DNA from: a virus
Strand: one strand, 5' to 3'
Virus record (IMG/VR): IMGVR_UViG_3300049929_000011
Span: 1-35,767 of that record
Length of the DNA: 35,767 nucleotides
Part shown: positions 1 through 35,767 of the stretch, piece after piece
Numbering within the stretch: the first letter of the stretch is position 1
Layout: each line of letters opens with the position of its first letter
Position numbers and translations under genes: made by a program
The notes under the pieces: model-generated
Told to the model about the DNA's origin: nothing
Databases searched by the model: none
What the model saw: only the letters and a program-made list of their open reading frames with translations

Positions 1-2
1 CG

Positions 3-815
3 AACTTTTCACGCGGCCCGGAGGACTTGAAAGCGATTATGGCCATGATCCGCGAGGCCGAAACCCAATCCGGCCAAAAGCTCAAGATGTTCGTCGTGGA
101 TACGCTGGCCAGGGTCATGACTGGCGATGAAAACTCGGCAAAAGATATGGGCGTGATCATAGAATCCGTGGATTACATCCGGCAGCAAACCGGATGTCAC
201 GTTATGCTGATCCACCATCCGAACAAGTCCGGGACGAGTGCCCGTGGCAGCGGCAATGTGTTCGGCGCCATCGATACCGAGATGTGGGTGGAGAAGAAAA
301 AGCTTAGCTTCACCAAACAGCGTGATTTGCCCATGGGAAAGCCTATCAAATTTAGACTGGAAATCCTTACTCTCGGCAAGGAGCCGGATGGGGCGCCGAT
401 TACCAGTTGCGTGGTCAAGGTGCCGGCGGCAGGGGAGCCCGAACCGAAGGCAGACCTGACACCATCTCTTTCCGAGGTGTGGGGACTGCTTAGGGCCGCA
501 CTGGAAGATGCCGGAAAGACCGCTTTCGATATGAAGTTTTTGCGCACAATTCCGTTCCGTCAAACTTCCGTCAATGGTTTGCCGAGAATGACGGTTCATG
601 GCTGGATGACGGATTTGACGGACAGCGGTTATCTCAGGAAAGACGTGCGCGGCCAGTGGGTTGTAGTAGATGACGGATTTGACGGAATTGACGAAAATAC
701 AAATTGTCACTTGACGGCCGTCAACCCCACTCCTGAAGGGAGGGGGGACGGACAGAGACCGGTAAGACAAGAACGTAAACGAGCAAAAAGGAGAACTAGA
801 AATGAAGGCAAATGA
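3..815 (+). CDS. RepA-like replicative ATPase/helicase, C-terminal part (5' truncated)
   Basis: The reading frame is open to the left edge, so the N-terminus and Walker A are outside the window. The visible part has a Walker B-like strand (VVDTLAR, about residue 29 of the visible frame), a sensor-like segment (HVMLIHHPNKSG) and a following RGSG, the layout of the RepA/AAA_25 RecA-fold ATPases that phages and plasmids use as replicative helicase or primase-helicase. The last ~100 residues (from LSEVWGLL) look like a winged-helix DNA-binding tail, ending in a very basic stretch (RKRAKRRTR). The stop overlaps the ATG of a 16-codon frame (ATGA). The 3' part contains repeated TGACGG sites that could be an origin. 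ATPase assignment is from motif recognition; the helicase role is family knowledge. Confidence 0.8.
   Translation, partial: NFSRGPEDLKAIMAMIREAETQSGQKLKMFVVDTLARVMTGDENSAKDMGVIIESVDYIRQQTGCHVMLIHHPNKSGTSARGSGNVFGAIDTEMWVEKKKLSFTKQRDLPMGKPIKFRLEILTLGKEPDGAPITSCVVKVPAAGEPEPKADLTPSLSEVWGLLRAALEDAGKTAFDMKFLRTIPFRQTSVNGLPRMTVHGWMTDLTDSGYLRKDVRGQWVVVDDGFDGIDENTNCHLTAVNPTPEGRGDGQRPVRQERKRAKRRTRNEGK
555..724. repeat. TGACGG iteron-like cluster inside the replication gene (candidate origin)
   Basis: About ten copies of TGACGG or its complement CCGTCA lie here. TTCCGTCAA occurs at 555-563 and 566-574. TGACGG cores start at 589, 607, 616, 671 and 680, with a TGACGA at 689. The run ends in a perfect 14-bp palindrome TTGACGGCCGTCAA at 711-724. 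An 18-bp direct repeat (605-622 and 669-686) is read in two different codon phases, so the DNA rather than the peptide appears conserved. An AT-richer stretch (about 686-710) sits before the palindrome. Lambdoid phages place their origin iterons inside the initiator gene in a similar way; origin function here is inferred. Confidence 0.5.
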
Positions 816-862
816 AGCAACCCAACACTGGCGATGACATCCGTCTGGAGCGGGCGCACTGA
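812..862 (+). CDS. 16-codon coupled micro-ORF (uncertain)
   Basis: This short frame (MKQPNTGDDIRLERAH) starts inside the stop of the ATPase gene (ATGA) and its stop overlaps the next start (TGATG). A strong AAGGAG at 789-794 lies upstream and could serve this ATG or another at 802, which opens an 11-codon frame. It may only be a coupling leader for the next gene. No function can be assigned. Confidence 0.25.
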   Translation: MKQPNTGDDIRLERAH

Positions 863-1380
863 TGCCTCCCTTCGAATACGATCCGAAAGAGTTGTTTGCA
901 GCGATCGTCAAGCTTGCCAATGACCGCGATATGTCCTGGCGGCGAACCAAGAAAGGGGACAAGCGCCCGTGGTACGACGTCGAGGCGCAGAAGGCGGCGC
1001 GCAAACGAAACATCAAAGCGAGGCAGGAGGCGGCCACCGAAAGATCACTGGCGAAAGCCCGAGCACGCAACAGCACGGCGCGGCCAGCCGGCGAAGACAT
1101 CGCCAGTCGCATCCTCAAAGCGATGCAGCCGGGCGACTGGTACGGCATGGGCGACCTGGTGCGGATGATTGGTGAAAGCCGATCGAGCCGGAGCAAGGTT
1201 ATCCAGCTGTGGCGTCAGGGGGCTATTGAGCGGGCCAGAAACCCGGCTTACAGCGGCGTGCGGCTAAACCCGTTGGAGATCATGGGGGGAAAGGAACCCG
1301 AACCAGAGACCCTTTACAGGCTCACTGAGGCAGGGTTGCAAAAACGGAACATATTGCTTGCGTCCACGACGCGAATATGA
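862..1380 (+). CDS. Basic protein with C-terminal winged-helix-like domain
   Basis: The 172-aa protein has a Lys/Arg-rich N-terminal half (KAARKRNIKAR, SLAKARARN) and, from about residue 75, a segment resembling a winged helix (IASRILKAMQ, DLVRMIGESRSSRSKVIQLW, then a wing-like YRLTEAGL). It probably binds DNA and is the last plus-strand gene of the replication block. The start is supported by GGAG about 12 nt upstream and by overlap with the preceding stop. The family is not recognised; a replication accessory or regulatory role is inferred from position. Confidence 0.65.
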   Translation: MPPFEYDPKELFAAIVKLANDRDMSWRRTKKGDKRPWYDVEAQKAARKRNIKARQEAATERSLAKARARNSTARPAGEDIASRILKAMQPGDWYGMGDLVRMIGESRSSRSKVIQLWRQGAIERARNPAYSGVRLNPLEIMGGKEPEPETLYRLTEAGLQKRNILLASTTRI

Positions 1381-1502
1381 ACAGAGTGTGCAATATTGAC
1401 CACTTCGGGTTCCATTATGAATGAAGCGCCCACAAGATCGCGAGTTCATTCGATATCAGCCAGAACATTAGAACGTGATACAGCATTTGAGATCCTACAA
1501 AG

Positions 1503-1535
1503 AAAAACCCGTCGCACCGGGAAGGGCGCGACGGG
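1503..1535 (-). terminator. Rho-independent terminator of the minus-strand operon
   Basis: A perfect 8-bp stem, CCCGTCGC at 1508-1515 pairing with GCGACGGG at 1528-1535, has a 12-nt loop. On the minus strand it is followed by TTTTTCTTT. It lies 9 bp past the stop of the last minus-strand gene. It has no T-run on the plus strand, so it acts on leftward transcription. Confidence 0.85.
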
Positions 1536-1544
1536 GTGAACAGT

Positions 1545-1718
1545 TCAAGCAGTGTGATTCGCTATCATACGCATAAACTCGATTGCTAACGACATCGGCA
1601 CGCAAGCATCGATTAAAACAAATCCTCTCGGATCAGGTTGAGTCATATCGAAGCTGTATCGAGGGCGAAGAGTGATGTCTTCGCATTCCGGGACCGCCGG
1701 TCGAAACGGAACGATCAT
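1545..1718 (-). CDS. Small hypothetical protein, 57 aa
   Basis: This short frame encodes 57 aa (begins MIVPFRPAVPECED, ends MIANHTA). A GGGG lies about 8 nt before the ATG and a strong terminator follows directly, which together support a real gene. The sequence is soluble-looking, with no membrane segment and no recognised domain. It is the most downstream member of the leftward operon. Confidence 0.6.
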   Translation of the reverse strand: MIVPFRPAVPECEDITLRPRYSFDMTQPDPRGFVLIDACVPMSLAIEFMRMIANHTA

Positions 1719-1782
1719 TTAGTGTTACCCCATTAAATTCCAACGTTTCTTATTAGTGTGGCGTGCCCCTTTCCCCGTGTTG

Positions 1783-1869
1783 TCATCGCTTAAGCTTTAG
1801 AAATTGACCGAAGGCCAGTGCCGCGAGTGCCGCGAGCAAATGGACCGCGAAGCTTACGATTTCGTCCAT
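1783..1869 (-). CDS. 28-aa single-span membrane peptide
   Basis: The peptide is MDEIVSFAVHLLAALAALAF followed by GQFLKLKR: one hydrophobic helix (about residues 5-20) with a basic C-terminal end, giving a predicted cytoplasmic tail. AAGGG lies roughly 11 nt upstream. A structured repeat (1887-1943) precedes it, as a homologous copy precedes the minus-strand gene at 7905-8108. Phage micro-proteins of this type often act on host membranes, but no function is assignable. Confidence 0.45.
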   Translation of the reverse strand: MDEIVSFAVHLLAALAALAFGQFLKLKR

Positions 1870-1886
1870 AATGTGTTCATCCCTTG

Positions 1887-1943
1887 TCGTGTTTGTGCCG
1901 CGGTTGTGCGTTGTGCAATAGCAACCTGCCCATTATGGGCAGG
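1887..1943 (-). repeat. Two-hairpin intergenic element, copy A
   Basis: In plus coordinates the element contains GGTTG (1902-1906) pairing with CAACC (1922-1926), then a perfect hairpin CCTGCCCA-TTA-TGGGCAGG (1925-1943). The two stems share 2 nt. A diverged copy is at 8130-8188, and a 12-nt core (1915-1926) is identical. Both lie just upstream of a small minus-strand gene. A conserved leader, attenuator or antiterminator-type RNA is possible but unproven. Confidence 0.55.
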
Positions 1944-1951
1944 TATTTAGG

Positions 1952-2365
1952 CTATGCGCGCTTAGATTGTGCCGCTGCGCTGGCGATTAAGGCCAACGCT
2001 TTGTCGACATATGAGTGGTCACCTGCATCGGTCAGGAAGTGATATTGGCCTTTGTGGCTTGCGATGACGCCGCGCTTTTGCAACTCCGCAAGCTTCCGTT
2101 GCACCGTGGCCCTGGGTATGCCGAGCGAGCGGCTGATTTGACTAGCCGTTCTGGGAGCGCCCTTGACGTGTCCAATCAGGACAACGCCGGCCATCAACAG
2201 CATTTCAACTTCGCCCGCGATCCTGCCGCGTTTCAAGCGACCGCGATGCAGCACCTTAATCAGATCGATTGTAAGTTGTGCGATCAAGGCGCGTTCTTCT
2301 GCACGATGCAGTTGTGGCAAAGGTTCACCTTTACGAGGGATTCCGTTGTTCGGGGATTTAGCCAT
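1952..2365 (-). CDS. Winged-helix transcriptional regulator
   Basis: The 137-aa protein has a clear winged helix: helix MLLMAGVVLIGHVKG, helix-turn-helix TASQISRSLGIPRATVQRKLAELQKRG and a wing (VIASHKGQYHFLTD), as in MarR/IclR-type regulators. GGGAGG lies 8 nt before the chosen ATG (MAKSPNNG); an in-frame ATG six codons upstream lacks such a site. The start overlaps the previous stop by 8 nt. It is the only obvious regulator here and so the candidate binder of the palindromes at 4039-4054 and 35711-35726; that link is inference. Confidence 0.75.
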   Translation of the reverse strand: MAKSPNNGIPRKGEPLPQLHRAEERALIAQLTIDLIKVLHRGRLKRGRIAGEVEMLLMAGVVLIGHVKGAPRTASQISRSLGIPRATVQRKLAELQKRGVIASHKGQYHFLTDAGDHSYVDKALALIASAAAQSKRA

Positions 2366-2591
2366 TGTCGCGCCCTCCCGCATTCACGATTTGCGGAGGG
2401 GTTGGCCACTCTTCGACGCTGTCGATTGTGACATCGACAGAGTCAAACTGTTCATAGAACGACCATGAGACGTTACCGTCATTGGCCCGTGCGAGCGCGA
2501 CAGAGCACGCGGCGGATTCGTCGACTGCATCGATAGCCAGGTGCGCTTCTTCGATCACGGTCTGAAGCAGGCGGATTTTGAAATGCTTCAC
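2358..2591 (-). CDS. Small hypothetical protein, 77 aa
   Basis: A GTG start is chosen because AAGGAGG lies 7 nt upstream and the GTG overlaps the preceding stop (GTGA). The protein (starts VKHFKIRLLQTV, contains SWSFYEQFDSVDVTIDSVEEW) is acidic in its second half and has no recognised domain. It is translationally coupled on both sides. Confidence 0.6.
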   Translation of the reverse strand: MKHFKIRLLQTVIEEAHLAIDAVDESAACSVALARANDGNVSWSFYEQFDSVDVTIDSVEEWPTPPQIVNAGGRDNG

Positions 2592-2767
2592 TGCACCGCC
2601 TCCTTCTCGCGAACAGCGGTGTAGTGTTCGTGCCAGAACTTGGACGCCATGTTCTGATAGAGGCGAAGGTTGCCCATCGCCCAAGGTGCATCTGACGCTG
2701 CAGCTTCATCCGCTTTGCGTTCGGCCCAGAGCGCCATGCGTTCCAGCTTTTCGGGGGAGTTTTTCAC
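2588..2767 (-). CDS. Small hypothetical protein, 59 aa
   Basis: The GTG start overlaps the upstream stop (GTGA) and has a G-rich site (GGGGGG) about 9 nt upstream. The product is a charged, helical protein (VKNSPEKLERMALWAERKADEA at the N-terminus, ending EKEAVQ). Its own stop overlaps the next GTG. No domain is recognised. Confidence 0.55.
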   Translation of the reverse strand: MKNSPEKLERMALWAERKADEAAASDAPWAMGNLRLYQNMASKFWHEHYTAVREKEAVQ

Positions 2768-2997
2768 TGCACCAATCCCCCCGTGTTGAGGTCGACAAAC
2801 AGGTGAAGCAGGACCGCAGCGGCCATGATGAAACAGCCGATGGTTATTGCTGTGAGGATGGCGCCGGCGTCTCGGTTGAGTTCGAGGCGAACGGGTTGCG
2901 GGAGCGGCTGCAGCTGCGACTCTAGGTGTTTGATGTCTTTGTCGAGTTGTAGGTTGCTGTAGTGAGTGACTATGGCGCGACGCTTTGCGTATCTCAT
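2764..2997 (-). CDS. Small membrane protein with N-terminal coiled coil, 77 aa
   Basis: A helical N-terminal part (NLQLDKDIKHLESQLQPLPQ) is followed by one membrane span near residues 48-68 (ILTAITIGCFIMAAAVLLHL). It has its own copy of the recurrent motif (3004-3020) ending about 6 nt before the ATG. The stop overlaps the next GTG. The function is unknown; an inner-membrane location is inferred from the hydrophobic segment. Confidence 0.65.
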   Translation of the reverse strand: MRYAKRRAIVTHYSNLQLDKDIKHLESQLQPLPQPVRLELNRDAGAILTAITIGCFIMAAAVLLHLFVDLNTGGLVQ

Positions 2998-3003
2998 GGT
3001 GAT

Positions 3004-3027
3004 ATCTCTCTGTTTTCAACATTGTGG
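3004..3027 (-). promoter_or_regulatory. Recurrent motif, CAGAG form
   Basis: On the minus strand it reads GTTGAAAACAGAGAGAT just before the ATG at 2997. Its 20-bp stretch 3008-3027 is identical to 3275-3294 upstream of the neighbouring gene. There is no TTG-type hexamer 17 bp upstream, unlike several plus-strand copies. Confidence 0.6.
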
Positions 3028-3047
3028 CGATGGGTTTGGGCAGGGTG

Positions 3048-3263
3048 TTAGCCTTCTAGAGGCTTCAAATAGTCGGGCGTCTCGGGAGCGGGATCGAGTT
3101 CGACATGGTCCGCGTCGCGATTGTGCACTTCACATTCAAACTCGCTGATGTGGTGCGTGACGAACTTATCTTCGGCCTTTTCCATCGCATCATCTTCGTT
3201 CTCGGCTTCCACATAGACCGTGTACGATGCGAGTTCGCTGAGCACTACTTTGTAACGTGGCAT
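3048..3263 (-). CDS. Small acidic protein, DpnD/PcfM-like
   Basis: The 71-aa acidic protein opens with PRYKVVLSEL and continues with a YTVYVEAENEDDAMEKAED segment, the beta-strand plus 'VEA..EDDA..KA' helix pattern of DpnD/PcfM-like small proteins. The rest is strongly acidic (VELDPAPETPDYLKPLEG). The recurrent motif lies 7 nt upstream of the ATG. Small acidic early phage proteins sometimes mimic DNA or inhibit host enzymes, but nothing in the sequence proves that here. Confidence 0.65.
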   Translation of the reverse strand: MPRYKVVLSELASYTVYVEAENEDDAMEKAEDKFVTHHISEFECEVHNRDADHVELDPAPETPDYLKPLEG

Positions 3264-3270
3264 GGTCGTT

Positions 3271-3294
3271 ATCCCTCTGTTTTCAACATTGTGG
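3271..3294 (-). promoter_or_regulatory. Recurrent motif, CAGAG form
   Basis: The minus strand reads GTTGAAAACAGAGGGAT, one base different from the copy at 3004-3020. It lies upstream of the gene starting at 3263. The 20-bp identity with 3008-3027 extends past the core into CCACAAT, suggesting duplication of a gene-plus-leader unit. Confidence 0.6.
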
Positions 3295-3385
3295 GCGCGC
3301 GGCTTGTCCCTCTTGCCAGTGCTGCCGCGCTGTGCAGCTGGCTTGAACGTTGTTGGTTGTGGGGGCGTTGGCGTGTCATGGTCGA

Positions 3386-3643
3386 CTAGGCCGACTTGCG
3401 CGAAGCTTCGAACGCTTCGTGCAGCACGCGGCCCGCTTCGTGGTGTGCGTCACGTGCAGCCTTCAATGCCGGATGCTTTTCGTAATCGAGGCGATCCCAG
3501 CGCGATTTGTAGCCAGCCGCCTTAACAGCGTCGCTAAATGCGTCGCAAGCAACCTGCCCTGCCTTGATGGCCTCGATGAGGGGTGATCCTTGAAAGAGCG
3601 GATCGTTAGAGTCGAACGTGCCAGTCATTGTCGTGTTCTCCAT
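3386..3643 (-). CDS. Small hypothetical protein, 85 aa
   Basis: A helical, soluble-looking protein with a His/Ala-rich C-terminal helix (KAARDAHHEAGRVLHEAFEA). The ATG at 3643 touches the recurrent motif (CAAACAGAGAG then ATG); a second in-frame ATG lies five codons later (MTGTFDSND). If the motif is a promoter of conventional geometry, the second ATG would be the real start. No domain is recognised. Confidence 0.6.
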   Translation of the reverse strand: MENTTMTGTFDSNDPLFQGSPLIEAIKAGQVACDAFSDAVKAAGYKSRWDRLDYEKHPALKAARDAHHEAGRVLHEAFEASRKSA

Positions 3644-3655
3644 CTCTCTGTTTGC
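3642..3655 (-). promoter_or_regulatory. Recurrent motif, CAGAG form
   Basis: The minus strand reads GCAAACAGAGAGAT and overlaps the ATG at 3643. A hairpin with GCCCGG/CCGGGC arms and an inner GCC-GAAA-GGC lies just upstream on the same strand, in the gap after the previous gene. Confidence 0.55.
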
Positions 3656-3716
3656 TACTACGGCCTTAAGCCCGGTAGCCTTTCGGCGCCGGGCGTTGGG
3701 CGATGTTGTGGGAGGG

Positions 3717-3947
3717 CTAGGCGAGGCCTAACTTGCGACTATTACACTGCAATTCGGCGCATGCGGTGACATAGAAGGCGGAAGCGGGATTGTGGCCCCA
3801 TTGGGCTTTGAAATCGTCGGAGGCGGCGTTCACTTCGTCATCGGTGGCTAGGATATTGTTTTTCACCCATTTGACAGCCGCTAAGCTGGCGTACCGTTGA
3901 TTAGACGGCAGGTATGGGCCGATGACCGTGTTGCGAGGATTTTTCAT
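3717..3947 (-). CDS. Small hypothetical protein, 76 aa
   Basis: First gene of the leftward operon. The protein (starts MKNPRNTVIGPYLPSNQRY) has a helical middle (ASLAAVKWVKNN) and two Cys near the C-terminus (CAELQC). AGGAAA lies about 7 nt before the ATG and the recurrent motif about 13 nt upstream of it. No family is recognised; the lead position in a block of small genes suggests an early host-takeover or anti-defence role, which is inference. Confidence 0.6.
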   Translation of the reverse strand: MKNPRNTVIGPYLPSNQRYASLAAVKWVKNNILATDDEVNAASDDFKAQWGHNPASAFYVTACAELQCNSRKLGLA

Positions 3948-3956
3948 GTCTGGTTT

Positions 3957-3976
3957 CCTGTCTCTCTGTTCTCTTG
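3957..3976 (-). promoter_or_regulatory. Recurrent motif, CAGAG form, head of minus operon
   Basis: The minus strand reads CAAGAGAACAGAGAGACAGG, with the core at 3961-3973. It is the most upstream copy for the leftward operon. A TTGTCA lies further upstream (4008-4013), but the spacing to any good -10 is poor. Confidence 0.5.
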
Positions 3977-4038
3977 ATAATCTCTACAAAGCACGGCACA
4001 ATGGCCTTGACAAGCGTTTTTGTCGTGGTTTGTTTGTT

Positions 4039-4054
4039 ATCACGAAAACGTGAT
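4039..4054. promoter_or_regulatory. Operator-like palindrome in the divergent control region
   Basis: ATCACG-AAAA-CGTGAT is a perfect inverted repeat in the ~100-bp gap between the leftward operon and the rightward terminase-side genes. A consensus -35 (TTGACA, 4007-4012) lies before it on the plus strand, but I see no convincing -10. A near-identical palindrome (14 of 16 bases) recurs at 35711-35726. The winged-helix regulator at 1952-2365 is the natural candidate binder. Confidence 0.45.
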
Positions 4055-4086
4055 TGATACGATGAACAAAGGGTTTGACGCGCGCT

Positions 4087-4581
4087 GTGACGGTCGAAAT
4101 CGAGATATCTAAGAGGCTGACAACCTCGCAATATGCCTTCTGCGAACTAGTAGCATCTGGAATCGATATAAATGATGCGGCGGAGCGCGCTGGTTATAGC
4201 GTTTCGAACCCTAGCGCTGAAGCTTCGCGACTCATGCAACAGCCTGCGATTATCGCGACTGTACAAATGGGCGTTGCGCGACGCCTGGCGATCGGCTCTG
4301 GCGCGGCGTTGCGCGTGCTGCAAGAGTTCACTGTTGACGAGACGCTCGACAAGCGGCTGCGCTTCGCCTGCGCTAAGACACTTCTCGACAGAGCTGGGCA
4401 TATCGCGCCCAAGGCCATCGCAGCGAGCACAGGCGCGTCTGTGCCGCTCAACGAGATGTCAATGAGCGACCTTCGGACGCTCGCCGACAAGCTAGAAGGC
4501 GAGATAGCAGGGCGTGCTAAAGACGTTTCCAGCGCCAAGCCAGCGCCAAGCAAGGCGCAAACCATTGAAGATATTATGTAA
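4087..4581 (+). CDS. Terminase small subunit-like protein
   Basis: The protein opens with a segment typical of terminase small subunits: TTSQYAFCELVASGIDINDAAERAGYS, a helix-turn-helix, then a short 'EASRLMQQPAIIATVQ' helix where the family usually shows 'L.r.P.V...i'. The central part is helical and the C-terminus disordered with a short TIEDIM end. This subunit binds packaging sites and hands DNA to TerL. The start is uncertain: GTG 4087 is 13 nt from AAAGGG, while TTG 4075 is only 1 nt from it. Unusually, it is almost 7 kb from the large subunit. The assignment rests on pattern only. Confidence 0.6.
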   Translation: MTVEIEISKRLTTSQYAFCELVASGIDINDAAERAGYSVSNPSAEASRLMQQPAIIATVQMGVARRLAIGSGAALRVLQEFTVDETLDKRLRFACAKTLLDRAGHIAPKAIAASTGASVPLNEMSMSDLRTLADKLEGEIAGRAKDVSSAKPAPSKAQTIEDIM

Positions 4582-4585
4582 TTGG

Positions 4586-4600
4586 CGCCTAGCATAGGCG
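4586..4600 (+). other. Hairpin after the terminase small subunit gene
   Basis: CGCCTA-GCA-TAGGCG forms a 6-bp stem with a 3-nt loop starting 5 nt after the stop codon. There is no T-run, so it is not a classic terminator. The rest of the gap to 4736 is GC-rich and then has a repeated GAAAATCGA before the next gene; I see no gene in it. Confidence 0.35.
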
Positions 4601-4736
4601 ACAGCGTGACCATGACACCTGGTCGAGGCTGGCGCAGGGCAGGCAGGCACCCCGCCCCGGGCACCCGGCCGCCCGAGCCAAAGATGCCGTAGTGTGCTTC
4701 TGCTAAATTTCTGAAAATCGAAAATCGAGGTCAAAA

Positions 4737-4943
4737 ATGGACACCCAACAAATCCCACACGGCAACAACGTCGGCGCCTTCGTCAAATGGTGCTGGGACC
4801 ACTGCCGAAGCGCAGACATCGACGTCACCACCGACCATGTGTGGACCTTCAAAACGCCGCACGGCACACTCACCGCCAAAGCAGGCGACACCGTGACGTG
4901 GCACGACGGCAAACTCGTCGTTGACACGAACGTAGGAAACTGA
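4737..4943 (+). CDS. Small hypothetical protein, 68 aa
   Basis: GAGG lies about 9 nt before the ATG. The protein has an N-terminal helical part with CWDHC and a C-terminal beta-rich half (VWTFKTPHGTLTAKAGDTVTW), resembling a small beta-barrel. No family is recognised. Its stop codon TGA is the TGA inside the recurrent motif AAACTGAGAG, and the TTGACA of that motif copy encodes part of its C-terminus. Confidence 0.65.
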   Translation: MDTQQIPHGNNVGAFVKWCWDHCRSADIDVTTDHVWTFKTPHGTLTAKAGDTVTWHDGKLVVDTNVGN

Positions 4944-4949
4944 GAGATT
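4921..4949 (+). promoter_or_regulatory. Recurrent motif with -35-like box
   Basis: TTGACA (4921-4926), 17 bp, then GAGATT (4944-4949). The conserved GTAGGAAACTGAGAGATT lies in the spacer and -10 position. It overlaps the end of the upstream gene and precedes the cluster at 5065-5844. An ATG directly after it (4950) opens a frame whose first part looks non-coding. Confidence 0.65.
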
Positions 4950-5064
4950 ATGGAAGTCGCGCGGCACCGACGCGGCAGCCCGATAGCCTCCCGCCCGTTT
5001 CCCCTCCCTCCGGGCCGCAGGCATCAAGGCCAAAAAGTCTCGGGCACCTTACAAGGAACACGAC

Positions 5065-5208
5065 ATGGCAAAGCGCACTGGCATCGAGCAGAACACCGTT
5101 CAGAAGATCGTCAGCGGCGCTCGCGTTGCGTTCGATCCCCGCACTACTGCGGAAGTCATCACGTCGATCGACATGACGAATCGCAAGCCACGGAAGTCTC
5201 AGTCATGA
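5065..5208 (+). CDS. Small basic hypothetical protein, 47 aa
   Basis: AAGGAA lies 7 nt before the ATG. The protein (MAKRTGIEQNTVQKIVSGAR, then a segment ending NRKPRKSQS) has a helix-turn-helix-like start and a basic tail. The stop overlaps the next start (ATGATG), indicating coupled translation. It occupies the region where the longer frame from 4950 reads as low-complexity Arg/His-rich sequence, so this frame is preferred. Confidence 0.55.
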   Translation: MAKRTGIEQNTVQKIVSGARVAFDPRTTAEVITSIDMTNRKPRKSQS

Positions 5209-5426
5209 TGCCGATGCAAGCCCAACCTATGCACCCGCCCGCGGCTCCCGCAGGTCCGTCACCCCTGGCCGCATTGTTCGCCAGGCACGCCGCAGCTGGC
5301 GCCCCCGCCGCGCCGCATCCCGGCGGCATGGCCCCGCAGGCACCCGGCGCCCCGATGCCACTCAACGCTGGCGGTCACGCTGCAGGTCGTTTCGGTCATG
5401 CTCCGTCCGTCCTCCCTGGCTGTTGA
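5205..5426 (+). CDS. Ala/Pro/His-rich small protein, 73 aa
   Basis: Starts MMPMQAQPMHPP at the overlap with the previous stop. It is almost entirely low-complexity Ala, Pro, Gly and His, with a short helix (LAALFARHAAAG). No domain is recognised. The 3' end overlaps the next gene by 29 nt. Composition alone could arise from GC-rich DNA, but the coupled start and neighbouring gene spacing support expression. Confidence 0.5.
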   Translation: MMPMQAQPMHPPAAPAGPSPLAALFARHAAAGAPAAPHPGGMAPQAPGAPMPLNAGGHAAGRFGHAPSVLPGC

Positions 5427-5562
5427 TTTGCTCAACCACCTAATCGGTCCCGATTTTGTCCTGATGTGGCAGCGGGCCGGATGGTTTCTGCTCACTTTCG
5501 CCGTTGTCGTGACGGTGCTCGCGATCGCGGCGCATTGCGATTCCAATTACCCGCGGAAATAA
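5398..5562 (+). CDS. Small membrane protein, 54 aa
   Basis: MLRPSSLAVDLLNHLIG is followed by one clear membrane span (about residues 28-46, GWFLLTFAVVVTVLAIAA) and a short polar tail (CDSNYPRK). It overlaps the preceding frame by 29 nt. Single-span phage proteins may act as holin-like or superinfection-exclusion factors; no specific function is supported. Confidence 0.55.
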   Translation: MLRPSSLAVDLLNHLIGPDFVLMWQRAGWFLLTFAVVVTVLAIAAHCDSNYPRK

Positions 5563-5631
5563 GCCCCCGTGGCCGCCACCCCCTGGCGCACACAGCGTCT
5601 TCTCGCCCTTCAGACCGCAAGGACTCAATTA

Positions 5632-5844
5632 ATGGCAATTGCTGACGACCTCAAAGCTGCCCTCGCCACCGTTTCCGCCCAGATCGACGCCGAACTGGCT
5701 TCGCACCTGGTCGCATCGTCCACCGTGACCGCTGCGAAGGACGCCAACGAGGCCGCGCTCGTCGAGGCGCTTGATCTCGTCAACAAGTTGTCGGCGAAAC
5801 TGCCTCCGCTCCCTGTGGTCGCGGATCCCGCGCCGGCCGCGTAA
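5632..5844 (+). CDS. Small coiled-coil protein, 70 aa
   Basis: AAGGA lies 7 nt before the ATG, favouring this start over a GTG at 5569. The product is one long Ala-rich amphipathic helix (DDLKAALATVSAQIDAEL, then EAALVEALDLVNKLSAKL) with a Pro/Ala tail. It resembles short coiled-coil phage proteins found near fibre genes. Specific function unknown. Confidence 0.65.
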   Translation: MAIADDLKAALATVSAQIDAELASHLVASSTVTAAKDANEAALVEALDLVNKLSAKLPPLPVVADPAPAA

Positions 5845-5877
5845 GAGTTTCTGACTGCAGCGTGGAAGGACACGCGG

Positions 5878-5894
5878 CGAAAGCTGAGAGATTG
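5878..5894 (+). promoter_or_regulatory. Degenerate copy of the recurrent motif
   Basis: CGAAAAGCTGAGAGATT keeps TGAGAGATT but not GGAAAC, and no TTG hexamer lies 17 bp upstream. A 7-bp hairpin follows 14 nt later, as after two stronger copies. Confidence 0.35.
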
Positions 5895-5908
5895 CGAAAA
5901 ATCTGATC

Positions 5909-5930
5909 TATTGCGCTGCAGAGCAATAGG
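5909..5930 (+). other. Leader hairpin
   Basis: CTATTGC (5909-5915) pairs with GCAATAG (5924-5930) around an 8-nt loop. It sits in the 204-bp gap before the first fibre gene, which holds no gene I can support. A smaller CCCG-GAAAA-CGGG hairpin follows near 5937-5950. Confidence 0.4.
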
Positions 5931-6012
5931 TACGACCCCGGAAAACGGGCCATTCATCCAGACTAGTCCCATTGCAATGGAGTCGGTGTCGAGCCCGACC
6001 AGTCAGAATTTC

Positions 6013-6041
6013 TTGTCTCGTGTCGTGAACTGAGATATTCT
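6013..6041 (+). promoter_or_regulatory. Recurrent motif, TATTCT variant
   Basis: TTGTCT (6013-6018), exactly 17 bp, then TATTCT (6036-6041), with GAACTGAGA inside the spacer. Only this copy and that at 27398-27426 continue as GAGATATTCTG. It lies 7 nt before the fibre gene start at 6049. Confidence 0.65.
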
Positions 6042-6048
6042 GGTCAGC

Positions 6049-6981
6049 ATGAGCCAGCCAGTCGCCTACGTCCCCGTTCACGCCTTTGTCGCCGATTCCG
6101 CGACGGTCCCGAACTTTCCGGGCCAGGCGCTGGACGTCGAACACGCCGCGATCAAGGCGACAACCGACCAGATCCGCGCCAATCTGGCGTTGATCCAGCG
6201 CGATGACGGCGCACTGGCCAACGGCAGTGTCGACACCCCTCAACTAAGCACCGCCGTTCAGGCCGCGCTCGGCAGTTCAACCGCGATTACGACCATCCTG
6301 GCCGCAGCGACCGCCGCGTCGGCCAGTGCATCGGCAGCCGCGGCGAGTGCGACGACGGCGAACACCGACGTGGGCCTGACACACGCGGATGTCGTGCTGA
6401 CCCACGCGGATGTCACCACCACCGCGGCCAATGCCTCTGCGGCGGCCACCTCGGCCAGCAATGCGGCAGCGACCCTGGCAACGGCAGTTGTGGGTCCGGC
6501 ATCTTCGGTCGACAGTGAGGTGATGATCTACAATAGCACCACCGGCAAGCTGGCGAAGCGTGCGAGCATTTCCGGTCTTGCGAAGTTGACTTCTGGTGTT
6601 CTCAGCGCCGCGGTCGCTGGCACGGATTATCAGGCCGCCGACGCGCAATTGTTCAGCAACATCCCGCAGAACAGCAAGAGTGCCGCATACACGACGGTTC
6701 TGACCGACGGCCAAAAGCACATCTTCCATCCTTCGGCAGACACCACCGCGCGCACATGGACGATCGACAGCAACGCGAACGTGGCGTACCCGATCGGCAC
6801 CGCCATTACCTTCATCAACCAGAACGCCGGCGGTATTATCACGATTGCGATTACGACCGACACGATGCGACTGGCCGGTTCCGGCGCCACAGGCAACCGT
6901 ACGCTCGCGGCGAACGGCATGGCGACCGCGATCAAGGTGACAGCGACCGAGTGGATCATCTCCGGCACAGGTCTGACCTAA
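6049..6981 (+). CDS. Tail fibre/spike protein with shared N-terminal anchor
   Basis: 310 aa. The first ~65 residues (MSQPVAYVPVHAF, then ANLALIQRDDGALANGSV) match the N-terminus of the 519-aa fibre at 8701, marking a common virion-attachment domain. Residues ~85-150 are an Ala/Thr/Ser coiled-coil-like stalk with a doubled LTHADV. The C-terminal part (from about residue 205, KSAAYTTVLTDGQKHIF) looks like a beta-rich head domain common in phage fibres. It forms a short operon with the LamG gene (TAATG overlap). Probably binds host surface; the receptor is unknown. Confidence 0.7.
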   Translation: MSQPVAYVPVHAFVADSATVPNFPGQALDVEHAAIKATTDQIRANLALIQRDDGALANGSVDTPQLSTAVQAALGSSTAITTILAAATAASASASAAAASATTANTDVGLTHADVVLTHADVTTTAANASAAATSASNAAATLATAVVGPASSVDSEVMIYNSTTGKLAKRASISGLAKLTSGVLSAAVAGTDYQAADAQLFSNIPQNSKSAAYTTVLTDGQKHIFHPSADTTARTWTIDSNANVAYPIGTAITFINQNAGGIITIAITTDTMRLAGSGATGNRTLAANGMATAIKVTATEWIISGTGLT

Positions 6982-7697
6982 TGCCCGGCGCCTCGTTCAT
7001 GACCCTGGCTGCCGATCCCTGCGGCGGGAACGACGCTTTCACGAAGATCCTGCTCCACATGGACGGCGCCAACGCTGGCACGACGTTCACGGACAACAAC
7101 ATCGGCGGTTCAGCACACACATGGACGGCCGCCAGCGCCACCACGAGCAGCACGCAATTCAAGTTTGGCTCGACGTCGCTTAGTGACGGCGCGTCAGCGG
7201 GCGCCATTTCGACGCCGAGCAGCACGGATTTTAACTTGGGATCCGGCGATTTCACCATCGATTGCTGGTTTTGGGTCAATGCCGGAGCCGGAACCGCGCG
7301 CTTTTTGTGCGGCACAGCCGACGCTTCCGCGACAACCGCCAGTCAAACCGCATCGATCGGACTGACCACGGGCAACGTCCTTCAATTCCGCGCATCGCTC
7401 GCCGCGTCCACGAACGTGACCGGCACCACCGCATTCACGACGACCGGCTGGCACCACGTCGCCGGCGTGCGTGTCGGCAACATTCTGCGCCTATTCGTCG
7501 ACGGGGTGCAGGAGGGCGGGGACGTCGCTTTCACTGGCGCTGTCAATGCGTGCAGCACTGTATACGGCGTTGGCACCATCGGAGCGTTCGCCGGCAACGT
7601 CTGGAATGGCTTCGTGGACGAGTTCCGCTTGAGTGTCGGTATCGCGCGCTGGACCGCGGCTTTCGCCCCGCCAGCGGCGCCATACTTCTGTCCGTAA
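6981..7697 (+). CDS. LamG/concanavalin-like fibre protein
   Basis: 238 aa with the pattern of LamG-like jelly-roll domains: ILLHMDGANAGTTFTDN at the start, FKFGSTSLSDGAS, FTIDCWFWVNAG in the middle, WHHVAGVRVGNILRLFVDG and a closing VDEFRLSVGIARW. Such domains in phage proteins bind glycans on the host surface. The start overlaps the previous stop (TAATG), so it is co-translated with the fibre and probably assembles with it. Confidence 0.75.
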   Translation: MPGASFMTLAADPCGGNDAFTKILLHMDGANAGTTFTDNNIGGSAHTWTAASATTSSTQFKFGSTSLSDGASAGAISTPSSTDFNLGSGDFTIDCWFWVNAGAGTARFLCGTADASATTASQTASIGLTTGNVLQFRASLAASTNVTGTTAFTTTGWHHVAGVRVGNILRLFVDGVQEGGDVAFTGAVNACSTVYGVGTIGAFAGNVWNGFVDEFRLSVGIARWTAAFAPPAAPYFCP

Positions 7698-7703
7698 GGA
7701 GGG

Positions 7704-7808
7704 TTGCCATACGTATCCTACTGGAGCGGTCGCCTTGAGTTCTATCTTGGCTGGCGTCCCGCGAGCGGCGGTTTCGGTATCAAATTCGCACGCCGCGGGG
7801 TAGTCTGA
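7704..7808 (+). CDS. Possible 34-aa protein with TTG start
   Basis: A strong AAGGAGGG (7696-7703) follows the LamG stop, and the frame after it encodes LPYVSYWSGRLEFYLGWRP and ASGGFGIKFARRGVV, which looks protein-like. The only in-frame start is TTG immediately after the ribosome site, too close for normal initiation. An antisense frame (start 7886) covers the same bases. Uncertain. Confidence 0.3.
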   Translation: MPYVSYWSGRLEFYLGWRPASGGFGIKFARRGVV

Positions 7809-7904
7809 GCACGCCACTGGTCGCGCCGTGTACGCTCCGACCGCCATCCACCCTACGAAACCGATGATCCAGACGTTTAATCGCATTGTGCCCCCGTCGC
7901 ACGT

Positions 7905-8108
7905 CTAGCAGTCGGAATCGTCGCGCGCAAGTTGTGACGAACCTTCGTATTCGTGCAGTTCTTCCGGTGTAAGCGGCCGGATCTCGTACTCTCCGCCGAT
8001 GCAGCGGCGCATTACGGGGCCTGAAGCGGTCTCGTGCCAGTGCCAGTCCGTATTTCGGGAAACCTGAATGCGTGTCAGCAGTGATTGTAGGTACGATTGT
8101 TGTTGCAT
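7905..8108 (-). CDS. Small hypothetical protein on the minus strand, 67 aa
   Basis: AGGAAA lies about 8 nt before the ATG. The protein (MQQQSYLQSLLTRIQVSRN, then a WHWHETASG region and an acidic C-terminal LTPEELHEYEGSSQ) has no recognised domain. It runs against the surrounding late genes. The second copy of the two-hairpin element (8130-8188) precedes it, as copy A precedes the 28-aa membrane peptide. It may be separately expressed accessory cargo. Confidence 0.55.
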   Translation of the reverse strand: MQQQSYLQSLLTRIQVSRNTDWHWHETASGPVMRRCIGGEYEIRPLTPEELHEYEGSSQLARDDSDC

Positions 8109-8129
8109 GTGAAGCTTTCCTGCTCAATT

Positions 8130-8188
8130 TCGTGTCGTTGTCCATCCGGGTTGCGTGCCACGCAATAGCAACCCGCTCATAATGGGCG
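8130..8188 (-). repeat. Two-hairpin intergenic element, copy B
   Basis: Homologous to 1887-1943. GGGTTGC (8148-8154) pairs with GCAACCC (8168-8174), a longer stem than in copy A. The second hairpin around CATAATGGGC is interrupted by a mismatch. The core 8162-8173 is identical to 1915-1926. Confidence 0.55.
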
Positions 8189-8218
8189 AATATCTCGAAT
8201 CGGTTGCTTTCGCGTCCA

Positions 8219-8239
8219 TTCTGTAGGAAACTGAGGGAA
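8219..8239 (+). promoter_or_regulatory. Recurrent motif directly before a start codon
   Basis: TCTGTAGGAAACTGAGGGAA is followed at once by the ATG at 8240. There is no TTG hexamer at the 17-bp position. AGGA inside the motif lies at ribosome-site distance, so this copy may also act in translation. Confidence 0.55.
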
Positions 8240-8662
8240 ATGGAAGACGTCAACCTTGATTTGCCGCCGAAAGACCTGCCGCACTCCAACGATGTGGCGT
8301 TCAGACAGGCGCGCGCGTTCATCGCCGCAAGCGAGAGATTGGATCAGCACTTGACCGAAGCGATCGCCGAGTTAACGCCGACACCTCTCCCCACAGTTAA
8401 TCTTACGGAGGCAAAACCGCCCATGGCCACCACTCCTTCACCCGGCGGGTTCGCCGCACAGATCCGCAGCATGATGGACGCGGCTCGCGCCGGGGTCGAA
8501 CAGGCTCGCACCAATGGCCTCGCGAAAGTCGGCGACGCGGTGGGCAAGCTGAAAGAGGCCGAGGCTGCCACGGTCAAGGTGACCGACAGCATGGTCCAGA
8601 CCATGGAGGACGAGGCCGCGTCGCTTCTGTCCGAACTTGGCCAAATTTCGAATGACCTCTGA
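8240..8662 (+). CDS. Helical hypothetical protein, 140 aa
   Basis: The start MEDVNLDLPPKDL follows the motif. A second good start (MATTPSPGGF, 8423) has GGAGG 11 nt upstream and would give a 79-aa helical protein (QIRSMMDAARAGVEQA, VTDSMVQTMEDEAASLLSELG). The N-terminal part is also helical (ASERLDQHLTEAIAEL). Two products from one frame are possible. It precedes the collar fibre gene and may be a fibre accessory or assembly protein; that is inference from position. Confidence 0.6.
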   Translation: MEDVNLDLPPKDLPHSNDVAFRQARAFIAASERLDQHLTEAIAELTPTPLPTVNLTEAKPPMATTPSPGGFAAQIRSMMDAARAGVEQARTNGLAKVGDAVGKLKEAEAATVKVTDSMVQTMEDEAASLLSELGQISNDL

Positions 8663-8680
8663 CGTTTGCTATTCGTCGCC

Positions 8681-8700
8681 GTTTGTAGGAAACTGAGAGA
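8681..8700 (+). promoter_or_regulatory. Recurrent motif directly before a start codon
   Basis: GTTTGTAGGAAACTGAGAGA ends at the base before ATG 8701. That ATG is fixed by homology of MSQP with the 6049 gene. A conventional promoter with its -10 here would start RNA inside the gene, so the motif must start transcription within itself or act on the RNA. Confidence 0.6.
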
Positions 8701-10260
8701 ATGTCGCAGCCTCCCGCGTTTTCGCGCGCCTTCAGTTTCACCAACTTTCAGGCCAGCAACCCGTCGTTGTCGCTGCCGGGATCGCAGGTCGACCTCGAGC
8801 TGAACAACGCCAAGGCGACGCTCGATGCCACCCTGGCCAATCTCGCGCTGATCCAGCGCGATGACGGCGCCGTCAAAAACGCCACCATTGGTTACGACCA
8901 GCTCAAGACCGAAGTTGTTCTCGGCTTCAACGCGCCGAGCGTTTGGGTCACCGGGACCGCGTACACCGCCAACAGTTCCACCGTCTTCAACGGCTCCGGC
9001 TTCTACCGCTGTCTGATCGCGCACACTTCCGGCGTGTTCGCCACCGATCTCGCCGCCCTGAAGTGGCAGTTGATCGTCAACCTGGCTGCCGTGCCTCTCG
9101 TTAGCGCGAGCCAGATCGCGGTGACGCCTTCGGGATCACTGACGACCGACGCACAGACGTCGCTGCAGGCGCTGGACACCGGCAAGGCACCGCTGTCGCA
9201 CACGCAGGTTTCCTCGACCATCTCCGACAGCACATCCGCCGGTCGCGCGCTGCTCACCGCCGCCGACGTCACCGCGCAGAACGTGCTGCTTGGCACCACG
9301 TCGCTCGGCTTCCAGTCCGGCGACGTCAAAGAGACCAGCGTGCTGGTGTTGCAGTCCGGCTGGTATTATTGCGACGGTTCCAACAAGAACCGTGTCACCG
9401 ACGTCAATCTGTTCAACGCTATCACGATCCAGCAATCCGGCGTAACGACCAGCGGCTCCGCGGTTATCACCGGATTGAGTGACACCACCAACGGCGGCAA
9501 CACCCCGATGTCGCCGGGAATGCCGGTCAGCGGCACCAACATTCCGGCGGCGACCGTCATCTTGAGCGTCGACAGTGCGACCCAGGTCACGCTTTCCGCC
9601 AACGCCACAGGTTCGGCAACTACCACCCTGGTGTTCGCGCCGTACGGCGTGGGTGACGGCTCGACCACCTTCGGTTTGCCAAATCGTTCTCGTATCGGCG
9701 TCGGCCGCGACAACGCCAGCGGCTCTGCGTCGAACATCACGCAGGTGTCGACCACGCTCACGCTCACCAGCGCCAGCGCGACGGCCACGGTGGCTTCCGC
9801 GACCGGTCTCGTTGTCGGCATGTTCATATCGCATCCGAAAGTGCCGTCCGGAACGACGCTACTGACGATTTCCGGCACCACCATTACGATGTCGAATGTC
9901 GCTTCGGGCACCGTCGCGTCGACCGGGCGTTTCTCGCCGCTGTTGGATGCGCAAACGATCGGCGCCGTCGGCGGCGCCCTGTCGCAGTTGCAGACGCTCG
10001 TCACCGCGAACCTTCCCGCCTATACGCCCGCGGGCTCGGTTTCAGTTACGTCCACATCAAATCAGGTGGTGCAGGAAACCGGCATCGTTCAGAGCGCCAC
10101 CGGTGGCGGAATTGTTTTCGCTTTCGGTGCTGCACCGACGATGTCGTCCATCGTCTCAACAGGCTCTATCGCCGGATCGGCGCAGGGAGGGACCAGCACG
10201 CCATTCAAGACGCAAACGGTGCAGCCAACGATCGTGATGAACTACATTATCAAACGGTGA
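8701..10260 (+). CDS. Tail fibre with phage tail-collar domain
   Basis: 519 aa. The N-terminal ~65 residues (LANLALIQRDDGAVKN) match the fibre at 6049. Residues ~215-330 carry a tail-collar fold signature: SGWYYCDGSNKNRVTDVNLFNAI, then YGVGDGSTTFGLPNRSRIGVGRDN. These two halves are normally adjacent, but here about 70 residues of a Thr/Ser-rich beta module (VTTSGSAVITGLSD, PAATVILSVDS) are inserted. A second similar module (TLTLTSASATATVASATG) follows. The C-terminus resembles trimeric fibre tips. Probably the receptor-binding fibre. Confidence 0.8.
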   Translation: MSQPPAFSRAFSFTNFQASNPSLSLPGSQVDLELNNAKATLDATLANLALIQRDDGAVKNATIGYDQLKTEVVLGFNAPSVWVTGTAYTANSSTVFNGSGFYRCLIAHTSGVFATDLAALKWQLIVNLAAVPLVSASQIAVTPSGSLTTDAQTSLQALDTGKAPLSHTQVSSTISDSTSAGRALLTAADVTAQNVLLGTTSLGFQSGDVKETSVLVLQSGWYYCDGSNKNRVTDVNLFNAITIQQSGVTTSGSAVITGLSDTTNGGNTPMSPGMPVSGTNIPAATVILSVDSATQVTLSANATGSATTTLVFAPYGVGDGSTTFGLPNRSRIGVGRDNASGSASNITQVSTTLTLTSASATATVASATGLVVGMFISHPKVPSGTTLLTISGTTITMSNVASGTVASTGRFSPLLDAQTIGAVGGALSQLQTLVTANLPAYTPAGSVSVTSTSNQVVQETGIVQSATGGGIVFAFGAAPTMSSIVSTGSIAGSAQGGTSTPFKTQTVQPTIVMNYIIKR

Positions 10261-10272
10261 GGGAGAACCACC

Positions 10273-11295
10273 TTGAGCGACGCGAAAACGGAAGCTGAAA
10301 ATCAGGTTGCGATTCACGGCAGCATACGGGCGGCCGCCAAGGCGACAGGTGTGTCGTATTCGACATTTAACGGACGTTTGCACGGCGCCAAGGATCGCGC
10401 TGCGCCCAAAATGTTGGAAACTGAGAGTTTGATCTTTCCGGATTTGCCGGAGAGTGAATTGCCGGCAAAGGAACTGATCGACCAGGCGTGCAAGGGCTTT
10501 GCTCGGCATCTGTCGGCCCGCAACTCGCGGCGCTGGATGGAGATCAAGGTCAAGTCGAACCAGCCAATCGGGCTGTGCTTCATGGGCGATCCGCACATCG
10601 ACAACAACGGCTGCAACTGGCCTCTCCTGCGGCGAGACATCCAGGTGCTCGAAGAGACCCCTGGCATGTTCGCGGTCAACATCGGCGATCTCACCGACAA
10701 CTGGGTCGGTCGCCTTGTCCGCCTGTATGCGGATCAAGAGATGTCGAAGAAGCAGGCGTGGAAGCTTGCGAAATACCTGATGCGCGATTCCAAGATCAAA
10801 TGGATGTGCCATCTGCTCGGCAACCATGACGCTTGGAACGATGGTCCGTATCTGATCAAGGCCAATGCGCAGCCGATGGTGCCGGTCGAGGATTGGCAGT
10901 CGCGTTTTCAGATCGTGTTCCCGAACGAGGCGCGCGTCCGCGTGCACGCCGCGCACGATTTCCCCGGTTCATCTATCTGGAACAAAATGCATGGCCCGCA
11001 GAAGGCGTCGATGATGCTCGAGCAGGCCGACATTTTCGCCTGCGGACACAAACACGAATGGGCAATCAATGAGTCAGAAAATGCCAACCGAGATTTTGTT
11101 TATCACCTTATCCGTGCGCGCGGCTACAAGTTTATCGACTCGTATTCCGACCAGCTCGGATATGGAAGTCAGAAGTTTGGGGCATCCATCACGGCCGTTA
11201 TCGACCCCACCGGCGACGGCACCAAGCGGATCAGATGCTTCCCGGATCTTCCCGAGGCTGCCGAATTTTTGACGTGGAAGCGGGGGCGGTCATGA
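10273..11295 (+). CDS. HTH-fused calcineurin-like metallophosphoesterase
   Basis: 340 aa with a complete metallophosphoesterase motif set: GDPHID (D106, H108), GDLTDNW (D139), GNHD (183-186), H228 and GHKH (258-261), so a two-metal active site is expected. Residues ~15-36 (SIRAAAKATGVSYSTFNGRL) form a helix-turn-helix. The start is TTG with GAGGGAG 6-7 nt upstream. It overlaps the next gene (ATGA) and sits directly upstream of terminase genes. Phage members may be nucleases or phosphatases linked to DNA processing; the substrate is unknown. Confidence 0.8.
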   Translation: MSDAKTEAENQVAIHGSIRAAAKATGVSYSTFNGRLHGAKDRAAPKMLETESLIFPDLPESELPAKELIDQACKGFARHLSARNSRRWMEIKVKSNQPIGLCFMGDPHIDNNGCNWPLLRRDIQVLEETPGMFAVNIGDLTDNWVGRLVRLYADQEMSKKQAWKLAKYLMRDSKIKWMCHLLGNHDAWNDGPYLIKANAQPMVPVEDWQSRFQIVFPNEARVRVHAAHDFPGSSIWNKMHGPQKASMMLEQADIFACGHKHEWAINESENANRDFVYHLIRARGYKFIDSYSDQLGYGSQKFGASITAVIDPTGDGTKRIRCFPDLPEAAEFLTWKRGRS

Positions 11296-11444
11296 GCACC
11301 GTCGTCCCGATGAAGGGCTACGAGTACGACCGCTGGGCCATGATCGTGTTCGTGAACAACCTCCTGCGTGCGGACAAAGGGCATCGTCCCTGGCCGGAAG
11401 AGGATTGCAAGCAGCTCTGGCGTGACGTGTTCGACCGCGGATGA
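11292..11444 (+). CDS. Small hypothetical protein, 50 aa
   Basis: Starts at an ATGA overlap with the phosphoesterase stop and ends in an ATGA overlap with TerL. The protein (MSTVVPMKGYEYDRWAMIV, ending CKQLWRDVFDRG) is a compact helical Trp-rich protein with no recognised family. Tight coupling on both sides suggests a packaging-related job. Confidence 0.65.
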   Translation: MSTVVPMKGYEYDRWAMIVFVNNLLRADKGHRPWPEEDCKQLWRDVFDRG

Positions 11445-13084
11445 AAAAGCCCGTCGCCATCGATCCGAGAATTCATCAGCTCAAGGCCGTCAATCGTTTG
11501 ATCGCCGCGCAGGAAGCGCGCGACCACCTGCTGCCGTTCATGCTGCTGACGATGCCGGACCCTGTCGACGTCGAGGACGCCAAGCTCTCGCGCTACGAGA
11601 TCACGCCGCAGGCGCGATTGCTGACCGAGATCATGGAGAAGGTCGAGAAAGGCACGCTGAAGCGCGTCTGTGTCTCGATCGGCCCGCAGCTCGGCAAAAG
11701 CCAGATCCTGTCACGCGGCGCACCGGCGTGGATCGCTGGCCGCAATCCGTACCGCAACATGATCCTCGGCAGCTACAACCAGGATTTTGCCAACGAGTTC
11801 GGTTTTGAGGTCCGCAACATCATCAGCGCGCCGGCCTACAAGCAGGTGTTTCCGGCGTTCGAACTAATGAAGGGCGGCACCGCCAAGGATCTATTGGTGT
11901 CGAAAGAGGGCGGCAAACTCGCCTTCGTCGGCGTCGGCGGTTCCGGCACCGGTAAGCCCGCCGACCTCTGTGTGGTCGACGATCCCTTCCGCAACGACGA
12001 GGATGCCAACAGCGCGACCTATCGCGAGAAGGTCTGGAAGTGGTTCAACTCGACCATCGTGTCGCGCGCCACGGACGCCACCGCGATCGTGGTCGTTCAC
12101 ACCCGCTGGCACCAGGACGATTTGATTGGCCGGCTGTGCGACCCGTCGCACCCGGAACGCGACGGTATCTATAAGGGGATCGCGAAGCGATGGGAATACA
12201 TCAACATCCCGGCGGTGGTCGAAGACGAAGCCTTGGCGAAAGCGCTCGGGCTGAACTTGCAGAAGGCGACGGACCCCAACATTTTGGAGCAATTTGGGCA
12301 CGCGCCTATCTCCGCGTTATGGCCTGGCAGGAAGTCGCTGCCGCTGCTGGCCGAAGCCAAGCAGTCCGATCCGCGTACTTTCAATGCGCTGTACATGGGC
12401 CGTCCGGCGCCGGAGCAGGGCGAGTATTTCAAGAACGACTACATCCTCGAGTACGACCGCAAGGACTTACCGAAGAGGTTGCGGATGTACGGCGCTTCGG
12501 ACCACGCCGTTTCGAAAAAGCAGCGCCGCGACTACACCTGCCTCGGCTGCATCGGCATCGATGAGAATGATGAAATCTGGGTGATGCCGGACATCGTCTG
12601 GCGCCGGATGGAAACCGACAAGACGGTCGAGGAACTGCTTGGCCAGTTCAAGATTCACAAGCCGGCGTTGTGGTGGCTCGAGAACGAGATGATCTCGAAA
12701 TCGTTCGGGCCGTTTCTGCGCAAGCGGATGATCGAAGACAAGATTTACACCACGCTCGACCCCATCACGCCGGCGTCGGACCTCGAGACCCGCGGGCGCT
12801 CGATCCAGGGCCGCATGGCGATGCAGATGGTGCATTTCCCGAAGTTCGCGCCGTGGTGGCAGAACGCGCGCACTCAGATTCTGACATTTCCTTACGCCAC
12901 CAACGACGACTTTGTGTCGTGGCTGGCGCTGATCGGGCTCGGGCTCACCAAAGAGCTGAAGCCGTCGACAGGCAAGCAGAAGAAAGAAACCGAGCCGGCG
13001 ACCGGGTCCATCCAGTGGATCCTGCAGCGGGCCGACGAGACAATGCGAAAATCCAAGCGCGATAGCGCGACAGCCGGATGGTGA
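11441..13084 (+). CDS. terL: Terminase large subunit
   Basis: 547 aa. The ATPase half has a Walker A (GPQLGKS, 81-87), a Walker B (LCVVDDPF, 176-183) and a coupling motif (VVVHTRWHQDD, from 217). The nuclease half starts near residue 350 with the RNase H-like strand YGASDHA (D354) and contains WLENEM (E414). The VHTRWHQDD signature resembles terminases of the psiM2 ORF9-like (TIGR01630) group. It powers DNA packaging into the prohead through the portal and cuts concatemers. Start overlaps the upstream stop (ATGA). Confidence 0.93.
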   Translation: MKKPVAIDPRIHQLKAVNRLIAAQEARDHLLPFMLLTMPDPVDVEDAKLSRYEITPQARLLTEIMEKVEKGTLKRVCVSIGPQLGKSQILSRGAPAWIAGRNPYRNMILGSYNQDFANEFGFEVRNIISAPAYKQVFPAFELMKGGTAKDLLVSKEGGKLAFVGVGGSGTGKPADLCVVDDPFRNDEDANSATYREKVWKWFNSTIVSRATDATAIVVVHTRWHQDDLIGRLCDPSHPERDGIYKGIAKRWEYINIPAVVEDEALAKALGLNLQKATDPNILEQFGHAPISALWPGRKSLPLLAEAKQSDPRTFNALYMGRPAPEQGEYFKNDYILEYDRKDLPKRLRMYGASDHAVSKKQRRDYTCLGCIGIDENDEIWVMPDIVWRRMETDKTVEELLGQFKIHKPALWWLENEMISKSFGPFLRKRMIEDKIYTTLDPITPASDLETRGRSIQGRMAMQMVHFPKFAPWWQNARTQILTFPYATNDDFVSWLALIGLGLTKELKPSTGKQKKETEPATGSIQWILQRADETMRKSKRDSATAGW

Positions 13085-13086
13085 TC

Positions 13087-13233
13087 ATGGACAACGAGTA
13101 CGTCACGGTCCTGAAGTTGAGCCCTGAAGAGTGGGCGAAGTTCATCGACACACTCAATGATCCCCCGGAGCCGACGCAGGCGCTCAAGGATTTGATGCAA
13201 CATAATCCGATTTTTTGGGACTATCAGACATGA
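13087..13233 (+). CDS. 48-aa protein resembling the DUF1778 antitoxin C-terminal tail
   Basis: The whole protein is a short strand plus LSPEEWAKFIDTLNDPPEPT and QALKDLMQHNPIFWDYQ. This matches the toxin-neutralising C-terminal region of DUF1778 (TacA-type) antitoxins, whose usual pattern is 'lS.e.w..F...L..PpePn.aL..Lm'. The N-terminal ribbon-helix-helix DNA-binding part of the family is absent, and no toxin gene is adjacent. It lies between terL and portal, coupled to the portal by ATGA. It could be a decoy antitoxin; family similarity is by eye and the role is inferred. Confidence 0.65.
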   Translation: MDNEYVTVLKLSPEEWAKFIDTLNDPPEPTQALKDLMQHNPIFWDYQT

Positions 13234-15383
13234 CCGACGATCCAATGAACCTTGATCCCGCCGCACCGGTGGACGCCACTTCGACCTCCGAGCCGGAGAA
13301 GCGCGATGTGCCCGAAGCCGAGAAGAAATTCGTCAAGCAGTGGTGCTCGCGGATCAAGGCCGCCAAGGAGCACCACAAAAAGACGTTCAAGCGCATGTCC
13401 TACTGCGCCAAGATCGCGAAGCATGGCGCCGACGACGCATGGTTGGAGGGCGACAAGAAGTATGTCGTGCCAGTCATCAACCGGCTTATCAACCAATCGG
13501 TTTCGCAGCTTTACGCCAAGAACCCGAAAGCACTAGCCAAGCGCTCGCAACGCCGCATGTTCACGGTATGGGACGGCACACTGGCCTCGCTGAAGGAAGC
13601 GACCGACGCGATCCACATGGCTTCGCAAACGCCGATGTTGGACCCGATGACCGGTCAAGCCGTGCCGACGCCGCCAGATCCCAACATGCTCGCGATCTTC
13701 CAGGATGCGCAGAACGTCAAGGCGTACGACACCATGGTGGACGGCATCGCCGACACCCTGACGATCCTGCACAACCATTTCATGAAGGATCCGAGCGCGC
13801 AGTACAAGCAGCAACTAAAAGCGCTGGTTCGGCGCACCAAGGTGCGTTCCGTGGCCTACGTCAAGCTCGGCTTCCAGCGCATTCTGGAGAAGAACCCGGA
13901 CATCACCACCCAGCTCGACATCGCGACCGAGCAGCACGCCACGCTGCGCGCGCTGATGGAGGACGCCAGCCGCGACAGGTTGGACGAGGATTCCGCCAAG
14001 GCGGAACAGCTGCGTACGCTGATCGAGGATCTGCAGGCGCAGACGACGATGATCGTGAAGGAAGGGCCAGTGTTGTCGTTCCCGAAATCGCAAGCGATCA
14101 TCATCGATCCTGCCTGCGTGCACTTGAAGACCCTGGCCGGAGCCGGCTGGGTCGCCGAAGAGTACGAAAAGACGCCCGACGAGGCGCAAAAAGACTGGGA
14201 TATCGACATCACCGGCAATTACACCGAACAAAAGCCCAACGAGACGTCATCGTGGAGCCGCTGGTCCGAGAAGGACGGCAAGTTGGACAAATCTGCCACC
14301 GCGCTCGTGTGGCGAGTGATGAACAGGGACACCGGCCAGGAGTTCGTGGTCTGTGACGGGCACGATGGCTATCTGCAGCCGCCGGCCCCGCCGAAGGTGA
14401 AGATCCGACGCTTTTTCGACATCTTCCCGCTGATCTTCAACGAAGCCGAGCCGGACGATGATGACGGGGACATCTATCCGTTGTCGGACGTGTGGCAGAC
14501 CCGACATCTGCAGAACGAGTACAACCGCACCCGCGAAGGTCTGCGGGAGCACCGTTTATCGAATCGGCCGGGATACGTTGCAGGCACGGGGTCGTTCGAA
14601 AAAACCGACCTGATGAAGCTGGCCAACCACGATTTCGCCGAAATCATCGAATTGCAGCAACTGGCGCAGGGTGAAAAAATCGCAGACAAGCTGCAGGCCA
14701 AGCCAGTGATGGCGATCGACCCCAAAATGTACGAGGTCGAATCCATCTTCCAGGACATTCTGCGCGTCACCGGTTCGCAGGAAGCGAACCTTGGACCCAC
14801 CGCGGGCAAGACCGCGACGGAAAGTTCGATCGCCGAACAGGCGCATTCGACGTCGGCATCCGACAGCATAGACGACATCGACGACATGTTGACGTGTCTG
14901 GCGCAAGCCACTGGCGAACTGATGCTGCAGGAGATGTCGAAGGACACCGTGGTCGCGATCGTCGGGCCGGGTGCCGTATGGCCGGAAGCCGTCGAGACCC
15001 GCGAAGACATCATCGAGGAAATCAGCTTGGAGACTAAAGCCGGTTCCAGCGGCCGGCCGAACGCCGCCGCTGATCTCGCCAAGATGGAGCGCGCGATGCC
15101 GTTCGTGTTGCAGCTCCCTGGCATCAACCCGGTGCCGTGGGGCCAGCGCTACCTCGACACCCTCGACGTCGATGTCGAAAACGCCATTGTCGAAGGTCTG
15201 CCGTCGATCACCGCCACTAACGCGATTGCGGGCCGTCCCGCTGCCACACAGCCGGGCACCGGTGATCCCGCCAGCGATCCGGGGGCGCAGGGTGCTCAAG
15301 GAGCGCAGAACGCTCCACAGCCCGCGCAGACCGCCCCCGGACCCCAACCTGGCTTCCCGGCGCCGACGATGCGACCTGCTTGA
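13230..15383 (+). CDS. Portal protein
   Basis: 717 aa, the size of P22-type podovirus portals. The start ATG overlaps the preceding stop (ATGA), preferred to a TTG 15 nt earlier. Portal-like features are the N-terminal helical region (VVPVINRLINQSVSQLYAKNP), a long helical middle with coiled coil (QLDIATEQHATLRALMEDAS), the region PLSDVWQTRHLQNEYNRTRE, and a Pro/Gln/Ala-rich disordered C-terminus. It forms the dodecameric DNA gate at one capsid vertex and docks TerL. The stop codon lies within the TTG box of the next motif. Confidence 0.88.
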   Translation: MTDDPMNLDPAAPVDATSTSEPEKRDVPEAEKKFVKQWCSRIKAAKEHHKKTFKRMSYCAKIAKHGADDAWLEGDKKYVVPVINRLINQSVSQLYAKNPKALAKRSQRRMFTVWDGTLASLKEATDAIHMASQTPMLDPMTGQAVPTPPDPNMLAIFQDAQNVKAYDTMVDGIADTLTILHNHFMKDPSAQYKQQLKALVRRTKVRSVAYVKLGFQRILEKNPDITTQLDIATEQHATLRALMEDASRDRLDEDSAKAEQLRTLIEDLQAQTTMIVKEGPVLSFPKSQAIIIDPACVHLKTLAGAGWVAEEYEKTPDEAQKDWDIDITGNYTEQKPNETSSWSRWSEKDGKLDKSATALVWRVMNRDTGQEFVVCDGHDGYLQPPAPPKVKIRRFFDIFPLIFNEAEPDDDDGDIYPLSDVWQTRHLQNEYNRTREGLREHRLSNRPGYVAGTGSFEKTDLMKLANHDFAEIIELQQLAQGEKIADKLQAKPVMAIDPKMYEVESIFQDILRVTGSQEANLGPTAGKTATESSIAEQAHSTSASDSIDDIDDMLTCLAQATGELMLQEMSKDTVVAIVGPGAVWPEAVETREDIIEEISLETKAGSSGRPNAAADLAKMERAMPFVLQLPGINPVPWGQRYLDTLDVDVENAIVEGLPSITATNAIAGRPAATQPGTGDPASDPGAQGAQGAQNAPQPAQTAPGPQPGFPAPTMRPA

Positions 15384-15408
15384 TTTCTTTGTCGGAAACT
15401 GAGAGAAT
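15380..15408 (+). promoter_or_regulatory. Recurrent motif with -35-like box
   Basis: TTGATT (15380-15385), 17 bp, then GAGAAT (15403-15408), with GTCGGAAACTGAGAGAAT conserved. It overlaps the portal stop. The next ATG is at 15415, so a transcript from a conventional start point would be nearly leaderless. Confidence 0.65.
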
Positions 15409-15414
15409 GACCCC

Positions 15415-15714
15415 ATGCCTTATGTAGCCGCCCAAGATCCATACAAAATCGGTAATTCGTCGTCCGATCCGTCGAAGTCCATGGTTCTGATCGCGGCGGC
15501 CGACGCCGACCTGACGGGCAACTACCCCAAGGCGCTGCGGGTCTATTCAGCCGCCGGCTGCGTAGTCCGCGTGACGCCGGCGAAGAATGCCGACAGCGCG
15601 ACGGTCGATCTCACCTATCCCGCCGGCGTGTTCACCGAACCGCTGTGCGTGCGCCGTGTGTGGACAACCGGCACCACCGGCACGCCCGTCATCCACGGCT
15701 ATCAGGACAACTGA
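15415..15714 (+). CDS. Spike-base-like protein (GTA Rcc01079 type)
   Basis: 99 aa. The second half (ALRVYSAAGCVVRVTPAK, YPAGVFTEPLCVRRVWTTGTTGT) fits the small spike-base proteins of alphaproteobacterial gene transfer agents and related phages (RCAP_rcc01079 family), which show 'RALYVG..G.v.v' then 'lp.R..RV.aTGTT'. Those proteins anchor head or tail spikes. Position just before the fibre and spike genes agrees. The family call is by eye. Confidence 0.65.
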   Translation: MPYVAAQDPYKIGNSSSDPSKSMVLIAAADADLTGNYPKALRVYSAAGCVVRVTPAKNADSATVDLTYPAGVFTEPLCVRRVWTTGTTGTPVIHGYQDN

Positions 15715-15716
15715 GC

Positions 15717-16145
15717 ATGGGAACCGCGGTATTCAACAAATTCAATTCGTTCGTCGATGCGCTTGCGCAGAAAAAGCACAACCTCAACTCGGATGTGCTC
15801 AAGGTCATTCTCACCAACAGCGCACCGGTCGCCACCAATACGGTCCTGGCGAACATCACGCAGATCGCCAACGGCAACGGCTATACCACGAACGGCACCA
15901 CGACCGCGCAAACGCTCTCCAACTCATCCGGCACTGAAAAGCTGATCTGCGCTGACACACTGTTTACCTCTGTGACCGGCAACATGGGGCCGTTCCGTTA
16001 CGTCGTGCTCTACAACTCGACCGCCACTAACGGCGAACTTATTGGCTGGTACGACTACGGGGCGAACGTCACCCTTAACGGCCTTGCTGCTGAGACGTTC
16101 AACGTGGACTTTGACGGCACCAATGGCGTCCTGACGCTGGTGTAA
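15717..16145 (+). CDS. Phage structural protein, 142 aa
   Basis: MGTAVFNKFNSFVDALAQKKHNL is a helical N-terminus; the remainder is beta-rich (KVILTNSAPVATNT, FRYVVLYNSTATNGELIGWYDYG), as in small phage tail or fibre-associated proteins. The ATG follows the upstream stop by 2 nt. Probably a virion component that joins the spike base to the large spikes downstream; inferred from position. Confidence 0.65.
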   Translation: MGTAVFNKFNSFVDALAQKKHNLNSDVLKVILTNSAPVATNTVLANITQIANGNGYTTNGTTTAQTLSNSSGTEKLICADTLFTSVTGNMGPFRYVVLYNSTATNGELIGWYDYGANVTLNGLAAETFNVDFDGTNGVLTLV

Positions 16146-16149
16146 GCAA

Positions 16150-17115
16150 ATGCCGCTGAATTTCAAATTCGGCTTTAACCTCTCCGGACAAGGCATTGGT
16201 GGCGGAAGCGGCGTGCCCGTGCCGCCTAACACGCTGCGCGCGCTTGTCGGCCAGTTCTTCTTGAATGGCGTCGATATGACACCGACGACGGCGTATGTGC
16301 TGCCTGCGGCGCTGGGTACGTTTGCGTTGACGGGGGTTGCCGCGACACTGACGAGCACGGCTGCAAGCGACGCCGCAGAGACGACGGCTTTCCTAGCCCG
16401 AGCAGATGCCATCACGACGGTTGGGGCTACGGAGCGCGCGGCTTACAAGGCGCTGATAAACGGATTAGTCAGCGACGGCATATTTGCAAAGCTGGATGTT
16501 CTATTCGTCTTTGCTACGGACACGTCAGCACACGCGCTGCTTAATCTTGTCTCATCGACCTACACCGCAAGCTTGGTGAACGCGCCAACGTTCACGGCTG
16601 ACCGAGGATACACGGGGAATGGTACGTCAACGGAAGTCCTAACGACATTTAATCCTTCTACGGCGTCGAGCCCACACTTTGTTCAAAACTCGGCCCATAT
16701 TTCCGCTTGGAACCTTACTAACTCCAACGACAATGGCGGCTTGTGGGGGTGCGCGCAGGGCGGACATGAAGCTATTATCCCTTCATTTTCTGGGGGAGAT
16801 ACTTATCTACGTGTCAATGACGGCGCAGGCGCCCAGACGACCGTCGACCCGCGCGGGTTTTTCCTTGGTAACCGGGATAGCTCGACTGGACGGCAGGGAT
16901 ATCAGAACGGTTCGGCGCTAGGCGCATATGGCTCCGTCAGCTCCGTAGCAGTTCCAAATTTTGCCTTTGCTGCATTGGGCGATACCGCTGGAGAAGGTGG
17001 ATTTTCAAGCCAGCAAATCGCGATGGCGAGTGCTGGGGGAAGCATGAACAGCACAGAGCAAGGAAACTTCTATAGTCGCCTTCGAACCTATATGACGGCG
17101 GTCGGCGTTCCATAA
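16150..17115 (+). CDS. Tail fibre/spike-like protein, 321 aa
   Basis: Starts MPLNFKFGFNLSGQGIGGGS with a Gly linker. The C-terminal two thirds look like a LamG-type beta-sandwich as often seen in phage receptor proteins (ADRGYTGNGTSTEVLTTFN, GFFLGNRDSSTGRQGYQNG, FAALGDTAGEGGFSSQQIAMAS), ending in a helix (MNSTEQGNFYSRLRTYM). The DNA is visibly less GC-rich than the head genes, suggesting later acquisition. It is followed almost directly by the 899-aa spike gene. Confidence 0.65.
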   Translation: MPLNFKFGFNLSGQGIGGGSGVPVPPNTLRALVGQFFLNGVDMTPTTAYVLPAALGTFALTGVAATLTSTAASDAAETTAFLARADAITTVGATERAAYKALINGLVSDGIFAKLDVLFVFATDTSAHALLNLVSSTYTASLVNAPTFTADRGYTGNGTSTEVLTTFNPSTASSPHFVQNSAHISAWNLTNSNDNGGLWGCAQGGHEAIIPSFSGGDTYLRVNDGAGAQTTVDPRGFFLGNRDSSTGRQGYQNGSALGAYGSVSSVAVPNFAFAALGDTAGEGGFSSQQIAMASAGGSMNSTEQGNFYSRLRTYMTAVGVP

Positions 17116-17117
17116 AA

Positions 17118-19817
17118 ATGGCTGGGAATTTAGTTTGGAATAGGATCGCGTCCTCCATCGGCAAGTCCGTCCTCGGCATAAGTTCGCCGGGTGACGTTCC
17201 TTTCATGAACTTTTTCAAAGGGAATACAGGGTTCTTTTCCGCGACGGCGAACTATCCGAATATTCTCAGCGCGGACGGCTATCCTACATCGACGCCTCCG
17301 GCCAATATCGACGGGAATTTCCCGCTTCCTTCAACTTATTTCGGTAGATACCGGCTTCAATTCCTCGGCACCGGCAGCCTATGGTTAGAGGGTCAGTTTA
17401 TTGTCTATAGCGGGGTCGGCTTTGTAAACGCTGGCGCGCTCGCCTTCAATTTACAAGTTACGGGGCAGACAAATCCGGTTGTTGAATTTGCGTTCGGAAC
17501 GCTGGTGAGCGGCGCTGCCGATAACGGTTCTGGCCTGATACGCCTGACGGTTGGATCAACCAACAATATCGGGACCGGGTTCAAGTATTTTGTTCAAGGC
17601 GTTGGCGGTGTTCCGAATGCCAATTCCGTTTCAACTCCATGGACGGTCACGGTCATCGACGGCACTCACCTTGATTTGCAGGGGTCAACCTTTGCAGGAA
17701 GCTATACCTCGGGCGGCGAGGCTATTCTTCAAACCTCTCAGACAACGTTCCATTTCCCAACCACCGGCCCCTATTCAGGAATGAGCGCCGCTATCCTATG
17801 CCGCAAGGCGGATATCGACGGCACGAATGCCTTTGGCCTGCAAGCCGGGTATCAGATCAACGCGGACCTCGTTACTTACGTCCGAACGGTCAAGCCGAAT
17901 TACCTACGTTTTCTCGATAGTGGGGCGGTCATCAACGCCACTGGATCGGACGATACCAAGCGTCCGCTTTCCTCGGCTTTCAGCTATGCTGGAACGTATT
18001 ACGTTCCGGGCTACTGGGCGGGCGGCACAGGCACCGCAGGAACGGTCACGAAGGGCGTTTCCGACGCTTATACGTGCTCTAGTCCAACGGCATCCAGCGG
18101 CGGGGCCTATGTTGACGGGGAACAGGTTCAAGGCTCTGTTGACGTGGCCAATCTCACGGTAACGCCTACGCTGAACGTCGCCTCGCGTGGGGCGAAGCCG
18201 ATTATTCAGAACAGTGGCGCCTATAACTTCTTCGTCGGCGGTTCGTTTGGCTCCGGCCACACAATCAATCTGATCTTCACCGGATCGTACATCGCCGGCA
18301 CGCCGTATCATATGGTTTATACGACGGTCGCGGGTGACACCAGCGCTGCTGCCCTTGCAGCCAATCTCCGACTTGCTATCAATGCCGACACCACGCTCAT
18401 CGCGGCGAATATCTCAGCAGGCTCTCTCTCGGGCACTGGCTATTGCGAGATTGTCTACAACCGGAACGCCGGAAGCGGCACGACATTCAGCTATTCGTCG
18501 ACCGGCTCCGAAGTGATCACCTTTGGCACGATGCCGATCGGCAGCCTCGCCACCGGGCTGAACGCATTCACGTACAACACTGTTCTCGGCGGCTGGATTT
18601 TGACCGGCGGACTGCTGCCAAGCGGGGTGGCTGTTCCTGTTGAAGTCATCTGCGAACTCTGCAACCGCGCTAATACAAATGCATGGTTCCAACTTCCCTT
18701 GCTGTACAGCTTGACTTCCATCGGGACGATGGCCGCGACGATACGAACGAATCTCAACTCTAACCTCACCGCGGCTTTCGAGCTAGCCAACGAGGTTTGG
18801 AACTTCGGATTTGCCTCCACATCATTATGCCGAAATCTCGGCGCCAGTGTCGGTTTCGCTTTTATCGGCGGCGATGGCGGCCAGTTCGAAAGCTTTTACG
18901 GCCTCCGCGTTCGTCAGTTCATGGCGCAGGTTGTCACTTCATGGGCGGGCGCGGGTGGCTCAAGGGCGTCGGTCAAGTGCCTGATGGCGCATTCGTTCAA
19001 CGGCGGCGAAAACAGCGCAGTCGGCGGTGGGACAAATCTCTACCGCTTTAACGGCACCGAACTGACAACGAGTAACGCTACCTATGCCTCCTTCGGCGGC
19101 CCGGGCGGCACGGCCGGAACGACTTATACTGCGGTCGGTCAGCGTCCGATCGACGTCTGCGATGCGGTGTCTTATGCGACCTATTATTCAGGAGCGCAGC
19201 TCGACCGGCTGGCGTCGAGTTGGACGGGCCTCGTTTCGTATTACGCGACGATCCTGCAAGCGAGCAAGGATTATGCCTCGGGAAGCATCACAGCGGCATT
19301 GAACGCCGTTGACACGGACCTGCGCTCAGGAACGCGGAACGGCTCCGCAGGTGGTCAAACCATCGCGACCAATTTGACCGCATCCCAAGCGTGGGAGACG
19401 CTTTACGCGACCTATGACGCGCCGCGCGCCGGCATCAGCTTGGCGAAGCTGGAGGTCTATTGCTATGAGGGCGGGTACGAAAGCACGCCCAATCAGTCGT
19501 TCTCCGATGTGCAGCAGTCGGCGGACCTAACCGCCCAATTTACAAACAACGGTTGGGATTTGAGTGCATACGGAGCCAGCACCGCGATTGTGGCGGCTAA
19601 CGTCGTCACCCTGTTTTACGCCTACAAGAACAGCATCCAATTCCAAGCGACGGTAACGCTGGCGCTTACGAATGTCGTCTCGGCCCATGCGGGGCGGGGT
19701 GCCCTTCCGGCATGGTACAAGAACTCGGGTTCAAGCATATGGGCACTGATGCCGGGCGATATCTATTCGCTGCCGTACTACAAGTCTTATGACGCTCTGG
19801 TGGCGTTTAACGCCTAG
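17118..19817 (+). CDS. Large tailspike with glycosidase-like motifs, 899 aa
   Basis: The N-terminus (MAGNLVWNRIASSIGKSVLG) precedes a long beta-rich and TIM-barrel-like protein. Two signatures resemble the catalytic glutamates of clan GH-A glycosidases: LANEVWNFGF (E559) as acid/base and VYCYEGGYES (E784) as nucleophile, about 225 residues apart. Similar NE-W and YEGG motifs occur in bacterial cellulose-binding-type proteins. In a phage spike this suggests degradation of capsule, exopolysaccharide or O-antigen. The exact family, fold and substrate are inferred. It starts 2 nt after the previous stop, and its 3' end overlaps a minus-strand gene by 11 nt. Confidence 0.65.
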   Translation: MAGNLVWNRIASSIGKSVLGISSPGDVPFMNFFKGNTGFFSATANYPNILSADGYPTSTPPANIDGNFPLPSTYFGRYRLQFLGTGSLWLEGQFIVYSGVGFVNAGALAFNLQVTGQTNPVVEFAFGTLVSGAADNGSGLIRLTVGSTNNIGTGFKYFVQGVGGVPNANSVSTPWTVTVIDGTHLDLQGSTFAGSYTSGGEAILQTSQTTFHFPTTGPYSGMSAAILCRKADIDGTNAFGLQAGYQINADLVTYVRTVKPNYLRFLDSGAVINATGSDDTKRPLSSAFSYAGTYYVPGYWAGGTGTAGTVTKGVSDAYTCSSPTASSGGAYVDGEQVQGSVDVANLTVTPTLNVASRGAKPIIQNSGAYNFFVGGSFGSGHTINLIFTGSYIAGTPYHMVYTTVAGDTSAAALAANLRLAINADTTLIAANISAGSLSGTGYCEIVYNRNAGSGTTFSYSSTGSEVITFGTMPIGSLATGLNAFTYNTVLGGWILTGGLLPSGVAVPVEVICELCNRANTNAWFQLPLLYSLTSIGTMAATIRTNLNSNLTAAFELANEVWNFGFASTSLCRNLGASVGFAFIGGDGGQFESFYGLRVRQFMAQVVTSWAGAGGSRASVKCLMAHSFNGGENSAVGGGTNLYRFNGTELTTSNATYASFGGPGGTAGTTYTAVGQRPIDVCDAVSYATYYSGAQLDRLASSWTGLVSYYATILQASKDYASGSITAALNAVDTDLRSGTRNGSAGGQTIATNLTASQAWETLYATYDAPRAGISLAKLEVYCYEGGYESTPNQSFSDVQQSADLTAQFTNNGWDLSAYGASTAIVAANVVTLFYAYKNSIQFQATVTLALTNVVSAHAGRGALPAWYKNSGSSIWALMPGDIYSLPYYKSYDALVAFNA

Positions 19818-19950
19818 TCGCAAAAACGCGACGAATGGACCAGCCTAAAGATGTGGTGGGTGTTGATTCGGAATCGGCATGTATGTTGAGCGCCAGAAGG
19901 ACTACGACGCCAACGATTGCGCCCAAGATAAATACGAACAAAAACAGCAT
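19807..19950 (-). CDS. Small membrane protein on the minus strand, 47 aa
   Basis: MLFLFVFILGAIVGVVVLLA forms one strong membrane span, followed by a polar tail ending in basic residues (GWSIRRVFATRR). GGGAG lies 6-7 nt before the ATG. It opposes the late genes and overlaps the end of the spike gene. No copy of the recurrent motif points toward it. Placement after a spike gene recalls small membrane morons such as superinfection-exclusion proteins, but that is speculative. Confidence 0.5.
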   Translation of the reverse strand: MLFLFVFILGAIVGVVVLLALNIHADSESTPTTSLGWSIRRVFATRR

Positions 19951-20008
19951 TTGATTCTCCCTGATCCCCACCTCTACCCTTAACCCCTGGCCGCCACAAG
20001 CCCCGCCC

Positions 20009-20037
20009 TTGACAATCTTGTAGGAAACTGAGAGATT
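20009..20037 (+). promoter_or_regulatory. Recurrent motif with consensus -35
   Basis: TTGACA (20009-20014), 17 bp, then GAGATT (20032-20037); TTGTAGGAAACTGAGAGATT is the fullest match to the consensus. It drives toward scaffold and capsid genes and is followed by a long hairpin at 20055-20097. The rest of the gap (19951-20008) holds nothing I recognise. Confidence 0.7.
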
Positions 20038-20054
20038 TGGAACAGTAAAACGCT

Positions 20055-20097
20055 GCCCTTGGCCAAGCCCATCATCCTGGTGGGTTTGGCTCAGGGC
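20055..20097 (+). other. Large leader hairpin before the scaffold gene
   Basis: GCCCT (20055-20059) pairs with AGGGC (20093-20097), a 2x2 internal loop follows, then GCCAAGCCCA (20062-20071) pairs with TGGGTTTGGC (20081-20090) with one G-T wobble; the loop is 9 nt. No T-run follows. It lies in the leader between the motif and the ribosome site (GGGAGAAG), so it may stabilise or be a processing site of the late mRNA. Confidence 0.6.
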
Positions 20098-20114
20098 ATT
20101 CGGGAGAAGACTGA

Positions 20115-21167
20115 ATGTCGGACTCGTCACCGACGTCGACGGATGATTCCGTCGTCGTAGATACCAATTCCGCTGCCGATCCGGCAGCAAGCACGACATC
20201 AGACGTATCGGCAGCCCCGTCACCTGCGAAAGAAGACAAACCGGCTGGAACGATGCTCGATGCGGTGAAAGCCGCAATCGCGCCGAAGGACGCAACGCCA
20301 GCGTCAAAGAGCACGGATGGTGCGCCAGCAGAAGGCGAAGATCCCGACTCGAAGACGGCCGAGACGACCGAAGCTGACGAATTGTCGGCCGACGAGATCA
20401 AGGCGCTCAGTGCCCGCACTCAGCAGCGCTTCAAGAAACTCACCAAGGATTTGAAGGCCAAGGACGAGGACAACAAGATCCTCGCGCCGAAAGCCGCCGA
20501 GTTCGACAAGATTGACGCATACGTTCGCAACGCCGGCCTGTCGCAAAACGACGTCGCCGGCACGCTGGAAATAGCAGCGTTGTTGCGGTCGGATCCGAAC
20601 CAGGCATTGGCTCGGCTGTTGCCCATCGTGGCATCGCTGCAGCAGATGACCGGCGAGACACTTCCTGCCGATCTGCATTTGCGGGTCGAACAGGGGTATC
20701 TCACCGAAGCGGATGCGAAGACGCTCGCCAAGGCGCAAGCCGGCGAGAGGTTTGCAACCCAGCGCACTACCGCGCTGACGGAACAACAGCAGACCGACGC
20801 GCGCAATCGTGAGTTCAAAGAGCTGACGACAAGCACAGTGAGCAGCGTCACGAGCTGGGAAGCGCAGCAAGCGGCACGCGATCCGGATTGGCACCTGAAG
20901 CGAGACAACGTTGCCGAACTGGTCGAACTGGCCATCGAGCGCAAAACCCGCGAACTCCGCCGTCCCTGGTTTCCCAATTCCGACGAAGCAATCAAGCTTT
21001 CGGCGGATGCGTTGAAGACCGTGAACGACCGCAGCAAGCGATTTGGCCCGAGACCCACAGAGATCAAGCCCATCAGCAACGGAGGCGCTTCGCCCCGTTC
21101 AACAGCCGTCCCCAAAACCATGCTTGACGTAGTCAGGCAAAATGCGGGCGCCCGTTCGAACGGTTAA
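20115..21167 (+). CDS. Scaffolding-like protein
   Basis: 350 aa, acidic and disordered at the N-terminus (Ser/Asp/Ala-rich), then helical (ADEIKALSARTQQRFKKL, KDLKAKDEDNKIL) with a basic C-terminal region (NDRSKRFGPRPTEIK). This composition and the position directly before the capsid gene are typical of podovirus scaffolds, which guide prohead assembly and leave before DNA entry. GGGAGAAG lies upstream. The assignment is by context and composition, not by a specific motif. Confidence 0.7.
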   Translation: MSDSSPTSTDDSVVVDTNSAADPAASTTSDVSAAPSPAKEDKPAGTMLDAVKAAIAPKDATPASKSTDGAPAEGEDPDSKTAETTEADELSADEIKALSARTQQRFKKLTKDLKAKDEDNKILAPKAAEFDKIDAYVRNAGLSQNDVAGTLEIAALLRSDPNQALARLLPIVASLQQMTGETLPADLHLRVEQGYLTEADAKTLAKAQAGERFATQRTTALTEQQQTDARNREFKELTTSTVSSVTSWEAQQAARDPDWHLKRDNVAELVELAIERKTRELRRPWFPNSDEAIKLSADALKTVNDRSKRFGPRPTEIKPISNGGASPRSTAVPKTMLDVVRQNAGARSNG

Positions 21168-21184
21168 TCCTCAAGGGGATTACC

Positions 21185-22228
21185 GTGAGTTTCTCACTTC
21201 AAGAGATCGAAAACATCGCCAATGCGGCGATCGACTTCCACTTCAAGCGCGGCACCATCTTCTCTCAGACCATCCAGAACAAGCCGCTTCTGAAGTCGCT
21301 GCAGTCCAAGGAAAAAGAGATTCCCGGCGGCCAGGGCAACGTGACTGTCCGCGTCAAGGGCATCTACTCCACCACGATTCAGGGCTTCCAGCACGATGAC
21401 ACCGTCGGTTACGTCAACCCGGCGAACATCAAGACTGCGTCGTATCCCTACAAGCTGATCCACGCCGGCATCTCGTTCTCGATGCACGAGCTTATCAAGG
21501 ACGGCATCATCGTCACCGACTCGACCACCGGCAAGGACACGTCCAACGCGTCCGACCGTGAAATGACTGCACTGGCCAACCTGCTTCAAGACAAGCTGGA
21601 AGACATGCAGGAAGGCATCGATCGCGGCTTCAACAACATGTACTGGCGTGACGGTACTCAGGACTCCAACCTGATCCCCGGCATCCGTTCGCTGATCCTC
21701 GACGCTCCGACCTCCGGCGCGACCGTGGGCGGCATCGACCCCGTCGCCAACAACTGGTGGCAGAACCGTGCGTCGCTGGCTCTCAGCACCGGCTCGGCTG
21801 CGAACCTGGTGCTCGTCACCAAGCTGCAGAACGAGTTCCGCCAGCTCCGTCGTTTCGGCGGCAAGCCGAACCTGTTCCTCTGCGGTTCGTCCTTCCTCGA
21901 CTGGTTCGAGCAGGAACTGCGCTCCAAGGGCAACTTCACTCTGGAAGGCTGGGCCAAGTCCGGCAAGCTCGACGCCAGCGTGGCCGATGTGTCCTTCAAG
22001 GGTCTGGATCTCGAGTACGATCCGACGCTCGATGACCTTGGCCTGGCCAAGTACGGCTTCGTCATGGACACCAGCCACCTCTTCCCGACGGTTGTTTCCG
22101 GCGAGAACATGAAGAAGCACGCCCCCGCGCGCCCGGAGAACAAGTACGTGTTCTACCGTGCAGTCACCTACGCCGGAGCACTCACCTGTAACCAGCGTAA
22201 CGCCCACGGCGTTTATTCGATCGCGTAA
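21185..22228 (+). CDS. Major capsid protein
   Basis: 347 aa with a GTG start preceded by AAGGGGAT. The sequence (SLQEIENIANAAIDFHFKRG, VTVRVKGIYSTTIQGF, a helical segment with LANLLQDKLEDMQEGIDRG, LFLCGSSFLDWFEQEL) is consistent with an HK97-fold coat protein. Codon use is strongly biased to C/G-ending codons, as for a highly expressed gene. Position after the scaffold and before a decoration-like gene agrees. The exact family is not identified by motif. Confidence 0.82.
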   Translation: MSFSLQEIENIANAAIDFHFKRGTIFSQTIQNKPLLKSLQSKEKEIPGGQGNVTVRVKGIYSTTIQGFQHDDTVGYVNPANIKTASYPYKLIHAGISFSMHELIKDGIIVTDSTTGKDTSNASDREMTALANLLQDKLEDMQEGIDRGFNNMYWRDGTQDSNLIPGIRSLILDAPTSGATVGGIDPVANNWWQNRASLALSTGSAANLVLVTKLQNEFRQLRRFGGKPNLFLCGSSFLDWFEQELRSKGNFTLEGWAKSGKLDASVADVSFKGLDLEYDPTLDDLGLAKYGFVMDTSHLFPTVVSGENMKKHAPARPENKYVFYRAVTYAGALTCNQRNAHGVYSIA

Positions 22229-22252
22229 CGCCCAAGGGCACAGGAGAATACA

Positions 22253-23197
22253 ATGGCTTTCGTAATTGTTAACGGTTCGGCTTCGGCAGCGGTTGCCACC
22301 AACGGCACCTTCACTGTCAACGCCCCCACCGCGACCCTCGCTGGCGCCATCAAGAACCGTGGCGGCCACACGATGGTCGTCCACGCGATGGCGGCGCAGT
22401 TCAACTTCCCGAACGACTTCTCGATCTCGTGGTCGGGCGCGGTTGCTACCATCACCTATCTCGGCACCACCACAATCCCGGCCGGCTCTGCGATCCAGGT
22501 CCAGTTCGAGTTGGACGGTGACGACATCAACTTCCCGTACCACAACCTGAACGGCAACCAGACCGATACCCTCACCAAGTCGTTCCGCGGCACCTTTGGA
22601 CAGGTGTTCAAGGTCGACTTCGGTGCACCACTGGCCGCTGCGGCGACCGCTGTCATCGCCACCCAGGCGCTTGCCACCACGACCCTGTACAGCCTCACCG
22701 CTGCGCAGATCGTCACCGCGACGCTCGACGTTCCTCGCTCCGTTGCGGTGAAGTCCAGCACCACGGACACCACGCAGACCATCACCGTGCGCGGCTTCGA
22801 CGAATACGGTGTCGCCATCTCCGAGGCGATCGCCCTCAACGGCACCACCGCGGTCGCTGGCCTGAAAGCGTTCAAACAGGTCGTGTCGCTGCAGTCCAAC
22901 ATCACCCTGGCTGGTACGATCTCGGTCGGCACCAACGCGGGTGGTCTCGGACTTCCCTACTACCTGCCCCCGCAGACCGGCACGGGCGTCGGCAACGTCC
23001 TGAAGGAATCGCAGGACGGCGCAACGCCGACCGCCGGCACCTTCATCGGTGGCGTTCAGACCAAGGCGACGGCGACCACGGGCGACGTCCGCGGCACCGT
23101 TACCCCGAACGTGGCTCCCGACGGCACCAAGGTCTACTCGGTCTACATGTTCGTGGCCGATCCGTCGTTCCTGGGTGTTCCGCAGTTCGGCACCTAA
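22253..23197 (+). CDS. Capsid decoration or head-associated protein
   Basis: 314 aa, almost wholly beta-rich with small residues (MAFVIVNGSASAAVATNGTF, VIATQALATTTLYSLTAAQ, TITVRGFDEYGVAIS). AGGAG lies upstream. The gene follows the capsid gene by 24 nt and shares its biased codon use, which indicates high expression. Likely an outer capsid protein, but an assignment to a named family is not possible by eye. Confidence 0.6.
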   Translation: MAFVIVNGSASAAVATNGTFTVNAPTATLAGAIKNRGGHTMVVHAMAAQFNFPNDFSISWSGAVATITYLGTTTIPAGSAIQVQFELDGDDINFPYHNLNGNQTDTLTKSFRGTFGQVFKVDFGAPLAAAATAVIATQALATTTLYSLTAAQIVTATLDVPRSVAVKSSTTDTTQTITVRGFDEYGVAISEAIALNGTTAVAGLKAFKQVVSLQSNITLAGTISVGTNAGGLGLPYYLPPQTGTGVGNVLKESQDGATPTAGTFIGGVQTKATATTGDVRGTVTPNVAPDGTKVYSVYMFVADPSFLGVPQFGT

Positions 23198-23200
23198 ACC

Positions 23201-23229
23201 TTGCGGCTGATGTCGTAAAGTGAGAGAAT
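23201..23229 (+). promoter_or_regulatory. Recurrent motif, AAAG variant
   Basis: TTGCGG (23201-23206), 17 bp, then GAGAAT (23224-23229). The core is TAAAGTGAGAGAAT, with G for C in AAAC. It starts 4 nt after the decoration gene and is followed by a strong hairpin. Confidence 0.6.
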
Positions 23230-23232
23230 ACC

Positions 23233-23260
23233 GTAGCCGGGGCATTAGCGCCCCGGCTGC
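23233..23260 (+). other. Leader hairpin after the recurrent motif
   Basis: AGCCGGGGC (23235-23243) pairs perfectly with GCCCCGGCT (23250-23258) around ATTAGC, extended by one wobble and one G-C pair. No T-run follows. It may stop transcription from the capsid genes poorly, or protect the new transcript; it lies before the AAGAGGG ribosome site. Confidence 0.6.
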
Positions 23261-23281
23261 GCACCATTGAAAGAGGGTTTC

Positions 23282-23713
23282 ATGGACCTGTACACCTGCA
23301 AAGTCCGTCTCGACGGCAGCCTCGACAACGAGGTCATCAAGCACAACGTTACCGCCCCCGAAATTCACGTCCTGGCGGCGATGCACAACGGGCAGGGCAA
23401 GCATCCGCCAGTGGTCGACATCGTCAAGACTGGCACCGTCAACCGTTCCGACGCCAAAGAGCGCGCCCGGTTGGCAGACCTCTACACCCACGGCGAGCTG
23501 GTCGAAGACCGCGGCTCCAAGATGATCACTGGCATGTTCGGCGTTGCCGGCGTGCCGCTGCCGCAGACCTATGTCGCGCCGGAAGTGTTCGCCGCCGAAG
23601 AGTACAATCCTGGCGAGGAAGAGGAAGCCGAAGTCATCACCCCGGTCGAAGCGCCGGTGCGCGCCACCACGCTGCGCGATTCCAAGCTCTCGTTGAAGGC
23701 GGCGACGGCATGA
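23282..23713 (+). CDS. Head-completion-type hypothetical protein, 143 aa
   Basis: Start MDLYTCKVRLDGSL is supported by AAGAGGG 6 nt upstream. The first half is compact (VTAPEIHVLAAMHNG, VVDIVKTGTVNRSDAKER) and the C-terminus is acidic (EEYNPGEEEEAEV). It sits between head and adaptor genes, where connector or assembly factors lie. The stop overlaps the next ATG (ATGA). Confidence 0.6.
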   Translation: MDLYTCKVRLDGSLDNEVIKHNVTAPEIHVLAAMHNGQGKHPPVVDIVKTGTVNRSDAKERARLADLYTHGELVEDRGSKMITGMFGVAGVPLPQTYVAPEVFAAEEYNPGEEEEAEVITPVEAPVRATTLRDSKLSLKAATA

Positions 23714-23823
23714 CATGGGCTCATGTAGTTGCGGCAACACTCGGCGGCGGATTCATCGGCTTCGGAATCGGAGTGTATTGTGTGTACTGCATCGTGACCA
23801 CGCCTGTAGGCCCATTCAAGTGA
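23710..23823 (+). CDS. Small membrane protein, 37 aa
   Basis: MTWAHVVAATLGGGFIGFGI and GVYCVYCIVTTPVGPFK form one Gly-rich membrane span with two Cys. It starts inside the previous stop (ATGA). A membrane peptide between head genes is unusual; no function is known. Confidence 0.5.
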   Translation: MTWAHVVAATLGGGFIGFGIGVYCVYCIVTTPVGPFK

Positions 23824-23835
23824 AGGCGTAATCTC

Positions 23836-24567
23836 ATGGCCCGCGGCACCCAACTCCTGAAGCTGGTGGAGATGTTGCGCGAAGAGTGCAACCGCGCCAC
23901 CAGCGTCGCCGTGGGCAATGACGACCTTCCGGGGTTGAAGAACAAGCTCTCCCGCACTCAGGAAGTTCTGTACGACGAATACGACTGGCCGTTTCTGCGC
24001 CAGGTGTTTCCCGCCAAGACGTTGCAGGCCGGCGAGCGCTATTACGATTTCCCTGTCGGGTTGAACCTGGAACGCATCGACGACAACGACGGCCCCGAAG
24101 GCCCCGGCGTCGTGATCTGGTACTCGAGCATACCGATGCCGATCCGGCGAGGCATAGGCTTTCCCGAATACGCGATCTATAACTCAGACGCCGGCGTCCG
24201 CCAGGAGCCGGCATTGGCGTGGGATGTGCGCTGGACCGGCACCCGCGAACAGATCGAAATCTGGCCGATCCCGGTCTCCAACACCACGACCTTGCAGTTT
24301 TCCGGCATCCGCAAATTGCGGCCACTGATTGCCGACAGCGACGTCGCTGACCTCGACGACCAAGCGATCGTGCTCACCGCCGCCTCCGAAATTCTAGCCC
24401 GCCAGGGCAGCGCGTCGGCCCCCGCGATCGCCGGGCTGGCGCTGGCGCGGTTGAAGCGCATGAAGGCGCGGGTCAAGAGCGCGTCTCCGGCCTACCGCTT
24501 AGGCATGGGCAACAGCAATTCGCCGGATCCACGTTTCCCGATCACGGTTCGCGCCAGGTCAACCTGA
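23836..24567 (+). CDS. Head-tail adaptor (tail tubular A-like)
   Basis: 243 aa. N-terminal helices (LVEMLREECNRATS, LKNKLSRTQEVLYDEYDWPFL) followed by a beta region (LQAGERYYDFPVGLNLERI, WTGTREQIEIWPIPV) and C-terminal helices resemble podovirus adaptor proteins (T7 gp11 type), including the 'L.rtq..L..eydWpfl' region. It forms the ring joining portal to the tail nozzle. The gene is 1 nt from the nozzle gene. Confidence 0.75.
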   Translation: MARGTQLLKLVEMLREECNRATSVAVGNDDLPGLKNKLSRTQEVLYDEYDWPFLRQVFPAKTLQAGERYYDFPVGLNLERIDDNDGPEGPGVVIWYSSIPMPIRRGIGFPEYAIYNSDAGVRQEPALAWDVRWTGTREQIEIWPIPVSNTTTLQFSGIRKLRPLIADSDVADLDDQAIVLTAASEILARQGSASAPAIAGLALARLKRMKARVKSASPAYRLGMGNSNSPDPRFPITVRARST

Positions 24568-24568
24568 C

Positions 24569-26632
24569 GTGGGGAACATCTTTCTCTCTGACTTCAAGTT
24601 TGGGATGGACCGCAGACGGACCCGTGTCGCCGGCGTCCCCGGCACGCTCTGGACTGGCAAAAACGTCCAGATCAGCCGCGGCGGCGACATCGAACGCCCG
24701 AAGCGGTTCACCCCCACTTATGCACTGCCGGCCGGTCAGACGTTCGGCCTCGCCGGCGTGCGCGGTCAGCTCTACACCTTCGGCTCTGCGGCGGCAGGTG
24801 CCGTCACGATGCCGAACGGTGTTCAGTACCAGCAGCTCGCGTCCCCCACCGGATCGGCAATGACCGGCGTGCTCGACGTCCGCACTCCGAACGGTCAGCT
24901 CTACGCGATCGCCAAATATGCAGACGGAAACATCTACCACTTTCTGAACGGCGCCCGCGTCACCGATTGGGATGCACTCGCCGATGCCGCTGCTACCGTT
25001 AGCGTGCTCGCGGCATATCTGGCCTCGCTGGCCAATTCCGGCACCGCGGTCAATGCGCAGGCCAACGGCAACGTCATCACCCTGTCCGCGCGCGTGCCGG
25101 GCGTGGGCTTCACGGTGGCGAAATCAACTGCCGATGTCGGCGGCACCAACAACCAGGACATCGTTCTCACAACTGTAGTGGCGAACGTCGCAGCGCAAGC
25201 CGACGTCCGCGCCACCAGCGCCATGATCGTGCTGGCGGGCTCGACGGGGCAGGTGACCAACATCACCGCCAATGGCGTGTCGCTGATGTCGACGCCAGTT
25301 GTGTGGTCCGGAACCACGACCACGATGGCCGCCGCGATCGCGCAGCAGATCAACAACTTGACCGCAACCACCGGCTACTCGGCTATCGCCAGTGGCGCCA
25401 ACATCACGCTCTCTGCCCCCATAGGTGCCGGCGCCGCGGCCAACGTCTACGCGGTCGCCAGTATCGTCACTGGCGACGTGCTGCTCGCAACCCCGAGCAT
25501 GTCTGGCGGCATTACTGCCGTGGCCCCCGTGACCCAGATCGTCACCGCTGCGCTCACCGGCACCTTCGAAGTGCTCGACGTCTACACCCTGGTGGTGAAC
25601 GGCAGCGCATACGTCGCGACCGGCCGTGCCGCCGCTACGGGACAGGCCCTGATGGTGTTCCAGCGTCGGGTATGGAGCGTCGCCGGATCGCTGTGGGAAT
25701 ATTCCAAGATCAACACCTTCAACAATTGGAATGATGCCACCGCCGCCACCGGCTCCGGCTTCCTCAACATCTCCAACGAATCCGAAGGCAGTGAACCCCT
25801 TGTCGGCTCCGGCATCTACATCGGCTCCGGCGCGGTGTTCTCGCGCCGCAATTGCCGCATCTACGCACTGTCGACTGACGCCACCACCTTTGCGATCGCG
25901 CAGACCATCGATGGCACCGGGGCGCTCGCCGCGCGCAGCATCTTAGGCTATGGCGCTACCGATCTGTTCTTCCTTGACGAAACCGGCATCCGGTCGCTGA
26001 AAGCGCGGGATTCGCTCAACTCGGCGTTTGTGAACGACATCGGCGTCGCCATCGACAGTTTTGTGCGCGCTCAGCTCGACACCACGCCGTACTCGATTGT
26101 GCAGCGTGCGGTGTCCACCATAGAACCCCGCGATGGCCGCTTCTGGCTGGCAGTCGGCAACCGGATATATGTGCTGTCGTATTTCCCCGGCAGCCAGATC
26201 AGCGCTTGGAGCTATCTGGAGCCAGGGTTTTCGGTCGACGATTTCGCACGCATCTACAACCAGATGTACGTGCGTTCTGGCGATCAGGTTTATCTCTACG
26301 GCGGGCCGTTGGGGCAGGACTATCCCCTGGCCGGCGAGATGCAGCCAGTGGTCGAATTGCCGTTCATGTGCACCACGCCGCCGTCCGAACACATGTGCCA
26401 GGGCGTCGACATCTCGTCGGTCGGCGAATGGGTGGTCGACATTTTGCTGGATCCGTCCAACGAGACCGTCACCCAGCGCGTCGGCACGCTCGACGGCATC
26501 ACATACGGCAAGCCGGGGATCACCGAACCCGGCCGTTTCACCCATCTGGCATTAAAATTGACGTGCGTCAGCGCCGGCGCAGCCTCGATCAGCAACCTAA
26601 ATTTGCGTCACGACGGCGAGGAACCATCTTGA
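24569..26632 (+). CDS. Tail nozzle (tail tubular B-like) protein
   Basis: 687 aa with a GTG start. N-terminus NIFLSDFKFGMDRRRTRVAG is followed by repeated beta segments (TFGLAGVRGQLYTFGS, VFQRRVWSVAGSLWEYSKIN, DLFFLDETGIRSLKAR, GRFWLAVGNRIYVLSYF) like the propeller-type nozzles of podoviruses (T7 gp12). A Thr/Ala-rich inserted region lies at about residues 150-330. Its stop overlaps the TTGACA of the following motif. Confidence 0.78.
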   Translation: MGNIFLSDFKFGMDRRRTRVAGVPGTLWTGKNVQISRGGDIERPKRFTPTYALPAGQTFGLAGVRGQLYTFGSAAAGAVTMPNGVQYQQLASPTGSAMTGVLDVRTPNGQLYAIAKYADGNIYHFLNGARVTDWDALADAAATVSVLAAYLASLANSGTAVNAQANGNVITLSARVPGVGFTVAKSTADVGGTNNQDIVLTTVVANVAAQADVRATSAMIVLAGSTGQVTNITANGVSLMSTPVVWSGTTTTMAAAIAQQINNLTATTGYSAIASGANITLSAPIGAGAAANVYAVASIVTGDVLLATPSMSGGITAVAPVTQIVTAALTGTFEVLDVYTLVVNGSAYVATGRAAATGQALMVFQRRVWSVAGSLWEYSKINTFNNWNDATAATGSGFLNISNESEGSEPLVGSGIYIGSGAVFSRRNCRIYALSTDATTFAIAQTIDGTGALAARSILGYGATDLFFLDETGIRSLKARDSLNSAFVNDIGVAIDSFVRAQLDTTPYSIVQRAVSTIEPRDGRFWLAVGNRIYVLSYFPGSQISAWSYLEPGFSVDDFARIYNQMYVRSGDQVYLYGGPLGQDYPLAGEMQPVVELPFMCTTPPSEHMCQGVDISSVGEWVVDILLDPSNETVTQRVGTLDGITYGKPGITEPGRFTHLALKLTCVSAGAASISNLNLRHDGEEPS

Positions 26633-26657
26633 CAGTGACGTAGTGAACTGAGAGAAG
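26629..26657 (+). promoter_or_regulatory. Recurrent motif with consensus -35
   Basis: TTGACA (26629-26634), 17 bp, then GAGAAG (26652-26657); core GTGAACTGAGAGAAG. It overlaps the nozzle stop and precedes the Cys-rich gene at 26680. Confidence 0.65.
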
Positions 26658-26679
26658 GGACGTTTCAGGGAGAACTAAT

Positions 26680-26922
26680 ATGGTCGAAATCTGCAAGCAT
26701 TGCAAAGCCACGGTGCATTCTTCTCTCGTTGAGACCGAGCACCACAGCCGTCCTGCCCAAGGAGCGCTGGACATGCTGTTGGCCCGCAGTATCGCCCACA
26801 AGCATTGCACCTGTACGTGCAGAGATGATCCAAAAGTTATGCAGGGTCACACGAACTTTTGCGATGAAATAACCAAAGCCATTTCGGAATATATCTCAGC
26901 CGTCACATCGACTGAGCGCTGA
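26680..26922 (+). CDS. Cys/His-rich putative zinc-binding protein, 80 aa
   Basis: C5 and C8 form a CxxC knuckle near the N-terminus (ICKHCKATVH); H40, H42, C43, C45, C47, H57 and C61 follow. This pattern suggests a small metal-binding protein. GGGAG lies upstream. The DNA is less GC-rich than the structural genes around it, and it has its own motif copy, so it may be inserted cargo. No family is recognised. Confidence 0.6.
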   Translation: MVEICKHCKATVHSSLVETEHHSRPAQGALDMLLARSIAHKHCTCTCRDDPKVMQGHTNFCDEITKAISEYISAVTSTER

Positions 26923-26923
26923 C

Positions 26924-27418
26924 GTGATCAAGGTCGCGACGCTGCAAGACGTCACCGCCATCGCCCGCAACATGCGCGCACACGACCGCGCCGAGCGACT
27001 GGCGCTGTCCCACGGCAGTGATCCGGTGGCGGCAGCGGTGGCGTTTTTGGACATGAACCACATGGCCGTAACCGTGTGGCGGGGCGAAGCCCCTGTCGCC
27101 GTCATCGGCGTGGTGTTCGCGCATCCCGGCGTCGCCTCTACTATCTTCTTTGCCACCGACGAGTTCCCCAAAGTCGCGATCGCCACCACGCGGTTCGTCC
27201 GGCGCACCTTGTTTCCGATCCTGGTCGAAACCGGCATCCACCGCCTGCAGGTGTGCTCGATGCTGCACACCTACGACGATGACGAGCACGACTGGATTCT
27301 GTCCTTCGGTGCCAAACGAGAGGCCGTTCTGGTCTGTTATGGCAAAGATCTGGAGGATTTCGCGCTTTTTACCATGAGCGACACCGACATGGCGCGCGTG
27401 ACATCTGGCGGAAACTGA
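26924..27418 (+). CDS. GNAT-like (T7 gp13-position) protein
   Basis: 164 aa with a GTG start 1 nt after the preceding stop. It opens like an acetyltransferase (MIKVATLQDVTAIARNM) and continues with strands and helices of GNAT topology (AVTVWRGEAPVAVIGVVFAHPG, LFPILVETGIHRLQVCSML, DWILSFGAKREAVLVCYGKD). Many podoviruses carry such a protein between the nozzle and internal virion genes. I cannot see a clear acetyl-CoA P-loop, so it may be structural rather than catalytic. Its stop TGA lies within the recurrent motif. Confidence 0.65.
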   Translation: MIKVATLQDVTAIARNMRAHDRAERLALSHGSDPVAAAVAFLDMNHMAVTVWRGEAPVAVIGVVFAHPGVASTIFFATDEFPKVAIATTRFVRRTLFPILVETGIHRLQVCSMLHTYDDDEHDWILSFGAKREAVLVCYGKDLEDFALFTMSDTDMARVTSGGN

Positions 27419-27426
27419 GATATTCT
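27398..27426 (+). promoter_or_regulatory. Recurrent motif, TATTCT variant
   Basis: GTGACA (27398-27403), 17 bp, then TATTCT (27421-27426), with GGAAACTGAGA in the spacer. It matches the variant at 6013-6041 through GAGATATTCTG. It precedes the internal virion protein operon; the gap to 27488 has no gene. Confidence 0.62.
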
Positions 27427-27488
27427 GACCCGACCCGCGGATAACCGGAACTCGCGATTCTGGCTCTCTTTTCTGAGCGACATCGTGA

Positions 27489-28115
27489 ATGTGCAATCTC
27501 TTCGGGGGTAACGACGACTCCGCGCAGCAAATGGCGCTGCAACAGCAGAAGATGACCCAGGACGCGGAAGACGCGCGGGTCGCCGCCATCGGCAAGGGCA
27601 AGTCCAGCATCGATCAGGCGTATTCGCAGTTCGATCAGCCCTATTTCGACAACTACACCAAGAGCTACACCGCAGCCCAAGACGCGCCCCTGGCCGACCA
27701 GTACGGTATCGCCAAGGACAAATTGACCGCGGCGCTGGCCGGGCGCGATACGCTGGAATCGACCGGCGGCATCAACGCGCTGTCACAGCTCGACAAGACC
27801 AACGAGGACGCGCAAGCCTCGATCGGCGCCAGCGCCACCGACGCCACCAACGCGCTGCGGGCCAACATCAACAGTTCTAAGACCGGCCTCTATAACGAGA
27901 ACGCCGCCGCGGCCGACCCCCTGGCTGCCGCGACCTCCGCGCAGGCGACCGCCGGCGCTATTGTCGCACCGTCCTCGATGCCGACGATGTCGAACGTGTT
28001 CGCCGGCGCACTGGCGCCGTTCGCCACCGCGCAGAAAGTAAACGCGTCCTCCCTTTACCCTAACCAAAGCTTCACCGCGCCCCTCAGCGGCGGCGGCAGC
28101 TCGGTGATCAACTAA
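27489..28115 (+). CDS. Internal virion protein-like, 208 aa
   Basis: Starts MCNLFGGNDDSAQQMALQQQ with helical Gln-rich sequence, then Ala-rich helices (LTAALAGRDTLESTGG, DAQASIGASATDATNALRANI) and a disordered C-terminus. First of four genes joined by overlapping stop/start codons, in the place of podovirus ejection proteins. Function by position. Confidence 0.65.
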   Translation: MCNLFGGNDDSAQQMALQQQKMTQDAEDARVAAIGKGKSSIDQAYSQFDQPYFDNYTKSYTAAQDAPLADQYGIAKDKLTAALAGRDTLESTGGINALSQLDKTNEDAQASIGASATDATNALRANINSSKTGLYNENAAAADPLAAATSAQATAGAIVAPSSMPTMSNVFAGALAPFATAQKVNASSLYPNQSFTAPLSGGGSSVIN

Positions 28116-28792
28116 TGTGCGATCCAGTCACCCTCGGCATCGCCGTAGCCACCGGCATCGGCAGCAAGATCATCAGCGGCAACGAAGCCACCAGCGCCGC
28201 CAAGCGCGACGCCGCGGCACGCAACGCCGTGCTCGCCGCCACCATGGCCAAGGAAAAAGGCTTTGCCGCCGACAACGCCGGCCAGCTCGAGGGCAACATT
28301 GCGCACTACGCGCCCGGTGTGCAGCAGACCCAACTGGCGGACGCGCAGACCGCGCGCGCCAACAATTCCACCGGCAACATGACGATGAGCGACCCTAACG
28401 GGGTGCCGGTCACCGCCGACGCACCGCCCGCGGTCAAGAGCGAGATCGCCAAGCGGATGCTGGCTGCGCACGACGGCGCCGTCGAGCGCGCTGGCTTGAA
28501 CGCCAAGGTCGGCGGGTTCGGCGACACCTGGCTGAAGAACAATTTGAACACCGCCGAGACCGATCGCAACATCGGCGTCACCAACAACTACGCCAACGGC
28601 ACGAAATCCATTCTCGGCGCGCAGCAGGACGCAGCTTCAGCCGCAGCCTACAAGCCGCCGTCGATCTGGGGGCCAGTGCTCTCGGGCGCATCGAGCATCG
28701 CGGCCGGCGCCGCTGGAGGCGGAGGCTTCAAGGGTGGCTTCACGATGCCGAACATCCCCGGTTTTAACCCGATTTCAGGAGTGGCGGGCTAA
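28115..28792 (+). CDS. Internal virion protein-like, 225 aa
   Basis: Starts at a TAATG overlap. The N-terminus (MCDPVTLGIAVATGIGSKII) contains a short hydrophobic stretch, followed by Ala-rich helices (AAKRDAAARNAVLAATMAKE) and a Gly-rich end (GAAGGGGFKGGF). Similar MCDP-starting proteins are found among podovirus ejection proteins. Probably carried in the capsid and released with DNA. Confidence 0.65.
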   Translation: MCDPVTLGIAVATGIGSKIISGNEATSAAKRDAAARNAVLAATMAKEKGFAADNAGQLEGNIAHYAPGVQQTQLADAQTARANNSTGNMTMSDPNGVPVTADAPPAVKSEIAKRMLAAHDGAVERAGLNAKVGGFGDTWLKNNLNTAETDRNIGVTNNYANGTKSILGAQQDAASAAAYKPPSIWGPVLSGASSIAAGAAGGGGFKGGFTMPNIPGFNPISGVAG

Positions 28793-30351
28793 TGCCGCGC
28801 ATCATCAACGCCTACGACGGAAACTCGGCACTTGGCGATTCCCTCGCCAAACTCGGCGAGTCGATCTACGGCGACCAGGCCAAGAATGAGGTCTACCGTC
28901 AAAAGGCGTTCGGGCAGAAGAACATCAACGATCTCGTCACTGACGCCGGAGTCGGCCTTGACGACCCGCGCCTCGCTAAGGCGCAGCTCGGCATCGGCGG
29001 CACGGCGGCCGGGACATTCCCTGGCCAGGGGCGTGCACTAGCCAACGATCGATGGACCAACGCGGCGACCAACGCGGCGGGCGAGCGTAACAACGTCCGG
29101 AACAATGCCGAGACCCACTACGGCACCGATCGCCGGTACGACAGCGACATTGCCACCACGGGGATGAATAACACGACGACCCTGGCGGCAGAGGACATGC
29201 GCTCGAAGCGCGCCGCCGATACGCAGCTGGCAATCGACGGGCGCACCCTGGCGCCCATCAGCGACGGCCACGGGGGCTACATCTACTCCACCAAATCGCA
29301 AGCCCCCGGACAGGGTGCTCCGATGACGACCGACCAGGTGAAGGCCGGCGTCATCTCGCAAGCGTTGCAGCGCCACGCCGCGGAGATGCAACAGCAGAAC
29401 TCTCCGTTCACCACCGGCGCTCCTTCGTGGAACGCTGGCGGGTCCGCTCCGCAGCCAGCGCCGCAACAGCCTGCGCAGCGTGGCGGCGGTGTGTCCGCCG
29501 GTGCTTTCACGGGTTTGACGCCGCAAGAACTGGCATTGATCGGCCAAAAAGAGCAGCCGATGATTCATCCCGGAACCGGTCAAACCGGAACGTCATGGGA
29601 CAACGGATCTACGCTCGCCAGTGGCCAACCCGCCACGGGCTACGCGAAGGCCACAGATGCAGACGTGCTGAGGCGAGAAGGCGACAACACTGTCCGGCAG
29701 TCTGTCGGTCAGCCCTTGCCGCCACGTCCAGAAGGCTATTCGCCTTACGCGATGGACGCCGGCCATGCGGCAGGACTGGATTCGGTCGCGCAGAAGGTGG
29801 CCAACGAGGTGTCCGGCATTTTCAACGGACCCGAAATCGGTGCCGGCTACAACAGCGCACGGAACAACCTCAACAACACTAACCAGCTTGTGAATCAGCT
29901 TATGGAGTCGGCGCCAGGGACGAAGGCGGCCGTGGCGCGAGAAAAAGCGGCGAACAGACTCCTGCCGACGCCGAACTTCTTCGGCATGACAGGAATGAGC
30001 GGCGACACGCAGAAGCACCAGGCCGACGACGTGATAGGTGCCCTTCGGGACCGGTACGCGCTCGTTCAGTCGGAGGCGATGGATCAGGCAGTTCAGCCCG
30101 CGGAACGCGCGGTGATGCAGCAGTGGCTACACCGCACAAGCCTTGCGCTCGCGCACCTGGAAGGCCGTGACAGCGCAGCGCCGACCGCAGGCGCACAGCC
30201 CGCCGCTACCCCGCAGGCTGCAGCGCCAGCCCAAGCCGCTCCGACCGCTGGTGCGCCGCCAGACCTGCCGACGCTCTCTCCAGAGCAGGCCATGGCGCTT
30301 GCACCCGGCACGCCCTTTAGGACGATGGACGGCAGAGTGAAATACCGCTGA
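28792..30351 (+). CDS. Internal virion protein-like, 519 aa
   Basis: TAATG overlap with the preceding gene. It has helical and disordered stretches with few hydrophobic segments, Gln/Ala/Pro-rich linkers (from about residue 210 and 470) and an ending (GTPFRTMDGRVKYR) as is often seen at C-termini of phage proteins. No catalytic motif is seen. Placed in the ejection block; co-translated with the 985-aa protein (TGATG). Confidence 0.65.
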   Translation: MPRIINAYDGNSALGDSLAKLGESIYGDQAKNEVYRQKAFGQKNINDLVTDAGVGLDDPRLAKAQLGIGGTAAGTFPGQGRALANDRWTNAATNAAGERNNVRNNAETHYGTDRRYDSDIATTGMNNTTTLAAEDMRSKRAADTQLAIDGRTLAPISDGHGGYIYSTKSQAPGQGAPMTTDQVKAGVISQALQRHAAEMQQQNSPFTTGAPSWNAGGSAPQPAPQQPAQRGGGVSAGAFTGLTPQELALIGQKEQPMIHPGTGQTGTSWDNGSTLASGQPATGYAKATDADVLRREGDNTVRQSVGQPLPPRPEGYSPYAMDAGHAAGLDSVAQKVANEVSGIFNGPEIGAGYNSARNNLNNTNQLVNQLMESAPGTKAAVAREKAANRLLPTPNFFGMTGMSGDTQKHQADDVIGALRDRYALVQSEAMDQAVQPAERAVMQQWLHRTSLALAHLEGRDSAAPTAGAQPAATPQAAAPAQAAPTAGAPPDLPTLSPEQAMALAPGTPFRTMDGRVKYR

Positions 30352-33308
30352 TGGCCGATCCCTATGCCATGTTCTCCGACGCCCCTCCGGCAGCGCAAGC
30401 TGCACCGGTTGCGCAGGCAGCACCCGTCGCGCAAGCGCCGGCGGCGGATCCCTATGCCATGTTCTCCGACGCACCCGCGCCCACCGAAGCCGCACAGGCG
30501 CAAGGCGCGCGCGACGCTGCGGCCAACAACGTCCGGCAGGCGCAGAAGCCGAGCCGTGGCCGCCAACAGCCGACGACGGCCATGGACGTCGTACGCGGCG
30601 GGCGCGACTTCGTGGCGCAAACCGCGTCGGGCATCAACCAAGGGATGGGGCCTCTAATTAACGCGCCCCAGGACGCATTTGACGCCGTTGGCGGCAAAGC
30701 GATGGACGTGCTCGGCATTCCAAAAAGCACAGAACCGAGCGTGCATGGTCGCTACAACGAAGCCTTCGTTAACGCGTCTGGCCCGCCGAAAAATGACTTC
30801 CAGCGGATCGGGCGCGCTGCGGGCGAGATGGCCGGCGCGAACCTGCCATATGCGGCCCTTAGCGTCGGGTCGGCCGCAGCCCTTCCGCGGCTTGCATTCG
30901 AGTCCACCGCACCCGTGGCAGGCAACATCTGGCAGACGCTCAGCGCGGGCGGGCGCAACGTGGCAGACACATGGGCGCGCAGCCCGACGAAGGCGCTGAT
31001 CGGAGACACCGTTGGCGCTGCCGAAGCTGGCGGCGGCGGCGAGATGTGGAAGCAGAAAGCGCAGGACAGCGGCGCAGGCACACGTGGTCAGCAAGGTGCA
31101 GAGATCGCGGGCCAGATGGCCGTTCCAGCGGCCTTTTCCGCTTACTCCAAGTGGGGTCCGACCGGCTCGCTGCGGCGCGCTGGCTCTGAAATTGCAGACA
31201 CAGTGCTGAAGCACACGCCGGAATCCGTCTTGCCGGAGTTCATGCGCCCAGCTGGCGGAAGCCCTGAAGCGCGCAGAGCCGACCGATTGGCGTTCGGCAA
31301 CAACGAAGGCAAGTACGCGCCAAACGCGCCGGCAGAAGGCCCCGCACCAAATCCGGAGCGCCCGCCGCCGAGCAGCGAGAACCCGCGACTTCCGGCTGAA
31401 CCGCCGCCCGCATCTGCTGCGCAGCCGAACCTTCCCGTCCCTGGCCCGAAAGAGCCGAGCTGGATGGCGAAGAAGCTAGACGCTGGCGCACAGGCGCGCA
31501 CGGACGAAGCCACGGATCAGGTCGCCAAGACGTTCGGCAAGATCACCGAGCGGCCGGAGACGGCTGCGAACCTGGCCGAAACCAATCGATTGAAAGGCGA
31601 AATTCCGGGGTTCGAACCGGGCATCGCCAAGGCTACCAACGACCCGGCGCTGCTCAACAAGCAGGCCAGTTTTGACAGCAAGGCGATCAACGACGACCTG
31701 CGCGCGCGACAGGACGCGACGGACAAGTCGCATGGCGCCATTCGCAAGTACATGGACGAGACCGTTCCGGCCGCCGGCGAGAACCCGCAGGACCGCGTAG
31801 CGGAGACCAGCAAGGGTCGCATTCAAGCCGAACAGACGGACCTTGGCGGGCAGGCGGATGCTGTGCGCAAACAGCTTGTGGCCCACTCGGACACGCTTCC
31901 AAAAGTCGACCCAACCGAGCCGGGCAACTTCGTTCGCGACACTCGGAAAGCACTAAAGGGCGAAGCCGACACGAAGATGGGCGAACTGCGCAAGGGCGTG
32001 GACCCTAGCGGCGCAGCCACGGTCAGAGTCGACGGCCAGGAGCCTATGTCCGTCAACGCCGCGCTTGATCGCCGCACGGCACTCAATCAGGACTGGGCCG
32101 ACCACCAAGGATCGACTGACCCTGCCGCCAGAAAACAGGCGCGCGCGATACTGGCCGAAAAAGAGAAGCTCGACAACGCCATCAAAGCCAGCAGTGACGC
32201 AGGCACGCCGGGGCTTGCGGCGTACAACGACTACTACCGCAACGACTATGCGCCGAAGTATTTGCAGGGCGCATCGAACGACGTCGGTCGTTTCAACCGC
32301 AACGGTTACGAAGGCAACAGGGTCGCGTCGGAAGACGTCATGGGCAAATTCGCTGGCGGGAAAAACATCAGCGAAGCTCGTCAGTTCAACAAGATGTTCG
32401 GCGAGAACCCCGAAGCGCGTCAGCAGATGATCGATTTCAAACTCGACCAACTGCGCCGCGAGAGCGTGGACCCTGCCACACACGAGCTTAAAAAAGGTTC
32501 GGTGGATCGCTTCCTTGCGCAGAACGAAGACCTCATGCGCGAGATGCCGTGGCTGCGCGACGCGATCTCGGCAAAAAACCCTGATGCACTTCACCAGAAA
32601 CTAGGCGAACTCGAGCAGCGCCAGCGCGGGGCGGCAGACAGCAAACTCGGCCAACTGGCCAAGAATGGCAATCCGGAAGCGCACATCCAAGCCGGGATCA
32701 ACGACTGGCAGGTGATGAAGGATCTGCATCGGTCTATGGGCGGCGATCCGCAGGCTGAAGGCGCGTTGCGGCGCGCCGTGTGGGACCACGTTCTGGGCGC
32801 CGCTGGCGGCGAAGGGCCTGTCAACGTTGACGCGGTTCAAAAGCTGCTTCTGCCAGAGGCACAGGGCGGTCATCGCCGTGCACTGGCGCAGGTGCTCTCT
32901 CCGCAGCATTTGAACAACCTCGAAAACGTCATGAGCGCCACTCGCATCGAGAATCGGCTGGATCGCCCCACCGGCACCTACGAGAAGCCGACGAACGTGT
33001 TCAGTCGGTTCGAGAAGGCCACGGGCACCAGCATTCCAACGCTGGGTGCCACTGCGTCGGCCCTGGCCCGCGGCCGCAGTTCTCCAGTGTACGAAGTGCC
33101 ACGTTTGCTCGGAAACGCATGGCGGGGCATCTCTGAGGCGCAGATCAACGCCATCACGAAAGAAGCCTTGAGCAATCCCGAAGTGGCAAAGCAACTGGCC
33201 GTCGTCGGCAAAGGTGGCGTCGCGACACCGCTGCAGCTTAAGAAGATGCACAACTACATGCTTTCCGTCGGCCTCCATGACGTGAAAGAGTCCGCAGACG
33301 CCAAGTAA
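30351..33308 (+). CDS. Large internal virion (ejection) protein, 985 aa
   Basis: The N-terminus has a doubled DPYAMFSDAP separated by an Ala/Pro/Val linker; at DNA level this is a 26-bp exact repeat (30357-30382 and 30447-30472). The rest is mainly long helices with Pro-rich linkers (about residues 325-370). It is the largest gene of the ejection block and fits the channel-forming or DNA-translocating ejection protein of podoviruses. I find no lysozyme or transglycosylase motif in it. A terminator-like hairpin follows directly. Confidence 0.7.
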   Translation: MADPYAMFSDAPPAAQAAPVAQAAPVAQAPAADPYAMFSDAPAPTEAAQAQGARDAAANNVRQAQKPSRGRQQPTTAMDVVRGGRDFVAQTASGINQGMGPLINAPQDAFDAVGGKAMDVLGIPKSTEPSVHGRYNEAFVNASGPPKNDFQRIGRAAGEMAGANLPYAALSVGSAAALPRLAFESTAPVAGNIWQTLSAGGRNVADTWARSPTKALIGDTVGAAEAGGGGEMWKQKAQDSGAGTRGQQGAEIAGQMAVPAAFSAYSKWGPTGSLRRAGSEIADTVLKHTPESVLPEFMRPAGGSPEARRADRLAFGNNEGKYAPNAPAEGPAPNPERPPPSSENPRLPAEPPPASAAQPNLPVPGPKEPSWMAKKLDAGAQARTDEATDQVAKTFGKITERPETAANLAETNRLKGEIPGFEPGIAKATNDPALLNKQASFDSKAINDDLRARQDATDKSHGAIRKYMDETVPAAGENPQDRVAETSKGRIQAEQTDLGGQADAVRKQLVAHSDTLPKVDPTEPGNFVRDTRKALKGEADTKMGELRKGVDPSGAATVRVDGQEPMSVNAALDRRTALNQDWADHQGSTDPAARKQARAILAEKEKLDNAIKASSDAGTPGLAAYNDYYRNDYAPKYLQGASNDVGRFNRNGYEGNRVASEDVMGKFAGGKNISEARQFNKMFGENPEARQQMIDFKLDQLRRESVDPATHELKKGSVDRFLAQNEDLMREMPWLRDAISAKNPDALHQKLGELEQRQRGAADSKLGQLAKNGNPEAHIQAGINDWQVMKDLHRSMGGDPQAEGALRRAVWDHVLGAAGGEGPVNVDAVQKLLLPEAQGGHRRALAQVLSPQHLNNLENVMSATRIENRLDRPTGTYEKPTNVFSRFEKATGTSIPTLGATASALARGRSSPVYEVPRLLGNAWRGISEAQINAITKEALSNPEVAKQLAVVGKGGVATPLQLKKMHNYMLSVGLHDVKESADAK

Positions 33309-33324
33309 AGCGCTTGCGCTTTTT
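33307..33324 (+). terminator. Weak Rho-independent terminator
   Basis: AAAGCG-CTTG-CGCTTT followed by TT overlaps the stop of the 985-aa gene. The stem is 6 bp and the T-run is short (5 in all). It also contributes the TTGCGC box of the next motif copy, so stop and restart signals overlap. Confidence 0.5.
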
Positions 33325-33342
33325 GTCGCAAACTGAGAGATT
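33314..33342 (+). promoter_or_regulatory. Recurrent motif before the lysis genes
   Basis: TTGCGC (33314-33319), 17 bp, then GAGATT (33337-33342); core GTCGCAAACTGAGAGATT. It lies 6 nt before the endolysin ATG, so lysis genes appear to have their own copy. Confidence 0.65.
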
Positions 33343-33348
33343 TAGAGC

Positions 33349-33948
33349 ATGAAAACCGCCCATAAAGCTGCCGGCGCCGGAGGCGCTGCCGTCATCGCGT
33401 GCTGCATCGCCTTCACTCCGATTTGGGAGGGCATGGATAGCGTGGCCAAGGTGGACACGATAGGCACCGGGCACCCCGTCACCTATTGCTACGGCCAGAC
33501 GGACGAGTTCGGCAAGGTTAAGGTCGGCACGCGTTTCACCAAGAAGGAGTGCGACGCCAAGCTGGCCGAGAGCCTTCCGAAATACCTGGAGCCGCTCCAG
33601 GGCTGCGTTCACGTCCCGCTTCCCGACAAGACCATGGCGTCCCTGCTGGACGCTGCCTACAACGCCGGCCCCGCTGCCGTTTGCAAATCGCAGATGGTTG
33701 CCCTGATGAACGCGGGCCATCTCAACGCCGGATGCAGGGCGTTCGACGGCTGGTATGTCCGCTCCGACGGTGTGGTCCGCAAGGGTCTCGTCAATCGCCG
33801 AAGTGGCGACACCCGCAAGGGTGAGAAACAGCTTTGCCTTGAGGGCATCACCGAAGTCATCTCCGCGCCGCCCGCTCCAACACCCGTCCCCGCGCCCAAA
33901 GCCGTGAGCATTTGGGATTACATACTCTCCATCTTCAAAGGAAAATAA
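33349..33948 (+). CDS. Endolysin, GH24 lysozyme with SAR-like N-terminus
   Basis: 199 aa. A weakly hydrophobic Gly/Ala-rich segment (about 7-23) precedes the catalytic region WEGMDSVAKVD..VTYCYGQT. E27 and D36 have the spacing of T4 lysozyme E11/D20, and T45 fits the third catalytic residue. Further GH24 features are the LDAAYNAGPAAVCKS and RAFDGWYVRSDGVVRKGLVNRR regions. The N-terminus suggests a signal-arrest-release endolysin exported by the host Sec system. A Pro-rich linker and short amphipathic tail end the protein. It cleaves peptidoglycan. Confidence 0.85.
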   Translation: MKTAHKAAGAGGAAVIACCIAFTPIWEGMDSVAKVDTIGTGHPVTYCYGQTDEFGKVKVGTRFTKKECDAKLAESLPKYLEPLQGCVHVPLPDKTMASLLDAAYNAGPAAVCKSQMVALMNAGHLNAGCRAFDGWYVRSDGVVRKGLVNRRSGDTRKGEKQLCLEGITEVISAPPAPTPVPAPKAVSIWDYILSIFKGK

Positions 33949-33949
33949 C

Positions 33950-34108
33950 ATGACTGCATTTCTCTGCACAATCTCGTTCGGCTCCGGCGGCGCCCTGATC
34001 TGGTTCTTCAAGACCAAGATCGAATCGCTGGTGATCGACGCCAACAAGCTCTCGGCCAAGCTTCACGCCCAGGCCGACGCACTGACCGCGGCTGCAAAGA
34101 AACTCTGA
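33950..34108 (+). CDS. Small membrane-associated protein of lysis cassette, 52 aa
   Basis: MTAFLCTISFGSGGALIWFF is a short hydrophobic N-terminus, followed by a helical coiled-coil part (TKIESLVIDANKLSAKLHAQ). AAAGGAAA lies upstream. The stop overlaps the next start (TGATG). Position suggests a lysis accessory or spanin-like role. Confidence 0.55.
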   Translation: MTAFLCTISFGSGGALIWFFKTKIESLVIDANKLSAKLHAQADALTAAAKKL

Positions 34109-34317
34109 TGTTCAAGGGCTGGAAGACCGTCGGCTGGAACGTATTCATAGCGCTCGCTCCTCTGGCTGTGGTCGGGCTTGATAAGCTGGCGGCCCTTGAC
34201 CTCACGCAATACATGTCGGCGCCGCTCGCGATCCTAGCGGGTTTCGTTATCGGCGGCATTGGCATGTGGCTGCGTGTCGTCACAACCGGGCCTGTTGGCT
34301 CGAAAGATGTTGCCTGA
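34108..34317 (+). CDS. Putative holin-like membrane protein, 69 aa
   Basis: Two membrane spans (VFIALAPLAVVGLDKLAAL and PLAILAGFVIGGIGMWLRVV) in 69 aa fit a class II holin or related lysis membrane protein. It is coupled on both sides by TGATG overlaps. Confidence 0.55.
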   Translation: MFKGWKTVGWNVFIALAPLAVVGLDKLAALDLTQYMSAPLAILAGFVIGGIGMWLRVVTTGPVGSKDVA

Positions 34318-34706
34318 TGTGGATGGCGATCATCTCGTTTCTTGGCGGCCCGGTCGTAAGCGGGCTGATCAAGGCGTATCAGGCTAAGCTCGCTGCCGGC
34401 AATACGTCGGAGAAGATCGCCTCGGATCTAGCGGCGGGTGAAATCGCCGCCCAACAGAACGATGTCAACGTAGCAGCGAGCATCGTCATTGCAGAGCAGG
34501 GGCGTTGGTACACGGCGTGCATCCGCCCGTTGATGGCCCTTCCGTTTATCGTGTTCACTTGGAAGGTCGTTGTCATCGACAAGGTAATGGGACTGAGCAC
34601 AACGGACCCTTTAGACCCTCATATGTGGAGCGTTTTTACCGCGGTTGTGGTGGCTTATTTCGGCGGTCGTTCGATCGAAAAAGTTGCCAGGATACTTAAG
34701 AGATAG
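34317..34706 (+). CDS. Holin, GTA three-TM type
   Basis: 129 aa. The middle carries GEIAAQQNDVNVAASIVIAE followed by RWYTACIRPLMALPFIVFTW, the typical GTA_holin_3TM pattern of an amphipathic helix then 'W.ta..RP' leading into a membrane span. Further hydrophobic spans lie at the N-terminus (WMAIISFLGGPVVSGLI) and near the C-terminus (VFTAVVVAYFGG). Such proteins permit gene transfer agent or phage release. Confidence 0.75.
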   Translation: MWMAIISFLGGPVVSGLIKAYQAKLAAGNTSEKIASDLAAGEIAAQQNDVNVAASIVIAEQGRWYTACIRPLMALPFIVFTWKVVVIDKVMGLSTTDPLDPHMWSVFTAVVVAYFGGRSIEKVARILKR

Positions 34707-34713
34707 ATGCCAG

Positions 34714-35181
34714 ATGCCTAGCAAGGAGTGGCGCAAAAAGAACCCTGAAAAACAAGAAGCTCTCGCCAAAATTGCGCGTGCGCGGAGGTGGGCGAGAATT
34801 AAAGATGATCCCGTTTTGAAAGCTAAAGCAAACGCTCGAATGCGCGAGTGGTATGCGGTGCCGGAAAATAAAGCAAAGGCACTAGCTCGTCATTCAAAGA
34901 GTTGGCGGGAGAAACCCGAAGTTAGACGGCGCAGGAGCACTCAGAACTTACTGACGCTGTATGGCATCACTCTCGAACAAAAAGAGCAGATGTTTTTGGC
35001 CCAAGATTCTAAGTGCGCGATCTGTAAGAGCGAAACTACCAAGGGCACCGGTTGGCACGTTGACCATTGTCACGAAACGAAACGTGTCCGCAGCGTCCTT
35101 TGCAGTTCCTGCAATTTGATGATCGGCCACGCTAAAGAGAACTCCCAAACCCTTTTATCCGCCGTGGAATACCTCAGATGA
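34714..35181 (+). CDS. Endonuclease VII-like HNH endonuclease
   Basis: 155 aa. The C-terminal part (CAICKSETTKG, WHVDHCHETKRVRSVLCSSCN, LMIGHAKEN) is the recombination endonuclease VII/HNH signature: two CxxC-type zinc knuckles around a VDH active site. The N-terminal half is Lys/Arg-rich and helical. The DNA is clearly less GC-rich than its neighbours, and the gene interrupts the lysis cassette, which suggests a mobile, homing-type insertion; a resolvase role is the alternative. An upstream frame extension overlapping the holin gene is not needed. Confidence 0.82.
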   Translation: MPSKEWRKKNPEKQEALAKIARARRWARIKDDPVLKAKANARMREWYAVPENKAKALARHSKSWREKPEVRRRRSTQNLLTLYGITLEQKEQMFLAQDSKCAICKSETTKGTGWHVDHCHETKRVRSVLCSSCNLMIGHAKENSQTLLSAVEYLR

Positions 35182-35411
35182 TCAAATTTCTACCCGTTGC
35201 CCTGGCGGCCGTCCTGTTGGCAGGATGCGCGAGTCTACCGACGCCGAAGCCAGAACCGATTGCCGCACCTGTGGTCTATCACAAGGTGGTGGCGAAGCCT
35301 GTCGTGAAAACTGCCCCGGCCCCCGTGGCTGTCGCGCCGGTTGAGGCGCAAAAGCAGACTTTCCGCCAGCGTTGGCTTTCCAAGTTCTTCCAGCATCGCA
35401 ACACGCCGTGA
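35178..35411 (+). CDS. Lipoprotein, outer-membrane spanin-like
   Basis: 77 aa with a lipoprotein signal (MIKFLPVALAAVLLAGC, lipobox LAGC, C17) and a Pro/Ala/Val-rich middle, fitting an Rz1-type o-spanin. It ends in a basic stretch (RQRWLSKFFQHRN). Starts in the stop of the endonuclease (ATGA) and overlaps the next start (GTGA). Would span the periplasm with an inner-membrane partner to fuse membranes during lysis. Confidence 0.65.
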   Translation: MIKFLPVALAAVLLAGCASLPTPKPEPIAAPVVYHKVVAKPVVKTAPAPVAVAPVEAQKQTFRQRWLSKFFQHRNTP

Positions 35412-35725
35412 ACGAAGTCGCTCCGTGGGCCGCTCTGGCCGTCGCATTGATCGTGCCTTTCATGGGCGTCGTTGGCTTTTGGATGAAGATATCGTCGCGC
35501 CTCACCCTGGCCGAAGCGACCGCTGAAAAAGCGGAAGACGCCGCCAAGGAAGCCAACGAGAAGTCCACGCTGCTGTCGGCCGCGTTCGGCCTGTATCGCG
35601 AACAGATCGCCCGCGACTATATCCACCGCGAGGTAATGCGCGAAGTAGAAGACCGTCTGACCCAGGCCATTGAGCGCCTTGGCGACCGTCTGGACCGCGT
35701 TTTGGGGCTAGTCACGAAAGCGTGA
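35408..35725 (+). CDS. Inner-membrane coiled-coil protein, possible i-spanin
   Basis: 105 aa with a GTG start overlapping the previous stop (GTGA). One N-terminal membrane span (about residues 7-27) is followed by a long helical coiled coil (LAEATAEKAEDAAKEANEKS, VMREVEDRLTQAIERLGDRL). This layout fits an i-spanin partner for the adjacent lipoprotein, although the gene order is reversed relative to Rz/Rz1. Its stop lies in a palindrome matching that at 4039-4054. Confidence 0.6.
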   Translation: MNEVAPWAALAVALIVPFMGVVGFWMKISSRLTLAEATAEKAEDAAKEANEKSTLLSAAFGLYREQIARDYIHREVMREVEDRLTQAIERLGDRLDRVLGLVTKA

Positions 35726-35726
35726 T
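35711..35726. promoter_or_regulatory. Second operator-like palindrome
   Basis: GTCACGAAAGCGTGAT matches ATCACGAAAACGTGAT at 4039-4054 in 14 of 16 positions, keeping TCACG and CGTGA arms and 4-nt spacing. It overlaps the last codons of the preceding gene and lies near a minus-oriented motif copy. It could instead be a small end-of-gene hairpin without T-run. Confidence 0.35.
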
Positions 35727-35750
35727 CTTACAAATTAACCTTTAGCTTGA

Positions 35751-35767
35751 CCTTCTCTCAGTTCTCT
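35751..35767 (-). promoter_or_regulatory. Recurrent motif in minus orientation at the right edge
   Basis: The minus strand reads AGAGAACTGAGAGAAGG, the CTGAG form, cut by the window end. No minus-strand gene lies downstream within view; leftward RNA would be antisense to the lysis genes. Confidence 0.45.

Follow-up and report, generated by a model that had tools for sequence, protein, structure and literature searches.

The window analysed here, 35,767 nt of an IMG/VR virus record, carries a small gene between the genes for the terminase large subunit (terL) and the portal-position protein. Its 48-aa product, MDNEYVTVLKLSPEEWAKFIDTLNDPPEPTQALKDLMQHNPIFWDYQT, is encoded on the + strand at 13087-13233 as a stand-alone frame, in a viral record that also holds terL and a major head protein. 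The features that matter for this analysis are the following.

11441 to 13084, + strand: terminase large subunit, upstream neighbour of the tail gene (PF03237, E 2.2e-13; phrog_38, E 6.5e-86)
13076 to 13081, + strand: GGATGG, Shine-Dalgarno-like, 5 nt before the ATG at 13087 (sequence comparison)
13085 to 13229, + strand: 145 nt separating the terL stop and the portal ATG (4 nt in L001, L002, L003 and L020, the relatives closest to the window phage)
13087 to 13233, + strand: stand-alone DUF1778/TacA toxin-binding tail, 48 aa (PF08681 match, search of the record, codon-position GC)
13217 to 13220, + strand: GGGA, Shine-Dalgarno-like, within the inserted gene and 9 nt before the ATG at 13230 (sequence)
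13230 to 15383, + strand: portal-position protein, downstream neighbour of the tail gene (place after terL, conserved with terL in relatives)
26924 to 27418, + strand: virion-type protein with a GNAT fold (phrog_308 "internal virion protein", E 3.2e-9; AF2; PDB fold matches)

The gene is fitted closely between its neighbours. Its ATG lies 2 nt past the terL stop codon (13082-13084), and its own stop codon, TGA at 13231-13233, overlaps the portal-position ATG at 13230 as ATGA. An alternative in-frame ATG at 13078 overlaps the end of terL and would add 3 aa, giving a product of 51 aa. The GGATGG bases that precede the tail gene stand in front of the portal ATG instead in L001 and L002. GC by codon position is 0.52/0.29/0.73 in the 48-aa frame; terL, at 0.57/0.42/0.83, ranks the three positions in the same order, and so does the portal-position gene, at 0.62/0.43/0.80. 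On this pattern the frame is plausibly coding. No promoter- or terminator-like sites were found around the gene, and the protein at 13230-15383 matched no portal model in Pfam or PHROG at the thresholds applied. Elsewhere in the window, a likely terminase small subunit is encoded at 4075-4578, about 7 kb from terL; the stretch from there to terL (4075-11295) contains fibre-like genes and a metallophosphatase/exonuclease-like gene. A recombination endonuclease VII-type protein (PF02945, E 2.8e-22) lies near the right end of the record, at 34645-35181.

A preliminary description of this DNA had likened the 48-aa protein to the toxin-binding region of DUF1778 antitoxins, and profile searches bear this out. 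In Pfam-A the protein has a single match, PF08681 (TacA1, DUF1778), with an E-value of 3.4e-7 and a score of 30.6 bits against a curated cut-off of 21 bits. The alignment pairs residues 7-39 of the protein with positions 45-78 of the 80-position profile, that is, with its C-terminal half only; genuine bacterial DUF1778 antitoxins run in parallel aligned over about positions 1-79 and scored 63-97 bits. When PF08681 was searched against the record itself, the tail scored 29.3 bits and no second match was present within the 35.8 kb. The DNA-binding domain that the same description had reported missing is indeed absent: the protein contains no ribbon-helix-helix half, the open frame extends upstream by a few codons only, and PF08681 matches nothing else in the record. 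The segment that is shared with TacA, AtaR and KacA is the C-terminal toxin-wrapping one (profile positions 45-78, pattern W/F...L..PPxP..AL..LM). Unlike those antitoxins, the window protein has no ribbon-helix-helix and no paired toxin gene, and it is located in a phage packaging operon. NCBIfam returned no match for it, nor did the PADLOC models at E-values up to 1. With neither a DNA-binding half nor a paired toxin, this protein would be wrongly labelled as a TacA antitoxin, although it may still act in an antitoxin-like way.

Comparison with the PDB points in the same direction. A phmmer search with the 48-aa query placed DUF1778/TacA-type antitoxins as the top four chains, at weak E-values (0.03-0.41), and a profile built from twelve tails, that of the window included, ranked eleven antitoxin-type chains above any other protein. 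The PDB holds several antitoxin chains that consist of the DUF1778 tail alone, namely 6gtq_C (46 aa), 7ak8_G (39 aa, "TacA1 antitoxin peptide"), 7ak9_C (36 aa) and 9ilr_B (42 aa), which fits the tail being a self-sufficient binding unit. A single-sequence AF2 model of the tail has a helix at residues 13-24, a PPEP turn and helices at 31-39 and 41-47, with a mean pLDDT of 76. When this model was searched with Foldseek against 350,542 PDB chains (E up to 10), the only two matches were both AtaR chains, and weak ones (E 2.8 and 4.9). VIA-align found nothing that reached a Z of 2 with the tail model, so that the fold by itself is weak evidence.

The preliminary description had also called the placement in the packaging operon unusual, and a comparison with 24 terL relatives from IMG/VR, many of them fragmentary records, agrees. 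In 22 of the 24 the portal ATG lies between -7 and +4 nt from the end of terL, and the joint is empty in the four closest relatives, whose terL is 88-89% identical to that of the window. No PF08681 match was found in the 24 records, many of which are fragments. Given the 4 nt at the joint in the closest relatives and this absence of PF08681, the tail gene looks like a recent insertion into the packaging operon, and its clean fit between terL and portal together with its absence from the relatives indicates an added accessory gene. One relative, L017, has a gap of 344 at the joint, which appears to be a portal frameshift in the record rather than an insert. In another, L009 (IMGVR_UViG_3300009146_000063), the interval between the terL stop at 6614 and the portal ATG at 6777 holds a different 56-aa ORF (MKIRTGGGGVDKNGKPYKLPEKTVEAPDD...), which matched nothing in Pfam or PHROG. 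From the tail and this unrelated ORF, the joint accepts small accessory genes. The present copy of the tail is confined to one phage.

Tail-only proteins of this kind occur in other phages. For example, BcepSaruman_199 of a Burkholderia jumbo phage is a 48-aa, tail-only protein that matches PF08681 above the cut-off (E 1e-6), and BcepSauron_198 is its homologue. A 194-kb IMG/VR viral contig (L065) has a 55-aa tail-only ORF (E 2.9e-8), and Bradyrhizobium phage BDU-MI-1 encodes an 85-aa protein in which the tail is N-terminal (E 5.6e-5). With tblastn the window protein touched 171 phage records, nearly all of these and the T4-like and Klebsiella phage types considered below, at weak E-values; a search of viral contigs for loci related to the 48-aa protein found none. 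Written as a tight degenerate DNA pattern, the motif had 3 bacterial and 0 viral matches, and the bacterial ones read as antitoxin genes with a GNAT frame after them. Of the 26 viral matches to a looser pattern, that in L065 was the sole convincing tail by HMM and the remainder were chance-like. The BcepSaruman and BcepSauron tails differ with dN 0.065 and dS 0.216 (13 changes, low power), and for the tail segment of seven Straboviridae dN was below dS in nearly every informative pair. A DUF1778-like tail segment also seems to be present in several PHROGs of unknown function (7517, 26056, 38501, 10531 and 15218), with varied partners.

Where the host is known, the tails can be set against the antitoxins of its relatives. 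The BcepSaruman tail has matches in 62 plasmid records, 40 of them from Burkholderia, the host genus, although the Burkholderia matches are mostly B. glumae clones among those listed and do not amount to 40 independent cases. For the RB16 tail, the matching records come mainly from Enterobacterales and Vibrio. Plasmid matches of the window tail are scattered; a relative of its terL was sought in 398 Pseudomonadota genomes and none was found at E 1e-60. The resemblance between tails of phages with known hosts and host-relative antitoxins fits host-derived mimicry, and would also fit mere capture.

The explanation that best accounts for these observations is that the 48-aa protein is a phage antitoxin mimic, or decoy, that would cap a host GNAT tRNA-acetylating toxin; we give this reading, already proposed in the preliminary description and partly supported here, about an even chance. 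GNAT toxins acetylate aminoacyl-tRNAs and stop translation, and DUF1778 antitoxins neutralise them (PMC9177977). The mimic would retain the GNAT-wrapping part of a TacA/DUF1778 antitoxin (helix, PPxP turn, helix and aromatic C-terminus) and would have shed the DNA-binding ribbon-helix-helix. Produced together with terminase and portal during infection, the tail would bind free host toxin of the TacT, AtaT or KacT type, released when host antitoxin synthesis fails, so that acetylation of aminoacyl-tRNA would halt and translation of virion proteins would continue. AtaR neutralises AtaT by means of a disordered region at its C-terminus, which acts separately in neutralising the toxin and in placing the DNA-binding domain (review, PMC10135005). 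Because these roles are separate, a lone tail would be expected to neutralise the toxin while leaving the host toxin-antitoxin operon unrepressed. TacA-type antitoxins are often specific to their pair: three Salmonella pairs showed no cross-neutralisation, and cross-talk in Klebsiella was limited (PMC9431474). Consequently, a decoy must match a particular host toxin. The mimic is favoured indirectly by the tail-only forms in unrelated phages and the signal of purifying selection in two groups of them, by the resemblance of tails to DUF1778 antitoxins of the hosts' relatives, and by the tail-only antitoxin chains in the PDB. Against it, a late structural operon is late timing for protection from an early-acting toxin, and bacterial genomes, too, carry tail-only fragments, several of which look like products of decay.

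Those bacterial fragments bear on a second explanation, in which the gene is the captured 3' end of a host tacA, acquired by illegitimate recombination at a permissive joint, functionless, and tolerated since translation of the portal gene is undisturbed. We sampled 249 Pseudomonadota genomes, of which 59 contained PF08681; of the 93 matches, 80 were full length and 6 were tail-only, a count that was gathered at a different sensitivity from that in phages and is not comparable with it as a rate. One of the six has an internal stop and another is half of a split gene, and three of the six, when inspected, had no evident GNAT downstream. A Vibrio parahaemolyticus large replicon encodes a 65-aa tail-only protein (PF08681, E 7.3e-5). 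Stand-alone DUF1778 tails of about 65 aa, with no GNAT annotated alongside, are seen on Vibrio large replicons at 923-1120 of L033 and around 1000-1110 of L037. Capture would likewise suit a single copy that none of the 24 relatives shares, a GC content of 51% against 60-61% in the neighbouring genes, which fits recent acquisition, and a joint that, from L009, tolerates inserts. However, the frame is unbroken and has a start codon of its own, a Shine-Dalgarno-like site and coupling by ATGA; the positions that are conserved among tails (W/F, L, PP, P, L, LM and the aromatic end) are retained; and the equivalent tail-only genes of other phages have dN below dS. We regard functionless capture as unlikely.

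A third explanation holds that the tail is a short docking module for some other phage partner, with its likeness to DUF1778 due to descent or convergence and with no neutralisation of a toxin. Below the PF08681 cut-off, RB16p091 and its relatives in T4-like Pseudotevenvirus and Slopekvirus phages (phrog_7517), as well as proteins of FKP3-type Klebsiella phages, have the tail fused to parts that are not ribbon-helix-helix and that carry cysteine or zinc-ribbon-like motifs. Such fusions, and a tail segment common to several PHROG families of unknown function, are what docking would predict. However, antitoxins are the sole significant matches, the annotated plasmid matches of the Saruman tail are all DUF1778 among the matches listed, and extra domains are compatible with toxin binding. 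Docking seems to us distinctly improbable.

It is also conceivable that a toxin-binding tail serves against addiction rather than defence, guarding against a GNAT toxin that a resident plasmid or prophage encodes, once the antitoxin to it has been lost to the shut-down of host expression during infection. This shares the binding evidence of the mimic, from which sequence cannot separate it. DUF1778-GNAT pairs do occur on plasmids, and the record of Escherichia phage Cyrano holds a complete pair alongside a ParA partitioning gene. We rate an anti-addiction role as very improbable.

The preliminary description had noted that no toxin is adjacent to the tail gene, and this holds, its neighbours being terL and the portal-position gene. 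The phage does have a GNAT-fold protein of its own, encoded in the structural gene region 13.7 kb downstream (26924-27418). The model of this protein (35 sequences) has a pLDDT of 93.3, and its best PDB matches are GNAT acetyltransferases, with Z up to 15.4; no TacT/AtaT-type toxin is among the best 50 structural matches listed. It is present at 66-69% identity in close relatives that have no tail (G002, G003 and G020), and its family occurs in 72 viral contigs, so that it is unlikely to be a partner dedicated to the tail. That the tail controls this protein in the manner of an antitoxin is accordingly the least credible of the explanations, scarcely probable at all: the two share a late region and the GNAT fold is confident, but homologues persist where the tail is absent, and by eye the protein lacks the usual R/Q-x-x-G-x-G/A acetyl-CoA motif.

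Returning to the mimic, the recurrence of bare tails in phages suggests that they may be used to disarm a host toxin. A broader proposal is that unrelated phages have repeatedly stripped DUF1778 antitoxins to their toxin-binding tails, and that these proteins of 45-100 aa serve generally as a counter-defence to tRNA-acetylating GNAT toxins; the window would then contain a recently inserted case, located in a packaging operon. We put this forward tentatively, and somewhat doubt it. The nearest likenesses also differ from the window protein. BcepSaruman_199 and BcepSauron_198 are, like the window protein, 48 aa, tail-only and encoded by a small operon gene with no neighbouring GNAT annotated, but they lie among small hypothetical genes outside the packaging operon and are kin to the window protein via the profile only. 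The phrog_7517 proteins (RB16p091, Lw1_gp096 and Pseudotevenvirus relatives) share a C-terminal tail without a ribbon-helix-helix, but have a cysteine-containing N-terminal half and match Pfam slightly below the cut-off. The DUF1778 protein of Cyrano (CYRAN_27/26) is also in a phage record, but is full-length with an adjacent KacT-type toxin.

As a kind, the 48-aa gene would be a variant of phage-encoded antitoxins. Dmd of phage T4 is a phage antitoxin against RnlA and LsoA, as experiments have proven. To our knowledge, Dmd is unrelated in sequence to the 48-aa tail, and the toxin class differs. The likeness lies in the role, that of a small phage protein replacing a host antitoxin, which is proven for Dmd and proposed for the window protein. 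We found no description of phage DUF1778 tails or decoys, or of a phage counter to GNAT-DUF1778 pairs, in the open-licence literature, and the accessible part of a jumbo-phage survey does not mention DUF1778.

GNAT-DUF1778 pairs are common, as the 59 genomes with PF08681 indicate. If the mimic reading is true, recurring bare-tail proteins in phages would point indirectly to an anti-phage action of these pairs, and the tail sequence would provide a handle for spotting inhibitors of this type in phage genes whose function is unknown.
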